Of a stretch of DNA of 64,000 nt, positions 1 through 64,000 are shown piece by piece. Every line of letters begins with the position of its first letter. The stretch's first letter is position 1. Location: NCBI RefSeq assembly GCF_021021555.1, contig NZ_JAINWA010000003.1, forward strand, positions 682,001-746,000, written 5' to 3'. Source of the stretch: Teretinema zuelzerae (GTDB lineage: Bacteria; Spirochaetota; Spirochaetia; Treponematales; Treponemataceae). Below the pieces are notes generated by a model. The model did not search any database and was not told the origin of the DNA. It worked only from the letters and a program-made list of their open reading frames with translations. Made by a program: the position numbers and the translations under genes.

Positions 1-452
1 AGAACCAGCCACATGATGGACATGAACATGACGGCTGCGAAGCCGACGTACATGGCGATCGTCATTTCCTCGCCCTTGACCCGGTTCAACAGCTGGCTAT
101 AGAGCCAGCCGAGAACGATGGCGAAGGGAATGGAAAGGCCCATGGCGCCGAAGATCCCGATCCAGCCGGTAAGACCGAACTGGACAGCCATGGTCGAGCC
201 GAGAAGACCTGCGATGACGCCGAGCGAAAGCCCGAAGTTAAGCCCGCAGCCGGACTGGATCATGGGAACCATGGCCAGAACCAGCAGGGCGTTCATGCCG
301 AAGCGGTTCATGATGTCCGAAAGCGAGGCCGCGATGCTCACCCGCACAAAGGGCGCGAGAATGAACAGGGCGACCAGAAACAAGCCGATGATGATGCGCG
401 GCCAGCCGAAGTCGGCGAGAGCGGCGCGGATGCGCGTACGTACGTCTGTCAT
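1..452 (-). CDS. ABC transporter permease, sugar type (partial, runs off left edge)
   Basis: Minus-strand frame starting MTDVRTRIRAALADFG and open to the window edge, so only the first ~150 residues are present. It shows alternating hydrophobic stretches (around residues 18-38, 47-64, 66-85, 90-110, 125-145), as in the RbsC/BPD_transp_2 family of monosaccharide or nucleoside transporter permeases. Its ATG overlaps the stop of the ATPase gene by 4 bases (ATGA), so the two are translationally coupled. The order binding protein, ATPase, permease shows it is the membrane channel of that transporter. Substrate unknown. A second permease could lie beyond the edge. Confidence 0.8.
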   Translation of the reverse strand, partial: MTDVRTRIRAALADFGWPRIIIGLFLVALFILAPFVRVSIAASLSDIMNRFGMNALLVLAMVPMIQSGCGLNFGLSLGVIAGLLGSTMAVQFGLTGWIGIFGAMGLSIPFAIVLGWLYSQLLNRVKGEEMTIAMYVGFAAVMFMSIMWLV

Positions 453-2086
453 GGGGTTCGACCCTCCAAAGCGGTGTTTCCGGGGTTTTCCTTCCCGGAC
501 TGTTCATGGCGGATGCCGGCCATGTACAGGGCGAAATCTGCCTGGCTCGACTCGGGATCGAGGATGCCCGCGATTTCGCCGTTGGAAACGATGGCGACGC
601 GGTCGCAGATGGAGCGGAGCTCTTCAAGCTCGCTGGATACCATCACGATGGTGGTTCCCTGGTCCCTGTTCACCCGGCGAAGCACGTCGAGAACGATAGA
701 CTTCGCGCCGATGTCGATTCCGCGGGTTGGCTCCGAAACGAACAGAAGATCCGGCCCGAGGCAGAACGCCTTTGCGAGGCACACCTTCTGCTGGTTTCCT
801 CCGGACAGCTCCTTGGCCGCCTGGAATGAGCCGGTGCACTTGATCTCCAGCATTTTGATGTATTCGTCGGCGAGTTCCTTCATTGCCTTCTCGTCTCTCT
901 GGGTAAAGAGGCCGCCGAGCCAGGATTTCAGAAATCTGCCTTGAGTCTGCATCGCGGTGAAGGCGATATTCCACTCAAGGGTTTCATCCAGCAGGAGACC
1001 GACCCCGCGCCTATCTTCCGATACGAAGGCAAGGCCTTCCAGGAGCGGAACGCGCGGATTCCCGAGAGGAAGGGGCTTGCCCTTGAACATCACGGAACCG
1101 CCGGCGGGATAGAGGCTCATGATCCCGTTGGGGATGCCGATCTTGCCCTGGCCAGCCAAACCGCCGATGCCGAATATTTCTCCCTGGCGCACTTCGAAGG
1201 AAGCGTTCCGGACGATTTCTCCGGGCATGTCCACCCACAAGCGGTCGACCGACAGAATCGGCTCGCCGAACGAGCGGCCCGCTTCCCGGCGAGCGGCGGT
1301 ATTCACTTCGCGGCCGACCATGGAAACGGCGATGTCCTCGATGGTGGTCTGCGAGGCGGGAATGTCGCGGACGGATTTTCCGTCGCGCAGAGTCAGCACG
1401 CGGTCGCAGATATTCACGATTTCGTGGAGCCGATGGGAAATAAAAATAACCGCGATGCCTGTCTGCGCGAGCTTTTTTACAGCCGCCAGAAGGATTTCCG
1501 CTTCCGATTCGGTTAAAACCGCGGTGGGCTCGTCGAGAACCAGAATGCGCACGCGTTCGCGGTCGATTTCTCGCGCGATTTCAGTAAACTGTTTATGTCC
1601 GATGGGCATTTCGGAAATCTTCATCTCGGGATCGATTTCGATTCCAAGGCGGGAGATGGCCGACTGAGCCCGGTCCTTCATGGTTTTTCTGTCCAGGGTC
1701 CGCATGCGCGGTCCGAAGACGTCTGAGATGATGCCGGGTTTCGATATCTCCCGGTTAAGCATGATGTTTTCAACGGCGGTGAATCCGGGAATGAGAGAAA
1801 ACTCCTGGTGAACCATTCCGATACCCGCGTCGAGAGCGTCGAAGGGACTGGAAAAGGAGACTTCCTTTCCGTCCACAAGAATTTTTCCGCCGTAACCGCC
1901 CGTTTCGCGGATCACCGGCATGCCGAAAAGGATGCTCATGAGGGTGGTTTTTCCCGCCCCGTTTTCGCCGACCAGCCCGAGGATTTCGCCCGCGGCCAGA
2001 TCAAAGCTGACGTTCTCAAGGACAACGGTTCCGGAGAAGTCTTTGGTTACGCCTTCAAGGCGCAATAGTGGTGTTTCATTAGACAT
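449..2086 (-). CDS. sugar-type ABC transporter ATP-binding protein (tandem ATPase, MglA/RbsA class)
   Basis: 545-residue double ATPase. The first cassette has Walker A GENGAGKTT and Walker B ILVLDEPTA; the second has a degenerate P-loop (GLAGQGKIG), signature LSGGNQQKV and LLFVSEPTRGID. This asymmetry is normal for the RbsA/MglA class, where the second site is often degenerate. The start was placed at MSNETPLL because AGGAAG lies just upstream; the open frame extends 26 residues further without a better ribosome site. The gene lies between the DUF3798 binding protein (about 120 bases upstream) and a permease (4-base overlap). It powers import of an unknown, probably small, solute. Confidence 0.9.
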   Translation of the reverse strand: MSNETPLLRLEGVTKDFSGTVVLENVSFDLAAGEILGLVGENGAGKTTLMSILFGMPVIRETGGYGGKILVDGKEVSFSSPFDALDAGIGMVHQEFSLIPGFTAVENIMLNREISKPGIISDVFGPRMRTLDRKTMKDRAQSAISRLGIEIDPEMKISEMPIGHKQFTEIAREIDRERVRILVLDEPTAVLTESEAEILLAAVKKLAQTGIAVIFISHRLHEIVNICDRVLTLRDGKSVRDIPASQTTIEDIAVSMVGREVNTAARREAGRSFGEPILSVDRLWVDMPGEIVRNASFEVRQGEIFGIGGLAGQGKIGIPNGIMSLYPAGGSVMFKGKPLPLGNPRVPLLEGLAFVSEDRRGVGLLLDETLEWNIAFTAMQTQGRFLKSWLGGLFTQRDEKAMKELADEYIKMLEIKCTGSFQAAKELSGGNQQKVCLAKAFCLGPDLLFVSEPTRGIDIGAKSIVLDVLRRVNRDQGTTIVMVSSELEELRSICDRVAIVSNGEIAGILDPESSQADFALYMAGIRHEQSGKENPGNTALEGRTP

Positions 2087-2207
2087 AGCTTCCTGCTGTG
2101 GAAAAGCCGATCGGCCTTCCGGCTCCGCGAGGAACCGGAGAGGACTTGAAAACCCCGGCTGCATGAAGCGGCCGGGGTATCATGATCAACCCTTCAAAAA
2201 AAGGTGT

Positions 2208-3434
2208 TTATTTGGAGAACTTGATGTTGTAGTACTTCTCGGGGACTTCGAGAGAAGTCGTGGGCAGATAGCCCTGTCCGAAAATGTACGTATCCATGTA
2301 CACGAGTGTGTGGTTCTTCGCGCGCACGCCGGTGTTCGCGTCGATATAGCTTCCGCCGTTCCACTTGGCGCCGGGGGTGTATTCGCCCAGCGATTTGTAG
2401 AGGTCGCTCATGCTTCCCTTGGTCGCGGTTCCCTCGACGATTCTCTTCGCGTACTCGCCGAGTCCGGCGGTGACGGTGAATCCGTAGGAGAAGGCCCAGG
2501 TTCCGAACTTGCCGGCGCCGGCTTTCGCGACGACGGTGGATTCAACCTTCTTGAGGATGGCGGGGAAATTTCCCGCTTCCGCAGAGAGGTCGATTCCGAA
2601 AGCTCCCGGATATCCCATGAGGGGAGAAGGAAGATCGGCTTCCACGAACATTCCGCCGAAGGCCGCGATCTGCTTCAGCAGGGGCTCGGTGTGGGCGTCG
2701 TTGGTGCAGAAAAATGCGGTTTCCTTTCCGTACTTCTGGATCCACTGGGGAACCTTCTCGAGGATGAACTGCTGGGCGCCCGCGACGCCGACGTCGCTGG
2801 TGGGGTCGGGAGCTGTTTCGAATACGAAATTAAGCCCGAGGTCCTTACAAGCGGCTTCCATGATCTGGCGGCGGAGTCCCAGGGATTCATAGGACATATG
2901 GCGGGGGAAGGAAATGTGAACGAAGTTCTTCGCTCCCATCTGCTTGGCCGCCCAAATGATAGTGTATCCGCGGGAAATGAAGTCAGCGTTGATCGCGAGA
3001 TCGGCTGACGACTGGATGACGAGGGGATCTTCGTGGGCTTCGCCTGCGAAGCACAGAATGTCCGGTCTTTTCGCCTTTACGCGCTTGAACGCTTCCGCTG
3101 TTCCGGGAACAGCCTGGTTCACGACGATGGCTTTCATGGCGGGGTCGTCGGCAAGGGCGACGATCTGGGAGATGGTGGTCTCCTGCTGGGACATGAAGTC
3201 GTCGGGATAGGTGATGTGCTGGATCATGCCGCCGGTCTTAACCGCGCCGTAGCGTTTGATCAGTTCTTCCGCTCCGCGAAGATCGTCTTCGGATTGCGAA
3301 ACCGTTCCGGTCACCACGCCAATGTGGAAACCACCGGCCTTTGCGGTAGTCTTGCCGGCTTCCTGAGTGCCGCCTGCGAAGACCATGGAAGCGGCAGCTA
3401 AAACAGCCGCAAGAGTCAAAAGTCTCTTAGTCAT
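2208..3434 (-). CDS. DUF3798-family periplasmic binding protein of an ABC transporter
   Basis: 408 residues with a signal peptide (MTKRLLTLAAVLAAASMVFA) followed by GGTQEAG, a mature end common in treponemal exported proteins; the lipobox cysteine is absent. The mature part begins HIGVVTGTVSQSEDDLRGAE, which I recognise as the DUF3798 family (two-lobed, periplasmic-binding-protein-like, often treponemal or fusobacterial). It sits directly upstream of a sugar-type ATPase and permease, so it is most likely the solute receptor of that importer. The ligand is unknown. AAGGAG precedes the ATG. The family call is from memory of the motif, not from a search. Confidence 0.8.
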   Translation of the reverse strand: MTKRLLTLAAVLAAASMVFAGGTQEAGKTTAKAGGFHIGVVTGTVSQSEDDLRGAEELIKRYGAVKTGGMIQHITYPDDFMSQQETTISQIVALADDPAMKAIVVNQAVPGTAEAFKRVKAKRPDILCFAGEAHEDPLVIQSSADLAINADFISRGYTIIWAAKQMGAKNFVHISFPRHMSYESLGLRRQIMEAACKDLGLNFVFETAPDPTSDVGVAGAQQFILEKVPQWIQKYGKETAFFCTNDAHTEPLLKQIAAFGGMFVEADLPSPLMGYPGAFGIDLSAEAGNFPAILKKVESTVVAKAGAGKFGTWAFSYGFTVTAGLGEYAKRIVEGTATKGSMSDLYKSLGEYTPGAKWNGGSYIDANTGVRAKNHTLVYMDTYIFGQGYLPTTSLEVPEKYYNIKFSK

Positions 3435-3635
3435 ACAGAACTCTCCTTGTTTTTATTCAACCAGTGATATTACTACTCTTTTCCGCCCTCGGTAAACCTA
3501 AATTTACAAAAAACGCTGATATCCTCTCTTTTTTTCACTTATGTTAGACAATGTTGACAATATTTTTTTCCTGTGCTTTAGTAGCTGTGGTCTGACTGCA
3601 GCAGACCGTCTCTGCGAGCACGTAATTATCGGTGT
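3435..3635 (-). promoter_or_regulatory. intergenic region upstream of the DUF3798 gene, weak promoter candidate
   Basis: AT-rich upstream region of the binding-protein operon. On the minus strand TTTACC is followed 18 bases later by TAATAT, a weak -35/-10 pair. The inverted repeat GTAAA-6-TTTAC (3492-3507) overlaps the -35 and could be an operator. On the plus strand TTGACA (3554-3559) lies 17 bases before TTTAGT, and a small hairpin GGTCTG/CAGACC sits at 3589-3607; no reading frame follows. Both readings are tentative. Confidence 0.3.
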
Positions 3636-3673
3636 AAAAAAAAAGCCCCTGTCCGGAATAAACCGGACAGGGG
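3636..3673 (-). terminator. rho-independent terminator of the 79-residue gene
   Basis: Perfect 11-bp stem (3646-3656 with 3663-3673, 6-base loop) followed on the minus strand by nine T residues. It lies immediately after the stop of the small minus-strand gene and separates it from the DUF3798 transporter operon. Confidence 0.9.
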
Positions 3674-3678
3674 TTCCG

Positions 3679-3918
3679 CTAAATCAGGTGAGCCCACCAG
3701 GGCTCAAGAATCGGAAAGAAATACCGGTCGCTTTCGGGAAGCATGCTGATGAACTCCAGCGGTGCTACCTCTGCAAGATGAGCCGCCGCGTTGTTCATGA
3801 TCAATTCCCGCGACCGCTCGAGAATCCGTCTTTGCACAGGGAGCAAATGGCTGAACTCCGCGTTCACCAAAGCCATGTACTCCTCAGTCCAGACGACCAC
3901 CTCGGACATGTTGTTCAT
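3679..3918 (-). CDS. hypothetical protein, 79 residues
   Basis: Small protein starting MNNMSEVVVWTEEYMALVNAE, chosen because AGGAGG lies five bases before this ATG (the frame extends eight residues further upstream). It is mostly helical in appearance, with acidic N-terminus and a tryptophan-rich C-terminus (EPWWAHLI). There is no signal peptide or membrane segment. The gene stands alone, with a strong terminator just after its stop, which supports it being real. I do not recognise the family. Confidence 0.65.
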   Translation of the reverse strand: MNNMSEVVVWTEEYMALVNAEFSHLLPVQRRILERSRELIMNNAAAHLAEVAPLEFISMLPESDRYFFPILEPWWAHLI

Positions 3919-4082
3919 ACACCCCTCCTGGACACGATGCAAAGGATACTTTCAAACCATCTGGTTTCTTTGGAAGCCGATACTGCGATTCAGAGAGAGT
4001 CGATGTCTAGCTAAGATAATACGACAGGCTTCCTGAAAAAAACAGTAAAATCCATTTTTTTTCCAGAATCTCCACACCGTCG

Positions 4083-4122
4083 TTGCAAAAACAACAGGGT
4101 ATGATTAATTCGCGATATATCG
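4083..4122 (+). promoter_or_regulatory. promoter candidate with palindrome, upstream of the D-lactate dehydrogenase-like gene
   Basis: TTGCAA (4083-4088) and TAATTC (4106-4111) are 17 bases apart; the 10-base palindrome CGATATATCG (4113-4122) would cover the start site. The gene starts at 4190 after AGGAGG. The rest of 3919-4189 also contains the upstream region of the divergent 79-residue gene; no other signal seen. Confidence 0.4.
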
Positions 4123-4189
4123 TCTTTTTTTTAACGAATCCTATTTTCCTACTAAACCGATTGTAGTATATTTCATTCAGGAGGAATCC

Positions 4190-5284
4190 ATGAAAGACCA
4201 CGTGCGTATCGCTTTTTTCGATACTAAACCATATGACCGGAACTACTTCGAGGCGGGAGCCCGTCAGGAGGAATTTTCGGATATGCGCTTCGAGTTCAGC
4301 TTCTTCGAGAGCAAGCTGAATCCCGCCACAGCGGCCCTCGCGAAGGGCCACGAAGTCGTGTGCGCCTTCGTTAACGACAAGCTGGACGCTAAAACAATAG
4401 AAGCCCTGTCCGCAGGAGGCGTAAAACTGATAGCCCTCCGCTGCGCGGGATACAACAATGTGGATCTGCAGGCGGTGTGGGGGAAAATCCATGTCGTGCG
4501 CGTTCCGGCCTATTCTCCGCACGCGGTGGCCGAACATGCGGCGGCCCTGTTGCAAACCCTGAACAGACGCATCCACACCGCGTACAACAGGACACGGGAC
4601 GGCAACTTCACGCTCACCGGACTGGTCGGCCGGGATCTCTACGGAAAAACCGCCGGCATTATCGGAACCGGAAAAATCGGCAAGATTCTCGCGACCATCC
4701 TTCACGGCTTCGGCATGAAAATCCTGCTGGACGACCTCTATCCGGACCAGGCCTTCGCGCAGTCCATCGGAGGAGAATACGTCAGCCGGGAAAGACTCTA
4801 TGCGGAGTCCGACGTCATCAGCCTCCACTGTCCGCTCACGCCCGAGAACAAATACATGATCAACGCGGAAACCCTGAAGCTGATGAAAAAAAGCGCAATC
4901 GTCATCAATACAGGCCGCGGAGGACTCATCGATACGAAGGCCCTGGTCGATGCGCTCAAGAACGGAAAGATTCGCGGCGCGGGGCTCGATGTGTACGAGG
5001 AGGAGGATCAGTACTTTTTCGAAGATAAATCGATGGAACCGATCAGGGACGATGTTCTCGCGCGGCTGATCCAGTTTCCCAACGTCCTGCTCACCTCTCA
5101 CCAGGCCTTTCTCACCGAGGAGGCACTCGGAGAGATCGCGCGGGTGTCGCTCGACAATGTCAGGCGATGGAAAAAGGGCGAGCCGCAGATTAACGAAATT
5201 TGCTACCGATGCGTTGACGCGGGAAAGGCTTCAAGCTGCGCGAAAACGACGGAGGGACGTTGCTGGGCGGAAAGCAAACACTGA
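4190..5284 (+). CDS. D-2-hydroxyacid dehydrogenase (D-lactate dehydrogenase-like)
   Basis: 364 residues, D-isomer-specific 2-hydroxyacid dehydrogenase fold. The NAD-binding motif GIIGTGKIGK lies near residue 156. The RGGLID segment near 240 and the catalytic histidine in TSHQAFLTEEA near 303 are present, as is the catalytic arginine region in INTGRGG. The closest relatives by motif are LdhA-type D-lactate dehydrogenases, which would reoxidise NADH in fermentation. The protein is 30-35 residues longer than E. coli LdhA, ending in a cysteine-bearing tail (CYRC, then two more cysteines and GRCW). Start set by AGGAGG seven bases upstream. Substrate (pyruvate or another 2-oxoacid) is inferred. Confidence 0.88.
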   Translation: MKDHVRIAFFDTKPYDRNYFEAGARQEEFSDMRFEFSFFESKLNPATAALAKGHEVVCAFVNDKLDAKTIEALSAGGVKLIALRCAGYNNVDLQAVWGKIHVVRVPAYSPHAVAEHAAALLQTLNRRIHTAYNRTRDGNFTLTGLVGRDLYGKTAGIIGTGKIGKILATILHGFGMKILLDDLYPDQAFAQSIGGEYVSRERLYAESDVISLHCPLTPENKYMINAETLKLMKKSAIVINTGRGGLIDTKALVDALKNGKIRGAGLDVYEEEDQYFFEDKSMEPIRDDVLARLIQFPNVLLTSHQAFLTEEALGEIARVSLDNVRRWKKGEPQINEICYRCVDAGKASSCAKTTEGRCWAESKH

Positions 5285-5297
5285 TGCAGAACGCGAA

Positions 5298-6200
5298 TCA
5301 AGGGGCTGCGGAGGGGTCGTAATACAAGACCTCTTCGCAGTCTTCAGGCTTCAAACCCTTCATTATTCGGAGTTCTGCGCGAAAGGCTTCCGAGCGCTCG
5401 GCGATGTAGGGTAAAAATCCTGTACAGGCGAGTTTTCTGTTCAATATAAGGCGGTCGACCTGGGCGAGTCCCTGCAAGCGGCAGCACAGGTTTATTCCGT
5501 AGCCGACGTAGTCGCGGTATTTGAGCTGGCTCGCTTCCGCCGAAATTTCGTATTTGAACACTTTTTCCGCCACAAGGGCGCCGCCGAGGCCGAGCCCCGG
5601 ATACGGCTTGAACAGCTCCTCGTTCACGAATTCGGTGTAGGTGTCGAACACCTGCAGCGCCTCGGCGACCGATTCGCGCGTCGTATAATCCCAAATCACC
5701 AGGGCGCCGTCTCCCAGCAGCTTGTACCAGGAACAGCCGAAGGCGAATTGATTGACGCAGGAGAGAAAGTTGGAGGTGAAGTCCTTGATCAGACGAAAGA
5801 CCTCGTCCTCGCGGTTGTTGCGCAGAAAGTTGCTGAAATTGCGGATGTCGACGCAGAGAATCAGAGCGTCGTTCTTTACTTCGTCGAGATAGACGTTGTC
5901 GAAAATGTCCACCGGCATTTTGTGAAGGCCTGAAAGAGCCGAAGAATCCAGTTCGAGGGATTGATCCAGGACGCGGATGAGCGCGTGGGGAGACCCCAGC
6001 AGGCCGGAAATGCTAGAAATAATAGCGTCGTCTGTAGGAAAACACGCCATCTGAACCCTGCCGATAAGGACAGGATCGGATGAGTCCCCGTCGACAACGA
6101 CGAGAGAGCCGTCTTCTTCAAAGGCTATCGCGACGGTTCGCTGAGCGAAGGTTTCCGTGTTTTCGAGAAGAAATGACCGGGCTTTCAGGTTCACGAACAT
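5298..6200 (-). CDS. class III adenylate/guanylate cyclase domain protein
   Basis: 300 residues. An N-terminal region of about 110 residues, without recognised domain, precedes a class III cyclase homology domain. The first metal aspartate is in ILCVDIRNFSNF, the substrate-base lysine and second metal aspartate are in YKLLGDGALVIWD, and the transition-state asparagine and arginine are in GYGINLCCRLQG. All catalytic positions I can check are present, so it is probably active, making cAMP from ATP (the YRDYVG aspartate also fits adenine). No membrane segment is seen. No strong ribosome site precedes the ATG. It is transcribed away from the flavodoxin gene. Input signal unknown. Confidence 0.8.
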   Translation of the reverse strand: MFVNLKARSFLLENTETFAQRTVAIAFEEDGSLVVVDGDSSDPVLIGRVQMACFPTDDAIISSISGLLGSPHALIRVLDQSLELDSSALSGLHKMPVDIFDNVYLDEVKNDALILCVDIRNFSNFLRNNREDEVFRLIKDFTSNFLSCVNQFAFGCSWYKLLGDGALVIWDYTTRESVAEALQVFDTYTEFVNEELFKPYPGLGLGGALVAEKVFKYEISAEASQLKYRDYVGYGINLCCRLQGLAQVDRLILNRKLACTGFLPYIAERSEAFRAELRIMKGLKPEDCEEVLYYDPSAAP

Positions 6201-6229
6201 ACGCCCATGATAACATATCGTAAAAGGAT

Positions 6230-6258
6230 TTGCATCAGCCCTTCACTCGGGATATACT
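6230..6258 (+). promoter_or_regulatory. sigma-70 type promoter of the flavodoxin gene
   Basis: TTGCAT (6230-6235), 17-base spacer, TATACT (6253-6258). The start codon of the flavodoxin gene follows at 6286 with GGAGG between. Confidence 0.6.
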
Positions 6259-6285
6259 TTTTCAAGCGAGTTTTTTGGAGGCATT

Positions 6286-6789
6286 ATGAAATCCGTACTG
6301 ATTGCGTACTACACGAAAACCGGTTCAACGAAGGAAACGGCCCAACTCATCGAAAAAACCCTGAAAGAAGCGGGATTGAACGCTGAGGCGAAGGCCGTCT
6401 CCGATGATCTTTCGCCCGCCGATTACGACGCGTGCATCATCGGGGGTCCGGTCAACGGCATGCAGTGGGTTCCCCAGGCTGCGCAGTTCGCGTCGAAGTG
6501 GGCCGAAATCCTTAAAACAAAGAAGACGGTGCTTTTCTGCCTCTCCTATATTTACCTTACCGGCGGCAGCTTCTGGAAAAACTCGATCGCAAAAATCCTG
6601 AAACCCTTCGCCGATTCGACGGACGCGATGGAAACGGCAGTGTTCGGCGGGCGCGTCGAAGGGCCGCTCCCTGCGCCGATGCGATTCATCTTCGGGATAA
6701 AAAGGGACAGCCCCCTGGATCTGGTGAACCACGAAGGAATCGCCGCCTGGGCAAAGGAGCTCGCGCCGCGTCTGCAAGACGGAGACTGA
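6286..6789 (+). CDS. flavodoxin-domain protein
   Basis: 167 residues. It opens MKSVLIAYYTKTGSTKETA, the flavodoxin FMN-phosphate loop (TxTGxT), and continues with the central strand DYDACIIGGPVNGMQW and TVLFCLSYIYLTGG. Length fits a single flavodoxin fold. It resembles the HemG-like/flavodoxin-domain oxidoreductases rather than the classical acidic electron-transfer flavodoxins, so a quinone or small-molecule reductase role is possible. Soluble, cytoplasmic. GGAGG precedes the ATG. No operon partner. Confidence 0.85.
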   Translation: MKSVLIAYYTKTGSTKETAQLIEKTLKEAGLNAEAKAVSDDLSPADYDACIIGGPVNGMQWVPQAAQFASKWAEILKTKKTVLFCLSYIYLTGGSFWKNSIAKILKPFADSTDAMETAVFGGRVEGPLPAPMRFIFGIKRDSPLDLVNHEGIAAWAKELAPRLQDGD

Positions 6790-6832
6790 GCGGAGACTGC
6801 GAGCGGTCCTTATTCTCGGAAATGAAAAACGC

Positions 6833-7513
6833 TTACGGAAACCGGGATGAAAGGTAGTGATAGCGGCTTCGCAAAATCGCGCTTTTATTCAGGGAATAGG
6901 GTTCGTATTTGATAGGCGACGATAAAAGAGTGACCAGGCGGACAGCCTGATCGGATGACAGAGAGGCGACGCCCCGGCGATAGTGATGGCGCGAGGCGGC
7001 CTCGATGCCGTAGACGCCCTTTCCCCACTCCGCGTAATTGAGATAGAGCTCCAGAATCCGGTCCTTGTCGAGAATAAGCTCCATCTCCAGAGCGATAATC
7101 ATTTCCAGATATTTTCTAAGATAGCTTTTTTCCGGCACCAGAAAGAGGGTTCGGGCGGTTTGCATGGTGATCGTGCTGCCGCCGTAGACCGGCTTCTCAA
7201 GCTGTTTATTAACCAGCCAGGCGTGTTTCAGGGCTGAGGGTATAATGCCGTGATGGGAATAAAAGGTTCCGTCTTCCACCCGGATAACCATCTGGCGGAC
7301 TTTCTTCGGAATCTTGCCCAGAGGAAGGAAGCGCATTTCGTTCGAAGGCCACTTATAGGCGATCTTCCGATAGATCATGATGCCGGTCGTCCGGGGATTC
7401 GCCGTCCGATACCGGAAGAGCAAAACCGACGTGAACAGCATGAAGGCCACATGAAGAACCGCAATCGCGGCGAGCGCGCGAAGCGCAAACCGCGCAATCT
7501 TATTCTGACGCAT
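6833..7513 (-). CDS. mtgA: monofunctional peptidoglycan glycosyltransferase
   Basis: 226 residues. One N-terminal membrane helix (about residues 9-33) is followed by a GT51 domain. Motif 1 is VEDGTFYSHHG (catalytic glutamate); GGSTITMQTAR and the helix ending ILELYLNYAEWG are also present. There is no transpeptidase domain, so it is a monofunctional enzyme that polymerises lipid II glycan strands in the periplasm. Start set at ATG of MRQNKIARF; the frame continues 13 codons up to a TTG, and neither has a clear ribosome site. The usual motif GGSTITQQ reads GGSTITMQ here. Confidence 0.88.
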   Translation of the reverse strand: MRQNKIARFALRALAAIAVLHVAFMLFTSVLLFRYRTANPRTTGIMIYRKIAYKWPSNEMRFLPLGKIPKKVRQMVIRVEDGTFYSHHGIIPSALKHAWLVNKQLEKPVYGGSTITMQTARTLFLVPEKSYLRKYLEMIIALEMELILDKDRILELYLNYAEWGKGVYGIEAASRHHYRRGVASLSSDQAVRLVTLLSSPIKYEPYSLNKSAILRSRYHYLSSRFP

Positions 7514-7570
7514 ACAGGGGCTTACTCTAGCTGGTATTGAATACCTGAGCAAGCCCCCGTCAAGGAGACC

Positions 7571-8155
7571 TTACATCGAAGCGATGTTCATCCCTGCGCG
7601 TATCGCGGAAGCGTTCAGCGGCACCAGGGCCTGCTTCGATTTCGGAAAAAAGCCCGTCAGAATCGAGTCTACCGAGTCGAGGGACAGAGCGCCGGTGAGG
7701 CGGGCGAGTGCGCCGAGCATCACCATATTTGCGGTTTTGACCGAGCCCAGCTTTGCTGCGATCTCTCCGGCGGCAACCTGTACGACGCGGAAGCGGTCCT
7801 TCCAGGAACCGCCCTTTTCGGGAGCGAGTCCGACGGAAGCGGGATCGAGGGCGTCCAGATCCACCAGAGACGAGTTTACCAGCAGAAGCCCGCCTTCGGC
7901 GAGTACGGAAACGCAGCCGGACAGGCTGTCCTGATTCATCACCACGACCGAATCGGCCTTGCTGATGATGGGGCTCGCAATGCCCTCGTCCGAGACGATG
8001 CAGTTCGCGCGGGCGATTCCTCCGCGTTTCTCGGCTCCGTAGAACGGAAAAAAGCTCACCTCTTTTCCCTCCTTCATCCCGAAATAGCCCCAAATCTGAC
8101 CCAGGGATATGATTCCCTGGCCGCCGAAACCGGCGAATACCGTCTTTTCGCTCAT
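7571..8155 (-). CDS. 2-oxoacid:ferredoxin oxidoreductase, gamma subunit
   Basis: 194 residues of the pyruvate/ketoisovalerate oxidoreductase catalytic (gamma) domain: it opens KTVFAGFGGQGIISLGQIWG and contains the family segment FFPFYGAEKRGGIARANCIVS. The domain contacts CoA and helps in acyl-CoA formation. It is the last gene of a four-gene operon (ferredoxin, alpha, beta, gamma), overlapping the beta gene by four bases. Substrate specificity comes from the alpha subunit. Confidence 0.9.
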   Translation of the reverse strand: MSEKTVFAGFGGQGIISLGQIWGYFGMKEGKEVSFFPFYGAEKRGGIARANCIVSDEGIASPIISKADSVVVMNQDSLSGCVSVLAEGGLLLVNSSLVDLDALDPASVGLAPEKGGSWKDRFRVVQVAAGEIAAKLGSVKTANMVMLGALARLTGALSLDSVDSILTGFFPKSKQALVPLNASAIRAGMNIASM

Positions 8156-8919
8156 TTAACGCCTCCTGCCTTTCCGGGCAGCTCGTTTTTCACTATCCCG
8201 AGCGGATAGTAGGGAATCATTTCATTTTCCAGCCACTCGACAGCCTGGACCGGCTCCATGCCCCAGTTCGTCCCGCAGGGGGACAGAATCTCAACCATGG
8301 AAAAACCGATTCCGTTCATTTGGGCTTCGAAGGCCGTCTTTATGTAGCTTTTCAGCTTGCGCACGTTCGCGGGCGAGTTGACCGCCCCGCGCGCAAGGTA
8401 GCGGGTGCCGCCCAGGGTGGCGAGCATTTCCAGGACGCGGATGGGATACCCCATTCCCTGCCCTTCCGGATCGCGGCCCATCGGAGCGGTTGCGGCCTTT
8501 TGCCCCACCAGCGTGGTCGGGGCCATCTGGCCGCCGGTCATGCCGTATATCGCGTTGTTCACGAAAATAACCGTAAATTTTTCTCCGCGGTTGGCCGCAT
8601 GGATGATTTCCGCCGTCCCGATCGCGGCGAGGTCTCCGTCTCCCTGGTAGCAGATGACCAGATGGTCCGGGAGAACCCGCTTGATTCCGGTAGCCGCGGC
8701 GGGCGTTCTGCCGTGGGCGGGCTGCACCGAATCGAAATCGAAATAGAGATCGGCCCAGATGGCGCAGCCGACCGGATTGGTGATGACGGCGCGGCCCTGC
8801 ATGCCCATCTCGTCGATCAGTTCGCAAATTATGCGGTGCACGACTCCGTGGCCGCAGCCGGCGCAGTATTTCGTCTGCACGGAAGCCAGGGAGCGGGGGT
8901 GTTCGGCGACTGTGATCAT
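8152..8919 (-). CDS. 2-oxoacid:ferredoxin oxidoreductase, beta (TPP-binding) subunit
   Basis: 255 residues. The segment YCAGCGHGVVHR carries conserved cysteines, and CYQGDGDLAAIGTAE followed by IFVNNAIYGMTGGQ is the thiamine-diphosphate/magnesium binding motif (GDG ... N). The beta subunit carries out decarboxylation of the 2-oxoacid and passes electrons to the ferredoxin subunit. Both ends overlap neighbours by four bases, so the subunits are translationally coupled. Confidence 0.92.
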   Translation of the reverse strand: MITVAEHPRSLASVQTKYCAGCGHGVVHRIICELIDEMGMQGRAVITNPVGCAIWADLYFDFDSVQPAHGRTPAAATGIKRVLPDHLVICYQGDGDLAAIGTAEIIHAANRGEKFTVIFVNNAIYGMTGGQMAPTTLVGQKAATAPMGRDPEGQGMGYPIRVLEMLATLGGTRYLARGAVNSPANVRKLKSYIKTAFEAQMNGIGFSMVEILSPCGTNWGMEPVQAVEWLENEMIPYYPLGIVKNELPGKAGGVK

Positions 8920-9995
8920 CGGTTTTCCTCCATAAGAGAGCGGATGCGCCCAAGAACTTCATCCTCGGTGGGAACCATGCCGCCGGTGTGGGCAAGCAGA
9001 TGGACGGGAACCTTGCCGGATACCGCGAGGCGGATATCCTCGCGCATCTGCCCCATGCTCATTTCCACCGATAAAAGAGGCGTTCCCCGCTCGGCGAGGC
9101 TCAACAGGCGGGCGGAAGGAAAGGGCCACAGGGTGACCGGGCGGAACAATCCGACCCGGAGGCCTTCCTCCCGGGCACGTTCCACCGCCGCGCGGGAAAC
9201 CCGTGCGGAAGTTCCGTAGGCAACGATTACCAGCTCGGCGTCGGCGCACTGATATTCATCCGCGCGCGTTTCCTCCGCTTCTACCCGCTCGTAGCGTTTG
9301 AAGCGGTCGAACACAAGAGCTTCCAGCTCCTCAGGCACGAGGTTTATAGAAGTAATATGGCGCGCAGGCCGGGAATCGCTACCCATATTGCCGACGGCCC
9401 AGGATGCGCCGATGCGGGAGGGAGTTCTCGATTCGGGCAGCGTGATCGCTTCCATCATCTGGCCGATGACTCCGTCTCCCAGAATTAGCACCGGCATGCG
9501 CCACTTTTCCGAGAGGTCGAAGGCGAGCACGGTCAGATCGGCGCATTCCTGCACGCTTGAAGGCGCGAGCACGATGACCCGGTAGTCTCCGTGGCCGCCG
9601 CCCCGGGTAGACTGAAAATAATCGCTCTGCGCCGGCGCTATCGATCCCAATCCGGGACCGCCGCGCACGATGTTTACATATACAAGAGGAATATCGGCGC
9701 CTGCCGCATAGGAAATTCCTTCCTGTTTCAGGCTGATTCCCGGACTCGAAGAGCTGGTCATCGAGCGGGCTCCCGCCGCCGCGGCTCCGTACACCATGTT
9801 TATCGCCGAAACTTCGCTTTCAGCCTGGATGAAAATCCTTCCCAGCCGGGGCATCGCCTCGGCCATATAGGCGATAAGCTCGTTCTGCGGCGTTATCGGA
9901 TAGCCGAAATAGGCCTGGCAACCCGCGCGTATGGCCGCCTCTGCTATCGCCTCGTTTCCCTTCATCAGGGTCCGCTGATTCTCTGTAGTCTTCAT
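8916..9995 (-). CDS. vorB: 2-oxoacid:ferredoxin oxidoreductase, alpha subunit, VorB type
   Basis: 359 residues. LMKGNEAIAEAAIRAGCQ, GYPITPQNELIAYM, MTSSSSPGISLKQEGIS and IVRGGPGLGSIAPAQSDYF are the signature of the VorB/KorA group, closest in my memory to VorB proteins annotated for 3-methyl-2-oxobutanoate (ketoisovalerate). The enzyme would convert branched-chain 2-oxoacids plus CoA to branched acyl-CoA, reducing ferredoxin; 2-oxoglutarate is the alternative. Start set at MKTTENQRT, which overlaps the ferredoxin stop (ATGA) and follows GGGAG. The divergent fabH makes the branched-chain assignment more attractive, since its product would be a fatty-acid primer. Confidence 0.85.
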   Translation of the reverse strand: MKTTENQRTLMKGNEAIAEAAIRAGCQAYFGYPITPQNELIAYMAEAMPRLGRIFIQAESEVSAINMVYGAAAAGARSMTSSSSPGISLKQEGISYAAGADIPLVYVNIVRGGPGLGSIAPAQSDYFQSTRGGGHGDYRVIVLAPSSVQECADLTVLAFDLSEKWRMPVLILGDGVIGQMMEAITLPESRTPSRIGASWAVGNMGSDSRPARHITSINLVPEELEALVFDRFKRYERVEAEETRADEYQCADAELVIVAYGTSARVSRAAVERAREEGLRVGLFRPVTLWPFPSARLLSLAERGTPLLSVEMSMGQMREDIRLAVSGKVPVHLLAHTGGMVPTEDEVLGRIRSLMEENR

Positions 9996-10219
9996 GAATG
10001 GCTCCCGTCTTCCCGATACACGGTAATCGCGCAATCAGGGCAAACCTGATAGCAGGAGGCGCAACCGGTGCATGATTCCGGGCGCAGGACCGCTGCGGGA
10101 CAGGTTCCCGAACGGTTCATGGAACTGTCGGGACCGATGACTGAAAAAGGACAGGCTCTGAAACAGAGACCGCAGCCCTTGCATCTTTCCCGGTCGATTC
10201 GAATGCTTCCACGTGTCAT
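9992..10219 (-). CDS. 2[4Fe-4S] ferredoxin subunit of the 2-oxoacid oxidoreductase
   Basis: 75 residues with two full cluster motifs: CKGCGLCFRACP and CTGCASCYQVCP. It is the delta subunit that accepts electrons from the TPP-bearing subunit and hands them to free ferredoxin. It is the first gene of the operon, preceded by AAGGAG and overlapping the alpha gene by four bases. Confidence 0.93.
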   Translation of the reverse strand: MTRGSIRIDRERCKGCGLCFRACPFSVIGPDSSMNRSGTCPAAVLRPESCTGCASCYQVCPDCAITVYREDGSHS

Positions 10220-10238
10220 GTGCTGATCTCCTTTTTCT

Positions 10239-10305
10239 ACTTTATGACACTTTAAGATATTTTGTCAATTTGACATATTGACAAATAATGCACATATGCT
10301 ATTTT
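10239..10305. promoter_or_regulatory. divergent promoters of the vor operon and fabH with shared operator
   Basis: Minus-strand promoter for vor: TTGACA (complement of 10263-10268), 18-base spacer, TAAAGT (complement of 10239-10244). Plus-strand promoter for fabH: TTGACA (10278-10283), 16-base spacer, TATTTT (10300-10305). Between them lies a perfect 9-bp inverted repeat TTTGTCAAT / ATTGACAAA (10261-10269 and 10277-10285, 7-base spacer), with a third TTGACA half-site (10270-10275) inside. One dimeric regulator, for example of MarR/FabT or TetR type, could control both directions. The regulator gene is not identified. Confidence 0.6.
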
Positions 10306-10309
10306 TAGC

Positions 10310-10351
10310 GTGCAACCATTTCAGACACCGGTGGGTCAAAAAAGGTTGCAC
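10310..10351 (+). promoter_or_regulatory. inverted repeat in the fabH leader
   Basis: GTGCAACC (10310-10317) and GGTTGCAC (10344-10351) are perfectly complementary and begin at the predicted transcription start. The 26 bases between contain the small palindrome CACCGGTG. In RNA this would fold into a leader hairpin just before the ribosome site (AAGGAG) of fabH. No T-run follows, so it is not a simple terminator. Confidence 0.45.
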
Positions 10352-10381
10352 CGTACTTTAGAGACAGCAAGGAGTTTTGCG

Positions 10382-11395
10382 ATGGCAGTCGAAATTATTT
10401 CTACAGGAAGCTACCTGCCCGCCCGCCGGGTTACGAACGATGAACTTTCAAAGACAGTAGAAACCAACGATGAATGGATCAGAAGCCATACGGGTATCGG
10501 TTCGAGGCACATCGCATCCGAAGAGGAAGCGACCAGCGACCTTGCGGTCAAGGCGGCTCTGGCGGCTTTCGAGACTCTCGCTCCCGGAAACCCGGAATCG
10601 GTAGCTGAAACGATTGATCTGGTGATAGTGGGAACATCGTCCCCCGATTACTACGGATTTCCCTCGGTAGCCTGCATCGTTCAGGATAAGCTCGGCATCA
10701 AGAAAGCAGGCGCCTTCGATCTCGTCGCGGCCTGTTCAGGCTTCGCCTACTCGCTGGAAGCGGCGGCGGGCATGTTGTCGCTCGGAAACAGGAAAAGAGC
10801 CCTCGTTATCGGAGCGGACACCCTCACCCGGATTACCGACTGGGAAGACCGCGGAACCTGCGTACTGTTCGGAGACGGTGCGGGAGCGGCGATCCTCGAG
10901 CGGACGGACGCCCCGGCGGAAGGTCCGCAGAAAAGGGGTCTCATCCATACCGTGCTCGGCTCGGAAGGAAACGGAGCGCTCGAGCTCTATTGCGAAAAAG
11001 GCGGATCCAGGAATCCCTATAAAGACGGGGAGACGATCGAGAAAAAAACGCATATCTATATGAACGGACGCGCCGTTTATACCTTCGCGGTTCGCGCCTT
11101 CACCGATACGATGGAGCGGCTTCTCGAAGAAACCGGTCTAACGATGGCAGACATCAAAAAAATCGTGCCGCATCAGGCCAACATGCGCATCATTCAGGCA
11201 GCGGCGAAGCGGCTGGGCATTCCCGAAGACAAGTTCTTCATGAACATAGAAAAGTACGCGAATACCTCGAACGCCACGATCCCGATAGCCCTTGACGAAT
11301 ACGCCCGCACCGGAGAATTGCACAAGGGCGACATCATCATGACCGTCGGTTTCGGCGGGGGGCTCACCTACGCGGGAAATATCATTGTCTGGTAA
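10382..11395 (+). CDS. fabH: beta-ketoacyl-ACP synthase III
   Basis: 337 residues. Catalytic cysteine 118 is in FDLVAACSGFAYS, the histidine in IVPHQANMRI and the asparagine in YANTSNATIP, giving the Cys-His-Asn triad of KAS III. It condenses an acyl-CoA primer with malonyl-ACP to start fatty-acid synthesis. Start set at the ATG after AAGGAG; a GTG 24 codons upstream has no ribosome site. It stands alone, without other fab genes, and is divergent from an operon that probably makes branched acyl-CoA. This suggests that it uses branched primers, as FabH of Gram-positive bacteria does; that point is inference. Confidence 0.93.
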   Translation: MAVEIISTGSYLPARRVTNDELSKTVETNDEWIRSHTGIGSRHIASEEEATSDLAVKAALAAFETLAPGNPESVAETIDLVIVGTSSPDYYGFPSVACIVQDKLGIKKAGAFDLVAACSGFAYSLEAAAGMLSLGNRKRALVIGADTLTRITDWEDRGTCVLFGDGAGAAILERTDAPAEGPQKRGLIHTVLGSEGNGALELYCEKGGSRNPYKDGETIEKKTHIYMNGRAVYTFAVRAFTDTMERLLEETGLTMADIKKIVPHQANMRIIQAAAKRLGIPEDKFFMNIEKYANTSNATIPIALDEYARTGELHKGDIIMTVGFGGGLTYAGNIIVW

Positions 11396-11529
11396 GGATT
11401 TCAACAATTCAGGAAATTATTGCCAGATCGAATGACAACCCATGGCAACATTTTCCTACACTTGAATGGATATGCGAAATATGGCACTATTTAGCACGTA
11501 TTTCCCATATCTTTTTCAAGAGGCATATC

Positions 11530-13674
11530 ATGAAGCGTAACACAAAGCTCTTCCTGGCCATCTTGACGTTTCTGTTTTTCGCAACAGGCGCCATCTTTGC
11601 CGAATCCGAAGCTTCCATCACAGAGGTGATGGCTGAATTAGTCCTTCAAATCGGAATAATCCTATTTGCAGTCCGGGCGGGCGGAATCCTTGTCAAAAAA
11701 GTCGGAATTCCCTCTGTTCTTGGCGAACTTCTCGCCGGCGTGGTCATCGGACCCTACGCCCTCGGCGGAATCTCTCTCCCGGGATTCCCCCACGGCGTCT
11801 TTCCCCTCGGTTCCGGATCGCTCGCGGTAAGCCCCGAGCTCTACGGCTTCGCGACAGTCGCCTCGATCATCCTATTGTTCGCCTCCGGCCTTGAAACCGA
11901 TCTCGGGCTCTTCCTGAAATATTCGGTAGCCGGCGGAATCGTCGGCATGGGGGGAGTAATCTTCTCGTTCGGCCTCGGAGACCTCGTCGGCATGATCATG
12001 CTCGACGCGTCCTTCATGGATCCCCGCTGCCTCTTCCTCGGAATTCTTTCGACGGCAACCTCAGTCGGCATAACGGCCCGCATCCTTTCAGACCAGAAAA
12101 AGATGGATTCACCTGAAGGAGTCACCATCCTGGCCGCGGCAGTATTCGACGACGTGCTCGGCATAATCATGCTCGCGGTGGTTCTGGGAATCGTCGCAGT
12201 GATGACCGGAACAGGCGGAACCCTGACCGCCGGAGCGATCGGCGGCATCGCAGGCAAGGCGTTCGGAATCTGGCTCGGCTTCACCGCCGCAGGCCTCATT
12301 TTCGCGAAGCGCATCGCTTCCTTCCTCAAATATTTCAAGCACAGCTACGACTTCTCGATCCTCGCCCTGGGCATCGCACTTATTCTCGCAGGCGTTTTCG
12401 AGCGCCAGGGACTCGCGATGATCATCGGCGCGTACATCGCCGGCCTCTCCCTCTCCAAGACGGATATCGCTGCTGTCATCCAGGAGCGCATCCACGGACT
12501 CTACGAGTTCTTCGTGCCCCTGTTCTTCGCGGTAATGGGCATGCTCGTCAACGTCGGCGCCATGTTCTCCGTGGAGGTTCTGGTATTCGGCCTGATTTAC
12601 ACGGCAGTAGCGGTTCTCGCTAAAATAATCGGTTGCGGACTTCCCACCCTGGGACTCGGCTTCAACGTGAAGGGGGCTCTGCGGGTCGGAATGGGTATGA
12701 TTCCCCGCGGCGAAGTCGCCCTCATCATCGCCGGCATCGGTATGACGGCCGGAATTCTCAACGAAGAGCTTTTCGGCGTCGTCATCATGATGACCCTGCT
12801 CACCACCCTCGTGGCCCCGCCGATGCTGAACGCCGTTCTAAAGGCCCCCGGCCGCGGAACGAAGAAGGAAGTCAAGGACGGAGACGCCGAAATAATCGAC
12901 TGGGTATTCCCCTCCGATGAAATCGCGGATCTCGTCGTCGACACCCTGCTCAAGGACCTGAAGGCAGAAGGCTTTTACGTCCAGATGATGAACATCGACG
13001 ACGGCCTTTCGCAGGCCAGAAAGGGAGACGTATCCCTTTCCATCACCGAGGTGGAGAACCACGTCACCATCGAAACCGCCCACGAAGACGCCGGATTCGT
13101 GCGAAACTCCATGTTCGAGGTAATAGTCAAGCTCAACGAGGCTATCGAACGGCTCAAAGCCGAATCTGATCCAGCGGCATTGAAGCAGAGCCTGATGGAT
13201 GAGAACGCCCGTACGGACAAGAGCCTTCTCCAGCTCATCGACGCCCGCTGCATCAGCACTGAGCTGAAGGGCGGCACGAAGGAAGAGATCATCGCCGAAC
13301 TGGTTGATCTCATGGCTCAATCCGGCACTGTCCTGAACCGCGACCAGGTGCTCGCCGACGTGCTCGCCCGCGAACGGACGATGAGCACCGGAATGCAGAA
13401 CGGCATCGCGCTCCCGCATGGAAAAAGCGACGGCATCGCGAAGCTCAGCGTCGCGATCGGAATCAAGCACGAAGGCGTAAATTTCGACGCCCTCGACGGA
13501 CAGCCCTCTCGCCTGTTCATCATGGTCGCGTCGCCGAAGAAAACCTCCGGTCCGCACATCCAGTTCCTCGCGGCGATTTCGGGCATACTACGCAATAAGG
13601 ATATCGTCGAACGCGTCATGAAAGCGAAAAAGGCGATTGAAATCGAAGTGTTGTTGAGTAAACAGGCGAATTAA
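11530..13674 (+). CDS. CPA2-type cation/proton antiporter with C-terminal PTS EIIA domain
   Basis: 714 residues. A signal-like first helix (residues 5-24) is followed by a 12-13 helix Na+/H+ exchanger domain to about residue 435, containing PSVLGELLAGVVIGP and later the GMGMIPRGEVALIIAGIGM helix. A linker of about 130 residues follows. Residues ~570-712 form a fructose/nitrogen-type EIIA domain, with the phosphorylatable histidine 630 in GIALPHGK. The antiporter would exchange Na+ or K+ for protons; the EIIA part suggests control by a phosphorelay through HPr/EI. Stand-alone transcription unit ending in a terminator. The ion is not evident from sequence. Confidence 0.88.
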   Translation: MKRNTKLFLAILTFLFFATGAIFAESEASITEVMAELVLQIGIILFAVRAGGILVKKVGIPSVLGELLAGVVIGPYALGGISLPGFPHGVFPLGSGSLAVSPELYGFATVASIILLFASGLETDLGLFLKYSVAGGIVGMGGVIFSFGLGDLVGMIMLDASFMDPRCLFLGILSTATSVGITARILSDQKKMDSPEGVTILAAAVFDDVLGIIMLAVVLGIVAVMTGTGGTLTAGAIGGIAGKAFGIWLGFTAAGLIFAKRIASFLKYFKHSYDFSILALGIALILAGVFERQGLAMIIGAYIAGLSLSKTDIAAVIQERIHGLYEFFVPLFFAVMGMLVNVGAMFSVEVLVFGLIYTAVAVLAKIIGCGLPTLGLGFNVKGALRVGMGMIPRGEVALIIAGIGMTAGILNEELFGVVIMMTLLTTLVAPPMLNAVLKAPGRGTKKEVKDGDAEIIDWVFPSDEIADLVVDTLLKDLKAEGFYVQMMNIDDGLSQARKGDVSLSITEVENHVTIETAHEDAGFVRNSMFEVIVKLNEAIERLKAESDPAALKQSLMDENARTDKSLLQLIDARCISTELKGGTKEEIIAELVDLMAQSGTVLNRDQVLADVLARERTMSTGMQNGIALPHGKSDGIAKLSVAIGIKHEGVNFDALDGQPSRLFIMVASPKKTSGPHIQFLAAISGILRNKDIVERVMKAKKAIEIEVLLSKQAN

Positions 13675-13685
13675 TTTGCCGGAGC

Positions 13686-13717
13686 CGCGGCGGGAAACTT
13701 CCTGCCGCGTTTTTTTT
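13686..13717 (+). terminator. rho-independent terminator after the antiporter gene
   Basis: Nine-bp stem with one G-T pair (13686-13694 with 13701-13709, 6-base loop) followed by eight T residues. Confidence 0.85.
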
Positions 13718-13774
13718 GCTCAGGCCGCTTATAACAATGCAGAAGCGGTCCGGCAAAGACCGGGCGCCGGCCGG

Positions 13775-14110
13775 TCAGATAGCCGAAGCGGCTTTTTCCA
13801 ACGCCAGAAAGAATGCTTCCCGCTCGCCATCGATGAGGGTGTACTCGCCCTCGCGCAGGCGGGCCTCGAGAATGATAGCGGTTCTCCACACCTCTCCGAG
13901 GCCGAGATTCGCGGATACGCCTTTTATAGAATGCACAATCCGGTACGCGTCTTCCAATTTTCCGGATGAAAGGCAGCTGTCGAAATCTGCGCGGGAATTG
14001 CCGTACGAATCGCGGAATTTGATCAGCAGCCGGTCGAGCAGGGCTTCGCTGCCCCCGAGTCGTTCCATAACCTCTGCGTAACCTTCGATGTATCCGCGTT
14101 CTTTTTCCAT
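13775..14110 (-). CDS. histidine phosphotransfer (HPt) domain protein
   Basis: 111 residues, a single HPt four-helix bundle. The phospho-accepting histidine 60 is in YRIVHSIKGVSANLG, the standard HPt motif. Stand-alone HPt proteins shuttle phosphate between hybrid histidine kinases and response regulators; no kinase or regulator gene is in the window, so its partners are encoded elsewhere. Cytoplasmic. It lies between the EIIA-fused antiporter (convergent) and the ankyrin lipoprotein (divergent), but nothing shows a functional link. Confidence 0.85.
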   Translation of the reverse strand: MEKERGYIEGYAEVMERLGGSEALLDRLLIKFRDSYGNSRADFDSCLSSGKLEDAYRIVHSIKGVSANLGLGEVWRTAIILEARLREGEYTLIDGEREAFFLALEKAASAI

Positions 14111-14203
14111 GCGACAGAGTCTACCACAAGCAGAATGATGTTTTCCAGATAAAACACTTCAGGGCTTAAAAAAAAAGAGCCGATGATAAGGAGGGGGTAC
14201 ACC

Positions 14204-17023
14204 TTGAAGACAGTACAGACAACACGATACGGAATCGCGCTTTTTTCCGCGGCGATGCTCATGTTCGCATCCTGCCAGAGCGCGCCTCGGCAGGCCGAAC
14301 CGGCGGCTGCGGGCGAAGAAAGCCTGCTCGACCTGATAGCCGGGGGAAAAACGGCGGAGGTCCGCCAGAGGTTCTCTTCCAGCGATTCGGTAAACCAGAA
14401 AAACGCACGGGGACAGAGTCTCCTTCACATAGCCGCGCTTCGAAACGATTCGGAAATGATACAGTTTCTCCTTTCAATGAAAGCGGATCCTGCGGTGAAG
14501 GATTCAGCGGGAGAAACGCCCCTTGCGGCGGCTCTCGGCGCGGGGTGCTACGACGCGGCCCGCGTCCTGGCGGACGCGGATTCCTCCATATTCGCCGAAA
14601 ACGCGGCGGGCTCTTCGGTGTGGAAAATCGCCGCATCCCGCGGAACCGAAGCGGTCGAGCCGATATTGAACGAAAAAACGGTTCTGCAGCAGGACAAGCG
14701 CGGGCGAACGGTTCTTCATTACGCGGTTGAATCCCGCGACGAAACCTTGGTGAAAGCAGTTCTGGCGAAAAAAGCGAATCCCGGACATGCCGACGCGAGC
14801 GGGACAACGCCCCTCGCCCTCGCCTACGCCGACCCCGAGGCAGGCGAAAGCGCACGGATCTCGGCTGAACTTATTTTAGCGGGAGCGGAGCCGCTTCGGG
14901 GAGATTTCAGCTATTTCGAAACAGCCGTCCTGAAACGGAATCCGGGAATGCGCTTCGAGGAAGGAAAAACGCCCCTCCACATCGCGGCCGGGAACGGCTA
15001 CGCGGGATTCGTGAATTACCTCCTCGAGCGGAAGGTTCCGGTCAACGTAAAAGACATCGCAAGCTCGACTCCGCTTCACGAAGCGGTGCGCAACGGCCGT
15101 ATCGAAACGGCGCGCATACTTCTCGCCTCCGGAGCGGATCCCAATCCCCGCGATTCTTCCGGAAACACGCCGCTCCATCTGGTCATGCCCCTGGCGAGCC
15201 GCTCGCAGCTGTTCACCCTGCTTTTGGGCGCGGGAGCGAATCCGAATCTCAAGGACAGCTACGGAGAGACCCCCCTTCATATCGCCGCCCGCCTGGGCAT
15301 GAGCGAGGACATCATCAGAGCTCTTCTGAACGCGGGCGCCGACACCAACGAGCGGAACAAAAGGGGAATAACCCCGCTTGCCCTGGCGATCGAACGGAAC
15401 CAGCTGGTGCAGGCGAATCTCTTCGTCAGGCTCGGCGCGGATATACACGCGGAAGACATGGACGGCCACACCGCCCTCTCGAAGGCGATATCATCGGGAC
15501 CGGAAATGGTTGAAGCAGTTATCGTCGAAACGAACGTGCAAACCAGGGACTCGCAGGGAAGGACTCCCCTTCACATCGCGGTTCTGAACAAAGCTCCCGA
15601 ACCGATCATCAACTACCTTATTTCCAGGAAAGCGGACATCAACGCCAGGGATAAAAACGGCGACAGCCCCCTCCATATCGCGGTGAGGGGCAACGACCGC
15701 GCCTCGGGCGAAATACTGTTGGCCTACGGCGGGGACGTATTCAACCCGAACGTATCCGGCGAATCTGCGCTCAAGATCGCGCTGGCCCGCATGGGCGGCA
15801 GGCAGGACTGGGTGCTCAACTCGGCAGTGATTAAAAGCACCGACGGAGCCGGAAACACGCCGCTCCATCTCGCCGCGGAATGGCAGCTCGCGCAGGTCGT
15901 CACCTTTATCGGAGAAAAGGGAGGCGATCTCGACGCGAGGAACGCGAACGGGGAAACGCCGCTTTTCAGCGCGGTGAAGGCAGACTCGAGCGAAACGCTC
16001 AGAACCATGCTTTCTCCTTCGGCCGAACGCCGGGCGGACATCAATGCCAGGGACTTTCTGGGCAATTCCGCCCTCCACGCCTGCATCCGCTGGTCGGCTC
16101 CCCGCGCGGCAGAAGCCCTGCTCGATTACGACGCCCGCAGCAATTCAAAACGCCTCATCAACGCGCGGAATCTCGCGGGCAAGACGGCGCTTCACGAAGC
16201 GGCCCGCACCGGAAACCTCGCCTTTCTCAGAACGCTCCTGGCAGCAGGAGCCGACATAAACGCGGCGGACGAATCGGGGCGTACTGCCCTCACCGACGCG
16301 ATCAAAGCGAACAGGGAAGACGCCATCCGCCTCCTTCTGGACCGCAAGGCATCTCCCGTCATCCAGGACATGTACGGACGGAACGCCCTCCACGAAGCGG
16401 TAGACAATTCGTCTCCGGAAATCGTAGCCCTGCTGCGCGCATCCGGCGGAAACGCGATGTCGCGCGATTCGTACGGAAAGACGCCGCTCTCCCTCGCGCT
16501 TAAAAAGACGAGCGCGACCATGACCGCGGTGATCGGAAAGGATACGAATATGGTCGATTCCGACGGAAACACCCCGCTGCATATCGCGGTGAGCGAGCAC
16601 AGCGGGCCTGAGTCCCTGGAAACCCTTCTCGCGTCCGGTTTTCCGGTGAACAACCGCAACCGGACCGGTTCGACCGCACTTCTCCAGGCCGTGCGCGGCG
16701 GACAGGAATCGCTGGCAAAGGTGCTGCTAATCGCCGGCGCCGACCCCTACGCGAGCGACAACCAGGGAGAGTCGGCGGTGACCATCGCTCTGGCCGCCTA
16801 CCCCGCCCTTGTTCCGATGATCGCCGAATACGCCCCGGAGAAAACCGACACTATCGGCGACGGCCTCCTTCACTACGCCGCCCGTTCCGGCGACGCTGAA
16901 ACCGTGAGAAGGCTGCTCGCGCTTCCGAAAATCGACCGCGGAGCCCGGAACATTTCCGGGGAAACCGCGTACGACATAGCGGTGCGCTGGCAGAGGCCCG
17001 AAATTGCCGCATTGCTGAAATAA
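14204..17023 (+). CDS. large ankyrin-repeat lipoprotein
   Basis: 939 residues. Start set at TTG, six bases after AAGGAGGGGG; this gives a lipoprotein signal peptide (KTVQTTRYGIALFSAAMLMFASC, lipobox FASC at about residue 25). Almost the whole mature protein is ankyrin repeats, roughly two dozen of 30-35 residues with recurring G-TPLHIA, LL-AGAD-N-RD and G-TAL motifs. Some repeats are degenerate, with insertions near residues 240 and 600. Ankyrin stacks bind proteins; anchoring in the cell envelope suggests a scaffold or surface interaction role. No operon partner. Its terminator follows at 17065. Confidence 0.88.
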   Translation: MKTVQTTRYGIALFSAAMLMFASCQSAPRQAEPAAAGEESLLDLIAGGKTAEVRQRFSSSDSVNQKNARGQSLLHIAALRNDSEMIQFLLSMKADPAVKDSAGETPLAAALGAGCYDAARVLADADSSIFAENAAGSSVWKIAASRGTEAVEPILNEKTVLQQDKRGRTVLHYAVESRDETLVKAVLAKKANPGHADASGTTPLALAYADPEAGESARISAELILAGAEPLRGDFSYFETAVLKRNPGMRFEEGKTPLHIAAGNGYAGFVNYLLERKVPVNVKDIASSTPLHEAVRNGRIETARILLASGADPNPRDSSGNTPLHLVMPLASRSQLFTLLLGAGANPNLKDSYGETPLHIAARLGMSEDIIRALLNAGADTNERNKRGITPLALAIERNQLVQANLFVRLGADIHAEDMDGHTALSKAISSGPEMVEAVIVETNVQTRDSQGRTPLHIAVLNKAPEPIINYLISRKADINARDKNGDSPLHIAVRGNDRASGEILLAYGGDVFNPNVSGESALKIALARMGGRQDWVLNSAVIKSTDGAGNTPLHLAAEWQLAQVVTFIGEKGGDLDARNANGETPLFSAVKADSSETLRTMLSPSAERRADINARDFLGNSALHACIRWSAPRAAEALLDYDARSNSKRLINARNLAGKTALHEAARTGNLAFLRTLLAAGADINAADESGRTALTDAIKANREDAIRLLLDRKASPVIQDMYGRNALHEAVDNSSPEIVALLRASGGNAMSRDSYGKTPLSLALKKTSATMTAVIGKDTNMVDSDGNTPLHIAVSEHSGPESLETLLASGFPVNNRNRTGSTALLQAVRGGQESLAKVLLIAGADPYASDNQGESAVTIALAAYPALVPMIAEYAPEKTDTIGDGLLHYAARSGDAETVRRLLALPKIDRGARNISGETAYDIAVRWQRPEIAALLK

Positions 17024-17064
17024 ATCGGCAGGCGAAAAGCTGACTAACAGGGATATGTTTTTTA

Positions 17065-17100
17065 GGCTGTCCGGCACGAAACCGCCGGACAGCCTTTTTT
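17065..17100 (+). terminator. rho-independent terminator of the ankyrin gene
   Basis: Perfect 11-bp stem (17065-17075 with 17084-17094, 8-base loop) and six T residues. The stop codon of the convergent trpR-like gene overlaps its 3' end. Confidence 0.9.
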
Positions 17101-17392
17101 ATTCGGCTCCGAGATCTATCATCGCCTTGAACGGAGAGTTTTCTTTTTTTAATTCTTTGGAACCTCGGGTGATTTTGCACAGGCTCAAACCCAGCTTGCG
17201 GGCGATTTCCCGTTGGGTGGTTCCGGCGTCGATCTCCCGTACCAGAGCCCAGCGGCTCGATATCTCCTGCACCTCAGTGGGCGTGAGCAGACAGGACATG
17301 AAACCTTCTATCAATTCCTCGTCGTCGGCCCGGGACAAGGCCCTGCAGAGTTCCTGAAAAGCGGTTTTACGGAGTATTTCGTTCTCTTCCAT
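17099..17392 (-). CDS. trpR: Trp repressor family protein
   Basis: 97 residues from MEENEILRK. LLTPTEVQEISSRWALVREI, then TTQREIARKLGLSLCKITRGSKELKK, matches the TrpR helix-turn-helix with its ITRGS recognition segment. This is closer to true TrpR than to the YerC/YecD branch. TrpR binds operator DNA when loaded with tryptophan. No trp biosynthesis gene is in the window, but a TrpXYZ-like transporter with a palindromic operator is 5.4 kb away. No ribosome site precedes the ATG; a TATATT ends seven bases before it, so a leaderless mRNA is possible. The upstream open frame (51 residues) has no support. Confidence 0.82.
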   Translation of the reverse strand: MEENEILRKTAFQELCRALSRADDEELIEGFMSCLLTPTEVQEISSRWALVREIDAGTTQREIARKLGLSLCKITRGSKELKKENSPFKAMIDLGAE

Positions 17393-17442
17393 AGAAACAA
17401 TATACTTGAAGGGGATAAAAAAAACCACTAATATGTGGACAA

Positions 17443-17697
17443 ATGGGCATAACAACAGACAACATCGACGAGAAGTACCGCCAGGTGCTCGAAGAAGAAC
17501 TGAGGGGACTCCAGCGGCGTCGGGAACATGATTCGTCCTGTACAATCGACGATCTCAAGGGTATACTTAAAAATCTGTATATCTTTGAAGGCAATAATTG
17601 GGACGGAAGGAGCGAATTGATGGCGACTTCCCTGGCGGCGACGATCGCCGCCTACGAACGATTCATCGCCGACTGGGAAAAGGAGTCTGATCGATGA
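17443..17697 (+). CDS. hypothetical protein, 84 residues, first gene of the TRAP operon
   Basis: Small, acidic, probably helical protein (MGITTDNIDEKYRQVLEEEL...) without signal peptide or membrane segment. Its stop overlaps the tatT start (ATGA), so it is co-translated with the TRAP transporter genes, and it is divergent from trpR with only 50 bases between. No strong ribosome site is visible. I do not recognise the family. Overlap and position argue that it is a real gene. Confidence 0.6.
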   Translation: MGITTDNIDEKYRQVLEEELRGLQRRREHDSSCTIDDLKGILKNLYIFEGNNWDGRSELMATSLAATIAAYERFIADWEKESDR

Positions 17698-18701
17698 GGG
17701 CAACAGGGAAAAGAACAACCGTCAGCCTACCCGCTGGTTCCTGCGCACGCTCTTTTCTCTGCTTTATTCTTCCATTCCTTTGGTTTTCCGGTTGCTCCAT
17801 ACAAAAAGCAGCCTACAACGCTGTATCGGACGCCCTCGCTCCCGAGTACGGCACCGTACATAGAGACGAACCCGATCCGATGACGGCCCTCACCGGCGAA
17901 AACGACCCCGAACTGGTGGCCGCATTTTTCCCCGCCGCTCTGAAAATCTATGAAATGATGCTCATACAAAACCCGCAGCACCGCGAATTGGGCATAATGA
18001 CCGGCCAGTTGTGCGTCATGTACGCAAACGCGTTCATCCAGACTCCCGCCGAACGCTTGCCCTCAGATCGTTTCGACGAACAGAACCGGCAGTATCTGCG
18101 GGCCCTGAACCTGTATCGCAGGGGTTTCGAATACTCGCTTTCCGGTTTGGAAATCAGAAAACCCGGCATCAGCCGCGCAGTCCATGAAGGCAACCTTGAA
18201 TTCCTTGAAAAAGCGCTCGAAAAATTCAAGATTACGGATGTTCCGGGCCTCTACTGGACGGGAGCGGGATTGCTGGCGGCTTTCTCCCTCGATCCGCTTA
18301 ACTCGTATTATTCGCCGAGGGTTCCCGCCGCGGTCGCTCTCCTGGAACGGGCCGCCGGGATTCACCCGGAGTTCAACAACGGAGCGATCTTCGAAGTACT
18401 CCTCGCCTTTTACGCCGCCGCTCCGGAAAGCCTTGGAGGCGGAATGGACAAGGCGCTTGAAGCCCGGGACCGGGCCCTTGAAATATCCGCCGGCTCAAGC
18501 CCCTCACTCTTCATAGCCTGCGCCAGAAGCATCGCCGTCCCGACCCAGGACTCAGGCATGTTCACTGAAAACATCGACAAAGCCCTTGCGATAGATCCCG
18601 ATTCGCAACCGGAGAACCGCCTCGCCCTTCTGTTGGCGAGGGAACAGGCTCTGTGGCTCAAAGAACACAAGTCGGAATTTATTCTATTCCCGGAGGATTG
18701 A
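17694..18701 (+). CDS. tatT: TRAP transporter TatT component lipoprotein
   Basis: 335 residues with a lipoprotein signal peptide (lipobox WFSGC near residue 34). The mature part is made of helical hairpins with TPR character (YYSPRVPAAVALLERAAGIHP, DKALEARDRALEISAG). It corresponds to TatT of Treponema pallidum (Tp0956), a TPR lipoprotein that forms a trimer and is thought to pass ligand to the binding protein TatP. AAGGAG precedes the ATG. It is followed by tatP and the fused membrane component in the same order as in T. pallidum. Confidence 0.88.
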   Translation: MRATGKRTTVSLPAGSCARSFLCFILPFLWFSGCSIQKAAYNAVSDALAPEYGTVHRDEPDPMTALTGENDPELVAAFFPAALKIYEMMLIQNPQHRELGIMTGQLCVMYANAFIQTPAERLPSDRFDEQNRQYLRALNLYRRGFEYSLSGLEIRKPGISRAVHEGNLEFLEKALEKFKITDVPGLYWTGAGLLAAFSLDPLNSYYSPRVPAAVALLERAAGIHPEFNNGAIFEVLLAFYAAAPESLGGGMDKALEARDRALEISAGSSPSLFIACARSIAVPTQDSGMFTENIDKALAIDPDSQPENRLALLLAREQALWLKEHKSEFILFPED

Positions 18702-18705
18702 TCCT

Positions 18706-19746
18706 ATGAAACCACGGCGCATTGCATCGCTAGCCTTCGCTCTGATACTGGCCGCAGCTTCCGTTCAGGGGCAAAGCAAAATAACGCTTAAAATCGCGTC
18801 GGTCGCTCCTGCGAGATCGCCCTGGGACATAGAACAGCGGGCGCTGGCCCAGGAATGGAATAAAATCACCGGAGGGCTGGTGAACATCGTCTTCTTCGAC
18901 GCCACCGCGCTCGGGGGCGAAAAAGGAGTCATCCAGAAATTCCGCTCGGTCAGGCCCGGCCAGAAAGCCCCGCTCGACGGAGTCATCTTCACCACCATCG
19001 GCATGCACGAACTGGCGCCGGCAGCCTCGCTGTACACCTACTCCATGCCCTTTCTCATCAGAAGCCAGGGTGAGCTCGACTTCGTGTTCAAGGCGCATGA
19101 CGACCGGCTTAAAAAAGCATTCAGGGACGCGGGATTCGAAAGCCTCGCCTGGACGAACGTCGGCTGGCTTTCTTTCTACACAAAAGACCGGTTCGCCAAT
19201 CTCGACGAACTTAAAAAGATTAAAATAGCCTCTGCGGGACTCGACAGTCCGATTCTCGGAGACACATTCCGGGCCGGCGGCTTCAATATCGAAGACATCC
19301 AGGCGGCAAAGCTTCTCCAGGCGCTCAAGGGAGGAAACCTCCGGGGATTCTTCGGCGTTCACATGTACGCCTATGTTACCGGATTCTCCAAAACCATTTC
19401 ATGGGCCCTCGATACGAAACTGTGCCCGGTCATGGCGGGAGTGCTGCTTTCCAACGAAGCTTGGGCGCAGATTCCCGCTCAGTACCATCCAGAAATGAGG
19501 GAAGCGATCGCCAGCATGAAGGTGCGGCTCGACGCCGCGCTCGAAGACACTGACCGGGCCTATATGCAAAGCATGATAGACGAAGGCGTAAAACCGATCC
19601 GTCCGACTGAGGCGGAGCTCGCCGATTGGGAAGCGAAATTCAACCGCGATATCGAAATCGCCAACAAAACGGCTCCCGGAGCCTTCGACATGAAGCTCTA
19701 CGGCGAGCTGAGAAGCCTCCTTTCAACCTATAGAGACCGCGAATGA
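18706..19746 (+). CDS. tatP: TRAP transporter solute-binding protein (DctP family)
   Basis: 346 residues with a cleavable signal peptide (MKPRRIASLAFALILAAASVQG). The mature part, ITLKIASVAPARSPWDIEQRALAQEWNKITGG, belongs to the DctP/TAXI-like family; the family arginine region is less conserved than in sialic-acid binders. It is the counterpart of T. pallidum Tp0957. It binds a solute, suggested to be hydrophobic in the T. pallidum system, and delivers it to the QM permease. GGAGG precedes the ATG; four bases separate it from tatT. Confidence 0.9.
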   Translation: MKPRRIASLAFALILAAASVQGQSKITLKIASVAPARSPWDIEQRALAQEWNKITGGLVNIVFFDATALGGEKGVIQKFRSVRPGQKAPLDGVIFTTIGMHELAPAASLYTYSMPFLIRSQGELDFVFKAHDDRLKKAFRDAGFESLAWTNVGWLSFYTKDRFANLDELKKIKIASAGLDSPILGDTFRAGGFNIEDIQAAKLLQALKGGNLRGFFGVHMYAYVTGFSKTISWALDTKLCPVMAGVLLSNEAWAQIPAQYHPEMREAIASMKVRLDAALEDTDRAYMQSMIDEGVKPIRPTEAELADWEAKFNRDIEIANKTAPGAFDMKLYGELRSLLSTYRDRE

Positions 19747-21572
19747 TAAAAAAGACCGTACGCGGAACCGGAATAATCCTGCTGGCGCTGCTCGCCCTCT
19801 TTCCTCTTCTGTTCCGCGTATTTTCCGCGATAACCGGAATTCCCATCGCATCCTCCGATTCCGTGCAGGTGAACCTGGTGTTCATGTTTTCAGCGGTCGC
19901 CGGAGTCATCACCTCTGCCCAGGACAAACAGCTGAGTTTGGGAATCCTCAACGAGATCATGCCCTTCGGCATACGAAGAATCATTTCTCCGATCCTGACG
20001 GCGCTCACCTCTGCCGTGCTCGGCGTTCTGTTTCTTTCGGCCGGCTCCGAACTGTTCATGATATTTACGCCGGAAGAGCGGTTGTGGGGAATTCCGCTTC
20101 GTCTCGTATTCGCCTTTCTCCCGCTGATGTATCTGGGGATGCTCTATCTCCTCTTTGCGTCGCGGGAATCGAAGATCGCTCCGCTCGCGGGTTTTATCAT
20201 CGCCGTTCCGCTCGCCGCGGGCCCCCTTGCGGGCATTTGGTGGTCCCTTACCGGAAACGCGGCCCCCGATTTTTTCAATTCAGTATTCAATCTCTGGATC
20301 AGCGTCTCGCACAGCCTTCTTTGGCCAATCATCGGGATTCTCGTGCTGGCGGCCGCCTTCGGACTGCCCATATTCATCGCCATGTCGGGAATCGCGTACG
20401 CCGCATTCTCTCAGGGCGGCGGCTATGTGGAAATGATCCCGCTCGAGTACTACGGGATTCTCACCGATAAAAGCATCGCGGCCATACCCCTGTTCACCCT
20501 CGCCGGATACCTGCTGGCGGACGGAAGCGCGGGCAAGCGCCTGCTTGAAGTGGTGAGGGAAAGCGTCGGCTGGCTGCGCGGAGGACCGGTGATCGCGGCG
20601 GTGATTGTAGCGACGTTTTTCACGACCTTCACCGGAGCTTCCGGCGTCACGATTCTCGCACTCGGCGGCCTTTTAACTATGATCTTGACCGGAAGCGGCT
20701 CGAGCAAGGCGAACGCCCAGTCGCTGGTAACCGCGTCCGGATCGATCGGAATGCTGTTTCCGCCGAGCCTCGCGGTCATCATCTACGGCACCACGAATAT
20801 CTTTTCCGTCGATATTTACGACCTGTTCAAGGGTTCGATCATCCCCGGCGTTTTAATGGCTCTCTCAATGATCGGAATAGGAATATTTCGCGACAGGGGC
20901 TCCAAGCGGGGAGCATTCTCGCTTCCGAACCTCCTGAAAGCGCTCGTTAAAGGATTGCCTGAACTGATTCTTCCGGCAGGAATCGTACTCGGATACTTCA
21001 CCGGCTTTTTTACGCTGATGGAAACGGCGTCTTTCTGCGCGGTCTACGCCTTCGTTCTGGAAGTATTCATCCGCCGGGATTTCAATATCCGCGAAGCGGC
21101 CGCAGTCGCGCTCAAGAGCATCCCGGTCGCGGGCGGCGTCCTCGTCATCGTAGGAGCCGCGAAGGCTGTGGCATATTTCATGGTGGACGCCGGAATCCCC
21201 TTTCTCCTGACGGATCTGGTGGCCGCCTTCGTGCATTCGCGTCTGCTGTTTCTGTTTTTGCTCAACATCCTGCTCATTCTTGTCGGATGCTTCATGGACC
21301 TATATTCCGCAATCCTGGTAGTTTCTCCCCTCATCGTTCCGGTGGCCGAATCCTTCGGCATCCACCCGGTGCATACGGGAGTGATCTTCCTCACGAACCT
21401 CGCGCTGGGATTTCTCACTCCCCCGGTCGGAATGAATCTGTTCATTGCGAGCTACACCTTCGAAAAACCGGTCATGAAAATCGCGCGGGATGTGCTCCCC
21501 TACCTCGCGGCGCAATTCTTGATTCTTATGCTTATAACCTATATTCCCTGGTTCAGCACCGCGCTGCTGTAG
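19743..21572 (+). CDS. TRAP transporter fused small and large membrane subunits (DctQM)
   Basis: 609 residues. An N-terminal DctQ-like region (about four helices, residues 1-165) is fused to a DctM-like domain of about 12 helices (residues ~185-605). The M part contains FFTTFTGASGVTILALGGLL, VTASGSIGMLFPPSLAVIIYG and FLTPPVGMNLFIASY, the conserved loops of the large subunit. The transporter uses an ion gradient, normally sodium, rather than ATP. It overlaps tatP by four bases. The fusion is as in T. pallidum Tp0958. No terminator is visible in 21573-21704. Confidence 0.9.
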   Translation: MIKKTVRGTGIILLALLALFPLLFRVFSAITGIPIASSDSVQVNLVFMFSAVAGVITSAQDKQLSLGILNEIMPFGIRRIISPILTALTSAVLGVLFLSAGSELFMIFTPEERLWGIPLRLVFAFLPLMYLGMLYLLFASRESKIAPLAGFIIAVPLAAGPLAGIWWSLTGNAAPDFFNSVFNLWISVSHSLLWPIIGILVLAAAFGLPIFIAMSGIAYAAFSQGGGYVEMIPLEYYGILTDKSIAAIPLFTLAGYLLADGSAGKRLLEVVRESVGWLRGGPVIAAVIVATFFTTFTGASGVTILALGGLLTMILTGSGSSKANAQSLVTASGSIGMLFPPSLAVIIYGTTNIFSVDIYDLFKGSIIPGVLMALSMIGIGIFRDRGSKRGAFSLPNLLKALVKGLPELILPAGIVLGYFTGFFTLMETASFCAVYAFVLEVFIRRDFNIREAAAVALKSIPVAGGVLVIVGAAKAVAYFMVDAGIPFLLTDLVAAFVHSRLLFLFLLNILLILVGCFMDLYSAILVVSPLIVPVAESFGIHPVHTGVIFLTNLALGFLTPPVGMNLFIASYTFEKPVMKIARDVLPYLAAQFLILMLITYIPWFSTALL

Positions 21573-21687
21573 CGTCCTTCTTTCGATCGCGCCGGTGCAA
21601 CTGCCTGGCGCAAACAGGCTCTACTACCTGACTTCCGCGAGCAGACTGTTCCGGCCCGAGTCCTCCTTAAGACGTTCACAGCGTTCG

Positions 21688-21734
21688 GAACAGCGCGCGG
21701 GTGTTTACAACTTCCTGAACAGCGCGCGGGCGTT
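21688..21734. repeat. 18-base direct repeat at the 3' end of tatD
   Basis: Two copies (21688-21705 and 21717-21734) that match at 17 of 18 bases, 29 bases apart. The right copy encodes the last residues of the TatD protein (NARALF); the left copy lies just past its stop codon. It looks like a small tandem duplication of the gene end. Confidence 0.6.
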
Positions 21735-22586
21735 CTCCGCGACCAGAACAGCGAGCGATTCCGCGCTCATGCCGAGATATTCGGCGGCGGCCTCGTAGGT
21801 ATGAGAAATCAAATGCGGCGTGTTCGTCTTCCCCCTATGCGGAGCGGGAGTAAGATACGGAGCGTCGGTTTCCAGGAGAAGCCGGTCGCGCGGAACATAG
21901 CGCAACAGGGCGGAGATGCGCTCCCGATCGGCGTTCTTTTTCGCCCAGGTGACGTTTCCGGGAAAGGATATGTGCCAGCCGCGGTCGAGAAAAGCCCTCG
22001 CTTCGGATATTCCGTACGACCAGCAGTGGATGACTCCGCGATCCCATCCCACAGAGCGGATGCATCCCAGAGTCGCGTCGAAGGCGTCGCGGGAATGCAC
22101 AATGACCGGAAGATTACGCGCGCGCGCGGCTTCAAGCTGAAACGCGAACAACTCCTCTTCTCCGCCTGTGTCGAGCGTGCCGGGTCCGTCGCCCGAACCG
22201 TCCTGGCCGCGCTCCGCTCCAGAGGGCCCGTTCCAGTAGCGGTCAAGGCCGCATTCACCCAGTGCCTGATAGAGCCTGTTGTCTTCGGGCAGGAAGCCTT
22301 CGTCCATAAGCAGATCGAGATCAGCGTTCAAAGCCTTCATCGCGTTGTCGCGGTCGGCGATGACGGCTCCGTCAGGCCAAAGACCGGCTGAGAAATGTAT
22401 AAAAGAAGGAAGGACGCCGCCGGAGGCTTCGAGTATGCGGTCGCGCCTGAAAACGAGGTCTCCGGGCTTTGTGCCGATATCGAGAAGGAAGGGGACGCTG
22501 TCTTCGGCCAGACGCCGCAGCAGAGCTGCAAGATCCTCGCCGCGATCGGCGATATGGGACAGGTGGGCGTGCGTATCGGCGTACAT
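21705..22586 (-). CDS. TatD family metal-dependent hydrolase
   Basis: 293 residues, TIM-barrel amidohydrolase. Metal ligands lie in YADTHAHLSH (HxH), ALGECGLDRYW, PVIVHSRDAF, GVIHCWSYG and LLLETDAPYLTPAPHRG, the TatD signature series. The family has DNase/exonuclease activity and a role in DNA quality control or D-aminoacyl processing. It is about 30 residues longer than usual because of a low-complexity insert around residues 125-145 (GAERGQDGSGDGPG). GGAGG precedes the ATG. Single gene, convergent with the TRAP operon. Confidence 0.88.
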   Translation of the reverse strand: MYADTHAHLSHIADRGEDLAALLRRLAEDSVPFLLDIGTKPGDLVFRRDRILEASGGVLPSFIHFSAGLWPDGAVIADRDNAMKALNADLDLLMDEGFLPEDNRLYQALGECGLDRYWNGPSGAERGQDGSGDGPGTLDTGGEEELFAFQLEAARARNLPVIVHSRDAFDATLGCIRSVGWDRGVIHCWSYGISEARAFLDRGWHISFPGNVTWAKKNADRERISALLRYVPRDRLLLETDAPYLTPAPHRGKTNTPHLISHTYEAAAEYLGMSAESLAVLVAENARALFRKL

Positions 22587-22631
22587 TATTGACCTCCGGA
22601 AGAGTTTCGGGCTACTATACTAGCATATCTT

Positions 22632-22717
22632 GCCGGGGTGGTGGAATTGGTAGACACCAGGGACTTAAAATCCCTTGGCTGGTAACGGCCGTGCCGGTTC
22701 AATCCCGGTCCCCGGCA
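22632..22717 (+). tRNA. tRNA-Leu (UAA)
   Basis: 86-nucleotide class II tRNA. The acceptor stem GCCGGGG pairs with CCCCGGC (22710-22716), discriminator A. The anticodon loop CTTAAAA (22664-22670) gives anticodon UAA. A long variable arm and the T-loop GGTTCAATCCC are present. CCA is not encoded. A terminator follows five bases later. Confidence 0.97.
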
Positions 22718-22722
22718 AGAGC

Positions 22723-22765
22723 GGGGCTTTCCGACAGCAACTGTTGGAAAGCCCCCTTTTTTTTT
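22723..22765 (+). terminator. rho-independent terminator of the tRNA-Leu gene
   Basis: 14-bp stem with one G-T pair (22723-22736 with 22742-22755, 5-base loop) and nine T residues. Confidence 0.93.
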
Positions 22766-22775
22766 CTGTTCGCAC

Positions 22776-22835
22776 TTGACACATCGGATTGCGAAAGCTA
22801 TAGTCTCCTTGTTACTATCAGTAGTAACAAGGAGA
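22776..22835 (+). promoter_or_regulatory. promoter and 13-bp inverted-repeat operator of the TrpXYZ-like transporter
   Basis: TTGACA (22776-22781), 17-base spacer, TATAGT (22799-22804): a near-consensus promoter. From the -10 onward lies a perfect inverted repeat, TCTCCTTGTTACT (22804-22816) and AGTAACAAGGAGA (22823-22835), with a 6-base spacer. It covers the start site and includes the ribosome-binding sequence AAGGAG. It can act as a repressor operator, and its 3' arm holds the ribosome site. The inner part (TTACT ... AGTAA) resembles Trp-repressor half-sites, although the spacing is not identical to the E. coli trp operator. Confidence 0.75.
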
Positions 22836-22840
22836 ACACC

Positions 22841-23851
22841 ATGAAACATTCAATCAGATACGCGCTCGTCGTCGCGGCCGCCGTCCTGCTCGCAGGCGGG
22901 TGCGCGAAAAAACAAGAAGCAAAAACCGCCGAAAACCCGTCCTTCAGGATCGGCGTTTCCAAGATAGTATCCCATCCCGCGCTCGACGCGACCGAACAGG
23001 GGATTCAGGACGAACTGGCCGCAAGGGGAATCCCGGCAGTCTTCGATCTGCAGAACGCAAACGGAGACGTTAACACCGCAACCCAGATCGCCCAGAAATT
23101 CCTCGTCGACAAGGTGGACGCGGTCGTCGCCATCGCCACGCCGAACGCTATCGCCGCGGCGAACACAATCAAGGACAAGCCGGTCGTCTTCTCCGTCATC
23201 ACCGATCCCGCGGGAGCCGGGCTTGTGGACGCCGATCTCATGGGCAAGGGCAACGTCACCGGACTTTCAGACATGACCGACGTTCTCGACCACCTGAAAC
23301 TCTTCCAGCGCGTTGCGGGCATTAAAACCCTCGGCTATGTCTACACCAGTTCTGAAGCCAACTCAGCCTCGTCCCTCGCAAGCGTAGAAAAGGCCTGCGC
23401 AGAGATCGGAATATCACTCGTCACCCAATCGATCAATAATTCCTCGGAAGTGAAGCAGGCGACCGAGACGATCGTAAAGCGCGTGGACGGAATCTATTTG
23501 ACTACCGACAACACGGTGTTCTCCGCCCTTCCCGCCCTCATCGAAGTCGCTCTCGCGAACAAAAAACCGGTGTTCTCCTCCGACACCACCAGCGCCGTCG
23601 ACGGCGGATGCCTGATCGCCAGCGGCTTCGACTACTACAAGGCCGGACGCGCAACGGGAGCAATCCTCGCGGACGTTCTCCAGGGCAAGAAGCCCGCGGA
23701 CATTCCGGTCAAGTTCCTCAAGGATCCTTCCGAAATGGACTTCATCATCGATCTCGACGTAGCCAAGATCTGCGGAATCGATTTCCCCCAGGACATCCTC
23801 GACACCGCGGGGAAAGTCTTCGAGAACGGCAAATTGACCACGCGCAATTAA
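22841..23851 (+). CDS. ABC transporter substrate-binding lipoprotein, TrpX/ABC_sub_bind family
   Basis: 336 residues. Lipoprotein signal peptide (MKHSIRYALVVAAAVLLAGGC, lipobox AGGC), then FRIGVSKIVSHPALDATEQG and IAQKFLVDKVDAVVAIATPNAIAAAN, the two-lobed PF04392 family (ABC substrate-binding, including streptococcal TrpX). It would capture an amino acid or related small molecule outside the membrane; tryptophan is the suggested ligand because of family and operator. Start set by AAGGAG; the long upstream open frame runs through the tRNA and is not coding. First gene of a three-gene operon. Confidence 0.88.
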   Translation: MKHSIRYALVVAAAVLLAGGCAKKQEAKTAENPSFRIGVSKIVSHPALDATEQGIQDELAARGIPAVFDLQNANGDVNTATQIAQKFLVDKVDAVVAIATPNAIAAANTIKDKPVVFSVITDPAGAGLVDADLMGKGNVTGLSDMTDVLDHLKLFQRVAGIKTLGYVYTSSEANSASSLASVEKACAEIGISLVTQSINNSSEVKQATETIVKRVDGIYLTTDNTVFSALPALIEVALANKKPVFSSDTTSAVDGGCLIASGFDYYKAGRATGAILADVLQGKKPADIPVKFLKDPSEMDFIIDLDVAKICGIDFPQDILDTAGKVFENGKLTTRN

Positions 23852-23869
23852 ACAGGATATACTGCCTGC

Positions 23870-24772
23870 ATGATTCAAGGCATATTGATCGAGGGCCTGG
23901 TGTTCGGCATCATGGCCCTCGCTGTTTTTATCACGTTCAGGGTACTCGATTTCGCCGACATGACGGTGGACGGATCCTTTCCCCTCGGAGCCGCGATCAT
24001 GGCGATCCTGCTGACGCTCGGGTGGAATCCCTTTCTCGCGATTCTGTTAGCCTTCGCGGGCGGGGCCGCCGCCGGAGCCATAACCGCCGTCATCCACTCG
24101 AAGCTTAAAATTCCCGGACTTCTGGCGGGCATCCTCACCATGACGATGCTGTATTCGATCAACCTGCGTATTCTGGGAAACAAGGCGAACCTCTCGCTTC
24201 TCAAATACGAAACCCTGTTTACGAAGATCAAAACGATTGCGGCTCCCTTCATGAAAAGCGACCATGCAGTGCTGTTGTTCCTCGTCGCCGCGGTAGCTCT
24301 CATTCTTGTATTGGTAAACCTTTTTTTCCATACCGATTTCGGAATCACCCTGGGAGCGCTCGGATCGAATCCGCAGATGATCACCTCGCAGGGCATGAAT
24401 CCGGAAGTCGTCAAGCTCATCGGCATCTGCTTTTCGAACGGTCTGGTGGGAATCGCGGGAGCCCTCGCCTGCATGTATCAGGGATTCGCAGACGTCAACT
24501 CCGGCACGGGAACCGTCGTCGCGGGCCTCGCTTCCGTCATGATAGGCGAGTTTCTCTTAAAGTCGAACCGCATTGAGCTGCTCACCCTGAGAGTCGTCCT
24601 CGGCTCGATCCTCTACCGGGCGATCATGTACGCCGGGCGCAGCTACGGCTACCTCGTCGGACTCACCGCGAACGATCTGAAGCTCATCACCGGCGTGCTG
24701 ATCATCGCCTGCCTCATCGTCTCGAAGCAGGGGAAAACATCCTTTTTCAAATCGAAGGCGGCGAAAAAATGA
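23870..24772 (+). CDS. ABC transporter permease, TrpY-like
   Basis: 300 residues with eight or so membrane helices, BPD_transp_2 family. The opening MIQGILIEGLVFGIMALAVFITFRVLDFADMTVDGSFPLGA is typical of the permeases that accompany PF04392 binding proteins. It lies 18 bases after the binding-protein gene and overlaps the ATPase gene by four bases. A homodimer would form the channel, as no second permease is present. Confidence 0.88.
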   Translation: MIQGILIEGLVFGIMALAVFITFRVLDFADMTVDGSFPLGAAIMAILLTLGWNPFLAILLAFAGGAAAGAITAVIHSKLKIPGLLAGILTMTMLYSINLRILGNKANLSLLKYETLFTKIKTIAAPFMKSDHAVLLFLVAAVALILVLVNLFFHTDFGITLGALGSNPQMITSQGMNPEVVKLIGICFSNGLVGIAGALACMYQGFADVNSGTGTVVAGLASVMIGEFLLKSNRIELLTLRVVLGSILYRAIMYAGRSYGYLVGLTANDLKLITGVLIIACLIVSKQGKTSFFKSKAAKK

Positions 24773-25563
24773 TGAAGATCGAAAACATCGGAGTGGTGTT
24801 CAATCCGGGAACGCCGGATGAAAACAGGGCGCTCAGGGATGTATCGCTCGACGTGAACAGGGGAGACTTCGTAACGGTCATCGGCTCGAACGGGGCGGGA
24901 AAAACGACTCTCTACAACATAATAGCCGGAACCTACGCGCCGACCGAAGGAAAAATCTCGATCAGGGATATCGATGTTACGAAAAGCCCCGAGTTCCGCA
25001 GGGCCCGGTACATCGGACGCATTTTCCAGAATCCGTTGCTCGGAACAGCCGGAAAAATGAGCCTCGAAGACAACATGGTCATATGCCACAAAAAAGGCTA
25101 CAAGGGGCTTTCCATAAGCCTGAACAATAAACTGAGGGAATACTTCCGCGAACGGCTGAGAGAGCTGGACATGGGGCTTGAGAACCGCCTGAAGGATAAT
25201 GTCGAGCAGTTTTCCGGCGGCCAAAGACAGGCGCTCACGCTGTTGATGGCCGTCCTGTCCGAACCCGACATTCTCCTCCTGGACGAGCATACCGCCGCCC
25301 TCGATCCGCGCAACGCTGAAATCGTCATGAATCTGACGCGCTCGTTTGCGGAACGATACAACCTGACGGTTATGATGATCACTCACAACATGGGGCACGC
25401 GATCGAGTACGGCAACCGGCTGCTCATGATGGACAGCGGCGAGATTGTCCTGGATATCGGAGCGCAGGAAAAATCCCGCCTTACTATCGATCAAATCGTT
25501 CAACGCTTTAGAGACATTAAAAAGAAGGAACTGGCGAACGATCAGCTCCTCCTCCACGTATAA
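24769..25563 (+). CDS. ABC transporter ATP-binding protein, TrpZ-like
   Basis: 264 residues, single ATPase domain. Walker A GSNGAGKTT, signature QFSGGQRQAL, Walker B ILLLDEHTAALDP and the switch histidine in MITHNMGH are all present. The fifth residue of the D-loop region (DEHTAALDP in place of DEPTAALDP) is usual in this subgroup. It completes the TrpXYZ-like importer. A bidirectional terminator follows. Confidence 0.9.
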   Translation: MMKIENIGVVFNPGTPDENRALRDVSLDVNRGDFVTVIGSNGAGKTTLYNIIAGTYAPTEGKISIRDIDVTKSPEFRRARYIGRIFQNPLLGTAGKMSLEDNMVICHKKGYKGLSISLNNKLREYFRERLRELDMGLENRLKDNVEQFSGGQRQALTLLMAVLSEPDILLLDEHTAALDPRNAEIVMNLTRSFAERYNLTVMMITHNMGHAIEYGNRLLMMDSGEIVLDIGAQEKSRLTIDQIVQRFRDIKKKELANDQLLLHV

Positions 25564-25604
25564 CGCTGCCCGCGGCGTTTATTTTTAAGAACGCATGCAC
25601 AGGG

Positions 25605-25642
25605 GCAAAAAAAACCGGAGTTGCGCTGCAGCTCCGGTTTTT
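25605..25642. terminator. bidirectional terminator between the TrpXYZ-like operon and a secreted protein gene
   Basis: Stem 25612-25624 with 25628-25640 (one G-T pair, 3-base loop), with eight A residues before it and five T residues after it. It can stop transcription from both convergent units. Confidence 0.88.
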
Positions 25643-25672
25643 CATTTTTAGGGACTTGTACGTCCCGGACAC

Positions 25673-26341
25673 TTACTTCTTTTCGGTCAGTTTGCCCTTG
25701 ATGGTAAGCACGCCCTTCTTGTACGCGAACGCGAGATCGCCTTCGTACCAGCGGGAGGCGGCGGGATCTTTAGCGTCGGCTACGAGAGCGATTTTCGACC
25801 AGTCGAGATCGCTCATGTTCTTGGCGTCTCCGCCTTCTTTCACGAATTCGGGCTTAAGGACGAATTCGCCGCCGACATTGTCGGCAAGGCCCTTCGCGAA
25901 TTTCGCGCCGGTCAAAAGATTGAAGCGGCCCTTGGCGTCGGTTGTCAGTTCATAGGCGGTTCCGCGGTGCACATAGCGCACGGTGAGAGCCTTTCCATTC
26001 TCCGTCACCTTCAGATCATCGTGGGTAAAACCGGCGAAGTCGTATACGGGAAACAAGAGAAGTCCGCGAAGGCCGACGGGAATCGCGGCTTTCTTGGTGG
26101 CGGCGTCGTCGTAGCGAACCTTGTCGAAACCGGCAGTGCTTCCTGCGATGCTCGCTCCGGAGGCCGCGTCGAACTTGTCGGCGACCTTCTGGCTTCCGAG
26201 AGTCCAGTTAAAGAAGTTTCCAGCGTCGGCCGCGAGAATATTCATGCGAGCGTCAACTGAAGCGTTTTGAGCAGTCGCGGCGGGAACCGCTACCAGAGCG
26301 AGAACGGCTAATACAGCCGCGAAACGAGAAATTTTATTCAT
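25673..26341 (-). CDS. secreted protein of unknown function, 222 residues
   Basis: N-terminal signal peptide with cleavage likely after ATAQA or ATA (MNKISRFAAVLAVLALVAVPAATAQNA). The mature protein of about 197 residues looks beta-rich (GLRGLLLFPVYDFAGF, KALTVRYVHRGTAYELTTDAKG, GVLTIKGKLTEKK) and has no cysteines. It is probably periplasmic or in the outer membrane. A promoter (26381-26410) and a terminator frame it as a single-gene unit. I do not recognise the family; the repeated GxL-beta pattern may be a small barrel or lipocalin-like fold, but this is a guess. Confidence 0.75.
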   Translation of the reverse strand: MNKISRFAAVLAVLALVAVPAATAQNASVDARMNILAADAGNFFNWTLGSQKVADKFDAASGASIAGSTAGFDKVRYDDAATKKAAIPVGLRGLLLFPVYDFAGFTHDDLKVTENGKALTVRYVHRGTAYELTTDAKGRFNLLTGAKFAKGLADNVGGEFVLKPEFVKEGGDAKNMSDLDWSKIALVADAKDPAASRWYEGDLAFAYKKGVLTIKGKLTEKK

Positions 26342-26380
26342 TCAAGAACCTCCAAAAAATAAAAGTGTTTCACTAGGATA

Positions 26381-26410
26381 ACTATAACTATCCGCGATAT
26401 ATCTAGTCAA
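26381..26410 (-). promoter_or_regulatory. promoter of the secreted-protein gene
   Basis: On the minus strand TTGACT (complement of 26405-26410), then 17 or 18 bases, then TTATAG or TATAGT (complement of 26381-26387). GGAGG and the start codon follow 40 bases on. Confidence 0.55.
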
Positions 26411-26486
26411 TAGAATTAATATAAAAATATCGATAAAAGAAGTACTGCTGTAAAAATAGAGTCCTGCTTAATACACCGAAACTCCG

Positions 26487-27473
26487 TTACCAGCGCTGAT
26501 GCACGAGAGGTTTGATATCCACCTCGTAAATCCGGCGTATCTGGGTATGCTCAGCCTGCGGCAGATGCTCGGCTTCCGAAGCAGCGCAATTTCGGGGTAT
26601 CTGGTCGGGCCGGGAAGCTCCCGGGATGACGCAGGATACTTCCGGATGGTCGAGGATCCAGCGGAGAGAGCGCACCGCCATTGACGGTTCGGGAGGGAAT
26701 ATCTCTCGCAGGCGTTCGACGGCGCGCAGGCCGTCCGGAAGAGGAACGCCCGAGAAGGTCTCGCCCTTGTCGAAGGATTCTCCGTTGCGGTTGAAGGTTC
26801 TGTGATCCCCTGCTTCGAACACGGTCGCTTCGGTCATTTTTCCGGCCAACAGGCCGCTCGCCAGCGGAACGCGGACGATGACTCCGATGTTTTTTGCGGC
26901 GGCTTCCCGAAAAAAGAGCTCGGCGGGACGCTGGCGGAAAATATTGAAAATGATCTGAACGGTGTCGACATTCGGGTATTCTATCGCCTTCAGCCCTTCT
27001 TCCGCCTTCTCGACGCTTACGCCGAACCGGTCGATCTTTCCCTCGTCGCGAAGCCGCTCGAATTCCTCGAAAATTTCAGGCCGATAGTATACGGAAGTCG
27101 GCGGGCAGTGAAGCTGAATCAGGTCGAGCCGCTCAAGGCCGGTATTGCGGAGGCTATCTTCCACGAACGAGCGGAGAGAAGCGGGAGTATAGGATTGATC
27201 GGTATGAGGATTTAACCGGCGGCCGCATTTGGTGGCGAAACGGACCGAGTCCCTGTGGCGGCGAACGAAACTTCCTACCGAAGCTTCGCTTTTTCCGTCG
27301 GAATAGACATCGGCCGTATCGAAAAATGTAATGCCCTGCTCGAGGGCTGTTTCAAGAACGGCTTCGGCCGTCTTTTCGTCGTACGGCTTTCCCCAGCCGC
27401 CGCCGAGCTGCCAGGTTCCAAGCGATATTTCCGATACCTTGAAACCGGTTTTTCCCAGGTTACGATATTTCAA
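26487..27473 (-). CDS. aldo/keto reductase
   Basis: 328 residues, AKR (beta/alpha)8 barrel. The catalytic tetrad is visible: Asp and Tyr in FFDTADVYSDGKSE, Lys in VRFATKCGRR and His in LIQLHCPP. The C-terminal SLRWILDHPEVSCVIPGASRPDQI is the NADPH-binding end. It opens MKYRNLGKTGFKVSEISLGTWQLGGGWG, as in the general YajO/Tas-like oxidoreductases. The start codon is TTG, well placed after AAGGAGG. Physiological substrate unknown. Single gene. Confidence 0.9.
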   Translation of the reverse strand: MKYRNLGKTGFKVSEISLGTWQLGGGWGKPYDEKTAEAVLETALEQGITFFDTADVYSDGKSEASVGSFVRRHRDSVRFATKCGRRLNPHTDQSYTPASLRSFVEDSLRNTGLERLDLIQLHCPPTSVYYRPEIFEEFERLRDEGKIDRFGVSVEKAEEGLKAIEYPNVDTVQIIFNIFRQRPAELFFREAAAKNIGVIVRVPLASGLLAGKMTEATVFEAGDHRTFNRNGESFDKGETFSGVPLPDGLRAVERLREIFPPEPSMAVRSLRWILDHPEVSCVIPGASRPDQIPRNCAASEAEHLPQAEHTQIRRIYEVDIKPLVHQRW

Positions 27474-27538
27474 AGCTGCCTCCTTTTACGCTTCAGTGTA
27501 ATGCCGGCGATGCGGAGGCGTCAAATCAGGATGCGTTG

Positions 27539-28480
27539 TTATTGAAGAGCCTTCGAAAGTTCATTGCCCATCAACTCGATATTCGAGAGCCAATCGGGCG
27601 AAAGAGGATCGAGATACACCACCCTCGCCCCGACTTCCCTTGCGATGCGCTCGGCGGCGCTTACCGGAAACTGTTTCTGCACGAAAATCGCGCGGGTGTT
27701 CTCTTCGCGGGCGCGCGCTATGAGTTCTGTAAGGACGCGGGGAGTAGGCTCCTTTCCGCCGGTTTCGACTGATTCCTGCCCGATGTCGAACTCGTCGAGA
27801 AAATATCCGAATGAAGGGTGAAACACCAAGACCTCCGAACCGGCGAGCGGAGCGAGATCCTTGGAAAGCTTCGCGAATACAGCGTTGATTTCGGCGGTCA
27901 GAGAGTCGTAGTTCGCCGCGTACTGCGCGGCTCCGGCGGGATCGATCTTGGTAAGAGCGACGCGGACATGAGCAGCGAGAATCAGGGCAGGCTCCCTGCC
28001 GAGCCAGGTATGGCGGTCTATGCTGCCCGGTTGATCGTGATCGGCGGAAGCATCCTCGTTTGAATGGCCGTCGTCATGATCTTCTCCCTCTTCGTCGTGA
28101 TGATCGTGCCCCTCCATCGAACGGAACGTCACGCCCCGGGTTCCGTCAACCTGGACCAGCGAAGGAAACTGTTTTGCAATTTTCGGCTGGAGGCCTTCTT
28201 CGAAATCCGTTCCCGAGAGTATCCACAGCGAGGCCCGGGCGAGATCCGCCATCTGCCGGGGAGTCGGATCGTAGGAATGGGGGCTCTGTCCCTGGCCGAC
28301 CAATACGAGCACGTCGAACCGGTCTCCCGCGATCCGCTCAACGAAGTATTGCTGCGGAAGTATGCTCACCGCGACGAGGGGCTTAGAAGCTGCCGGCTGC
28401 GAATCGGCGTTTCCCGCGGCGTATGCGCCGGTTGCCGCGATAAAAAGAAGAACTGCTATAAGAAGACGATAATTTTTCAT
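27539..28480 (-). CDS. znuA: zinc ABC transporter substrate-binding protein
   Basis: 313 residues, cluster A-I metal-binding protein with signal peptide. Metal-ligand histidines are in GQSPHSYDPTP (His 68), SIDRHTWLG and LVFHPSFGYF, and an aspartate is in VVYLDPLS. A histidine- and acid-rich loop (GHDHHDEEGEDHDDGHSNED, about residues 123-142) between the first two ligands is typical of zinc-specific ZnuA. The ATPase and permease genes are not adjacent, so they must be encoded elsewhere. A 19-base palindrome upstream (28521-28539) is the likely metal-regulator site. Confidence 0.9.
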   Translation of the reverse strand: MKNYRLLIAVLLFIAATGAYAAGNADSQPAASKPLVAVSILPQQYFVERIAGDRFDVLVLVGQGQSPHSYDPTPRQMADLARASLWILSGTDFEEGLQPKIAKQFPSLVQVDGTRGVTFRSMEGHDHHDEEGEDHDDGHSNEDASADHDQPGSIDRHTWLGREPALILAAHVRVALTKIDPAGAAQYAANYDSLTAEINAVFAKLSKDLAPLAGSEVLVFHPSFGYFLDEFDIGQESVETGGKEPTPRVLTELIARAREENTRAIFVQKQFPVSAAERIAREVGARVVYLDPLSPDWLSNIELMGNELSKALQ

Positions 28481-28520
28481 GAGTATCTCCTGCTCGAGAA
28501 GATACTCAGCATTAACAAAA

Positions 28521-28539
28521 TTTGCAAGTCATTTGCAAA
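28521..28539 (-). promoter_or_regulatory. Zur/Fur-type operator candidate upstream of znuA
   Basis: TTTGCAA (28521-28527) and TTGCAAA (28533-28539) form a perfect inverted repeat with a 5-base spacer, 40 bases before the znuA start. The size and AT-rich character fit a Fur-family (Zur) site. Confidence 0.5.
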
Positions 28540-28570
28540 ATATTTAAGCATGCCAGGAATGTCGCGCAAG

Positions 28571-28598
28571 AAAAGCCGGTCGTTCCGGACCGGCTTTT
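28571..28598 (-). terminator. terminator after feoB and the repeat array
   Basis: Perfect 11-bp stem (28571-28581 with 28588-28598, 6-base loop). The stem itself begins and ends with four A/T pairs; only a short T-run follows on either side. A feoB transcript would cross the whole repeat array before reaching it. Confidence 0.55.
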
Positions 28599-28640
28599 CT
28601 ATCTGAGCTAAGCAAGCATTCTCGAAGAGAAAGCTTACGA

Positions 28641-29106
28641 GGCGCGAGCTCGCGGTGTTGCGCGCGAGCTCGCGGTGTTGCGCGCGGGCTCACGGTGTTG
28701 CGCGCGAGCTCACGGTGTTGCGCGCGGACTCGCGGTGTTGCGCGCGGGCTCACGGTGTTGCGCGCGAGCTCACGGTGCTGCGCGCGAGCTCACGGTGTTG
28801 CGCGCGGGCTCACGGTGTTGCGCGCGAGCTCACGGTGTTGCGCGCAGGCTCACGGTGTTGCGCGCGAGCTCACAGTGTTGCGCGCAGGCTCACGGTGTTG
28901 CGCGCGAGCTCACGGTGCTGCGCGCGGGCTCACGGTGTTGCGCGCGAGCTCACGGTGCTGCGCGCGAGCTCACAGTGTTGCGCGCAGGCTCACGGTGTTG
29001 CGCGCGAGCTCACGGTGCTGCGCGCGGGCTCACGGTGTTGCGCGCGAGCTCACGGTGCTGCGCGCGAGCTCACGGTGTTGCGCGCGAGCTCACGGTGTTG
29101 CGCGCG
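28641..29106. repeat. tandem array of 23 units of a 20-base repeat, with 100-base higher-order duplication
   Basis: Twenty-three 20-base units in perfect register (28641-29100) plus six more bases. Consensus CGCGCGAGCTCACGGTGTTG. Variation is confined to few positions: gagct/gggct/aggct, cacgg/cgcgg/cacag, and tgttg/tgctg. The five-unit block 28861-28960 is repeated exactly at 28961-29060, showing expansion by block duplication. All three plus-strand frames are open only because the unit contains no stop triplet; there is no ATG or ribosome site, so I do not call a gene. The right end of the array forms the last codons and the stop of feoB. Confidence 0.95.
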
Positions 29107-31465
29107 CAATCGCCGGCTTGCGATTCGCTCGTCCCATCCAGGCGAAAATTCCGACAACAAGAACAAGGAGCGCGCAGGCGAAGACAATCCAGAATGCCTG
29201 TCCGCCCGAGGCGATCTGATAAAACAGAGTCGCGACGATCCAGGCGAGCACGGTTAGATACGTCACTGATACGGCTCCGAAGACCGGACCGATTTCCCTC
29301 ACGATAGCCCCGAGCGCCGCGAAGCAGGGGAAATAAATCAGGATGAACAACAGGTACGCATAGGCCGCGGCCGAGTTCCCTCCGAACGAATTTCTCAGGC
29401 TCGTAAACAGGCCTTCGTCGGCCTCGATCTCCTCCGCTATCGTCGATTCATCCTCCGAAACAAGGGACATGCCGGCAGGATCGCGCAAGGTTCCGGCGAG
29501 ACCCGACAGCCCTTCCGGAATCGAACGGAAGGCCGCCTGAAGCTCCGACATGAGGCTCCATGATTCTTCCGGCGCTGAAGATTCCGCCGTTTCAAGACCA
29601 TCCGCGCCCGAAGAGGGATTCTCGTCTGTTTCGGCATCTAAAGCGGGCACGGCCATTTGGCCGTACAGACCATTGAGAGTTCCGACGACAGCTTCTTTCG
29701 CGAACAAACCGGTGAAAATGCCGACCGTAGCGGGCCAGTTGTCGGCGCTGATGCCCATCGGAGCGAATACAGGCGTGATGGCTCGGCCGACTGAAGCGAG
29801 GACTGAAGATTCGGTGTCTTCGTTGCCGATTGAACCGTCTGTTCCGATAGTGTTGAGCATTCCCAAAAGAGCGACAACGATTATGATGACCCGGCCGGCG
29901 CGAACGACGAAAGACGACAAACGCGACCAGGAATGTCGGAGTATCGCTCCGAGCCGGGGCAGGTGCCAGGGGGGCAGTTCCATCACGAAGGGAGCGGGTT
30001 CGCCCTTGAAGAGGGTGTTCTTCAGAAGAAATCCGGTGAGAACGGCGAGGACGATGCCCGTCAGGTACAAACTCAATACGACGAGTCCGGAAGAAGCGCC
30101 GAAAAAGGCCGCGCCGAAGAGCGCGTAGACGGGAAGCCGGGCTCCGCAGGACATGAAGGGAACCATGAAAACCGACAGATATCTGTCGCGCTTGTTTTCA
30201 AGGGTTCGGGTCGCCATCACCGCGGGCACCGTGCAGCCGAAACCGACGATCATCGGGATGAAGGCTTTTCCGGGAAGGCCGATAGCACGCAGAGCGCGGT
30301 CCATTACGAAGGCGGCCCGGGCCATATAGCCTGAGTCCTCGAGCAGGGACAGCATGAAGAACATCATGAACATGATGGGGACGAAGGTGGAAACAGTCTG
30401 AATGCCCGCGCCGACCCCGTTTGCGAGAAGGGCGACCAGCCAGGACGGAGCGCCGCCGCTTTCGAGAAGGAGGGCGAAGCCGTCGACGAATACTGCTCCG
30501 AAAAGAATATCGAAGAAATCGATGAATGCGCCGCCGAAATTAATAACCACGGCGAACAGAAGATACATGACGCCGAGGAACAGGGGAATTCCGAGGAAAC
30601 GGTTAAGAACGAGGCGGTCCAGACGGTCGGCGGCTCGCGCCGAAACCGGCCTGCTTGTTCGGGATGCTCCCGAAGCCGACGCGATGGTTTCATATTTAGC
30701 CGAAGCGATGACGGAGTCCGGGGTATCTCCCTCAGCGCTTTCAATTTCCTTCATAGCCCTTTCGATATCCTCGGAGGAAAGTACTCCGGCATCCGCAACG
30801 CGCCCGGCGAGGAAGGAATCGCCTTCGAGCAGTTTTATCGAAAGCCAGTCGGGATCGGCCCCGAGACTCGAAGCCACAGGAGCAAGAGCTTCTTTCCACG
30901 CAGAAGCCGCTGCGGTTATTGAAGTCGGATACGGAACGATAAGCCGGGAAGGAGAGATCGAGGATGAATCCGCAGCGATCGTCTCGCGCACCCGTTTGAC
31001 GTCGTCGGCATTAACGGCGCTTATCGCCATAACCGGAACGCCGAGGGATGCAGACAAGGCAGAAGGATCGATTTTGATGCCTTTTTTTTCGGCAAGATCC
31101 ATCATATTAAGAACGACGATCAGAGGAACGCGCATTTCTATCAGGCTGAGGGTGAGGAAGAGATTCCGTTCAAGATTGGAAGCGTCCACGATGTTCACCA
31201 CCAGGCCGGCTTCATTGGACAAAAGATAATCTCTGGCTGCCCGTTCGTCGTCAGAATGGGAGGAAAGCGAATAAATTCCGGGAAGATCTACTATCGTGTA
31301 GTTTTTTCCGGCATGAGGCATGTCGCCGGTCTTTTTTTCCACTGTTACGCCGGGCCAGTTGCCCACACGCTGGCGGCTGCCGGTAAGCGCGTTGAAAAGG
31401 GTTGTCTTCCCCGAGTTGGGGTTTCCGGCGATCGCTATGGTCAACGCCTTGTTTCCGTCTTTCAT
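29090..31465 (-). CDS. feoB: ferrous iron transport protein B
   Basis: 791 residues. The N-terminal GTPase domain has G1 GNPNSGKTT, G3 DLPGIYSLSSHSDDE and G4 NMMD; a helical GDI-like domain follows to about residue 270, then the membrane core with two Gate motifs (FMVPFMSCGARLPVYALFG, and the later FYQIASG helix). It imports Fe2+ across the inner membrane. The C-terminal half has an acidic cytoplasmic loop around residues 610-690 (ETDENPSSGADGLETAESS). Its last codons (ARATP and the stop) lie inside the 20-base tandem array. It overlaps feoA by four bases. Confidence 0.95.
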   Translation of the reverse strand: MKDGNKALTIAIAGNPNSGKTTLFNALTGSRQRVGNWPGVTVEKKTGDMPHAGKNYTIVDLPGIYSLSSHSDDERAARDYLLSNEAGLVVNIVDASNLERNLFLTLSLIEMRVPLIVVLNMMDLAEKKGIKIDPSALSASLGVPVMAISAVNADDVKRVRETIAADSSSISPSRLIVPYPTSITAAASAWKEALAPVASSLGADPDWLSIKLLEGDSFLAGRVADAGVLSSEDIERAMKEIESAEGDTPDSVIASAKYETIASASGASRTSRPVSARAADRLDRLVLNRFLGIPLFLGVMYLLFAVVINFGGAFIDFFDILFGAVFVDGFALLLESGGAPSWLVALLANGVGAGIQTVSTFVPIMFMMFFMLSLLEDSGYMARAAFVMDRALRAIGLPGKAFIPMIVGFGCTVPAVMATRTLENKRDRYLSVFMVPFMSCGARLPVYALFGAAFFGASSGLVVLSLYLTGIVLAVLTGFLLKNTLFKGEPAPFVMELPPWHLPRLGAILRHSWSRLSSFVVRAGRVIIIVVALLGMLNTIGTDGSIGNEDTESSVLASVGRAITPVFAPMGISADNWPATVGIFTGLFAKEAVVGTLNGLYGQMAVPALDAETDENPSSGADGLETAESSAPEESWSLMSELQAAFRSIPEGLSGLAGTLRDPAGMSLVSEDESTIAEEIEADEGLFTSLRNSFGGNSAAAYAYLLFILIYFPCFAALGAIVREIGPVFGAVSVTYLTVLAWIVATLFYQIASGGQAFWIVFACALLVLVVGIFAWMGRANRKPAIARATP

Positions 31466-31698
31466 CCAAGCCTCCGAATTTCGAGCACGTCCGATTCAGC
31501 TTTGCGGAGGCTTAACCGGAAACCTCTCACTTCGATTTCCACGGGATCTCCGAGCGGAGCCACGCGAAGAACCTTGAAGGGAGTTCCCTTCGTCAAGCCC
31601 ATCGCGAGCAGTTTGTCGCGGTACACCGCATCTGAACGGGAGTAGCCGGCGACTTCTCCGGTGCTCCCGATTTCCATATCCTTCAATTTCAGATCCAT
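31462..31698 (-). CDS. feoA: ferrous iron transport protein A
   Basis: 78 residues, SH3-like FeoA fold: SDAVYRDKLLAMGLTKGTPFKVLRVAPLGDPVEIEVRGF contains the conserved L-MGL-G and GDP-EI-V-G motifs. It is thought to bind FeoB and tune its GTPase. Start set at MDLKLKD after AAGGAG; 14 further upstream codons are open but unsupported. It overlaps feoB by four bases. Confidence 0.92.
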   Translation of the reverse strand: MDLKLKDMEIGSTGEVAGYSRSDAVYRDKLLAMGLTKGTPFKVLRVAPLGDPVEIEVRGFRLSLRKAESDVLEIRRLG

Positions 31699-31783
31699 AT
31701 CGTAATCTCCTTGCGAGAATAAATTACCCAAAGCTAACAAACTGATGAAAAAAAATCGGAAACACTCGTTTCCGATTACAAGC

Positions 31784-31999
31784 CTAGCGCACGATCACCT
31801 TTCCGGCGATGCCGCGGCCGAGCATAACGCGGCTGCCGAGAACTTCCAGAAGCAAGGGGCCGCCTCCGGCCTTCTCCAGCATGCGCACGGGAACGCCGGG
31901 AACAAGACCGAGCTCCAAAAGATGTTCGCGGGCGCCGCATCCGCCTTCGACCCGGACAACAACACCGCGTTTACCGTTCTCAAGTTCGCATAAGCCCAT
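31784..31999 (-). CDS. feoA: second FeoA-domain protein
   Basis: 71 residues, FeoA family: REHLLELGLVPGVPVRMLEKAGGGPLLLEVLGSRVMLGRGIAGKVIV. It starts with MGLCELENGKRG after GGGAGG. First gene of the operon, 85 bases before the second feoA. It differs from its neighbour in sequence, so the pair is not a recent duplication. Two FeoA proteins with one FeoB are found in several anaerobes. Confidence 0.9.
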   Translation of the reverse strand: MGLCELENGKRGVVVRVEGGCGAREHLLELGLVPGVPVRMLEKAGGGPLLLEVLGSRVMLGRGIAGKVIVR

Positions 32000-32046
32000 G
32001 ATGCCCTCCCTATTCCGAGAAAGTCCGCTGTTTCAGAAGACCTTCT

Positions 32047-32114
32047 ATGTTTACTATAACTAACATAAATTGAGACAACTTTATCGAAAAAGTTAGATTA
32101 AGTCAACATAAATT
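32047..32114 (-). promoter_or_regulatory. feo promoter region with repeated 10-base element
   Basis: AACATAAATT occurs at 32062-32071 and again at 32105-32114, 43 bases (four helical turns) apart. The left copy is part of an imperfect 20-base palindrome (32047-32066, arms ATGTT/AACAT). On the minus strand TTGACT and TAAAGT, 17 bases apart, form a likely promoter between them. An iron-dependent repressor (Fur or DtxR type) is the natural candidate; none is encoded in the window. No other signal in 32000-32200. Confidence 0.45.
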
Positions 32115-32201
32115 CGCATACTTTCTGATATCAAGAATGCTTCTGTCTGAGTCTGTCAAATCGCCGATGAAACAGATCGATATAAATCTCGATAGTTTTG
32201 A

Positions 32202-32250
32202 TTGACAGCCCGTAAAAACCGGATTATTCTCAAGAAAAGCTTTTCTTGAG
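32202..32250 (+). promoter_or_regulatory. promoter and 22-base palindromic operator of the nucleoside-locus LacI gene
   Basis: TTGACA (32202-32207), 17-base spacer, TATTCT (32225-32230). A perfect 22-base palindrome (32229-32250, half-site CTCAAGAAAAG) overlaps the -10 and the start site and touches the ribosome site. An 18-base core of it recurs with one mismatch at 40119-40136 before the BMP lipoprotein gene. This points to autoregulation and control of the lipoprotein by the same regulator. Confidence 0.8.
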
Positions 32251-32262
32251 GAGTAAATCCGG

Positions 32263-33285
32263 ATGAATATCAAGGATGTGGCGAAGATGGCGGGAGTTTC
32301 GATTTCCACGATTTCGCGCGTAATAAACAACTCCGCCTACGTCAGCCCGGATATCAGGGAACGGATCGAAAAAGTTCTTGCCGATACCGGATACCGGCCG
32401 AACTCCCTTGCAAAAGAACTCCTCAGCCATAAGACGAATACCCTCGGCGTCATGCTCCCCCGCATCGACCTGGGAACTTTTTCCGCGATCTTCGACGGAA
32501 TCTCCGCGGTGGTCACCGCCAACGGATACAATATCATTCTGGCGAATACCTACGACCGCAAAGAAGAGGAGCTGCACTACCTCGATCTGTTTCATGCGAA
32601 GCGAGTAGACGGAATTCTGTACTTCGCGACAGGGATCGACGACGATCATAAAAGGGCGATCTCGAAACTGAGGATGCCGGTGGTGATCGTCGGACAGTCG
32701 GGAATACAGCTTGAATGCCCAGCGGTGCGAGTCGACAACTTCGGGGCCGCGCGTACCATGGTGAATCATCTAGCGGATTTAGGACACCGGCGCATCGGTT
32801 GCATTGCCGTCGGGGATCATGACGAAAACATCGGAAAACTCAGACGCGAAGGATATCGGGCGGCCCTCGAAGATTCAGGCATTTCCTACGATCCTGAACT
32901 GGTAGTCACGGGAGACTTCGAGTATCCTTCAGGAAAGAAGGGAGCCGAAAAACTGATGGAGGACGCAGAAAAGCGGCCTACCGCGATATATTGCATTACG
33001 GACCGGCTGGCGATCGGAGCGATAGCCTGGCTTACGACGCACGGATACAAGGTTCCGGAAGACATTTCCGTAGCCTGCGTCGACGATCCGGAAGTTCTCG
33101 CGTATTGCAACCCGCCGATAACGACGATGAGCTTCGACTATACCGGCACGGGAAACCGTGCAGGAAAGCTCATGGTGGATATAATTAATGGAAAGGAAGC
33201 CGGCCCTCTCGAGGTCGTCATGCCCTATACAATGCGGATCCGGGACAGCGTCCGGCCGCTGACTGCGCGCGAGCAGGAGGAGTGA
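32263..33285 (+). CDS. LacI family transcriptional regulator of the nucleoside locus
   Basis: 340 residues. The N-terminal helix-turn-helix with hinge helix reads MNIKDVAKMAGVSISTISRVINNSAYVSPDIRERI ... YRPNSLAKELLSHKTNTLGV; the remainder is a periplasmic-binding-protein-like effector domain. It heads an operon for nucleoside transport and deoxynucleoside breakdown, so the effector is probably a nucleoside or a (deoxy)ribose phosphate. A 22-base palindrome covers its own promoter. Its stop lies three bases before the ATPase start. Confidence 0.9.
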   Translation: MNIKDVAKMAGVSISTISRVINNSAYVSPDIRERIEKVLADTGYRPNSLAKELLSHKTNTLGVMLPRIDLGTFSAIFDGISAVVTANGYNIILANTYDRKEEELHYLDLFHAKRVDGILYFATGIDDDHKRAISKLRMPVVIVGQSGIQLECPAVRVDNFGAARTMVNHLADLGHRRIGCIAVGDHDENIGKLRREGYRAALEDSGISYDPELVVTGDFEYPSGKKGAEKLMEDAEKRPTAIYCITDRLAIGAIAWLTTHGYKVPEDISVACVDDPEVLAYCNPPITTMSFDYTGTGNRAGKLMVDIINGKEAGPLEVVMPYTMRIRDSVRPLTAREQEE

Positions 33286-33287
33286 AG

Positions 33288-34811
33288 ATGGAATATGTGG
33301 TGGAAATGCTCGGAATTACCAAAGATTTTCCCGGCATCCGCGCGAACAACAACATTACGTTGCGGCTAAAGAAGGGAGAGGTTCATGCCCTCCTGGGAGA
33401 GAACGGAGCGGGTAAATCGACCCTGATGAGCATTCTCTTCGGTCTGTACCAGCCCGACGCGGGAACCATTAAAATCAGGGGAAAAGAAGAACGAATCGAC
33501 AATCCCAACGTCGCAAACGAGCTGGGAATCGGAATGGTGCATCAGCACTTCAAGCTGGTCCACAATTTCACGGTAACGGAAAACATCGTTCTGGGCATCG
33601 AGCCCCGTAAGGGACTGTCTCTGGATCTGAAGGACGCCTCCGAAAAAATCCGGAAGCTCTCGGCCCAGTACGGTCTCAACGTCGACCCCGAGGCGCGCAT
33701 CGAGAACATCTCGGTCGGCATGCAACAGCGCGTGGAAATTCTCAAGATGCTCTACCGGGACGCGGAAGTCCTCATATTCGACGAACCGACCGCGGTTCTC
33801 ACGCCGCAGGAAATAGACGATCTTCTGAAAATCATGCGGAACCTCATAAGCGAAGGCAAGTCGATCATTCTCATCACCCACAAACTGAGGGAGATCAAGG
33901 CGATCGCCGACCGCTGCACCGTCATCAGGCTCGGAAAATACATCAATACCGTCGACGTGCGCGACACCAGCGAAGCCGGAATGGCAGAGATGATGATCGG
34001 ACGCCAGATATCCTTCGAAATACCGAGAGCCGAATGGAAGCCCGGAGAGGTAATTCTGGAAACGCGCGATTTGAGCGTCATGAACGCGCGGAAGGTTCTC
34101 GGCCTCAAGGATTTTTCCATCGAACTCCGCGCCGGCGAAATTCTCGGCATCGCGGGAGTCGAAGGGAACGGCCAGACGGAGCTTGTCGAAGCGATCACCG
34201 GCCTGCGCAAGCCTGAATCCGGCTCGATTTTCCTCAAGGGAAAGGACATCACCGGTTATTCGATCCGCGACCGGATCGAAGGCGGCATCGCTCATATACC
34301 GGAAGACCGGCATAAACGGGGACTCGTGCTCGATTATTCAATAGAAGAAAACTGCATACTCGAAACTCACCGGGAAGCCCCCTTCTCAAGGAAAGGCTTT
34401 CTCAATCATCAAGCGATACGGGAAAACGCGAACCGGATCATCTCGGACTTCGACGTGCGCTCCGGAGAGGGTGCGGTAACGCCGACCCGCAGCATGTCCG
34501 GAGGAAACCAGCAAAAGGCCATCATCGGCAGGGAATTCAACCTGAATCCGGATCTGTTGATCGCAGTCCAGCCTACCCGCGGACTCGACGTGGGAAGCAT
34601 CGTCTACATCCATAAACGGCTCATGGAGCAGCGGGATTCAGGAAAGGCGGTACTGCTGGTGTCGCTCGAACTCGACGAGATCCTGGATCTGTCGGACCGC
34701 ATTGCGGTCGTCTGCCACGGCGAACTGGTCGCGGTGGTGAACGCAAAAGAAACGAATGAAAAGGAAATCGGTCTCATGATGACCGGAGTGCGAAAGGAGG
34801 CCGTTAAATGA
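33288..34811 (+). CDS. nucleoside ABC transporter ATP-binding protein (tandem ATPase)
   Basis: 507 residues, two ATPase cassettes. The first has GENGAGKST, the signature SVGMQQRVEI and VLIFDEPTAVLTP; the second has GVEGNGQTEL, SGGNQQKAI and LLIAVQPTRGLD. This is the pattern of the BMP-associated NupA/YufO class. ATG of MEYVVEML was chosen (AGGAGG seven bases upstream) over the GTG two codons earlier. It energises import together with the two permeases and the BMP lipoprotein further down. Confidence 0.9.
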   Translation: MEYVVEMLGITKDFPGIRANNNITLRLKKGEVHALLGENGAGKSTLMSILFGLYQPDAGTIKIRGKEERIDNPNVANELGIGMVHQHFKLVHNFTVTENIVLGIEPRKGLSLDLKDASEKIRKLSAQYGLNVDPEARIENISVGMQQRVEILKMLYRDAEVLIFDEPTAVLTPQEIDDLLKIMRNLISEGKSIILITHKLREIKAIADRCTVIRLGKYINTVDVRDTSEAGMAEMMIGRQISFEIPRAEWKPGEVILETRDLSVMNARKVLGLKDFSIELRAGEILGIAGVEGNGQTELVEAITGLRKPESGSIFLKGKDITGYSIRDRIEGGIAHIPEDRHKRGLVLDYSIEENCILETHREAPFSRKGFLNHQAIRENANRIISDFDVRSGEGAVTPTRSMSGGNQQKAIIGREFNLNPDLLIAVQPTRGLDVGSIVYIHKRLMEQRDSGKAVLLVSLELDEILDLSDRIAVVCHGELVAVVNAKETNEKEIGLMMTGVRKEAVK

Positions 34812-35866
34812 GACTTCGAGTCAATAAGGACTTTTCGGTAGGCATCATATCAGTCCTGCTGGGTCTCCTTGCCGGAGGAGTGCTTATGATCTTTTCTGGA
34901 AACAATCCCCTTGAAGGATACCGGTATCTGTTCGCGGGCGGACTGATGAACTCCGAACGGGTGGGAAACACGCTCGCGATGGCGACTCCCCTCATCCTCA
35001 CCGGACTTTCGGTTGCGTTCGCATTCAGAACCGGTCTCTTTAATATCGGAACTCCCGGCCAGGTAATCGCCGGAGGGCTGACCGCGACGGTCATCGCCCT
35101 CACCGTCCAGATGCCCCGCCCCGCCCTCCTCGCCTTCATGCTCGCGGCGGCCCTCCTCGCGGGAGCCGTCTGGGGCATCGTTCCCGGATTGCTGAAAGCC
35201 CGCTTCAACGTGCACGAGGTCGTCTCCGGAATCATGATGAACTGGATCGCCTACTGGATCGCCTATTACTTCATTCCGGCCTACTTCAAGGGAAGCTTCG
35301 AAACAGAATCGCAGCATATACCGAAGATCGCTTCGCTGAAAACGGATTGGCTCACCGGGCTTTTCGCGGGGTCCTACATCAACCTGGGAATTTTTCTCGC
35401 GGTCATAGCGGTTGCGATAATCGCCGTAATCCTCAAGGAAACCGTTCTGGGCTATCAGCTCAAGGCAGTCGGTTTCAACCGCCACGCCGCCGAATATTCA
35501 GGAATCAGCGTGAACCGAAACATCATACTGTCCATGATGATTGCCGGCGGACTTTCCGGCCTCGCGGGCCTCACGCTCTACACGGGATACACCTCGTCGT
35601 TCCAGATCGGAGTCATGCCGAGCCAGGGATTCGACGGAATCGCGGTGGCGCTTCTGGGAGCGACCTCGCCGGTCGGAGTCGTGGGAGCAGCCCTCTTTTT
35701 CGGCATACTGCAGTCGGGAAAAGGCTTTATGAACGCGATGACCGATATTCCCGCGGAAATCGGGGACACCATCATCGCCTGCATCATTTACTTCGCCGCG
35801 ACCAGCGTGCTGATCAACAATCTGATGAACGCATTCGCGAAGAAATTCGCGAAGGGAGGAAACTGA
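34808..35866 (+). CDS. nucleoside ABC transporter permease 1
   Basis: 352 residues, BPD_transp_2 family with 8-10 membrane helices. FRTGLFNIGTPGQVIAGG and GFNRHAAEYSGISVNRNI, then MPSQGFDGIAVALLGATSPVG, are characteristic of the NupB/YufP permeases of BMP-type nucleoside importers. It overlaps the ATPase gene by four bases and ends two bases before the second permease gene. Confidence 0.9.
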   Translation: MRLRVNKDFSVGIISVLLGLLAGGVLMIFSGNNPLEGYRYLFAGGLMNSERVGNTLAMATPLILTGLSVAFAFRTGLFNIGTPGQVIAGGLTATVIALTVQMPRPALLAFMLAAALLAGAVWGIVPGLLKARFNVHEVVSGIMMNWIAYWIAYYFIPAYFKGSFETESQHIPKIASLKTDWLTGLFAGSYINLGIFLAVIAVAIIAVILKETVLGYQLKAVGFNRHAAEYSGISVNRNIILSMMIAGGLSGLAGLTLYTGYTSSFQIGVMPSQGFDGIAVALLGATSPVGVVGAALFFGILQSGKGFMNAMTDIPAEIGDTIIACIIYFAATSVLINNLMNAFAKKFAKGGN

Positions 35867-35868
35867 CC

Positions 35869-36816
35869 ATGTGGCACATTATATCCACCATATTTCCCTA
35901 TGCAGTCGCGTTCGCGATGCCGCTTCTCATCACCTCCCTGGGAGGGCTCTACAGCGAACGGAGCGGAGTCGTCAACATCGGTCTCGAGGGGCTCATGGTC
36001 ATCGGAAGCTTCGCGAGTTCGATCACGACGGTAGCCCTCTATCCGGTAATGGGGACGGGCGCAGTCTGGGTAAGCCTGATCGCGGCGATGGCCGCTGGAG
36101 CCCTCTTTTCGCTCCTCCATGCCTTTGCGAGCGTGAGCCTCAACGCGAACCAGGTTATCTCGGGAACCGCCATCAACATGATAGCCGGCGCCCTGACCAT
36201 CTACCTTGCGCGGGCGATTACCGGCTCTGGAAATATCCAGATCCAGCAGGGGCTTCCCCGCATAGACATCCCCGTCCTGGTGCATATTCCGCTGCTGGGG
36301 CCGCTGTTCTTCAAGCAAACCTACGGTTCAACCTGGCTGATTCTCTGCATTCTCGCGGCAGCCGCCTGGGTGCTCTATAAAACGCCCTTCGGCCTCAGGC
36401 TCAGAGCCTGCGGAGAACATCCCCAGGCCGCTGACGCGGCGGGAATCAACGTGTACCGGATCCGCTACGCCGCCGTCATGATCTCCGGCGCGATGTCCGG
36501 GCTCGGCGGAGCGGCGATTCTGGTGACCTACGCCGGAGAGTTCAGCGGGTCGGTCGCAGGAATGGGATTTCTCGCCCTCGCCGCCCTCATCTTCGGACAG
36601 TGGAAACCGCTGGGCATTCTGGGAGCTACCTTCTTCTTCGGTTTCGCGGCGACGCTCGCAAATGCTTCGCAGGCGGAGCCCGCCCTGAAAGTGATACCGG
36701 AAGTAGTTCTGAAAGTATTCCCCTACATCGTCACCCTGTTCGCTCTCGTGTTCTTCTCGCGAAGCACCCAGGCGCCCCGCGCGTCCGGCGAACCCTTCGA
36801 AAAGGGAAAACGATAA
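35869..36816 (+). CDS. nucleoside ABC transporter permease 2
   Basis: 315 residues, second BPD_transp_2 permease (NupC/YufQ type): LGGLYSERSGVVNIGLEGLM near residue 25 and LRACGEHPQAADAAGINVYRIRY, with GMGFLALAALIFGQWKPLG. With permease 1 it forms the heterodimeric channel. The start is the ATG after GGGAGGA, just past the permease 1 stop; the frame is open far upstream but lies within the preceding gene. Confidence 0.9.
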   Translation: MWHIISTIFPYAVAFAMPLLITSLGGLYSERSGVVNIGLEGLMVIGSFASSITTVALYPVMGTGAVWVSLIAAMAAGALFSLLHAFASVSLNANQVISGTAINMIAGALTIYLARAITGSGNIQIQQGLPRIDIPVLVHIPLLGPLFFKQTYGSTWLILCILAAAAWVLYKTPFGLRLRACGEHPQAADAAGINVYRIRYAAVMISGAMSGLGGAAILVTYAGEFSGSVAGMGFLALAALIFGQWKPLGILGATFFFGFAATLANASQAEPALKVIPEVVLKVFPYIVTLFALVFFSRSTQAPRASGEPFEKGKR

Positions 36817-36839
36817 ATCTTATTTTTAGGAGACAGTAC

Positions 36840-37502
36840 ATGCAATTGAATATGTATATCGATCATACGATCCTGAAGGCTTCCGCGACTGAAGCCGACG
36901 TCCAGAAAATCTGCCATGAAGCGAAGGAATTCAAATTCTGTTCCGTTTGCGTAAACTCCGGCTGGGTTCCGTTCGTAAAGAAGGAGCTCGCGGGTTCCGG
37001 CGTCAAAGTCTGCGCCGTCGTCGGCTTTCCGCTCGGCGCTATGTCCATGGGAGCCAAGGTGTTCGAAGCGAAGCATACCGCAGACGCTGGAGCCGATGAA
37101 ATCGACATGGTGATCAACGTCGGCCTTTTAAAGTCCGGACACGACGACGCCGTGCGCGAGGAAATCCGCGCGATTAAGGAAGCGATCGGAACGAAGATTC
37201 TCAAGGTTATAATCGAAACCTGCTATCTGACCGACGACGAAAAGAAAAAGGCCTGCAAACTTTCCGTGGAAGCGGGAGCCGACTTCGTGAAAACATCGAC
37301 CGGCTTCGGAACCGGAGGAGCGACCCCCGAGGACGTCAAGCTCATGCTCGACGAAGTGAAGGGCAAGGCTCTGGTGAAGGCGTCCGGAGGAGTCCGCGAC
37401 GCGGAAGCCGCGAAAATGTATATCGACATGGGCGTCCGCCGGCTCGGCACGAGCAACGGCATCCAGATCGTCTCGGGCGAAACCGCCAAGGGCGGATACT
37501 GA
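36840..37502 (+). CDS. deoC: deoxyribose-phosphate aldolase
   Basis: 220 residues. It contains IDHTILKASATEADVQKIC, CSVCVNSGWVPFVKK, EIDMVINVGLLKSG, KVIIETCYL and ADFVKTSTGFGTGGAT, where the lysine of VKTSTGF forms the Schiff base. The enzyme splits 2-deoxyribose 5-phosphate into glyceraldehyde 3-phosphate and acetaldehyde. AGGAG precedes the ATG. Followed at once by deoB. Confidence 0.96.
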   Translation: MQLNMYIDHTILKASATEADVQKICHEAKEFKFCSVCVNSGWVPFVKKELAGSGVKVCAVVGFPLGAMSMGAKVFEAKHTADAGADEIDMVINVGLLKSGHDDAVREEIRAIKEAIGTKILKVIIETCYLTDDEKKKACKLSVEAGADFVKTSTGFGTGGATPEDVKLMLDEVKGKALVKASGGVRDAEAAKMYIDMGVRRLGTSNGIQIVSGETAKGGY

Positions 37503-38657
37503 ATGGCGGGAATCGATAGAGTAATCATCGTCGTCCTCGACAGCGCCGGGGTCGGCGCCCTGCCCGACGCGGCGCTCTACGGCGACGAAGGGGCGAACAC
37601 GCTCGGCCATATCGGAGATGCCGGACCTCTTGCGGTTCCGAATATGGAAGCGCTCGGACTGGGAAACATCATACCGATCCGCGGAGTCTCTCCACGCGCA
37701 GAGACGCAAGGAGCCTGGGGAAAGGCGGGATCGCTCACCAAGGGAAAAGACACCACTGTAGGCCACTGGGAAATCGCGGGCGTGGTAATGAACGAAGCGC
37801 TTCCGACCTGGCCTGAGGGCATCCCGCCTGACGTCGCCGAGCAGTTCGAGGCGGCGATCGGCAGAAAAACGCTCGGACGAACGGTAGCTTCCGGCACTGA
37901 AATCATCGATCAGTTCGGAGCCGAGCATGTGCGGACCGGCTTCCCGATCATCTATACCTCGGCTGACTCCGTGTTCCAGATCGCGGCTCACGAAGAGGTT
38001 GTTCCGCTCGAGACGCTGTACGACTGGTGCAAAACGGCCCGCAAAATGCTGAACGTCGGGCGCGTCATCGCGCGGCCCTTCGTCGGGAAACCCGGATCTT
38101 GGCAGAGAACCGCCCATCGGCACGACTATTCGCTGGAGCCTCCTCAACAAACGATGCTCGACAAGCTCGTCGAAGCGAAGCTTCCGGTTGTCGGAATCGG
38201 CAAAATCTCAGACATCTTCGCCGGCAGGGGCATCACGGAAACGCATCCGATTACGTCGAACTCGGACGGAATGGACAAAACCATCAACCTGGTGGCCAAG
38301 GGCGGCAAGGGACTCGTATTCACCAACCTCGTGGACTTCGACATGAAGTTCGGCCACCGCCGCGACGTGGACGGATACCGCCGGGCGCTGGAGGACTTCG
38401 ACGCCGAGCTCGCGAAGCTGCAGGCTGTGATGAAAGACGGCGATCTGTTGATCATCACCGCCGACCACGGCTGCGACCCTGCCTTCAAGGGAACCGATCA
38501 TACCAGGGAGTACGTTCCTATTCTCGCCGCGGGCAAGCGCGTGAAGCCGGGAACGATAGGAACGCGAAAATCCTTCTCGGACATTGCCGCGACGACGGCG
38601 GAGCTTCTCCTGGGCTCGAAGGAAACCGGAAGCTTCGCACGGGAAATTCTGGGCTGA
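37503..38657 (+). CDS. deoB: phosphopentomutase
   Basis: 384 residues, alkaline-phosphatase superfamily metalloenzyme. It contains VIIVVLDSAGVGALPDA (first metal aspartate), GKDTTVGHWEIAG (phosphothreonine), RPFVGKPGSWQRTAHRHDYS and LLIITADHGCDPAFKGTDHTREYVP (metal ligands). It interconverts (deoxy)ribose 1- and 5-phosphate, linking nucleoside phosphorylase products to deoC. Its ATG directly follows the deoC stop. Confidence 0.96.
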   Translation: MAGIDRVIIVVLDSAGVGALPDAALYGDEGANTLGHIGDAGPLAVPNMEALGLGNIIPIRGVSPRAETQGAWGKAGSLTKGKDTTVGHWEIAGVVMNEALPTWPEGIPPDVAEQFEAAIGRKTLGRTVASGTEIIDQFGAEHVRTGFPIIYTSADSVFQIAAHEEVVPLETLYDWCKTARKMLNVGRVIARPFVGKPGSWQRTAHRHDYSLEPPQQTMLDKLVEAKLPVVGIGKISDIFAGRGITETHPITSNSDGMDKTINLVAKGGKGLVFTNLVDFDMKFGHRRDVDGYRRALEDFDAELAKLQAVMKDGDLLIITADHGCDPAFKGTDHTREYVPILAAGKRVKPGTIGTRKSFSDIAATTAELLLGSKETGSFAREILG

Positions 38658-38714
38658 CGGCCCGCATTGATACGTTTATTACTCGCGAGGCCGAAAGGCC
38701 GAAGGAAAAAGCCG

Positions 38715-40040
38715 ATGTTTTTACCTCAGGAAACCATACGAAAAAAACGGGACAAGATTGCCCTGTCGAAAGAAGAAATACAGGATTTCATCGCCGGCGT
38801 GACGAACAACTCCGTAAGCGAAGCGCAGATCGCCGCTCTTACCATGGCGGTGTTTCTCAACGACATGACGAGGGAAGAGTGCGTGCACCTGACCCTGGCG
38901 ATGCGCGACTCGGGACAGGTAATGGAGTGGAAGAGCTTGAATCTTCCCGGCCCTGTCATCGACAAGCATTCCACCGGAGGAGTGGGAGACACCGTATCCC
39001 TCATGCTCGGCCCTCTGTTCGCGGCGGCCGGCGGATTTAATCCGATGATATCGGGGCGAGGCCTCGGCCATACGGGCGGAACCCTCGACAAGCTCGCTTC
39101 AATTCCCGGCTACAACCCCTTCCCCGATCCGGCGCTTCTGGCGAAGACGGTCCGCGAGGCGGGAACGGCGATTATCGGACAGACGGGAGCCCTCGCTCCT
39201 GCCGACAAGCGAATCTATGCCGCGCGGGACGTGACCGCCACCGTCGAGTCTATTCCGCTGATTACCGCATCCATCCTTTCGAAGAAGCTTGCGGCCGGCC
39301 TCGACGCCCTCGTCATGGACGTGAAAACCGGAAACGGAGCCTTCATGCCTACGCAGGCGCGCTCCGAAGCGCTCGCCCGCTCGATCGTGGAAGTGGGAAC
39401 GGGAGCGGGGCTCGGAGTGAGCGCGCTTCTGACCGACATGAACCAGTCGCTCGCACCCTGCGCGGGAAACGCGATCGAGGTCCAATGCGCCATCGACTAT
39501 TTGACAGGGAAAAACAAACCGGCGCGCCTTCATGAAGTGACGATGGCGCTCTGCGCGGAAGGCCTCGTCGCGGGAAAACTGGCGAAGACGGTCGAAGAAG
39601 CGCGCGTTATTCTGGAAAAAGCGCTCGCCTCAGGCGCGGCAGCCGAGCGGTTCTCCCGCATGGCGAGCATGCTCGGCGGTCCTGCGGACCTTCTTGAGAA
39701 TCCGCAAAAATACCTTGCCCGCGCGCCGGTAGTCGTTCCCTACGCCGCCGTTTCCGGCGGGTTTATTCGCGGATTCGACACCCGCGCGCTAGGGCTCGCG
39801 GTAGTGGCGCTGGGAGGCGGCAGGCTGAGAAGCGACCAGATCATCGATCCGGCCGTCGGCTTGACGGACATTGCGGAACTGGGAGCGAAGGTTTCCAGGG
39901 GAGACGTTCTGATGAACATCCATGCCCGATCCCGGGAAGAGGCTGAGGAAGCCGCCCGAATGATCGGCAAAGCGATACACATCGGAGAATCGGCGCCTGA
40001 AATGCCGGTCCTCGTCCCCGCGCGCATTACCGCGTCCTGA
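38715..40040 (+). CDS. thymidine / pyrimidine-nucleoside phosphorylase
   Basis: 441 residues. The family signature is in [21 protein letters not shown], and the phosphate-binding [15 protein letters not shown] precedes it. It phosphorolyses thymidine (and possibly uridine) to base plus (deoxy)ribose 1-phosphate, the first step before deoB and deoC. Length equals DeoA of E. coli; DeoA and Pdp are hard to separate by eye. Start set at [11 protein letters not shown] after AAGGA; 16 earlier codons are open without support. Confidence 0.93.
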
Positions 40041-40077
40041 AGAGGGACGGAAGCCTCGAGTCCGGGGCTCAATCGGC

Positions 40078-40136
40078 TTGACACGGGATGCAGGCCGAAT
40101 TAAGATTTTGGTATGTACCATGAAAAGCTTTTCTTG
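40078..40136 (+). promoter_or_regulatory. promoter and LacI-type operator of the BMP lipoprotein gene
   Basis: TTGACA (40078-40083), 17-base spacer, TAAGAT (40101-40106). Just downstream, 40119-40136 matches the central 18 bases of the lacI palindrome at 17 positions (GAAAAGCTTTTCTTG preserved). The lipoprotein therefore has its own promoter but probably the same repressor as the head of the locus. Confidence 0.8.
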
Positions 40137-40184
40137 TTTTCCATGGCAACAAATGTACGTGAAGAAGAAAGAGGAGAAAGAGAC

Positions 40185-41276
40185 ATGAAGAAGAGCATGC
40201 TCGTATGCGCTGTCGCAGCCGCCGCCCTGTTGGTGCCGTCGATGCTGATGACGTCCTGCAGCGGAAAGAAAGAGGCCGCTAAGGAAATGCTGGTCGGTAT
40301 GGTTACCGACGCCGGAACAATCGACGACAAGTCCTTCAACCAGGGAACCTGGGAAGGCATCCTCCGCGCGGGAAAAGATCTCGGTGTAAAGACCAAGTAC
40401 CTGAAGCCCACCGGAACCACCGAAGCGGACTACGTTAAAGAGATCACCAATCTCTACGACGCAGGCTACAAGTTCATCGTGACCCCCGGATTCAAATTCG
40501 AAACCGCTATTTTCGTGACTCAGGACAAGTATCCCGACGCGAAGTTCGTGCTCATCGACGGCAGCCCCAACAACGGCGCCTGGGACGACACCCGCCAGGA
40601 AAAAGTCGGAACAAACACCGTCGCAATCTTCTTCGCGGAGCATGAATCGGGATTCCTCGCGGGTCTCGCTGCAGCCGTCGAACTTAAGACCGGCGACTTC
40701 GGCTTCATCGGCGGAATGGAAATTCCCGCTGTTCAGAAGTTCAACTGGGGATTCCAGCAGGGCGTCGCCTACGCGAACGCGAACCTGGGAACAACCGTTA
40801 CTCTTAAAGCCGAAAACGTCATCTATCAGGGAACCTTCCACGACGTAGCAGCCGGACAGCAGCTCGCCGCACAGATGTACGACCGCGGCGTTAAGGCGAT
40901 CTTCTGCGCGGCCGGCGGCGTCGGCGTCGGAGCGATCAACGAAGCGAAAGCGCGCGCCGACAAGGGCGTGTGGATCATCGGCGTAGACTCCGACCAGTAT
41001 GCGCAGGGCGTGTATGCGGAAGGAAAATCCATCATCCTGACCTCCGCCATGAAAGCCGTAGACGTTTCCGCCTTCGACATGATCAAGGCAGAACAGGAAG
41101 GCAAATTCCCCGGCGGACAGACCCTCACCTTCTCCGTTGCCAACGACGGCGTCGGCATTCCCCCGGTCAACCCCAACCTCAGCGCGGAAACCGTCGCCAA
41201 GGTGGACGAAGTCAAGGCGAAGATCAAAGCCGGATCCTTCAACGTTTCCGCTGTTCAGGGAAGCCTGATCAAGTAA
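40185..41276 (+). CDS. BMP family nucleoside-binding lipoprotein (PnrA-like)
   Basis: 363 residues. Lipoprotein signal peptide with lipobox MTSC near residue 23, then LVGMVTDAGTIDDKSFNQGTWEGI, the hallmark of the BMP/PnrA family (T. pallidum PnrA, Tp0319, binds purine nucleosides). Later segments (IFFAEHESGFLAGLAAAVE, FGFIGGMEIPAVQKFNWGFQQG) fit as well. It is the receptor for the ABC importer encoded 5 kb upstream. Separate promoter and terminator would allow the higher expression a binding protein needs. AGGAG precedes the ATG; the upstream open frame of 24 codons includes the operator and is not coding. Confidence 0.93.
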   Translation: MKKSMLVCAVAAAALLVPSMLMTSCSGKKEAAKEMLVGMVTDAGTIDDKSFNQGTWEGILRAGKDLGVKTKYLKPTGTTEADYVKEITNLYDAGYKFIVTPGFKFETAIFVTQDKYPDAKFVLIDGSPNNGAWDDTRQEKVGTNTVAIFFAEHESGFLAGLAAAVELKTGDFGFIGGMEIPAVQKFNWGFQQGVAYANANLGTTVTLKAENVIYQGTFHDVAAGQQLAAQMYDRGVKAIFCAAGGVGVGAINEAKARADKGVWIIGVDSDQYAQGVYAEGKSIILTSAMKAVDVSAFDMIKAEQEGKFPGGQTLTFSVANDGVGIPPVNPNLSAETVAKVDEVKAKIKAGSFNVSAVQGSLIK

Positions 41277-41292
41277 CGATTTTTCCGGCATG

Positions 41293-41354
41293 ACCGGACA
41301 TGCAGTCCGGTAAAAAGGCTGAAGAGCGAAAATTCCTCTTCGGCCTTTTTTTTT
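41293..41354 (+). terminator. terminator of the BMP gene (two consecutive hairpins)
   Basis: A 7-bp hairpin (41293-41299 with 41305-41311) is followed by a 10-bp stem with one G-T pair (41317-41326 with 41336-41345, 9-base loop) and nine T residues. Confidence 0.9.
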
Positions 41355-41411
41355 GGCCCGGCAATGCGTATTATTAAAGGAGAAAGAAAACAGTTCAACC
41401 GGGAGGATTAC

Positions 41412-41945
41412 GTGAAATCATACAGCGTATTGGGGATCATATTCGTATTGACAGGTCTTATCATGCTTTTTGTTCCTGAAGGATTCATTCAGGCGGTAAT
41501 GGTGAGTTTGGGCGTCGCTGCTTTTTCGAACGGCGTATACATTCTGGTTAAAAGCCGGCATTTAATCGACGCCCGGCCTTTTTTAAACGTCATGACCGTA
41601 CGGGCCGTATTGAGCATGGTTGTCGGTTTGGTCGCGATAGTCCTTCCCCTCGCGCTGGCGGGCACTCTCTGGCTCATCGTTTCATGGATTCTGGCCGGGT
41701 ATCTTGTACTCTCGGCTGCCCTTCAAATCTACGGCATTGTAAAGCTTCGCGAGGCGGGAATACCCGCCCCCCTCTTTTATTATGAAACGGGAGTATCCCT
41801 CGTTCTCGCGCTGATTCTCTTCTTCATGCCCGGAACGATAGGGATTACGCTGATACGCATCGCCGGGGCGATGGTGCTTCTCGGCGGGATTGGAACCCTC
41901 GGCTGGTCCCTGGGTTATTTCGACAGATTCAGGAAAACAATATGA
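41412..41945 (+). CDS. DUF308 / HdeD-like membrane protein
   Basis: 177 residues with six predicted membrane helices in three pairs and short loops, the HdeD/DUF308 layout (SMVVGLVAIVLPLALAGTLWLIVSWILAGY). Function unknown; HdeD is linked to acid resistance in E. coli. Start set at GTG because GGGAGGA lies just before it; an ATG 16 codons upstream has no ribosome site. It overlaps gnd by four bases, so the two are co-translated. Confidence 0.8.
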   Translation: MKSYSVLGIIFVLTGLIMLFVPEGFIQAVMVSLGVAAFSNGVYILVKSRHLIDARPFLNVMTVRAVLSMVVGLVAIVLPLALAGTLWLIVSWILAGYLVLSAALQIYGIVKLREAGIPAPLFYYETGVSLVLALILFFMPGTIGITLIRIAGAMVLLGGIGTLGWSLGYFDRFRKTI

Positions 41946-43390
41946 AGGCAGACATAGGATTCATCGGACTCGCCGTCATGGGCGAAAACCTCGTGCTGAA
42001 CATGGAACATCATGGATTTACGGTTGCGGTTTTCAATAGAACTACCGCAACGGTAGACACCTTCATAAACGGAAGGGCTCAGGGGAAAAAAATCATCGGA
42101 ACCCGTTCGCTTGCGGAATTGACGCAAAGCATCTCCAGGCCGAGAAAAATCATGATGATGATCAAGGCAGGAGCCGCCGTGGACGCGGTGATCGACGAAC
42201 TTATTCCGCTGCTCGAAGAAGGAGACATTCTGATCGACGGAGGAAACTCGAACTACGCCGATACCGTGCGCCGGGTCCACAGGCTGAAGGCGCTCGGCAT
42301 ACGGTTCGTAGGCACGGGGGTTTCCGGCGGGGAAGAAGGCGCGCTTAAAGGTCCGTCGATCATGCCCGGCGGCGAGGCCGAGGCATGGCCGGAAATACGG
42401 AACATCTTCACGTCGATCGCGGCAAAGGGCCCGGACGGAGACCCCTGCTGCGCCTGGATCGGCCCGGACGGGTCCGGACACTACGTAAAAATGATACACA
42501 ACGGAATCGAATACGGCGACATGCAGCTGTTGGCGGAGACTTACTGGATCATGAGGGAATATCTCGGCATGAACCACGACGAGATGGCCGACGTATTCTC
42601 CCGGTGGAACGAAGGAAAGCTCGACTCCTACCTTGTGGAAATCACCGCGGAAATACTGAGAAAAAAAGACTCGGACGGCGAGCCGCTCGCCCTTAAGATT
42701 CTCGATACCGCGGGACAAAAAGGAACCGGAAAATGGACGGGAATCGCAGCCCTCAACGAAGGAACGCCGCTGACGCTTATCACGGAATCCGTTTTCGCCC
42801 GCGCACTGTCCTCCCAGAAAGAACGGAGAGTCGCCGCTTCCCGGATATTCCCCGTTGAAAAGAAAACCTTCGACGGAGACAGGAACGCGATGCTCGATGC
42901 GCTCCGCGACGCCCTGTACGCCGCGAAAATAGTATCATACGCGCAGGGGTTCGAACTGATAGCGCAGGCCTCCAGGACGAACGGATGGAATCTCGATTTC
43001 GCCGGAATTGCCCGGCTGTGGCGGGGAGGATGCATCATACGCTCGGTGTTTCTCGACCGCATCGCTGACGCCTTCACGGCAAATCCCGAACTGTCAAATC
43101 TCGTCGAGTCACCGTATTTCTCGGGCGAACTGATCCGCGCGGAAGACGGCTGGCGGAAAACAGCCGCCGCGGCGATATCTGCGTCGCTTCCGGTACCGGC
43201 GCTCGCCTCGGCGCTCACCTGGTTCGACGGCTATCGGAGCGCAGAAGGACCGGCCAATTTGATTCAGGCTCAGCGCGATTATTTCGGCGCTCACACCTAT
43301 GAACGAACCGACGCCGAAAGAGGAAGATTTTTCCACACGGATTGGACGGGACACGGCGGATCCGCTATTTCCGGCTCTTATTCGGTATAA
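41942..43390 (+). CDS. gnd: 6-phosphogluconate dehydrogenase, decarboxylating
   Basis: 482 residues. N-terminal NADP-binding GLAVMGENLVLNMEHHG with the NRT that favours NADP, then VSGGEEGALKGPSIMPGG, HYVKMIHNGIEYGDMQL (catalytic lysine and histidine) and ILDTAGQKGTGKWT. It converts 6-phosphogluconate to ribulose 5-phosphate, CO2 and NADPH in the oxidative pentose phosphate route. It is coupled by overlap to the DUF308 gene; no zwf is nearby. Ends at a bidirectional terminator. Confidence 0.96.
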   Translation: MKADIGFIGLAVMGENLVLNMEHHGFTVAVFNRTTATVDTFINGRAQGKKIIGTRSLAELTQSISRPRKIMMMIKAGAAVDAVIDELIPLLEEGDILIDGGNSNYADTVRRVHRLKALGIRFVGTGVSGGEEGALKGPSIMPGGEAEAWPEIRNIFTSIAAKGPDGDPCCAWIGPDGSGHYVKMIHNGIEYGDMQLLAETYWIMREYLGMNHDEMADVFSRWNEGKLDSYLVEITAEILRKKDSDGEPLALKILDTAGQKGTGKWTGIAALNEGTPLTLITESVFARALSSQKERRVAASRIFPVEKKTFDGDRNAMLDALRDALYAAKIVSYAQGFELIAQASRTNGWNLDFAGIARLWRGGCIIRSVFLDRIADAFTANPELSNLVESPYFSGELIRAEDGWRKTAAAAISASLPVPALASALTWFDGYRSAEGPANLIQAQRDYFGAHTYERTDAERGRFFHTDWTGHGGSAISGSYSV

Positions 43391-43413
43391 CACGCGATAC
43401 CGCGGCGAGATAC

Positions 43414-43454
43414 AAAAAAAGCCTGCCTGGATCGTATAATCCAGGCAGGCTTTT
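43414..43454. terminator. bidirectional terminator between gnd and the galactan operon
   Basis: Perfect 12-bp stem (43421-43432 with 43439-43450, 6-base loop) flanked by seven A residues on the left and four T on the right. Confidence 0.9.
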
Positions 43455-43480
43455 CTATTCCAGTTTCTAACGGTAAAACG

Positions 43481-45502
43481 CTAGAGTTTAACGTAGCGTA
43501 CGGGAGTCATCGATGCAGCGTTGAGCGAACAGGCCCGTCCGTTTTCCATCGGCGGCCAGGTCTCGAGAAACACGCGGTCGTCTTTTGCGAGAGCCTGTAT
43601 TTCCAGCCGGAGCCGATGAGCCTTCCCCTTTCCAAAACGGCGAAGACAGATGTCCCAATTCAATTCCGGAGCAAGCCAGAAATTATCGGCTATCAGCGAA
43701 CCCTGCTCGTAAAGCCGGGCGGAATCGCCGAGGTAAGAGAGGGATAAAACCGCGTCGTCGCCGGTCCATTCGGGGACGATGATGTCGTACACTGTTTTCC
43801 CGCCCTCGTTCCATAACAGCGAGAATTGCACCGGCGTCGCGGAGCCGAGAGCATCGACGTACGCGTCGCTTCCGTCCTGATAGAGCTCTCCGCTATGCAT
43901 TACCAGCTTGCCGTCTACCTTCCATGCGTCCAGGGCTTCCTGCCGCGACAGGGTGCGGATGCGGACATCCGCGGGAAGAACGCCGTCCTTAAATCGGTAG
44001 AGCTCGCCGGCCTTGCCTTCCTTCAACAGCTTTTCCGCCTGATCGAATGCGGTATAGAACACATACTCGAGGCCTCCGTCCGCTTCGACTACGCACAAGG
44101 GCGTCGCGAGAGCCGTTTCCAATACGGCCGAACCGATCTGCATATTGAAGGGCAGGAAGAAGTATTCGCCGTCTCGAACCGTCAAGGGAGGAAACGACAG
44201 ATCCGTGCCGGGCGCGGCGAAAACCCGCCCTGCATGGTCGTTCTGCTTTTGCCTGCGCTGGAAGTTGTTGATGAATAGATAGCCCCGCCCGTCGGCGCAT
44301 CTCCAGGAATGCCGCAACTCGGTTCGATTCGCCGGGTACAGCGGATTTTCATCGGGAATACGCGCCGGCATCCGGCAGAGATCCGAACCGAAGTCATGCA
44401 AAAACAGGGACAGGAGCTTTATTTCGCGATAGGTGTCGCTGATGCGCCCGTACTCGCCGATAGGCGCGCGGAAATCGTAGGAGAGCTCGGGCAGATCGTT
44501 GATCGATCCGGTATCGCGCGTTTCCTGAAGCGTAGTGAGCTTTCCCTTCGGGTTCGTGCCGCCGTGATACATGTAGTAGCCCAGCAAGTTCACCCCGCTG
44601 CCCATCTTTGCGAGCGACATCGCGCCGATGTCCCGCGATCGCGCGATCGGACGCCGATGATGGGTCACCTGCAGCCCTCCGCCGAGCTCGGCAGTGAGAT
44701 ACGGAAATTTCTCCAGATCGAAGGTGATGCCCCGGCCGAAGCCGTAGTCGCTTCCGATATTGTGGTCGTTGCGCTCATGAGTGAAGATATAGTTCCCGCT
44801 CGGCTCGATATCGGTCAGCCGCTGGTCCCAGGGAGCCTCGCAATAACCGCCCATCACCGGAATCATGCCGCCGGTTACCGCGCCGCCCCAGCCGGTCGCC
44901 GTATACAGGGGAACATCGAAGCCCGCGGCCTTCGCCAACCCGGCGAGAGTTCGCATGTGAGACTCGCCTTCTTCTCCGGAAAGGCCGCCGCAATGGCCGA
45001 ACTCGTTCTCGATCTGAACTCCGATGATCGGGCCTGAGCACTCTGCCCCGGCGCCGGCGAAGCCGTCCTTGAGCATAAGTCCGTGAACCTCGGAAAAAAT
45101 CTTCTTGTACAGCCGGTCCACTTCCGCGAAGTACCGCTGATCGTTCGCGCTGCGCACCGGAAACGGACGCGCGAGCAGCCAATCGGGAAAGCCGCCGTTG
45201 CGCACCTCTGCGTGCACCCAGGGCCCGATGCGAAGCATGAGGGAAAGGCCGCACTCGCCCACCGTCTGCACAAACCGGCGAAGATCCCGGTTTCCGGTAA
45301 AATCCCATTCGCCTTCCACCTCTTCGTGGTGAATCCAGATGACGTATGTCGAAACCACATCGACTCCGCCGGCCTTCATTTTAAGAAGCGATTCCTTCCA
45401 TTGATCGGCCGGAAAGCGCGAATAATGCATTTCTCCCATAATCGGGAACCACGGTTCGCCGTTCTTTTCAAGATACCGCGGGTTGTACGAGTAGCTGTCC
45501 AT
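43481..45502 (-). CDS. GH35 beta-galactosidase
   Basis: 673 residues, glycoside hydrolase family 35. PIMGEMHYSRFPADQWKESLLKMKAGGVDVVSTYVIW opens the barrel. The acid/base glutamate is E167 in GVQIENEFGH and the nucleophile E272 in YLTAELGGG. There is no signal peptide, so the enzyme is probably cytoplasmic and hydrolyses imported beta-1,4-galacto-oligosaccharides to galactose. Last gene of the galactan operon, 50 bases after the GH53 gene, followed by a strong terminator. AAGGA precedes the ATG. Confidence 0.92.
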   Translation of the reverse strand: MDSYSYNPRYLEKNGEPWFPIMGEMHYSRFPADQWKESLLKMKAGGVDVVSTYVIWIHHEEVEGEWDFTGNRDLRRFVQTVGECGLSLMLRIGPWVHAEVRNGGFPDWLLARPFPVRSANDQRYFAEVDRLYKKIFSEVHGLMLKDGFAGAGAECSGPIIGVQIENEFGHCGGLSGEEGESHMRTLAGLAKAAGFDVPLYTATGWGGAVTGGMIPVMGGYCEAPWDQRLTDIEPSGNYIFTHERNDHNIGSDYGFGRGITFDLEKFPYLTAELGGGLQVTHHRRPIARSRDIGAMSLAKMGSGVNLLGYYMYHGGTNPKGKLTTLQETRDTGSINDLPELSYDFRAPIGEYGRISDTYREIKLLSLFLHDFGSDLCRMPARIPDENPLYPANRTELRHSWRCADGRGYLFINNFQRRQKQNDHAGRVFAAPGTDLSFPPLTVRDGEYFFLPFNMQIGSAVLETALATPLCVVEADGGLEYVFYTAFDQAEKLLKEGKAGELYRFKDGVLPADVRIRTLSRQEALDAWKVDGKLVMHSGELYQDGSDAYVDALGSATPVQFSLLWNEGGKTVYDIIVPEWTGDDAVLSLSYLGDSARLYEQGSLIADNFWLAPELNWDICLRRFGKGKAHRLRLEIQALAKDDRVFLETWPPMENGRACSLNAASMTPVRYVKL

Positions 45503-45552
45503 TCGAGTTCATTCCTTATCTTATAAATTGACTACGTAAAAAAAAACGATAG

Positions 45553-47586
45553 TTATCTGACCGGAGCAAGGAGGAAATCGTCGAGCGATCCCCAGCCTCC
45601 CGCGTCGCAGCCGATATAGGCGCCGACCGTTACAGGACCGCCGTCGGCCTGTATCTCCTGGATGACGGGGCTTCTGAAATTCCTCCAGCCGTCCACATCA
45701 GTCTCGGCCTTACGCGTTTTCCCTCCGGAAATCGCGTAGATGTACATATTCTGATTTTTTGCGTCTCCGCCGTGAAGGGCTATGGAGAATTTGTAGACGC
45801 CGGGCTTGAGATTGCGTACCGTCTGCTCGACCCGGAAGGAGACCTTCCCTTTCGACCAGAAATGGAGCGCGTTTTTACCGCTCTTGGCGTCGGTGAGTTT
45901 TTCCTGAACAAACAACTCGGTCGTAACTCCTCCGACGTTTTCGATCTTCCACATCGAAAGATCCTTGTCCTCGAAGCTCGGATTATCGAGATAGTTCGGC
46001 TCGACTACTGAGACCAGGGCCGAAGGCGCCGGCGAATCCTGCGAAGCGCCCTCCAAGGCGCCCGTTGCCAGATAATCGCCGAGAGGCGCGCCGCCGATCG
46101 TCGAAAGAGGGAACATCTTTCCCGCGTCGGGACCCGAGCCCAGGCGCTTTGCGGACGCATTCCACGAAACAGGCATCGAAACCCGTTCACCGTTGTTCTT
46201 GACCACCCATACTTCCGCGGGCATCGCGGCCTTGTCGCCGATGCGCACGCGCACCTTCGCCTCTTCGACGAAATCCGGGCGGACATCCGTTACGGAACCG
46301 GTGTACACCAGGCGCCAGACGTCAAGGGACGCAAGAGGCGTGCCGTCGAAGGCGAACATCGCCTGATTATCCCAGCTTGAACCGCCGAAGTATTTTCCGG
46401 CGTCCTTCGGATCGTATGCATAGGCATAACTTGAAGCCCAGCCGGAACCATCGCGATCCCAAAGAAGCCGCTGGTCGTCATACGTTTCGCCCGGCACTGG
46501 AAGCCACGCGGGCTCCCAGTAGTACACGCCGATTCCCGCCTTTCCGACCGAAGCCACGGCGGCGATGGTTTCGCGCACAGCCGATGCCTGACCCTGAACG
46601 GTGATCGGCCACGGCTTTTCGCACATTGTTTCTTCCGAGATCGTGTTGCCGGTTTCGTCGCCGTTTTCATACGTATGCGCGTACGAAACTTCGGCGCACA
46701 TCACTTCCTTGCCGGAAAGTTCGGCGACGCGCTTCAGCACGGCCGCGAAATTGTCGACCGAACCGTGCCACCACGGATACCAGGAGGAAGCGAACACGTC
46801 GTAATCAAGATTCTGCTTTGACAGGATCTGAACATACCGTTCGTACTCGCCTGACTTTTCCGGATTCGTAAAATGCACGGCGATTTTGATGTTCTTCTTC
46901 TCTTTCGCCGAAACTTCGCGGACTGCTTTGCTTCCGGCCTTCATGAGCTTCGCGATATTGATCCAGTTGGTCTCGCCGCACATGGCGCCGGTGGTTTCAT
47001 TGCCGATCTGAACCATGTGAACGTTCACGCCCGCCTTGACAGCTTTTGCCAGACTGGTCTTCGTGTATTCATAGAGGGCATCGGCCTTGGCGTCTATATC
47101 CATCCCCGCCCAAGCTCGCGGAGCCTGCTGTTTAGCGGGGTCGGCCCAAAAGTCGGAATAATGAAAATCAAGAAGCACCGGAAGCCCTGCGGCCGCGGCC
47201 CGCCTTCCCATAACGATCGCCGCGTCGATGTCGCAGTTGCCGCCGCCGAAGCCCCGGCCCTGATCGTCGAAGGGATTGTTCCACACGCGGATGCGGATGC
47301 TGTTCACGCCCGAATCCCGGAGCGTTACGAACAGATCCTGCGGATTGCCGGCCTTGTCCCGGAACACGACCCCGCTTTTCTCGAGCGCTAAAACGCTCGA
47401 CACATCGACGCCTCGCAGGAAGGCGGCAGGCAGGCCTTCGATCTTTTCCACGAACAATTCCCCCTCCTCGGGGTTTCCTGAGTAGACGGGCAGAGACGCG
47501 GCCGCGTTTCCGGAAGAGACGCCGGAGGAAGCGCAGCCGGCGAACGCGACGGCCCCGATGCAGAGAGCGTAAATGGCATGTTTCAT
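45553..47586 (-). CDS. GH53 arabinogalactan endo-beta-1,4-galactanase, lipoprotein
   Basis: 677 residues. The lipobox AFAGC (Cys 18) anchors it to the envelope. The GH53 barrel spans about residues 55-420, with acid/base E197 in VQIGNETTGAM and nucleophile E299 in VMCAEVSYAHT. It is followed by an Ig-like module (about 440-480) and a C-terminal beta-sandwich (about 525-675, NYLDNPSFEDKDLSMWKIEN) that resembles galactan-binding modules found on other GH53 enzymes (CBM61 type, from memory). It would cut galactan side chains of pectin outside the cell into oligosaccharides for the adjacent transporter. Confidence 0.9.
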   Translation of the reverse strand: MKHAIYALCIGAVAFAGCASSGVSSGNAAASLPVYSGNPEEGELFVEKIEGLPAAFLRGVDVSSVLALEKSGVVFRDKAGNPQDLFVTLRDSGVNSIRIRVWNNPFDDQGRGFGGGNCDIDAAIVMGRRAAAAGLPVLLDFHYSDFWADPAKQQAPRAWAGMDIDAKADALYEYTKTSLAKAVKAGVNVHMVQIGNETTGAMCGETNWINIAKLMKAGSKAVREVSAKEKKNIKIAVHFTNPEKSGEYERYVQILSKQNLDYDVFASSWYPWWHGSVDNFAAVLKRVAELSGKEVMCAEVSYAHTYENGDETGNTISEETMCEKPWPITVQGQASAVRETIAAVASVGKAGIGVYYWEPAWLPVPGETYDDQRLLWDRDGSGWASSYAYAYDPKDAGKYFGGSSWDNQAMFAFDGTPLASLDVWRLVYTGSVTDVRPDFVEEAKVRVRIGDKAAMPAEVWVVKNNGERVSMPVSWNASAKRLGSGPDAGKMFPLSTIGGAPLGDYLATGALEGASQDSPAPSALVSVVEPNYLDNPSFEDKDLSMWKIENVGGVTTELFVQEKLTDAKSGKNALHFWSKGKVSFRVEQTVRNLKPGVYKFSIALHGGDAKNQNMYIYAISGGKTRKAETDVDGWRNFRSPVIQEIQADGGPVTVGAYIGCDAGGWGSLDDFLLAPVR

Positions 47587-47598
47587 AAAAAATCCTTC

Positions 47599-48441
47599 TT
47601 ATTCCTTGACTGCCGCTCCGCCGAAGCTCGTAATCATAGCCTTTTGCGTAATGATGAAAAACGCGATGAAGGGTATGGCGACGATGAGGGAGCCGGCGGC
47701 GAACGTGGTAAAATCGTTTTTCTTGTCGGTAACGAAACTGAACAGACCGAGAGCGAGAGTCTGCTTTTCGACGGAGCGGAGAACCATCTTCGGGAAGATG
47801 TAGTCCATCCACGGAGCGGTGAAGCTCGTGATGCCGAGAAAGGTGATGATAGGCCGGGCGACCGGCATGATGATGGTCGAGTAAATGCGGAAGTGTCCGG
47901 CTCCGTCGATGCGGGCCGCTTCGTCGAGGCTGCGGGATACAGTATCCATGTAGTTTTTAACCAGCCAGGTGTTGTACGGAATATTTCCCGCCACGTATAC
48001 GAGAACCAGGCCCCACAGGGTATCCAGGCCGCCGATGCGAAGCAGAATCACGTAGATGGCGACCATGCCGACGAACGAGGGAAAAATCTGGAGGATGAGC
48101 AGGGACATCAGCATGGATTTCTTGAACACGAAGCGGAAGCGCGAAAACACGTAGGCTCCGAGCGACGCGATCATGATGGTTGAAAGAGAGGTGCACACCG
48201 CGATGATAAGCGTATTCATGAACCACTTTCCGTACTGCGTCTCGGTGAACAGGTGGACGAAATGCTTTGCGGTAAAGCCGTCGCCGAAGGGCATGATGCT
48301 CACCGAGGCTATGCTGTTTCCGGGGGAAAACGCCGAACTGACGACGTACACCAGGGGATATAACACGAAGAACGAAATAATGCCGAAAATGATGTACACG
48401 ACGAAGCTGTTGATGACGCCGGATGATTTTTTATGGTTCAT
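47599..48441 (-). CDS. galacto-oligosaccharide ABC transporter permease (MalG/GanQ type)
   Basis: 280 residues, six helices. The EAA loop DEAARIDGAGHFRIYSTIIMPVARPII is clear, and the rest (NIPYNTWLVKNYMDTV, ends GGAAVKE) is close to MalG. It partners the upstream MalF-like permease, overlapping it by four bases, and lies 12 bases before the galactanase gene. Specificity for galacto-oligosaccharides is inferred from the neighbours. Confidence 0.9.
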   Translation of the reverse strand: MNHKKSSGVINSFVVYIIFGIISFFVLYPLVYVVSSAFSPGNSIASVSIMPFGDGFTAKHFVHLFTETQYGKWFMNTLIIAVCTSLSTIMIASLGAYVFSRFRFVFKKSMLMSLLILQIFPSFVGMVAIYVILLRIGGLDTLWGLVLVYVAGNIPYNTWLVKNYMDTVSRSLDEAARIDGAGHFRIYSTIIMPVARPIITFLGITSFTAPWMDYIFPKMVLRSVEKQTLALGLFSFVTDKKNDFTTFAAGSLIVAIPFIAFFIITQKAMITSFGGAAVKE

Positions 48442-49760
48442 ACCTCGCCCTCCTTGTAAGCCTTTGTCCGGCTGAAGTTGAATATCGCGAACGGAGCGAG
48501 CACGATGAAGATCATGACCGCGATGACGGACGCGTAATTGTATTTGAGCAGAGTGATCGTCAGCTTATAAATCCAGGTAACGAGAATGTCGGTGCCGCCG
48601 GCGCTCGTGGTCGTACTGTCGGCAACGGTCGGATTTCCTCCGGTAAGGAAGAATATCGCTCCGAAGTTGTTGATGTTGTGGGTGAAGCTCATGATGATCA
48701 GCGGCATGGTTTGATACAGTACGAGGGGCAGCGTGATGCGCCTGAGAACCTGGAATTTATTCGCGCCGTCGATGCGGGCGGCCTCGAACAAATCCTGCGA
48801 AACCGCGGTCATCGTCCCCATCGTCAAAAGCATGAAGTACCCGAAACCAGCCCACAGATTGACCATTACAACGGTGAACTGGGCAAGCGCCGGATGGCCG
48901 AGCCAGGGGATCACCTCGTCGATGAGGCCGAGAGCCATCAGCGTCCTGTTGACGGTGCCGAAGGTTCCGTTGAGGAGATTCTTCCACACGAGCATGCTCA
49001 CCACCGCGGGGACCGCGTACGGCAGAATAAAGATAATCCTGAAAGCCGGAGCGAATCGGATTTTGCTTTCTTTTAAAAGCACGGCGACAAGCAGACCGCC
49101 GAAATAGCAGGTGATCGTCGCCGCGAAGGCCCAGATCAGAGTCCAGGAGGCGACCCGCGCGAATCCGGCAGACCAGGAGGTTTCGCCGCCCAGGAGAGTA
49201 GTGAAATTCTCGAAACCGACCCAATCTACGGTATTGTTCGGAGGGATGTTCGACGGAGCGGAATAATTGGTGAAGGCTACGCTCGCTGAAAAAAGGAGCG
49301 GAACCAGAACGAATATGAGAATCATGAGGAAGCTCGGAGCGAGGCCCAGAACGGGAAACGCGCTTCCGAACACGCCATTGGCGGATTCCTTGAATGAACG
49401 GAAGCTCTTCTTCCGGCAGTATTCCGCGTACGAAGACTGCGCGCTTCGCACGGAAAGAACGTACGTGACGATGAAGATCGCGATGACGGCTAACAGCAGT
49501 ATGCCGTCGATCAGCATGAAGATGGAATTCCCCCGCTGTTTGATGGGCAGATCCGGCTGCGGCGAGCCGAGCGTCACAAGCTCGACGAGCTTATGGACGA
49601 TGAAGGGCGAAAAGGCCAGAAACAGGACTTCCGTGAGGGCAAAAAAAACACCCTTTGCGTAATCTTTGAGATGCACAATATGGGCGAGCCCCATGAACAG
49701 GGATGCCGTTATCGTAATCTTTTTTTGAGCCGAACCGTCGGCGGGCATTATCGATGCCAT
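48438..49760 (-). CDS. galacto-oligosaccharide ABC transporter permease (MalF/GanP type)
   Basis: 440 residues. It has the long N-terminal extension with extra helices of MalF/GanP proteins, and the EAA loop LFEAARIDGANKFQVLRRITLPLVL. Start set at MASIMPADG after GGAGG; 24 further codons upstream are open without support. It forms the transmembrane heterodimer with the next gene product. Confidence 0.9.
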   Translation of the reverse strand: MASIMPADGSAQKKITITASLFMGLAHIVHLKDYAKGVFFALTEVLFLAFSPFIVHKLVELVTLGSPQPDLPIKQRGNSIFMLIDGILLLAVIAIFIVTYVLSVRSAQSSYAEYCRKKSFRSFKESANGVFGSAFPVLGLAPSFLMILIFVLVPLLFSASVAFTNYSAPSNIPPNNTVDWVGFENFTTLLGGETSWSAGFARVASWTLIWAFAATITCYFGGLLVAVLLKESKIRFAPAFRIIFILPYAVPAVVSMLVWKNLLNGTFGTVNRTLMALGLIDEVIPWLGHPALAQFTVVMVNLWAGFGYFMLLTMGTMTAVSQDLFEAARIDGANKFQVLRRITLPLVLYQTMPLIIMSFTHNINNFGAIFFLTGGNPTVADSTTTSAGGTDILVTWIYKLTITLLKYNYASVIAVMIFIVLAPFAIFNFSRTKAYKEGEV

Positions 49761-49864
49761 TGATCCTCCAGAAAGACGAAAAATCCTGTCGAAGAGACGC
49801 GTCCGCGAAGCAATGCCCCGCGGACGCGTCAAACGATCATGATCCGGTAACTCGAATCGAATCC

Positions 49865-51067
49865 TTACTTGCCGAGAATTGCGGCGTTGCAGGCATCAAG
49901 TTCCTTTTTGATGTCGGCTCCGTCCCAGATGTTCTTGCTGGCGTTGTTCATGGCTTCCCAGTACGCGCCCATCTGAGGGATGGAGGGCATGGGGAAGGCA
50001 TAGTCGAGCTGGGCGAGGAAGCCGCCCATGTAGGGGCTGTCGACCTTGGTAGCGATCGCGGGAAGGGCTCCGGTGATCTTGAAGCGGAGCTGCTGCATTT
50101 CGGGGCTCAGCAGGAACTGGGCGAAAAGAGCGGCTTCGTTCGGATAATCGGAATAGGCCGAAACGAACATCGCGCGGGTTCCCGAGAATGAAGCGGCGGG
50201 CTTCGCGTCTCCGGGAAGAGCGGGAAGAGGAGCGACGCCGAAATCGACGCCGGCGTCCTTAAAGGGAACTACGTTCCACAGGCCGGTGATATGCATAGCA
50301 GCGGTGCCGGAGGCGAACGCGGAGTCCGCTACCGAGGTGGTAAGGTCGGCGGAAGGAACGTTCAGCACGGAGCGGAGATTCTGGAAGAACTGCATACCCT
50401 TGATCGACTTCGGGGAATTGATGTTCGTGGAAGAAGTGTCTGTTCCGGTGGGTCCGAAGAGGCGGTTTCCGTCGCTCGTGGTGAATACGATCGTGTAGTA
50501 GGCATTGCCCACGTCCATGATGAAGCCGTATTTTCCCGGATTCGCCGCGTTATATTTTTTGGCGAAGGCCGCGACTTCATCCCATGTCTTGGGAACTTCG
50601 TTTTCTTTTACGAGAGCCTTGTTGTAAAAGAGCGCATAGGTTTCGGCGGATACGGGATATCCGTACATCTTTCCGCCGAAGGTGAGCGCGCTCGAACACG
50701 CACCGAGAACCTGGCGGCGGAGAGCGTCTGCGTTCTGAGAAGGAAGCACATGGCCTCCGGTCGCAAGCTCGCCGAGCTTATCGTGGGGGGCGGCGAAAAG
50801 GTCGGGCCCTACTCCCGCGGGACCGTCGAGAGCGATCTGTCCGGCGGCGTCTCCGAGCTCGACATGGACATACTTGATCTCGATGTTCGGGTTTTTAGCG
50901 GTGAAAGCCGCACCGGCCTGACGGATGAACTCGTCCGGACCCTTGTCGGATTCCCATACGGTCAGAGTAACCTTTTTCCCGGCCGAACCGGTCGCAGAAT
51001 CTTGCCCGCCGGCGGCGAACGCCAGAGCAGGTACCAGAAGGAGAGCAATCAGCGCACCTTTCTTCAT
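49865..51067 (-). CDS. extracellular solute-binding protein family 1 (MalE/GanO-like)
   Basis: 400 residues. Signal peptide MKKGALIALLLVPALAFA and mature end AGGQDSATG; then VTLTVWESDKGPDEFIRQAGAAFTAKNPNIEIKYVHVE and FGGKMYGYPVSAETYALFYNKALV, as in maltodextrin- and galacto-oligosaccharide-binding proteins. There is no lipobox cysteine, so it is probably free in the periplasm. AGGAGG precedes the ATG. It is the first transporter gene after the regulator. Confidence 0.9.
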   Translation of the reverse strand: MKKGALIALLLVPALAFAAGGQDSATGSAGKKVTLTVWESDKGPDEFIRQAGAAFTAKNPNIEIKYVHVELGDAAGQIALDGPAGVGPDLFAAPHDKLGELATGGHVLPSQNADALRRQVLGACSSALTFGGKMYGYPVSAETYALFYNKALVKENEVPKTWDEVAAFAKKYNAANPGKYGFIMDVGNAYYTIVFTTSDGNRLFGPTGTDTSSTNINSPKSIKGMQFFQNLRSVLNVPSADLTTSVADSAFASGTAAMHITGLWNVVPFKDAGVDFGVAPLPALPGDAKPAASFSGTRAMFVSAYSDYPNEAALFAQFLLSPEMQQLRFKITGALPAIATKVDSPYMGGFLAQLDYAFPMPSIPQMGAYWEAMNNASKNIWDGADIKKELDACNAAILGK

Positions 51068-51085
51068 TTTTTCCTCCTATTATTT

Positions 51086-51135
51086 ACCGGTCCCAGGACC
51101 GGTTCATATGCAAAACCCGGATTCTCAAATCCGGG
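51086..51135 (-). terminator. two hairpins between the LacI gene and the binding-protein gene
   Basis: A perfect 8-bp stem (51116-51123 with 51128-51135, 4-base loop) followed on the minus strand by TTTT looks like a weak terminator; the regulator's stop codon lies in its loop. A second 7-bp hairpin (51086-51092 with 51097-51103) precedes the ribosome site of the binding-protein gene. The pair may reduce read-through or stabilise the processed mRNA of the transporter genes. Confidence 0.5.
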
Positions 51136-52144
51136 AAGAATCCCGTATTATCAGCCGGTAGGGAACCAGAATTTTCTTCGCGGTCTCCCTGCCGTTCGCC
51201 GCGTCGATCAAATTATTCGCGGCGGCGCAGCCGAGGTCATGGATGTTCACATGCAAAGCCGTAATGGACGGAATGTGGTCTTCCATCGCTGCGGAATCAT
51301 GAAAGGACATGAGCGAAACATCCCTCGGTATCGAATACCCGTGGCGATGAAGCCATGAAAGAGAACGCGACGCGATTACGTCGTCCATGCATAAGAGCGT
51401 TCCCGGCGAAGCTTCCATCGCATTGCGCATTTTCCGTTCGATGCCGCTCTTGCTTCCCGCGTTCCACACAACCGAAGCCCGCTCAGCCCCGGCTCCGGAT
51501 TCGGACAGCGCACGGCAAAAACCGGCAAAACGGTCCTTATTAACCTGATGGTCGGGATTGCCCGCCAACAGAATCACCGGGCCCGCGCGATGCGAAAGCG
51601 CGTACAGAGTCGCCTCCCGGCAGCCCGCGTCGTGGTCCGAATCGACCTGCGCGACCAGCTCGTCGCCGCAGTTTCCGATTACCGCGAAGGGCAGTCCCGC
51701 GGTTTTCAAAAAAGCTACCGCCTTGTCGTCCGACAGCGGCCGGGTCAGGATGACGCCGTCGACCTTCCGGTTTTTAACCAGCCGCCTGAGCCCGGCGATG
51801 TTTCCCGCAGACGTAACGGACACCACGACGTCGTAATCCCGCGCGTTTACCGCCTCGGTGATGCTGTACAGGCACACCTGGAAAAAGGGAATCTCGTGGA
51901 CATCGGCGTCAGCCGGAATAACGACGGCGATGTTGAAGGTTCTCGATTCCGCCAAACTTTTCGCGATCAGATTCGGCCGATACCCGTGCGCTTCTATATA
52001 AGAAAGCACTTTTTCCCGGGTTTCCTTCCCTATCCTGCCCTTCCCGGATATCGCACGGGAAACGGTTGTCTTGGAAACGCCGAGCGCCGCCGCGATGTCG
52101 TTTATAGTTTGCAACTGGTTCGGCTCGATTCCTGCTTCTTCCAT
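51125..52144 (-). CDS. LacI family regulator of the galactan locus
   Basis: 339 residues. The helix-turn-helix starts about residue 13 (TINDIAAALGVSKTTVSRAISGKGRIGKETREKVLSYIEAHGYRPNLIAKSLAESRT) and is followed by a sugar-binding-protein-like domain with no obvious loss of residues. It heads the galactan transporter and hydrolase genes, so the effector is probably galactose, galactobiose or a phosphorylated derivative. It is a different type from the nucleoside-locus regulator at 32263. Confidence 0.9.
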   Translation of the reverse strand: MEEAGIEPNQLQTINDIAAALGVSKTTVSRAISGKGRIGKETREKVLSYIEAHGYRPNLIAKSLAESRTFNIAVVIPADADVHEIPFFQVCLYSITEAVNARDYDVVVSVTSAGNIAGLRRLVKNRKVDGVILTRPLSDDKAVAFLKTAGLPFAVIGNCGDELVAQVDSDHDAGCREATLYALSHRAGPVILLAGNPDHQVNKDRFAGFCRALSESGAGAERASVVWNAGSKSGIERKMRNAMEASPGTLLCMDDVIASRSLSWLHRHGYSIPRDVSLMSFHDSAAMEDHIPSITALHVNIHDLGCAAANNLIDAANGRETAKKILVPYRLIIRDSSRI

Positions 52145-52437
52145 CGCCGTACAAAATCCTTATCCGCCGCGAACACAAGTCCGCATACGTTCAATTGTAG
52201 TTTAGTAAAATCTAAATGCAAGCTTCCGGCGAAAACGACGCTGAAAAGCAAGCAACTCCGCCGAAACCGGAATGTGAAAAAGCCTTGCGCCTCGGATGCG
52301 CAACCGGTTGTTCACTCTACGGTAACGTTAACACAGTATAAATCGTCTGTCAAATTTTATTTGCACGCAAACCTACAAAAAAGTAGGAATTAACAATCCG
52401 GAATCTTCGCAAATGTAACCTCGCTATTTAGAGAAAA
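52145..52437. promoter_or_regulatory. intergenic region between the galactan regulator and nifH: regulator promoter candidate
   Basis: On the minus strand TTGACA (complement of 52348-52353), 17 bases, then TAACGT (complement of 52325-52330) could be the LacI-gene promoter. The palindrome TAACGTTA (52323-52330) covers the -10 and has the central CG common in LacI operators; TTTGCACGCAAA (52360-52371) is a second small inverted repeat. A short hairpin CCTAC/GTAGG lies at 52372-52387. I see no gene here. Confidence 0.35.
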
Positions 52438-52566
52438 GTTCGAATACCGCAGAAAACCAAGAAAAATATGTTCGAAGGAGCCAATCAAATCCTTACAATA
52501 CAAGAAATTAATCTTTTATACTCGCGCAACAAGATCACAGGGAACCGAATTGGCACGCTTTTTGCA
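52438..52566 (+). promoter_or_regulatory. sigma-54 promoter of the nif operon with upstream direct repeats
   Basis: TGGCACG (52551-52557), four bases, TTGCA (52562-52566): full agreement with the -24/-12 consensus, with 10 bases between GG and GC. nifH starts 60 bases further after a GGAG-type ribosome site. Upstream, GTTCGAA occurs at 52438-52444 and 52470-52476, 32 bases (three turns) apart and 75 bases before the -24 element, in the place where an enhancer-binding activator would act. No TGT-N10-ACA NifA site was found. Confidence 0.88.
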
Positions 52567-52572
52567 AAGTAG

Positions 52573-53451
<879 letters not shown>

Positions 53452-53469
53452 GGCGAAAAGGAGAAACAG

Positions 53470-53808
53470 ATGATATTAATCAGGGCAATAGTGAGACCGG
53501 AAAAAACCGACGCGGTAATGGCGCGTCTCATGGCGGAAGGGTTTCCCGCAGTCACCAGGCTGAACGTTACCGGACGCGGAAAACAGCGCGGCATCAAAAT
53601 AGGGGAAGTGACCTACGACGAAGTGCCGAAGGAACTGTTGATGCTCGTCGTCAAGGACAAGGACAGGGACTTCGTGGTCAAGACGATCATCGAAGAAGCC
53701 AGGACGGGAGAAAAAGGCGCGTTCGGAGACGGCAAGATTTTCATCTCGCCCGTGGACGAAATGTACACAGTCAGTTCCGGCGTCAAGGAAACGGGCGCGG
53801 AAGGATGA
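53470..53808 (+). CDS. nifI1: PII-like nitrogenase regulator NifI1
   Basis: 112 residues, PII (GlnB) family: MILIRAIVRPEKTDAVMARLMAEGFPAVTRLNVTGRGKQRG, and the C-terminal signature GEKGAFGDGKIFISPV. NifI1 and NifI2 form a complex that binds dinitrogenase and blocks it when ammonium is available; 2-oxoglutarate and ATP relieve it. This is the post-translational switch-off of group II/III nif systems. Its T-loop lacks the uridylylated tyrosine of GlnB. AAAGGAG precedes the ATG, 18 bases after nifH. Confidence 0.95.
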   Translation: MILIRAIVRPEKTDAVMARLMAEGFPAVTRLNVTGRGKQRGIKIGEVTYDEVPKELLMLVVKDKDRDFVVKTIIEEARTGEKGAFGDGKIFISPVDEMYTVSSGVKETGAEG

Positions 53809-53878
53809 GAACAGCCCCTGGCGGCGGTTCACGCAGAACTGCGGCAATCGACTGTTCTCGAAACGCCGATGATCGGCG
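53807..53878 (+). other. structured spacer between nifI1 and nifI2
   Basis: GAGAACAG (53807-53814) pairs with CTGTTCTC (53852-53859); inside lies GCGGTTC pairing with GAACTGC. A second hairpin CGCCGA/TCGGCG follows at 53864-53878 just before GGAGG of nifI2. No T-run, so it is not a terminator; it could set mRNA processing or translation of nifI2. Confidence 0.45.
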
Positions 53879-53893
53879 CGCGGAGGTTGCAGA

Positions 53894-54271
53894 ATGAAGG
53901 AAGTAATGGCGATCGTCAGGATGAATAAAATCAACCAGACGAAACGGGCTCTGTCCGCGGCGGGAATCACCTCCATGCATGCGAAGGACTGCCTCGGAAG
54001 AGGGAAAGGCCTGGTGGAGATGATTCAGCTCGGAGGAGCGGAAAAAGAATACGAAGAAAAGATGAACGATCTGGGAAACGCCGGGAGGCTCATCCCGAAA
54101 AGAATGATTTCGGTCGTCGTTCCGAACAAGCTCGTCAGGAAAACGATCGACGTGATCATGGAGACGAACCGCACCGGCAAGAGCGGCGATGGAAAAATCA
54201 TCGTAATGCCGGTGACCGATTCGATCCGCATCAGAACCGGCGAAACGGGTGACGGCACCCTGGACGAATAA
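53894..54271 (+). CDS. nifI2: PII-like nitrogenase regulator NifI2
   Basis: 125 residues. MKEVMAIVRMNKINQTKRALSAAGITSMHAKDCLGRGKG and the C-terminal TGKSGDGKIIVMPVTDSIRIRTGE place it in the NifI2 branch, which has a longer T-loop than NifI1 (here residues ~36-62). It is the second half of the NifI1-NifI2 switch. Only 11 bases separate it from nifD. Confidence 0.95.
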   Translation: MKEVMAIVRMNKINQTKRALSAAGITSMHAKDCLGRGKGLVEMIQLGGAEKEYEEKMNDLGNAGRLIPKRMISVVVPNKLVRKTIDVIMETNRTGKSGDGKIIVMPVTDSIRIRTGETGDGTLDE

Positions 54272-54282
54272 GGAGGCTGCGC

Positions 54283-55917
54283 ATGAGCGAAGTTGAAATG
54301 ATGACGCCGGGAGAAGTCTTTAAGGCCGAGGTGCTGGAAAAATATCCTCCCAAATTGGCGAAGAAACGCGGAAGACAGATAGTCGTAAACGAAGCGGCCG
54401 GAGGCGAAGTTCCGGAGATTCTCGCGAACTCGCGGACGGCTCCGGGAATCCTGACCATGAGGGGCTGTTCCTACGCAGGCTGCAAGGGAGTCGTGCTCGG
54501 ACCTACGCGCGACGTTCTCCAGATCACCCACGGGCCGATCGGATGCGGTTTTTACAGCTGGCTTACGCGGCGAAACCAGACGAAACCGCATACGGCCGAA
54601 GCGGTAAACTTCATGCCGTACGCCATGAGCACGGATCTGCAGGAAGACGAAATTATTTTCGGCGGCGAGAAAAAACTGAAAGCGGCGATAGACGAGGCCA
54701 TCGCACTCTTCCATCCGAAGGCCATCGGAATATTCTCGACCTGCCCGGTCGGACTGATCGGAGACGATGTGCACGCTGTCGCACGCGAGATGGAAGCGAA
54801 ATATCCGGACGTAAACATCTTCGGCTTCTCCTGCGAAGGATATAAAGGCGTCAGCCAGTCGGCGGGGCACCACGTGGCGAACAACAAGGTTTTCACCGAC
54901 GTGGTCGGACTCGACGATACGCCGAAGCAGGGAAAGTTCCGCTTCAACATTCTCGGCGAGTACAACATCGGCGGCGACGCCTTCGAGATCGAACGCATCG
55001 TGGGAAAATGCGGCATGACGCTCCACTCCACGTTCAGCGGAAACTCGACGTACGAGGAGTTCATCAGCGCGCACACGGTAGACCTGAACACGGTCATGTG
55101 CCATCGGTCGATCAACTATCTTGCCGAGATGATGGAAAAGAAATACGGAATTCCGTGGTTCAAGATCAACTTCATCGGCGCCGATTCCACCGCGAAGTCT
55201 CTCAGGAAAATCGCCGAGTTCTTCGGCGACGGAGAGCTGACGAAAAGGACGGAGGAAGCCATCGCCGAGGAAATGGAGAAGGTCGAAGCCGTGCGGAAAG
55301 AAATCTATGAACGGTGCAAGGGAAAGAAGGCGATGCTCTTCGTCGGGGGATCGCGGGCGCACCATTATCAGGATCTGCTGGGCGAGATCGGAATAGAAAC
55401 GATAGCTGCCGGATACGAGTTCGCGCACCGGGACGATTACGAAGGGCGCAAGGTGCTTCCGAGCATCGTCGTCGACGCGGACTCGCGCAATATCGAAGAG
55501 CTAACCGTGACGGCCGACGAAAAAAGATACCAGCCGAGGATCAGCGAAGCGGAAAAGGCGAAGCGGGAAAAGGAAGGATTCGCCTTCAGCGATTACGACG
55601 GAATGATGAAGCAGATGAAGGACAAGACCCTCGTCATCGACGACCTGAACCACTACGAAACCGAAAAGCTCATCGAGATGTACAAGCCGGATCTCGTGTG
55701 CGCGGGAATCAAGGAAAAGTACGTGGTCCAAAAACAGGGCGTTCCCATGAAGCAGCTTCACAGCTACGACTATCAGGGACCCTACGCCGGTTTCGAAGGG
55801 GCGATCAACTTCTATAAGGAAATAGACCGCATCGTCAATTCGAACGCGTTCCGGCTCGCGAAGGCTCCATGGGCCGACAGTCCGGAACTCTCGGCGTCGT
55901 ACGGATACACCGGATAA
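54283..55917 (+). CDS. nifD: nitrogenase molybdenum-iron protein alpha chain
   Basis: 544 residues. P-cluster ligands Cys 62 (RGCSYAGC), Cys 88 (HGPIGCGFYSW) and Cys 154 (STCPVGLIGDD); FeMo-cofactor ligands Cys 273 (VMCHRSINY) and His 493 (QLHSYDYQGPY). An insertion of about 50 residues (roughly 385-435) precedes the last ligand, as in clostridial NifD, and explains the length against about 490 in proteobacteria. The cysteines and histidine required for molybdenum nitrogenase are all present. Confidence 0.98.
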   Translation: MSEVEMMTPGEVFKAEVLEKYPPKLAKKRGRQIVVNEAAGGEVPEILANSRTAPGILTMRGCSYAGCKGVVLGPTRDVLQITHGPIGCGFYSWLTRRNQTKPHTAEAVNFMPYAMSTDLQEDEIIFGGEKKLKAAIDEAIALFHPKAIGIFSTCPVGLIGDDVHAVAREMEAKYPDVNIFGFSCEGYKGVSQSAGHHVANNKVFTDVVGLDDTPKQGKFRFNILGEYNIGGDAFEIERIVGKCGMTLHSTFSGNSTYEEFISAHTVDLNTVMCHRSINYLAEMMEKKYGIPWFKINFIGADSTAKSLRKIAEFFGDGELTKRTEEAIAEEMEKVEAVRKEIYERCKGKKAMLFVGGSRAHHYQDLLGEIGIETIAAGYEFAHRDDYEGRKVLPSIVVDADSRNIEELTVTADEKRYQPRISEAEKAKREKEGFAFSDYDGMMKQMKDKTLVIDDLNHYETEKLIEMYKPDLVCAGIKEKYVVQKQGVPMKQLHSYDYQGPYAGFEGAINFYKEIDRIVNSNAFRLAKAPWADSPELSASYGYTG

Positions 55918-55934
55918 ACGGAAGGAGAATCACA

Positions 55935-57311
55935 ATGCTGTTAAGACATACGCCCGAAACGCTGGTCGAAAGAAGCGCGCTTACCGTGAACCCGGCGAAA
56001 ACCTGCCAACCGGTTGGAGCAATGTACGCCGCGCTCGGCATACACAAGTGCATGCCGCACAGCCACGGATCGCAGGGATGCTGCGCCTACCACCGAAGCG
56101 CCCTGACCCGCCACTACAAAGACCCCATCATGGCGACGACGAGTTCCTTTACGGAAGGTGCGTCGGTGTTCGGAGGGCAGGCGAACATACTCGAAGCCTT
56201 CGCGAACATCTTCAATCTCTACGATCCGGACATCGTAGCGGTACATACGACCTGTCTTTCTGAAACCATCGGAGACGATCTTCCCCAGATCATCAACAAG
56301 GCGATTACCGAGAACAAGATTCCCCCGGGAAAGACGGTGATAGCAGCAAGCACGCCGAGCTTCAAGGGATCGCACATCACCGGATACTCGAACATGGTAA
56401 GCGCGATGATCAAATACTTCGCTCGGAACACGGGAAAGAAGAACGGATGCGTCAATCTGATTCCTACGTTCATCGAACCGAGCGACATGGCTGAAATCAA
56501 GCATATCGCCGAGTCGATGGGGGCGAAGTACATCATGTTTCCAGATACGAGCGACGTCGTGAACGGACCGATGGACGGAAAGTTCCGCATGTACCCGAAG
56601 GGCGGCGCGACCAAGGAAGAAATCGCCTCGTCGGGGGATTCGATCCTGACCATCGGGCTCGGACGCACCGGAACGCTCGAGCCTGCGAAGCTGCTCGACA
56701 CTCACTGCAAGGTGCCGGCTGAAATAATCGATCTGCCGATCGGCATTACGGCCACCGACGAGTTCGTCGACCTGATTCGCAAAACGGCGGGGGTCAGCGT
56801 TCCAGAGGAAATACTCCTGGAACGCGGACAGCTTGTGGACGTTCTCTGCGACATGAACCAGTACACCTACGGGAAGAAGGCATCGCTCGTCGGCGATCCC
56901 GATATTCTCGTTGGCCTCGTGCGCCTGTGCAGGGAAGCCGGAATGGAGATCCTGCACGTAGTCAGCGGAACAAAGGCGGGACCGAAGTTCGAGCGCAAGA
57001 TCAAAGAACTCGCCGGAGAAAAAACAATAGTGAAAACCGGCGCGCAGGCTGACATGTTCTACTTCCATCAGCTCGTCAAGAACGACAAGCCGGATCTCAT
57101 TCTGGGAAATACGTATTGCAAGTACATCGCCCGGGACATGGACATCCCGCTGGTACGCACCGGTTTCCCGATTTACGACCGGGTCGGGCATTCGTACTTT
57201 CCGATCGTCGGCTACCGCGGCGGGCTCAGGCTCCTGGAAAAAATCCTCGACGCGTTGATGGACAGGATCGACCGGGACGCGAGCGAGGAAAAAGTGGAAC
57301 TGGTGATGTGA
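55935..57311 (+). CDS. nifK: nitrogenase molybdenum-iron protein beta chain
   Basis: 458 residues, lacking the roughly 50-residue N-terminal extension of Azotobacter NifK, as in clostridial and methanogen proteins. P-cluster cysteines are in NPAKTCQPVGA, GSQGCCAYHR and TTCLSETIGDD; SSFTEGASVFGG carries the serine region. GPKFERKIKEL and the end SYFPIVGYRGGLRLLEKIL are typical. It pairs with NifD as an alpha2beta2 tetramer. Start set at the ATG after AAGGAG; upstream codons overlap nifD. Confidence 0.97.
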   Translation: MLLRHTPETLVERSALTVNPAKTCQPVGAMYAALGIHKCMPHSHGSQGCCAYHRSALTRHYKDPIMATTSSFTEGASVFGGQANILEAFANIFNLYDPDIVAVHTTCLSETIGDDLPQIINKAITENKIPPGKTVIAASTPSFKGSHITGYSNMVSAMIKYFARNTGKKNGCVNLIPTFIEPSDMAEIKHIAESMGAKYIMFPDTSDVVNGPMDGKFRMYPKGGATKEEIASSGDSILTIGLGRTGTLEPAKLLDTHCKVPAEIIDLPIGITATDEFVDLIRKTAGVSVPEEILLERGQLVDVLCDMNQYTYGKKASLVGDPDILVGLVRLCREAGMEILHVVSGTKAGPKFERKIKELAGEKTIVKTGAQADMFYFHQLVKNDKPDLILGNTYCKYIARDMDIPLVRTGFPIYDRVGHSYFPIVGYRGGLRLLEKILDALMDRIDRDASEEKVELVM

Positions 57312-57335
57312 TCGTTTTGAAAAAGGAGGCATCGG

Positions 57336-58709
57336 ATGATCGGAATACTCGAAGAGCGAAAGCTGCAGGTTTTTGAAAACGGAAAGGATTCCTACGGGAT
57401 CGAATGCGGCAAATCGAGCGCCGCCGGCTCCGTGAGCCAGAGAGCCTGCGTGTTCTGCGGATCGCGGGTCGTTCTGTATCCGATCGCCGATGCGCTCCAT
57501 CTCATACACGGCCCGATCGGCTGCGCGGCTTACACATGGGACATCAGAGGCTCCATGTCGAGCGGCCCCGAGCTGCACCGGATGAGCTTTTCCACAGACC
57601 TGCAGGAAAGGGAGGTCGTGTACGGCGGCGAAAAAAAACTGTACGCGGCTCTGACGGAATTGATCGCGGAGTACCGGCCGAAGGCAGCCTTCGTGTATTC
57701 GACCTGCATTGTGGGACTCATCGGAGACGACGTAGAAAGCGTGTGCCGGAGGGTCGAAAGAGAGACGGGGATACGGGTGCTGCCCGTCCACTCCGAAGGA
57801 TTCAAGGGGACCAAGAAAGACGGTTACAAGGCTGCCTGCGACGCCGTATTCAAGCTCATGGGGACGGACGACGAAACGCCGGTTTCGCCGTTCAGCATCA
57901 ACATTCTCGGAGAGTTCAATCTGGCCGGGGAAACATGGATCATAAAGGACTATTACCGGCGCATGGGAATCGAAGTCGTCTCGTGCATCACCGGCGACGG
58001 CAGGGTGGACGAAATCGCCCGCGCCCACCGAGCGAAGCTGAACGTCGTCCAATGCTCGGGCTCCATGACATCCCTGGCCAAGACGATGAAGGACGAGTAC
58101 GGAATTCCCTTCATCAGGGTTTCGTATTTCGGCATCGAAGACATGACAAAAGCCCTCTACGACGTCGCCGCCCGTTTCGACGACGAGCTGATAACGCGCA
58201 ATACGATCGACCTCGTGAGCGACGAAGTCGGACGGCTGCTGCCGCGACTGGAAAAATATCGGGCGAACCTGATAGGAAAAAAAGCGGCGATCTACGTCGG
58301 AGGATCGTTTAAATCCTTTTCGCTGGTGAAGGCCCTGCGCCATCTCGGAATGGAGACGGTAGTCGTGGGATCGCAGACCGGATCGGCCGAAGACTACGAG
58401 TATCTGAAAGAAATCACGAAAGAAGGAACCATAATCTGCGACGATACGAATCCGCTTGAGCTTTCCTCCTTCATCCTGAACAAGGGTGCGGACCTCCTCA
58501 TCGGAGGAGTAAAGGAGCGTCCTATCGCCTATAAAATGGGAATCGCGTTTTGCGATCATAATCACGAACGGAAAGAAGCGCTGGCGGGCTATGAAGGAAT
58601 GATCAACTTCGCACGCGAAGTGCACGACTCGGTCACGAGCCCCGTATGGAAATTTTCTCCGGCGCGCATCCGCGCCCGGATTTCGCCCGATCAGGGAGGC
58701 GCGATATGA
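57336..58709 (+). CDS. nifE: FeMo-cofactor scaffold protein NifE
   Basis: 457 residues. Cluster-binding cysteines lie in RACVFCGSR, HGPIGCAAYTWDIRG and YSTCIVGLIGDD, and it retains a cysteine at the NifD Cys-275 position (NVVQCSGSM). With NifN it forms the NifEN scaffold on which the NifB-cofactor is matured with molybdenum and homocitrate. It overlaps nifN by four bases (ATGA). Confidence 0.96.
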   Translation: MIGILEERKLQVFENGKDSYGIECGKSSAAGSVSQRACVFCGSRVVLYPIADALHLIHGPIGCAAYTWDIRGSMSSGPELHRMSFSTDLQEREVVYGGEKKLYAALTELIAEYRPKAAFVYSTCIVGLIGDDVESVCRRVERETGIRVLPVHSEGFKGTKKDGYKAACDAVFKLMGTDDETPVSPFSINILGEFNLAGETWIIKDYYRRMGIEVVSCITGDGRVDEIARAHRAKLNVVQCSGSMTSLAKTMKDEYGIPFIRVSYFGIEDMTKALYDVAARFDDELITRNTIDLVSDEVGRLLPRLEKYRANLIGKKAAIYVGGSFKSFSLVKALRHLGMETVVVGSQTGSAEDYEYLKEITKEGTIICDDTNPLELSSFILNKGADLLIGGVKERPIAYKMGIAFCDHNHERKEALAGYEGMINFAREVHDSVTSPVWKFSPARIRARISPDQGGAI

Positions 58710-60109
58710 AAGGAAAGGAATTCGTTTCGACCAGGAACCCCTGCAAGCTCTGCGCTCCGCTGGGAGCCTCCATCGCCTTCCGCGGAATAGAGGGATGCAT
58801 ACCCCTCGTCCACGGTTCCCAGGGCTGCTCTACGTATATCAGACGGTACGGCATCAGCCACTTCCGCGAACCGATCGACATAGCCTCTTCTAACTTTACC
58901 GAATCCTCGGCGATATTCGGCGGAGGCGAAAACCTGAAAAACGCCATCGCCAACGTTTCGAAGCAATACGAACCCAAGGCGATCGGCATCGCATCGACCT
59001 GCCTCTCGGAAACGATGGGCGAAAACATACCGATGTATCTCTCGCAATACGAAGCCTCGAGAAAAGGCGAGTCCGGAGGGCCGGCAATCTTCTACGCGTC
59101 CACGCCGAGCTACAGCGGCACCCATATGGACGGTTTCCATCAGGCGGTGTTCGCCGCGGTGAAAGCCTTCGCCGGAAAGCCGGACGAAAACGGGGAAAAC
59201 GTGCAAGCCGCTTGCGACGATCAGCCGCCGGCGGACGCGCGAAAAAAGATAAACATCCTCTCCGGCTTTGTTTCCACGGAAGATCTGCGGGAAATCAGGG
59301 ATATCGTCGAGTCGTTCGGTGCGGACTGCATTCTCGTTCCCGACTACTCGGAAAGCCTCGACGGGTCGAGCTGGGAAACCTATCAAAAACTGCCGGAAGG
59401 CGGCACTAAGATCGCCGACATCAGAAACATGAACCGGGCTGCCGGCACGATCTCCTTCGACGTCTCGGCCAGAGAAGACAGGCGCGCGGGTCTGTGGCTC
59501 GAAAAGGAATTCGGGGTTCCCTGCGCGCCTCTATACCTACCGGTAGGTATAGAGCAAACAGACAAGTTCTTCGACGAACTCTCCCGCATCAGCGGAAACC
59601 CCGTTCCAGAAAAATGGACGAAAACCCGCGGACGCCTGATCGACGCCTACATCGACGGCCACAAATACTGTTCGGGAAAACGCGCGATCGTCTACGGCGA
59701 AGAAGACTTCGTCCTGGCCCTATCCGCCTTCCTCGACGAAATCGGCATAACGCCCGTCGTCGCCGCGACGGGAGCGAAGAACCCTCAATTCGCTCATTGC
59801 CTCGCGGCCGCTTCTCCTAACTCGCGCGAAGCCCCCGTCGTCGCTGACGACTCTGATTTCGAAACCGTTCTGAGTATCGCACAGGATATGAAAGCCGACC
59901 TCATCATCGGGAACAGCAAGGGCTACCATCTCGCCCGGAATTTAAAGCTGCCTCTCGTCCGCGCGGGCTTTCCCGTCCACGACCGCATGGGCGGCCAGCG
60001 CATTCTCCACCTCGGCTACCGGGGAACGCTCTCTCTGTTCGACTCGGTATGCAACGCCCTCATGCAGGCAAAACAGGAATCCGCGGAAAGCGGCTGGACA
60101 TACATATAG
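58706..60109 (+). CDS. nifN: FeMo-cofactor scaffold protein NifN
   Basis: 467 residues, NifK-like: NPCKLCAPLGAS, GSQGCSTYIRRY and STCLSETMGENI carry the cysteines, and LYLPVGIEQTDKF is the family segment. Start set at MKGKEFVST after GGGAGG, overlapping the nifE stop. A low-complexity insert (residues ~155-180, KPDENGENVQAACDDQPPAD) is unusual. A 26-base perfect palindrome lies in the coding sequence at 59529-59554, in a stretch of otherwise rare A/T-ending codons. Confidence 0.95.
   Translation: MKGKEFVSTRNPCKLCAPLGASIAFRGIEGCIPLVHGSQGCSTYIRRYGISHFREPIDIASSNFTESSAIFGGGENLKNAIANVSKQYEPKAIGIASTCLSETMGENIPMYLSQYEASRKGESGGPAIFYASTPSYSGTHMDGFHQAVFAAVKAFAGKPDENGENVQAACDDQPPADARKKINILSGFVSTEDLREIRDIVESFGADCILVPDYSESLDGSSWETYQKLPEGGTKIADIRNMNRAAGTISFDVSAREDRRAGLWLEKEFGVPCAPLYLPVGIEQTDKFFDELSRISGNPVPEKWTKTRGRLIDAYIDGHKYCSGKRAIVYGEEDFVLALSAFLDEIGITPVVAATGAKNPQFAHCLAAASPNSREAPVVADDSDFETVLSIAQDMKADLIIGNSKGYHLARNLKLPLVRAGFPVHDRMGGQRILHLGYRGTLSLFDSVCNALMQAKQESAESGWTYI
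59529..59554. repeat. 26-base perfect palindrome inside nifN
   Basis: Half-site CTCTATACCTACC (59529-59541) followed directly by its complement (59542-59554). It encodes PLYLPVGIE, part of a conserved NifN motif, but with codons CTA, CTA, GTA, GGT and ATA that are rare in this GC-rich gene. It can form a cruciform in DNA or an 11-bp hairpin in mRNA. Confidence 0.9.
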
Positions 60110-60117
60110 GAGGAACC

Positions 60118-61377
60118 ATGGACTTCTCGAAACACCCCTGCTTCAGCGCGGAAGCGCGCCATACGACGGGACGCATACACCTCCCGGTCGCGCCGAAATG
60201 CAACATCCAGTGCAATTTCTGCAACCGGAAATTCGACTGCGTGAACGAATCGCGGCCCGGCGTCGCCAGCACGATACTCTCGCCCGATCAGGCGCTCGGG
60301 TATCTGAAGGAGGTAGACGACCGAGTGGAAAACCTCGCGGTCGTCGGCATAGCCGGACCGGGAGATCCATTCGCGAACGCTGAGGAAACGATAGCGACGA
60401 TGAAAAAAGTCGGCGAAGCCTTTCCGGAGAAAATTCTCTGCCTCGCGACGAACGGACTCGGCCTCCTCGAATACGTCGACGAAATAGCCTCTCTCAACGT
60501 CAGCCACGTCACGGTGACCCTCAACGCGGTTTACCCTGAAATCGGCGCGAAAATCTACTCGTGGATCCGCTTCGGTTCGCGCGTCCTGCGCGGGGTCGAA
60601 GGCGCGAAGCTTCTGCTCGAACGCCAGACCGCGGCGATTACGGCATTGAAGGCGCGGGGCGTGACCGTGAAAATCAACACGGTAATAATCCCGGGCATCA
60701 ACGACGGACACGCCGAGGAAGTCGCCCGCTACGCCGCCGCTCTCGGAGCCGACGTTCAAAACTGCATTCCCCTCATGCACGTCGAGGAAACGGCCTTCGC
60801 GGACCGGCCGGTTCCGGACGCCGGCGAAATGCAGGCGCTCCGCTTCGCCGCGGGAAAACACCTGCGCCAGATGTCCCACTGCGCGCGGTGCCGGGCGGAC
60901 GCCGTCGGCAAGCTCGGGGAGGCGAACACGGAAGAAATACAAGCGCTTCTAAAAAAAGCCGCCCGGATAGGGCCCACGGACGAGTGGCCCTTCATCGCCG
61001 TCGCCTCGCGGGAAGGACTGTTCGTAAACTGCCATGTCGGCGAAGCGCTTCAGTTATGGATATTCAAAAATGAAAACGGAAAACCGGTTCTCATCGAACG
61101 CCGCCCGACGCCGGTTCCCGGCGGCGGAGACGAACGGTGGGAAGCGCTCGCGAAAACGATTCCCGACTGCTTCGCCCTGCTCGCCAGCGGCTGCGGAAAC
61201 GCGCCCCTGACAATTCTCGCAAAGCGGGGCATCGCGGTAACCGCGGCGGAATGCCTCGTGCGCGACGCCGCCGAACCTCTGTTCAGGGGAGAGCCGATCC
61301 CCAAAGTCCTCGAGCGCGCGGCGGGCTCCTGCGGCTCCGGAGCGCTCTGCTCGGGAACCGGAACCGGCTGCGCGTAA
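60118..61377 (+). CDS. nifB: FeMo-cofactor biosynthesis radical SAM protein NifB with C-terminal NifX-like domain
   Basis: 419 residues. The radical SAM motif is CNIQCNFCNRKFDC (Cys 28, 32, 35). About residues 1-285 are the SAM domain, which builds the [8Fe-9S-C] precursor. Residues ~300-415 (WPFIAVASREGLFVNCHVGEALQLWIF) form a NifX/NafY-type cofactor-binding domain. The tail GSCGSGALCSGTGTGC is rich in Gly and Cys. AGGAGG precedes the ATG, eight bases after the nifN stop. Confidence 0.96.
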   Translation: MDFSKHPCFSAEARHTTGRIHLPVAPKCNIQCNFCNRKFDCVNESRPGVASTILSPDQALGYLKEVDDRVENLAVVGIAGPGDPFANAEETIATMKKVGEAFPEKILCLATNGLGLLEYVDEIASLNVSHVTVTLNAVYPEIGAKIYSWIRFGSRVLRGVEGAKLLLERQTAAITALKARGVTVKINTVIIPGINDGHAEEVARYAAALGADVQNCIPLMHVEETAFADRPVPDAGEMQALRFAAGKHLRQMSHCARCRADAVGKLGEANTEEIQALLKKAARIGPTDEWPFIAVASREGLFVNCHVGEALQLWIFKNENGKPVLIERRPTPVPGGGDERWEALAKTIPDCFALLASGCGNAPLTILAKRGIAVTAAECLVRDAAEPLFRGEPIPKVLERAAGSCGSGALCSGTGTGCA

Positions 61378-61396
61378 AAAGCAATAGGAGTAGACA

Positions 61397-61705
61397 ATGC
61401 AAAAACCATCGCACCACATTTTCGTATGCGGATCGTTCCGGATGAACGGCACGCCCCAGGGAGTCTGCGCCAAGGCAGGCTCGATGCAGCTCATGCAGTA
61501 CCTCGAAGGAGAACTCGCCGACCGCGGCATGGCCGACGTGCTCGTCTCCTCCACCGGATGCCTGAAAGTATGCGACCGCGGACCCGCCCTCGTCGTATAT
61601 CCCGAAAACTGGTGGTACGGCCGCATCGACAGCGAAGAAGCGATCGACGCGGTCATCGATTCGATCGAAAGCGGCGCGCCCGCGGACGAATACGTCATAG
61701 CCTGA
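61397..61705 (+). CDS. [2Fe-2S] ferredoxin, thioredoxin-like (nif-associated)
   Basis: 102 residues, thioredoxin-fold ferredoxin. HHIFVCGSFRMNGTPQGVCAKAG and SSTGCLKVCDRGPALVVYPENWWYGRI match Clostridium pasteurianum-type [2Fe-2S] ferredoxin. Cysteines are at 11, 24, 56 and 60; the further cysteine of the CxxC in some homologues is phenylalanine or serine here (CGSF). It may donate electrons to nitrogenase or its assembly. Last gene of the nif operon; it ends at a bidirectional terminator. Confidence 0.9.
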   Translation: MQKPSHHIFVCGSFRMNGTPQGVCAKAGSMQLMQYLEGELADRGMADVLVSSTGCLKVCDRGPALVVYPENWWYGRIDSEEAIDAVIDSIESGAPADEYVIA

Positions 61706-61759
61706 CCGGAGTTTCCGAATCAGACTGCTTTTTTTCATCAACCTCCGTATCTCCCATGT

Positions 61760-61812
61760 AAAAAAAATCGTCCCGGCTGCGGTCGCTCTCCCGAAGCCGG
61801 GACATCTTTTTT
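61760..61812. terminator. bidirectional terminator between nif and mod operons
   Basis: Nine-bp stem (61770-61778 with 61795-61803, 16-base loop) with eight A residues before it and six T after it. It serves both convergent operons. 61815-61909 shows nothing further. Confidence 0.85.
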
Positions 61813-61909
61813 CATAAGACCGAGGCAGGCATGGCATCGATCGAGCGGAGTCGAAACGCGCGGAGCCCCCGCGTTCGAACTATCGGGAAGGGTCGAAATC
61901 TTTTTTCGC

Positions 61910-62989
61910 TTATTTCAGGATGAGCACGCTTTCAGGCGGAATATGCAACACCGTTTGCGTGCCGTCCGCTTCCCCGGCCTTCGGCCGCGCAGAAACGCCG
62001 TATTCGCGGATCAGCGGAATCCGCGTTCCGCGGTCGCCACCCGCGAAGCCCGGCGGCGTGCAGGAGACCAGACGCTCGGAAACGGAGTGCGGGCTTTCCA
62101 CGCGCGAAAGCCGCTCGAACACCTGGCAGTTTGAAAGGTCTCCCCTCGTTCGTTCGCGAATCGCGTGGGGCCTCACTCCGGCGAAAAAATCTCCGTCGGG
62201 AACGGGACTAGAAGTCTCTAAAAGCAAACCCCAGTCGGGAACCGCTATCCTTTTTTCGCCCGCGCGAACGGCCCGGCTGATATTGGAACAACCGGTGAGC
62301 CGCGCGCACTGGGCGGTCGCGCATCCGCCGAACAACGCGTCCCTGCCGCCCTGCTCCGCCACCGTGCCCGCGTGGACAACGATCATCGCATCGCAAAAGC
62401 GGTAGGCTTCGTCCTTGTCGTGGGTTACCAGAACGACGGTGCCGGGAAACGCCGAAAGCGATTCCCGGAGCTCTTCTTCCACCCGTTCCTTAACCACCCT
62501 GTCCAAAGCCGAGAACGGCTCGTCGAGAAACAGAACCCGGGGAGACGGAGCGAGCATGCGGGCGAGCGCGAGCCGCTGCTGCTGGCCGCCGGACATGAAG
62601 GAAGGCTTGCGGTCGCGCACATCCCAGAGGCCGAACCTGCGCAAAAGATCGTCGGAGATGTTCCGCATTTCTGCCGGAGAACAGGAAAGAGCGAGCTCGA
62701 TGTTCTTGCGCGCCGACAAACGGGGAAACAGGGCGTAGCTTTGAAAGAGATATCCGCAGCCGCGGAGGCGCGGCGGAAGATTAATTTTCCGGCTCGAATC
62801 GAACACCGTCTCGCCGTCGATTTCAATAATGCCTTCGTCGGGCGTTTCGATGCCGGCGATGCATTTGAGCGTCATGCTTTTGCCGGAACCGGATTCTCCG
62901 ATCAGCGCGATTTTTCCGCCGCCGGCTTCGAAGGAAATGTCCAGCGTCATATTCGATAATTTCTTGGTAAACCGCGCCGTTACGCTCAT
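61910..62989 (-). CDS. modC: molybdate ABC transporter ATP-binding protein
   Basis: 359 residues. Walker A GESGSGKS, Q-loop GYLFQSYALFPRLSARKNI, signature MSGGQQQRLALARML, Walker B VLFLDEPFSALD. The C-terminal part (from about 230) is the molybdate-binding-like regulatory region, but its MOP-type segment is weak. Start set at MSVTARFTK, which overlaps the modB stop by four bases; 24 upstream codons are open but within modB. Supplies molybdate for FeMo-cofactor. Confidence 0.92.
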   Translation of the reverse strand: MSVTARFTKKLSNMTLDISFEAGGGKIALIGESGSGKSMTLKCIAGIETPDEGIIEIDGETVFDSSRKINLPPRLRGCGYLFQSYALFPRLSARKNIELALSCSPAEMRNISDDLLRRFGLWDVRDRKPSFMSGGQQQRLALARMLAPSPRVLFLDEPFSALDRVVKERVEEELRESLSAFPGTVVLVTHDKDEAYRFCDAMIVVHAGTVAEQGGRDALFGGCATAQCARLTGCSNISRAVRAGEKRIAVPDWGLLLETSSPVPDGDFFAGVRPHAIRERTRGDLSNCQVFERLSRVESPHSVSERLVSCTPPGFAGGDRGTRIPLIREYGVSARPKAGEADGTQTVLHIPPESVLILK

Positions 62990-63639
62990 TTCATTCTCCT
63001 CTCGCACGCGTTGAGAGCGGCGACCGAGGCCAGCGATATGCACGCGACTACGGCGACCCACCGCAGGGCCAGATTGTTCCGGCCCGATTCCGCGGCAAAA
63101 TATATCGCGACGGGAATAGTTTGCGTTTTTCCGGGAATATTTCCCGCGAGCATGAGCGTCGCGCCGAATTCTCCCAGGGCGCGCGCGAAGGCGAGCGCAG
63201 TTCCCGCGAGCAGGCCCGGAAGCGCGGAGGGAATCAATACGCGAAGGAAAATCGAGCGTTCGGTCATTCCCAGCGTGCGCGCGGCGGGAACGAGGGAGGG
63301 ATCGATCTGCATGAAGGCGGCTCGCGCAGTTCTATACACCAGCGGCAGGGCGACTACAACCGCCGCGAGCACGGTCGCTCCCCAGGAAAAAACGACGCGC
63401 ACGCCGAGCGCTAAAAAGAGCTTGCCCAGCGGACCGTTTTTTCCGAACGCGAGAAGCAGCGCATAGCCGAGAACCGTCGGAGGGAGCACCATCGGAAGCG
63501 TGCACGATGCATCGATCGCCGCCCTGGCGAACCCTTTAGCCCTCAGGCTGACTCCCGCTAAAAGGACTCCGAAAACGAAGGCGATCGCCGTCGCCGTCGT
63601 TGACGTCTGCAGGGATACGAACAGCGGTGACCAATCCAT
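62986..63639 (-). CDS. modB: molybdate ABC transporter permease
   Basis: 217 residues, five or six helices. TLPMVLPPTVLGYALLLAFGKNGPLG and the EAA-type loop AARTLGMTERSIFLRVLIPSALPGLLAGTALAFARALGEFGATLMLAGNIPGKTQTIPVAIY are characteristic of ModB. Start set at MDWSPLFVSL after AAGGAG, overlapping the modA stop by one base (TGATG). It overlaps modC by four bases. Confidence 0.94.
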   Translation of the reverse strand: MDWSPLFVSLQTSTTATAIAFVFGVLLAGVSLRAKGFARAAIDASCTLPMVLPPTVLGYALLLAFGKNGPLGKLFLALGVRVVFSWGATVLAAVVVALPLVYRTARAAFMQIDPSLVPAARTLGMTERSIFLRVLIPSALPGLLAGTALAFARALGEFGATLMLAGNIPGKTQTIPVAIYFAAESGRNNLALRWVAVVACISLASVAALNACERRMK

Positions 63640-64000
63640 CAGGGCTCCTTGAATCCGAACGAGGCGAAGACCGCTTGCGCCTCCGGCGACGATAACCAAT
63701 CAAGGAAGGCTCTCGCTTCCTTCTCGCGGGGTCCTCCCTGCATGGCGGCCGCAGGAAACAGAACAGGAGCATGCGAAACGGGAGGAGCGGCGGCGGCCAC
63801 CCGTACCTTGACGCTTGAGAGAGCATCCGTCAAATACACGATGCCGGCTGCCGCATCCCCGTTTTCGACATAGGACAAAACCTGACGCACATCCTTGCCG
63901 TAGACGGCCTTTTTTTTCGCGTCCTCCAAAATACCGTAAAACCGCAGAACTTCTTCCGCGTACTGGCCGACCGGCACGCTCGAAGGCTCCCCGAGCGCGA
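63639..64000 (-). CDS. modA: molybdate ABC transporter substrate-binding protein (partial, runs off right edge)
   Basis: Only the C-terminal ~120 residues are in the window. GEPSSVPVGQYAEEVLRFYG, VYGKDVRQVLSYVENGDAAAGIVYLTDA and the end AFLDWLSSPEAQAVFASFGF are typical of ModA, where the valine/tyrosine segment around VENGDAAAGIVYLTD contacts the oxyanion. The signal peptide and first half lie beyond the window. First gene of modABC in the direction of transcription; any promoter lies outside. Confidence 0.92.
   Translation of the reverse strand, partial: ALGEPSSVPVGQYAEEVLRFYGILEDAKKKAVYGKDVRQVLSYVENGDAAAGIVYLTDALSSVKVRVAAAAPPVSHAPVLFPAAAMQGGPREKEARAFLDWLSSPEAQAVFASFGFKEP

Follow-up and report, generated by a model that had tools for sequence, protein, structure and literature searches.

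Among the known repeats close to those described here are REP elements and BIMEs. These sequences (GTAG/CGTC families) are about 20-40 bp long, extragenic and high in copy number; they lie between convergent and unidirectional genes, less than 20 bp from 3' ends, where they sometimes supply the stop codon, and some REP elements are found inside coding genes, encoding 20-82 residues (PMC3733652). REP-like elements and VNTRs are usually kept apart. Mycobacterial MIRUs can overlap stop codons, and the short tandemly repeated repetitive (STRR) sequences of cyanobacteria consist of short heptamer units. In the single genome of the spirochaete Teretinema zuelzerae, which belongs to the order and family of Treponema, a related family of tandem arrays is found both in the niche of REP elements, i.e. 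stop codons and convergent gaps, and in the niche of the Rickettsia palindromic elements (RPE), i.e. in frame in conserved enzymes. A literature search found no description of such an array family.

The window analysed here is a 64-kb stretch of this 3.62-Mb genome, which is assembled in 3 contigs, and its features are displayed in Table 1 together with the arrays found elsewhere. Behind feoB, TRF reported an array of period 20 with 23.2 copies, 90% matches, 0% indels and a score of 769, the runner-up array within the window scoring only 79. All units are in 20-base register, and their mean identity to the consensus is 0.948 (94.8%), in agreement with the 23 units and few variable positions described in the initial annotation. 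The variable positions are transitions only; the single transversion is the very first base, at the array edge. The unchanged repetition of a five-unit block, noted before, also holds, the two blocks being identical. The last 17 bases of feoB overlap the array, so the gene ends in repeat sequence, which provides its final codons and the TGA (29090-29092), as had been claimed. The hairpin reported downstream of the array is likewise present; on the + strand, a simple hairpin scan returned only a shorter form of it. This hairpin is likely a bidirectional intrinsic terminator. The product of the next gene looks, by eye, like a metal-binding ABC transporter component of the ZnuA type. Upstream of feoB, two feoA genes stand in a row (31462-31999). 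Rfam reported one tRNA over the window and nothing else.

Table 1. Features of the feoB locus and of the repeat arrays in the host genome (positions without a contig name are those of the window)
Feature	Position	Strand	Remarks
Next gene	27539..28480	-	313-aa protein; in tandem with feoB; ZnuA-like by eye
Symmetrical hairpin	near 28571..28598		AAAAGCCGGTC-N6-GACCGGCTTTT, A/T flanks; read from sequence; downstream of array
feoB tandem array	28642..29106 (C3:710642-711106)		about 23 units of 20 bp; + strand consensus CGCGCGAGCTCACGGTGTTG; TRF and unit table; counted among the intergenic arrays
Five-unit block, copy 1	28861..28960		identical to 28961-29060
Five-unit block, copy 2	28961..29060		exact 100-bp duplicate of 28861-28960
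feoB	29090..31465	-	791 aa; NCBIfam NF007105 and TIGR00437 above cut-off
feoA	31462..31698	-	upstream of feoB; Pfam PF04023
Second feoA	31784..31999	-	Pfam PF04023
earP array	C3:670904-671182 (L217 8904-9182)		18 bp, in frame; flanked by halves aligning to solved EarP
GspE/PilB-type ATPase array	C1:29492-29838 (L168 9492-9838)		21 bp, in frame; between two CxxC motifs
Intergenic arrays filling a stop-to-stop gap almost wholly	C1:1033856-1034385; C1:1071092-1071671; C1:1126874-1127111; C3:848028-848355		TRF
Other intergenic arrays, contig C1	47620-48268; 321015-321251; 334416-334548; 1091687-1092152; 1138738-1138864		TRF
Other intergenic arrays, contig C3	629375-629764; 751001-752244; 906931-907600; 1325540-1325624		TRF
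Y1-type transposase (Y1_Tnp)	C3:1575633-1575965 (L247 1384-1947)		RAYT-like by eye; beside histidine biosynthesis genes

According to the initial annotation, a change in the length or phase of the array could alter the FeoB C-terminus. In the feoB sense, TGA is found at the same offset in 20 of the 23 units, and the gain or loss of whole units therefore leaves the feoB stop in place. After a phase shift at the junction, stops are reached at codons 5, 11 and 18 in the three frames, i.e. within 18 codons. These counts indicate that unit gain or loss would extend FeoB by a short tail at most. Moreover, comparison of C-termini shows that the FeoB tail past the last membrane segment is variable and poorly conserved in relatives, which may be why the array is tolerated at this site. 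The supposed effect on the protein was thus not borne out. A VNTR reading of the feoB array is plausible. An assembly artefact, in the form of a wrong unit number or a false block duplication, might be suspected from the exactness of the 100-bp duplication, such repeats being hard to assemble; however, it is extremely improbable in view of the variants scattered among the units, an assembly of only 3 contigs and the many unrelated arrays that behave alike.

What the initial annotation had missed is that the feoB array is one copy of a genome-wide family, although it had proposed a search of the genome for further copies of the unit. When the genome was searched at the DNA level, another, diverged site was located where rmuC ends (E 1.7e-6), and this array likewise overlaps the stop codon of its gene. 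In a sample of 1.264 Mb of the genome, 14 intergenic arrays were placed, the arrays being found by TRF and the genes called with a home-made simple 3-periodic Markov caller; some stretches of the sample were picked for motif hits, which affects the density of arrays, not their position classes. Arrays were present in 7 of 126 convergent gaps, 6 of 659 tandem gaps and 1 of 113 divergent (promoter) gaps, an excess in convergent gaps with p = 0.0015 when gaps are counted and 0.0036 when bases are. The distance from array edge to nearest stop codon is mostly -17 to +33 bases, and four arrays occupy almost the whole gap between two stops (Table 1). Unit periods are mostly 19, 20, 39, 40 and 44, and array length reaches 1.2 kb. 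The flanking genes have no obvious common theme (RmuC, HisA-like, AraC-type regulator, P-II, CstA, BipA, aldo-keto reductase, amidohydrolase and others). Two repeats were left out of the family: L264 1881-2129, likely a coding repeat in an uncalled gene, and L226 13539-13648, a different hairpin repeat. The latter is a self-complementary repeat, TCCATTTCCCCAAACGGGGAAA (22 bp x 5), on the 28-kb contig C2, with few called genes nearby.

Apart from the gaps between genes, four arrays lie inside genes, and their units of 18, 18, 21 and 39 bp are all multiples of three. The host proteins are EarP, a GspE/PilB-type ATPase, an Fe-S (ferredoxin-type) reductase with an RDH-like match and an EcfA-EcfT fusion, the arrays being situated in linkers; those of the first three separate two parts of the protein that align to known folds. 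In EarP, query residues 180-285 are unaligned, against 168 to 201 in 5nv8; the stretch with the array is absent from the EarP of genomes G005 and G007. A full-length match had raised the suspicion of an array in the EarP of genome G003, which was rejected, its longer linker holding no tandem repeat. The ATPase has 127 residues between its CxxC motifs, where homologues from the same genus that show the canonical motif have 29-33, and the array stretch of the reductase measures 92 residues versus 10. The EcfA-EcfT fusion carries an 18-bp array in its linker; in G009, a genome of the same genus, the same linker holds different in-frame repeats of 54 and 57 bp (contig C238, L319/L321), which suggests that some sites are re-used or turning over. 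Additionally, a TPR-like protein with repeated VEAAAP contains an 18-bp x 16.5 in-frame array (L318 1508-1804, C3 near 873442), and a very large adhesin-like ORF (1140-10430) contains 291-bp x 8.8 repeats (L250 1-2566, C3 from 1315001).

The relationship among these arrays was assessed by pairwise comparison of the consensus units of 18 arrays on both strands, with circular dinucleotide-preserving shuffles and equal-GC genomic pieces as nulls. Mean similarity between arrays was 9.97, compared to 8.39 (sd 0.16) for shuffles and 7.71 (sd 0.20) for genomic pieces, i.e. about 10 SD above the dinucleotide null. These values bear on the possibility that the feoB array is an ordinary minisatellite, produced by slippage of a local 20-mer and unrelated to the other arrays. 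Tandem arrays of such size exist in bacteria generally, units vary from array to array, and in G009 a different array, short and unrelated-looking, directly follows the feoB stop (15 bp x 3.4, L033/L307 4573-4623). However, not only does the similarity between arrays far exceed both nulls, but the feoB unit itself scores high against arrays L185, L184 and c168, and array density in the host genome is exceptional: intergenic arrays of at least 100 bp number 9 in 1.12 Mb of less selected host sequence (7 of them family-type), against a single one across 0.77 Mb of mixed loci and none across 0.4 Mb of G005. An independent origin of the feoB array is therefore decidedly unlikely. Two arrays, L186b and c185, are hardly similar to the others, so some arrays may be independent.

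The 9-mer CGGTAAGCG has 106 copies in the genome, compared with 32 for the reversed control, and is clustered in at least 9 arrays at steps of about 20 bp. A motif common to so many arrays, at a spacing of about two helical turns, could be expected if the arrays were sites for a DNA-binding protein in chromosome organisation or regulation. The feoB array and several others lack CGGTAAGCG, unit sequences differ strongly between arrays, the spacing drifts (18 to 22, 39, 44), and the number of CGGTAAGCG singletons beyond the arrays is near the control level; a binding-site function for the arrays thus appears highly unlikely.

The family seems to be limited to a narrow lineage. Tandem GGTAAGCG has 18 matches in the host genome and at most 2 in any of the 393 other genomes of the order, among which no tandem family of this kind was found; none of the 11 further genomes of the genus has the feoB array. 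This limit is tentative, because the majority of the related genomes were assembled from short reads, and long arrays may drop out of such assemblies. Among viral contigs, no match to two consecutive units was found. The first 20 kb of contig C1 (L167, C1:1-20000) have a GC content of 0.39, compared to about 0.57 in most of the genome, and are likely a foreign island.

The location of arrays directly behind stop codons is also consistent with a functional 3'-end element, in which transcribed units would form hairpins or slow the polymerase and so end or stabilise mRNAs, with the arrays in convergent gaps acting from both sides. An intrinsic terminator was detectable in 0 of the 7 array-bearing convergent gaps. 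However, 89 of the 119 array-free convergent gaps were also without one, so the absence is not special; array-bearing gaps being indistinguishable from array-free gaps, the notion of arrays as replacements of intrinsic terminators was dropped. Moreover, feoB already has a downstream hairpin of its own. Four arrays are rich in AGCG-N-CGCT dyads, the stem variants of the feoB unit are C/T on the sense strand and keep G-U pairing, and the array, taken as feoB-sense RNA, is better folded than its dinucleotide shuffles (z -3.0), a null that destroys the repeat. When the null preserves the repeat, however, the units show no unusual folding (z from about -2.4 to +2.0 over arrays and strands, in most cases near 0). 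Since consensus units fold no better than shuffled ones on either strand, the idea of a dedicated RNA structure was given up as an overall account; a Rho-type C-rich signal was likewise discarded, because C-richness relative to transcription is inconsistent. The copies in frame within enzymes are without any such role. Ordinary unit folding, terminator counts and in-frame copies therefore speak against a single dedicated function, be it as RNA or in termination, and a 3'-end function of the arrays is rather unlikely. The earlier suggestion of an mRNA stability element or protein-binding array for feoB is weakened on the same grounds, since numerous arrays of the same sort follow unrelated genes or stand in frame in enzymes. 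The feoB array is probably not a dedicated regulator of feoB, and a lone array behind this gene should not be read as an iron-specific regulator.

Members of the family are mostly situated right behind genes or in frame in enzyme loops; the feoB array therefore looks less like a feoB switch than like a repeat that spreads and is tolerated. It probably represents, at this locus, a lineage-specific family of repeats with units of about 20 bp that seeds, amplifies in tandem and survives where it is least harmful. Short seeds related to units elsewhere would reach a new site by ectopic copying, template switching or a transposase, and slippage and unequal recombination would then amplify and homogenise them there; the exact 100-bp block duplication at feoB may be an instance of this. 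Selection would purge the copies that break promoters or reading frames, and the survivors would be those just past stop codons, especially where two genes converge, and those in frame within flexible loops of proteins; the one array in a divergent gap speaks against such a filter. At feoB, the array would have entered the 3' end of the gene and then supplied its last codons and stop. In this picture the array itself, the likeness among units, the placements and the multiple-of-three unit lengths are observed, and the spreading, the neutrality and the sequence of events are inferred. As for an agent of spreading, the genome encodes one Y1-type transposase (Table 1), with no arrays seen beside it at that locus, and one reverse transcriptase; neither could be linked to the arrays, and no agent was identified. 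Still more tentatively, the family may be a satellite-like selfish bacterial repeat, distinct from classic REP, whose seeds of about 20 bp spread, grow head-to-tail into arrays of as much as 1.2 kb and are retained at gene ends and in frame in loops of housekeeping enzymes; this wider proposal is possible but falls short of probable. The genome offers a case for studying how short repeats are seeded and grow in bacteria and how selection sorts them.

Compared with known systems, the arrays resemble VNTRs and minisatellites as direct tandem arrays of near-identical units between genes, with block duplication, but differ in being a family shared over many loci with different units, in having in-frame relatives in enzymes and in their strong preference for gene ends. 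Cyanobacterial STRR sequences, likened here by description, are also short tandem repeats scattered over the genome, whereas their units are heptamers. With RPE the arrays share in-frame insertion at tolerated sites of conserved protein genes (EarP, GspE/PilB, Fe-S reductase), but they consist of units of 18-21 or 39 bp, whereas RPE are single long palindromes (comparison drawing in part on PMC3733652). Several features set them apart from REP elements and BIMEs. The arrays are head-to-tail, in exact register, up to 1.2 kb long and built of array-specific units. There is no general hairpin palindrome, unit folding not exceeding that of shuffled units in most arrays and dyads being common in only 4. 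The GTAG/CGTC tags are absent or rare in most arrays, GTAG being frequent only in L220. Dispersed single copies are not in excess, CGGTAAGCG off the arrays being near control, and no RAYT gene is flanked by the repeats, the sole Y1_Tnp protein having no array beside it. As in REP elements and BIMEs, 13 of the 14 intergenic arrays lie downstream of genes in convergent or unidirectional gaps, with the convergent excess (p 0.0015); as in REP elements, the arrays are close to 3' ends, supply a stop codon (feoB) and also occur inside coding genes. With the palindrome, tag, single copies and flanking RAYT of REP elements lacking and the niche held in common, the arrays are best called a REP-niche family of tandem arrays.
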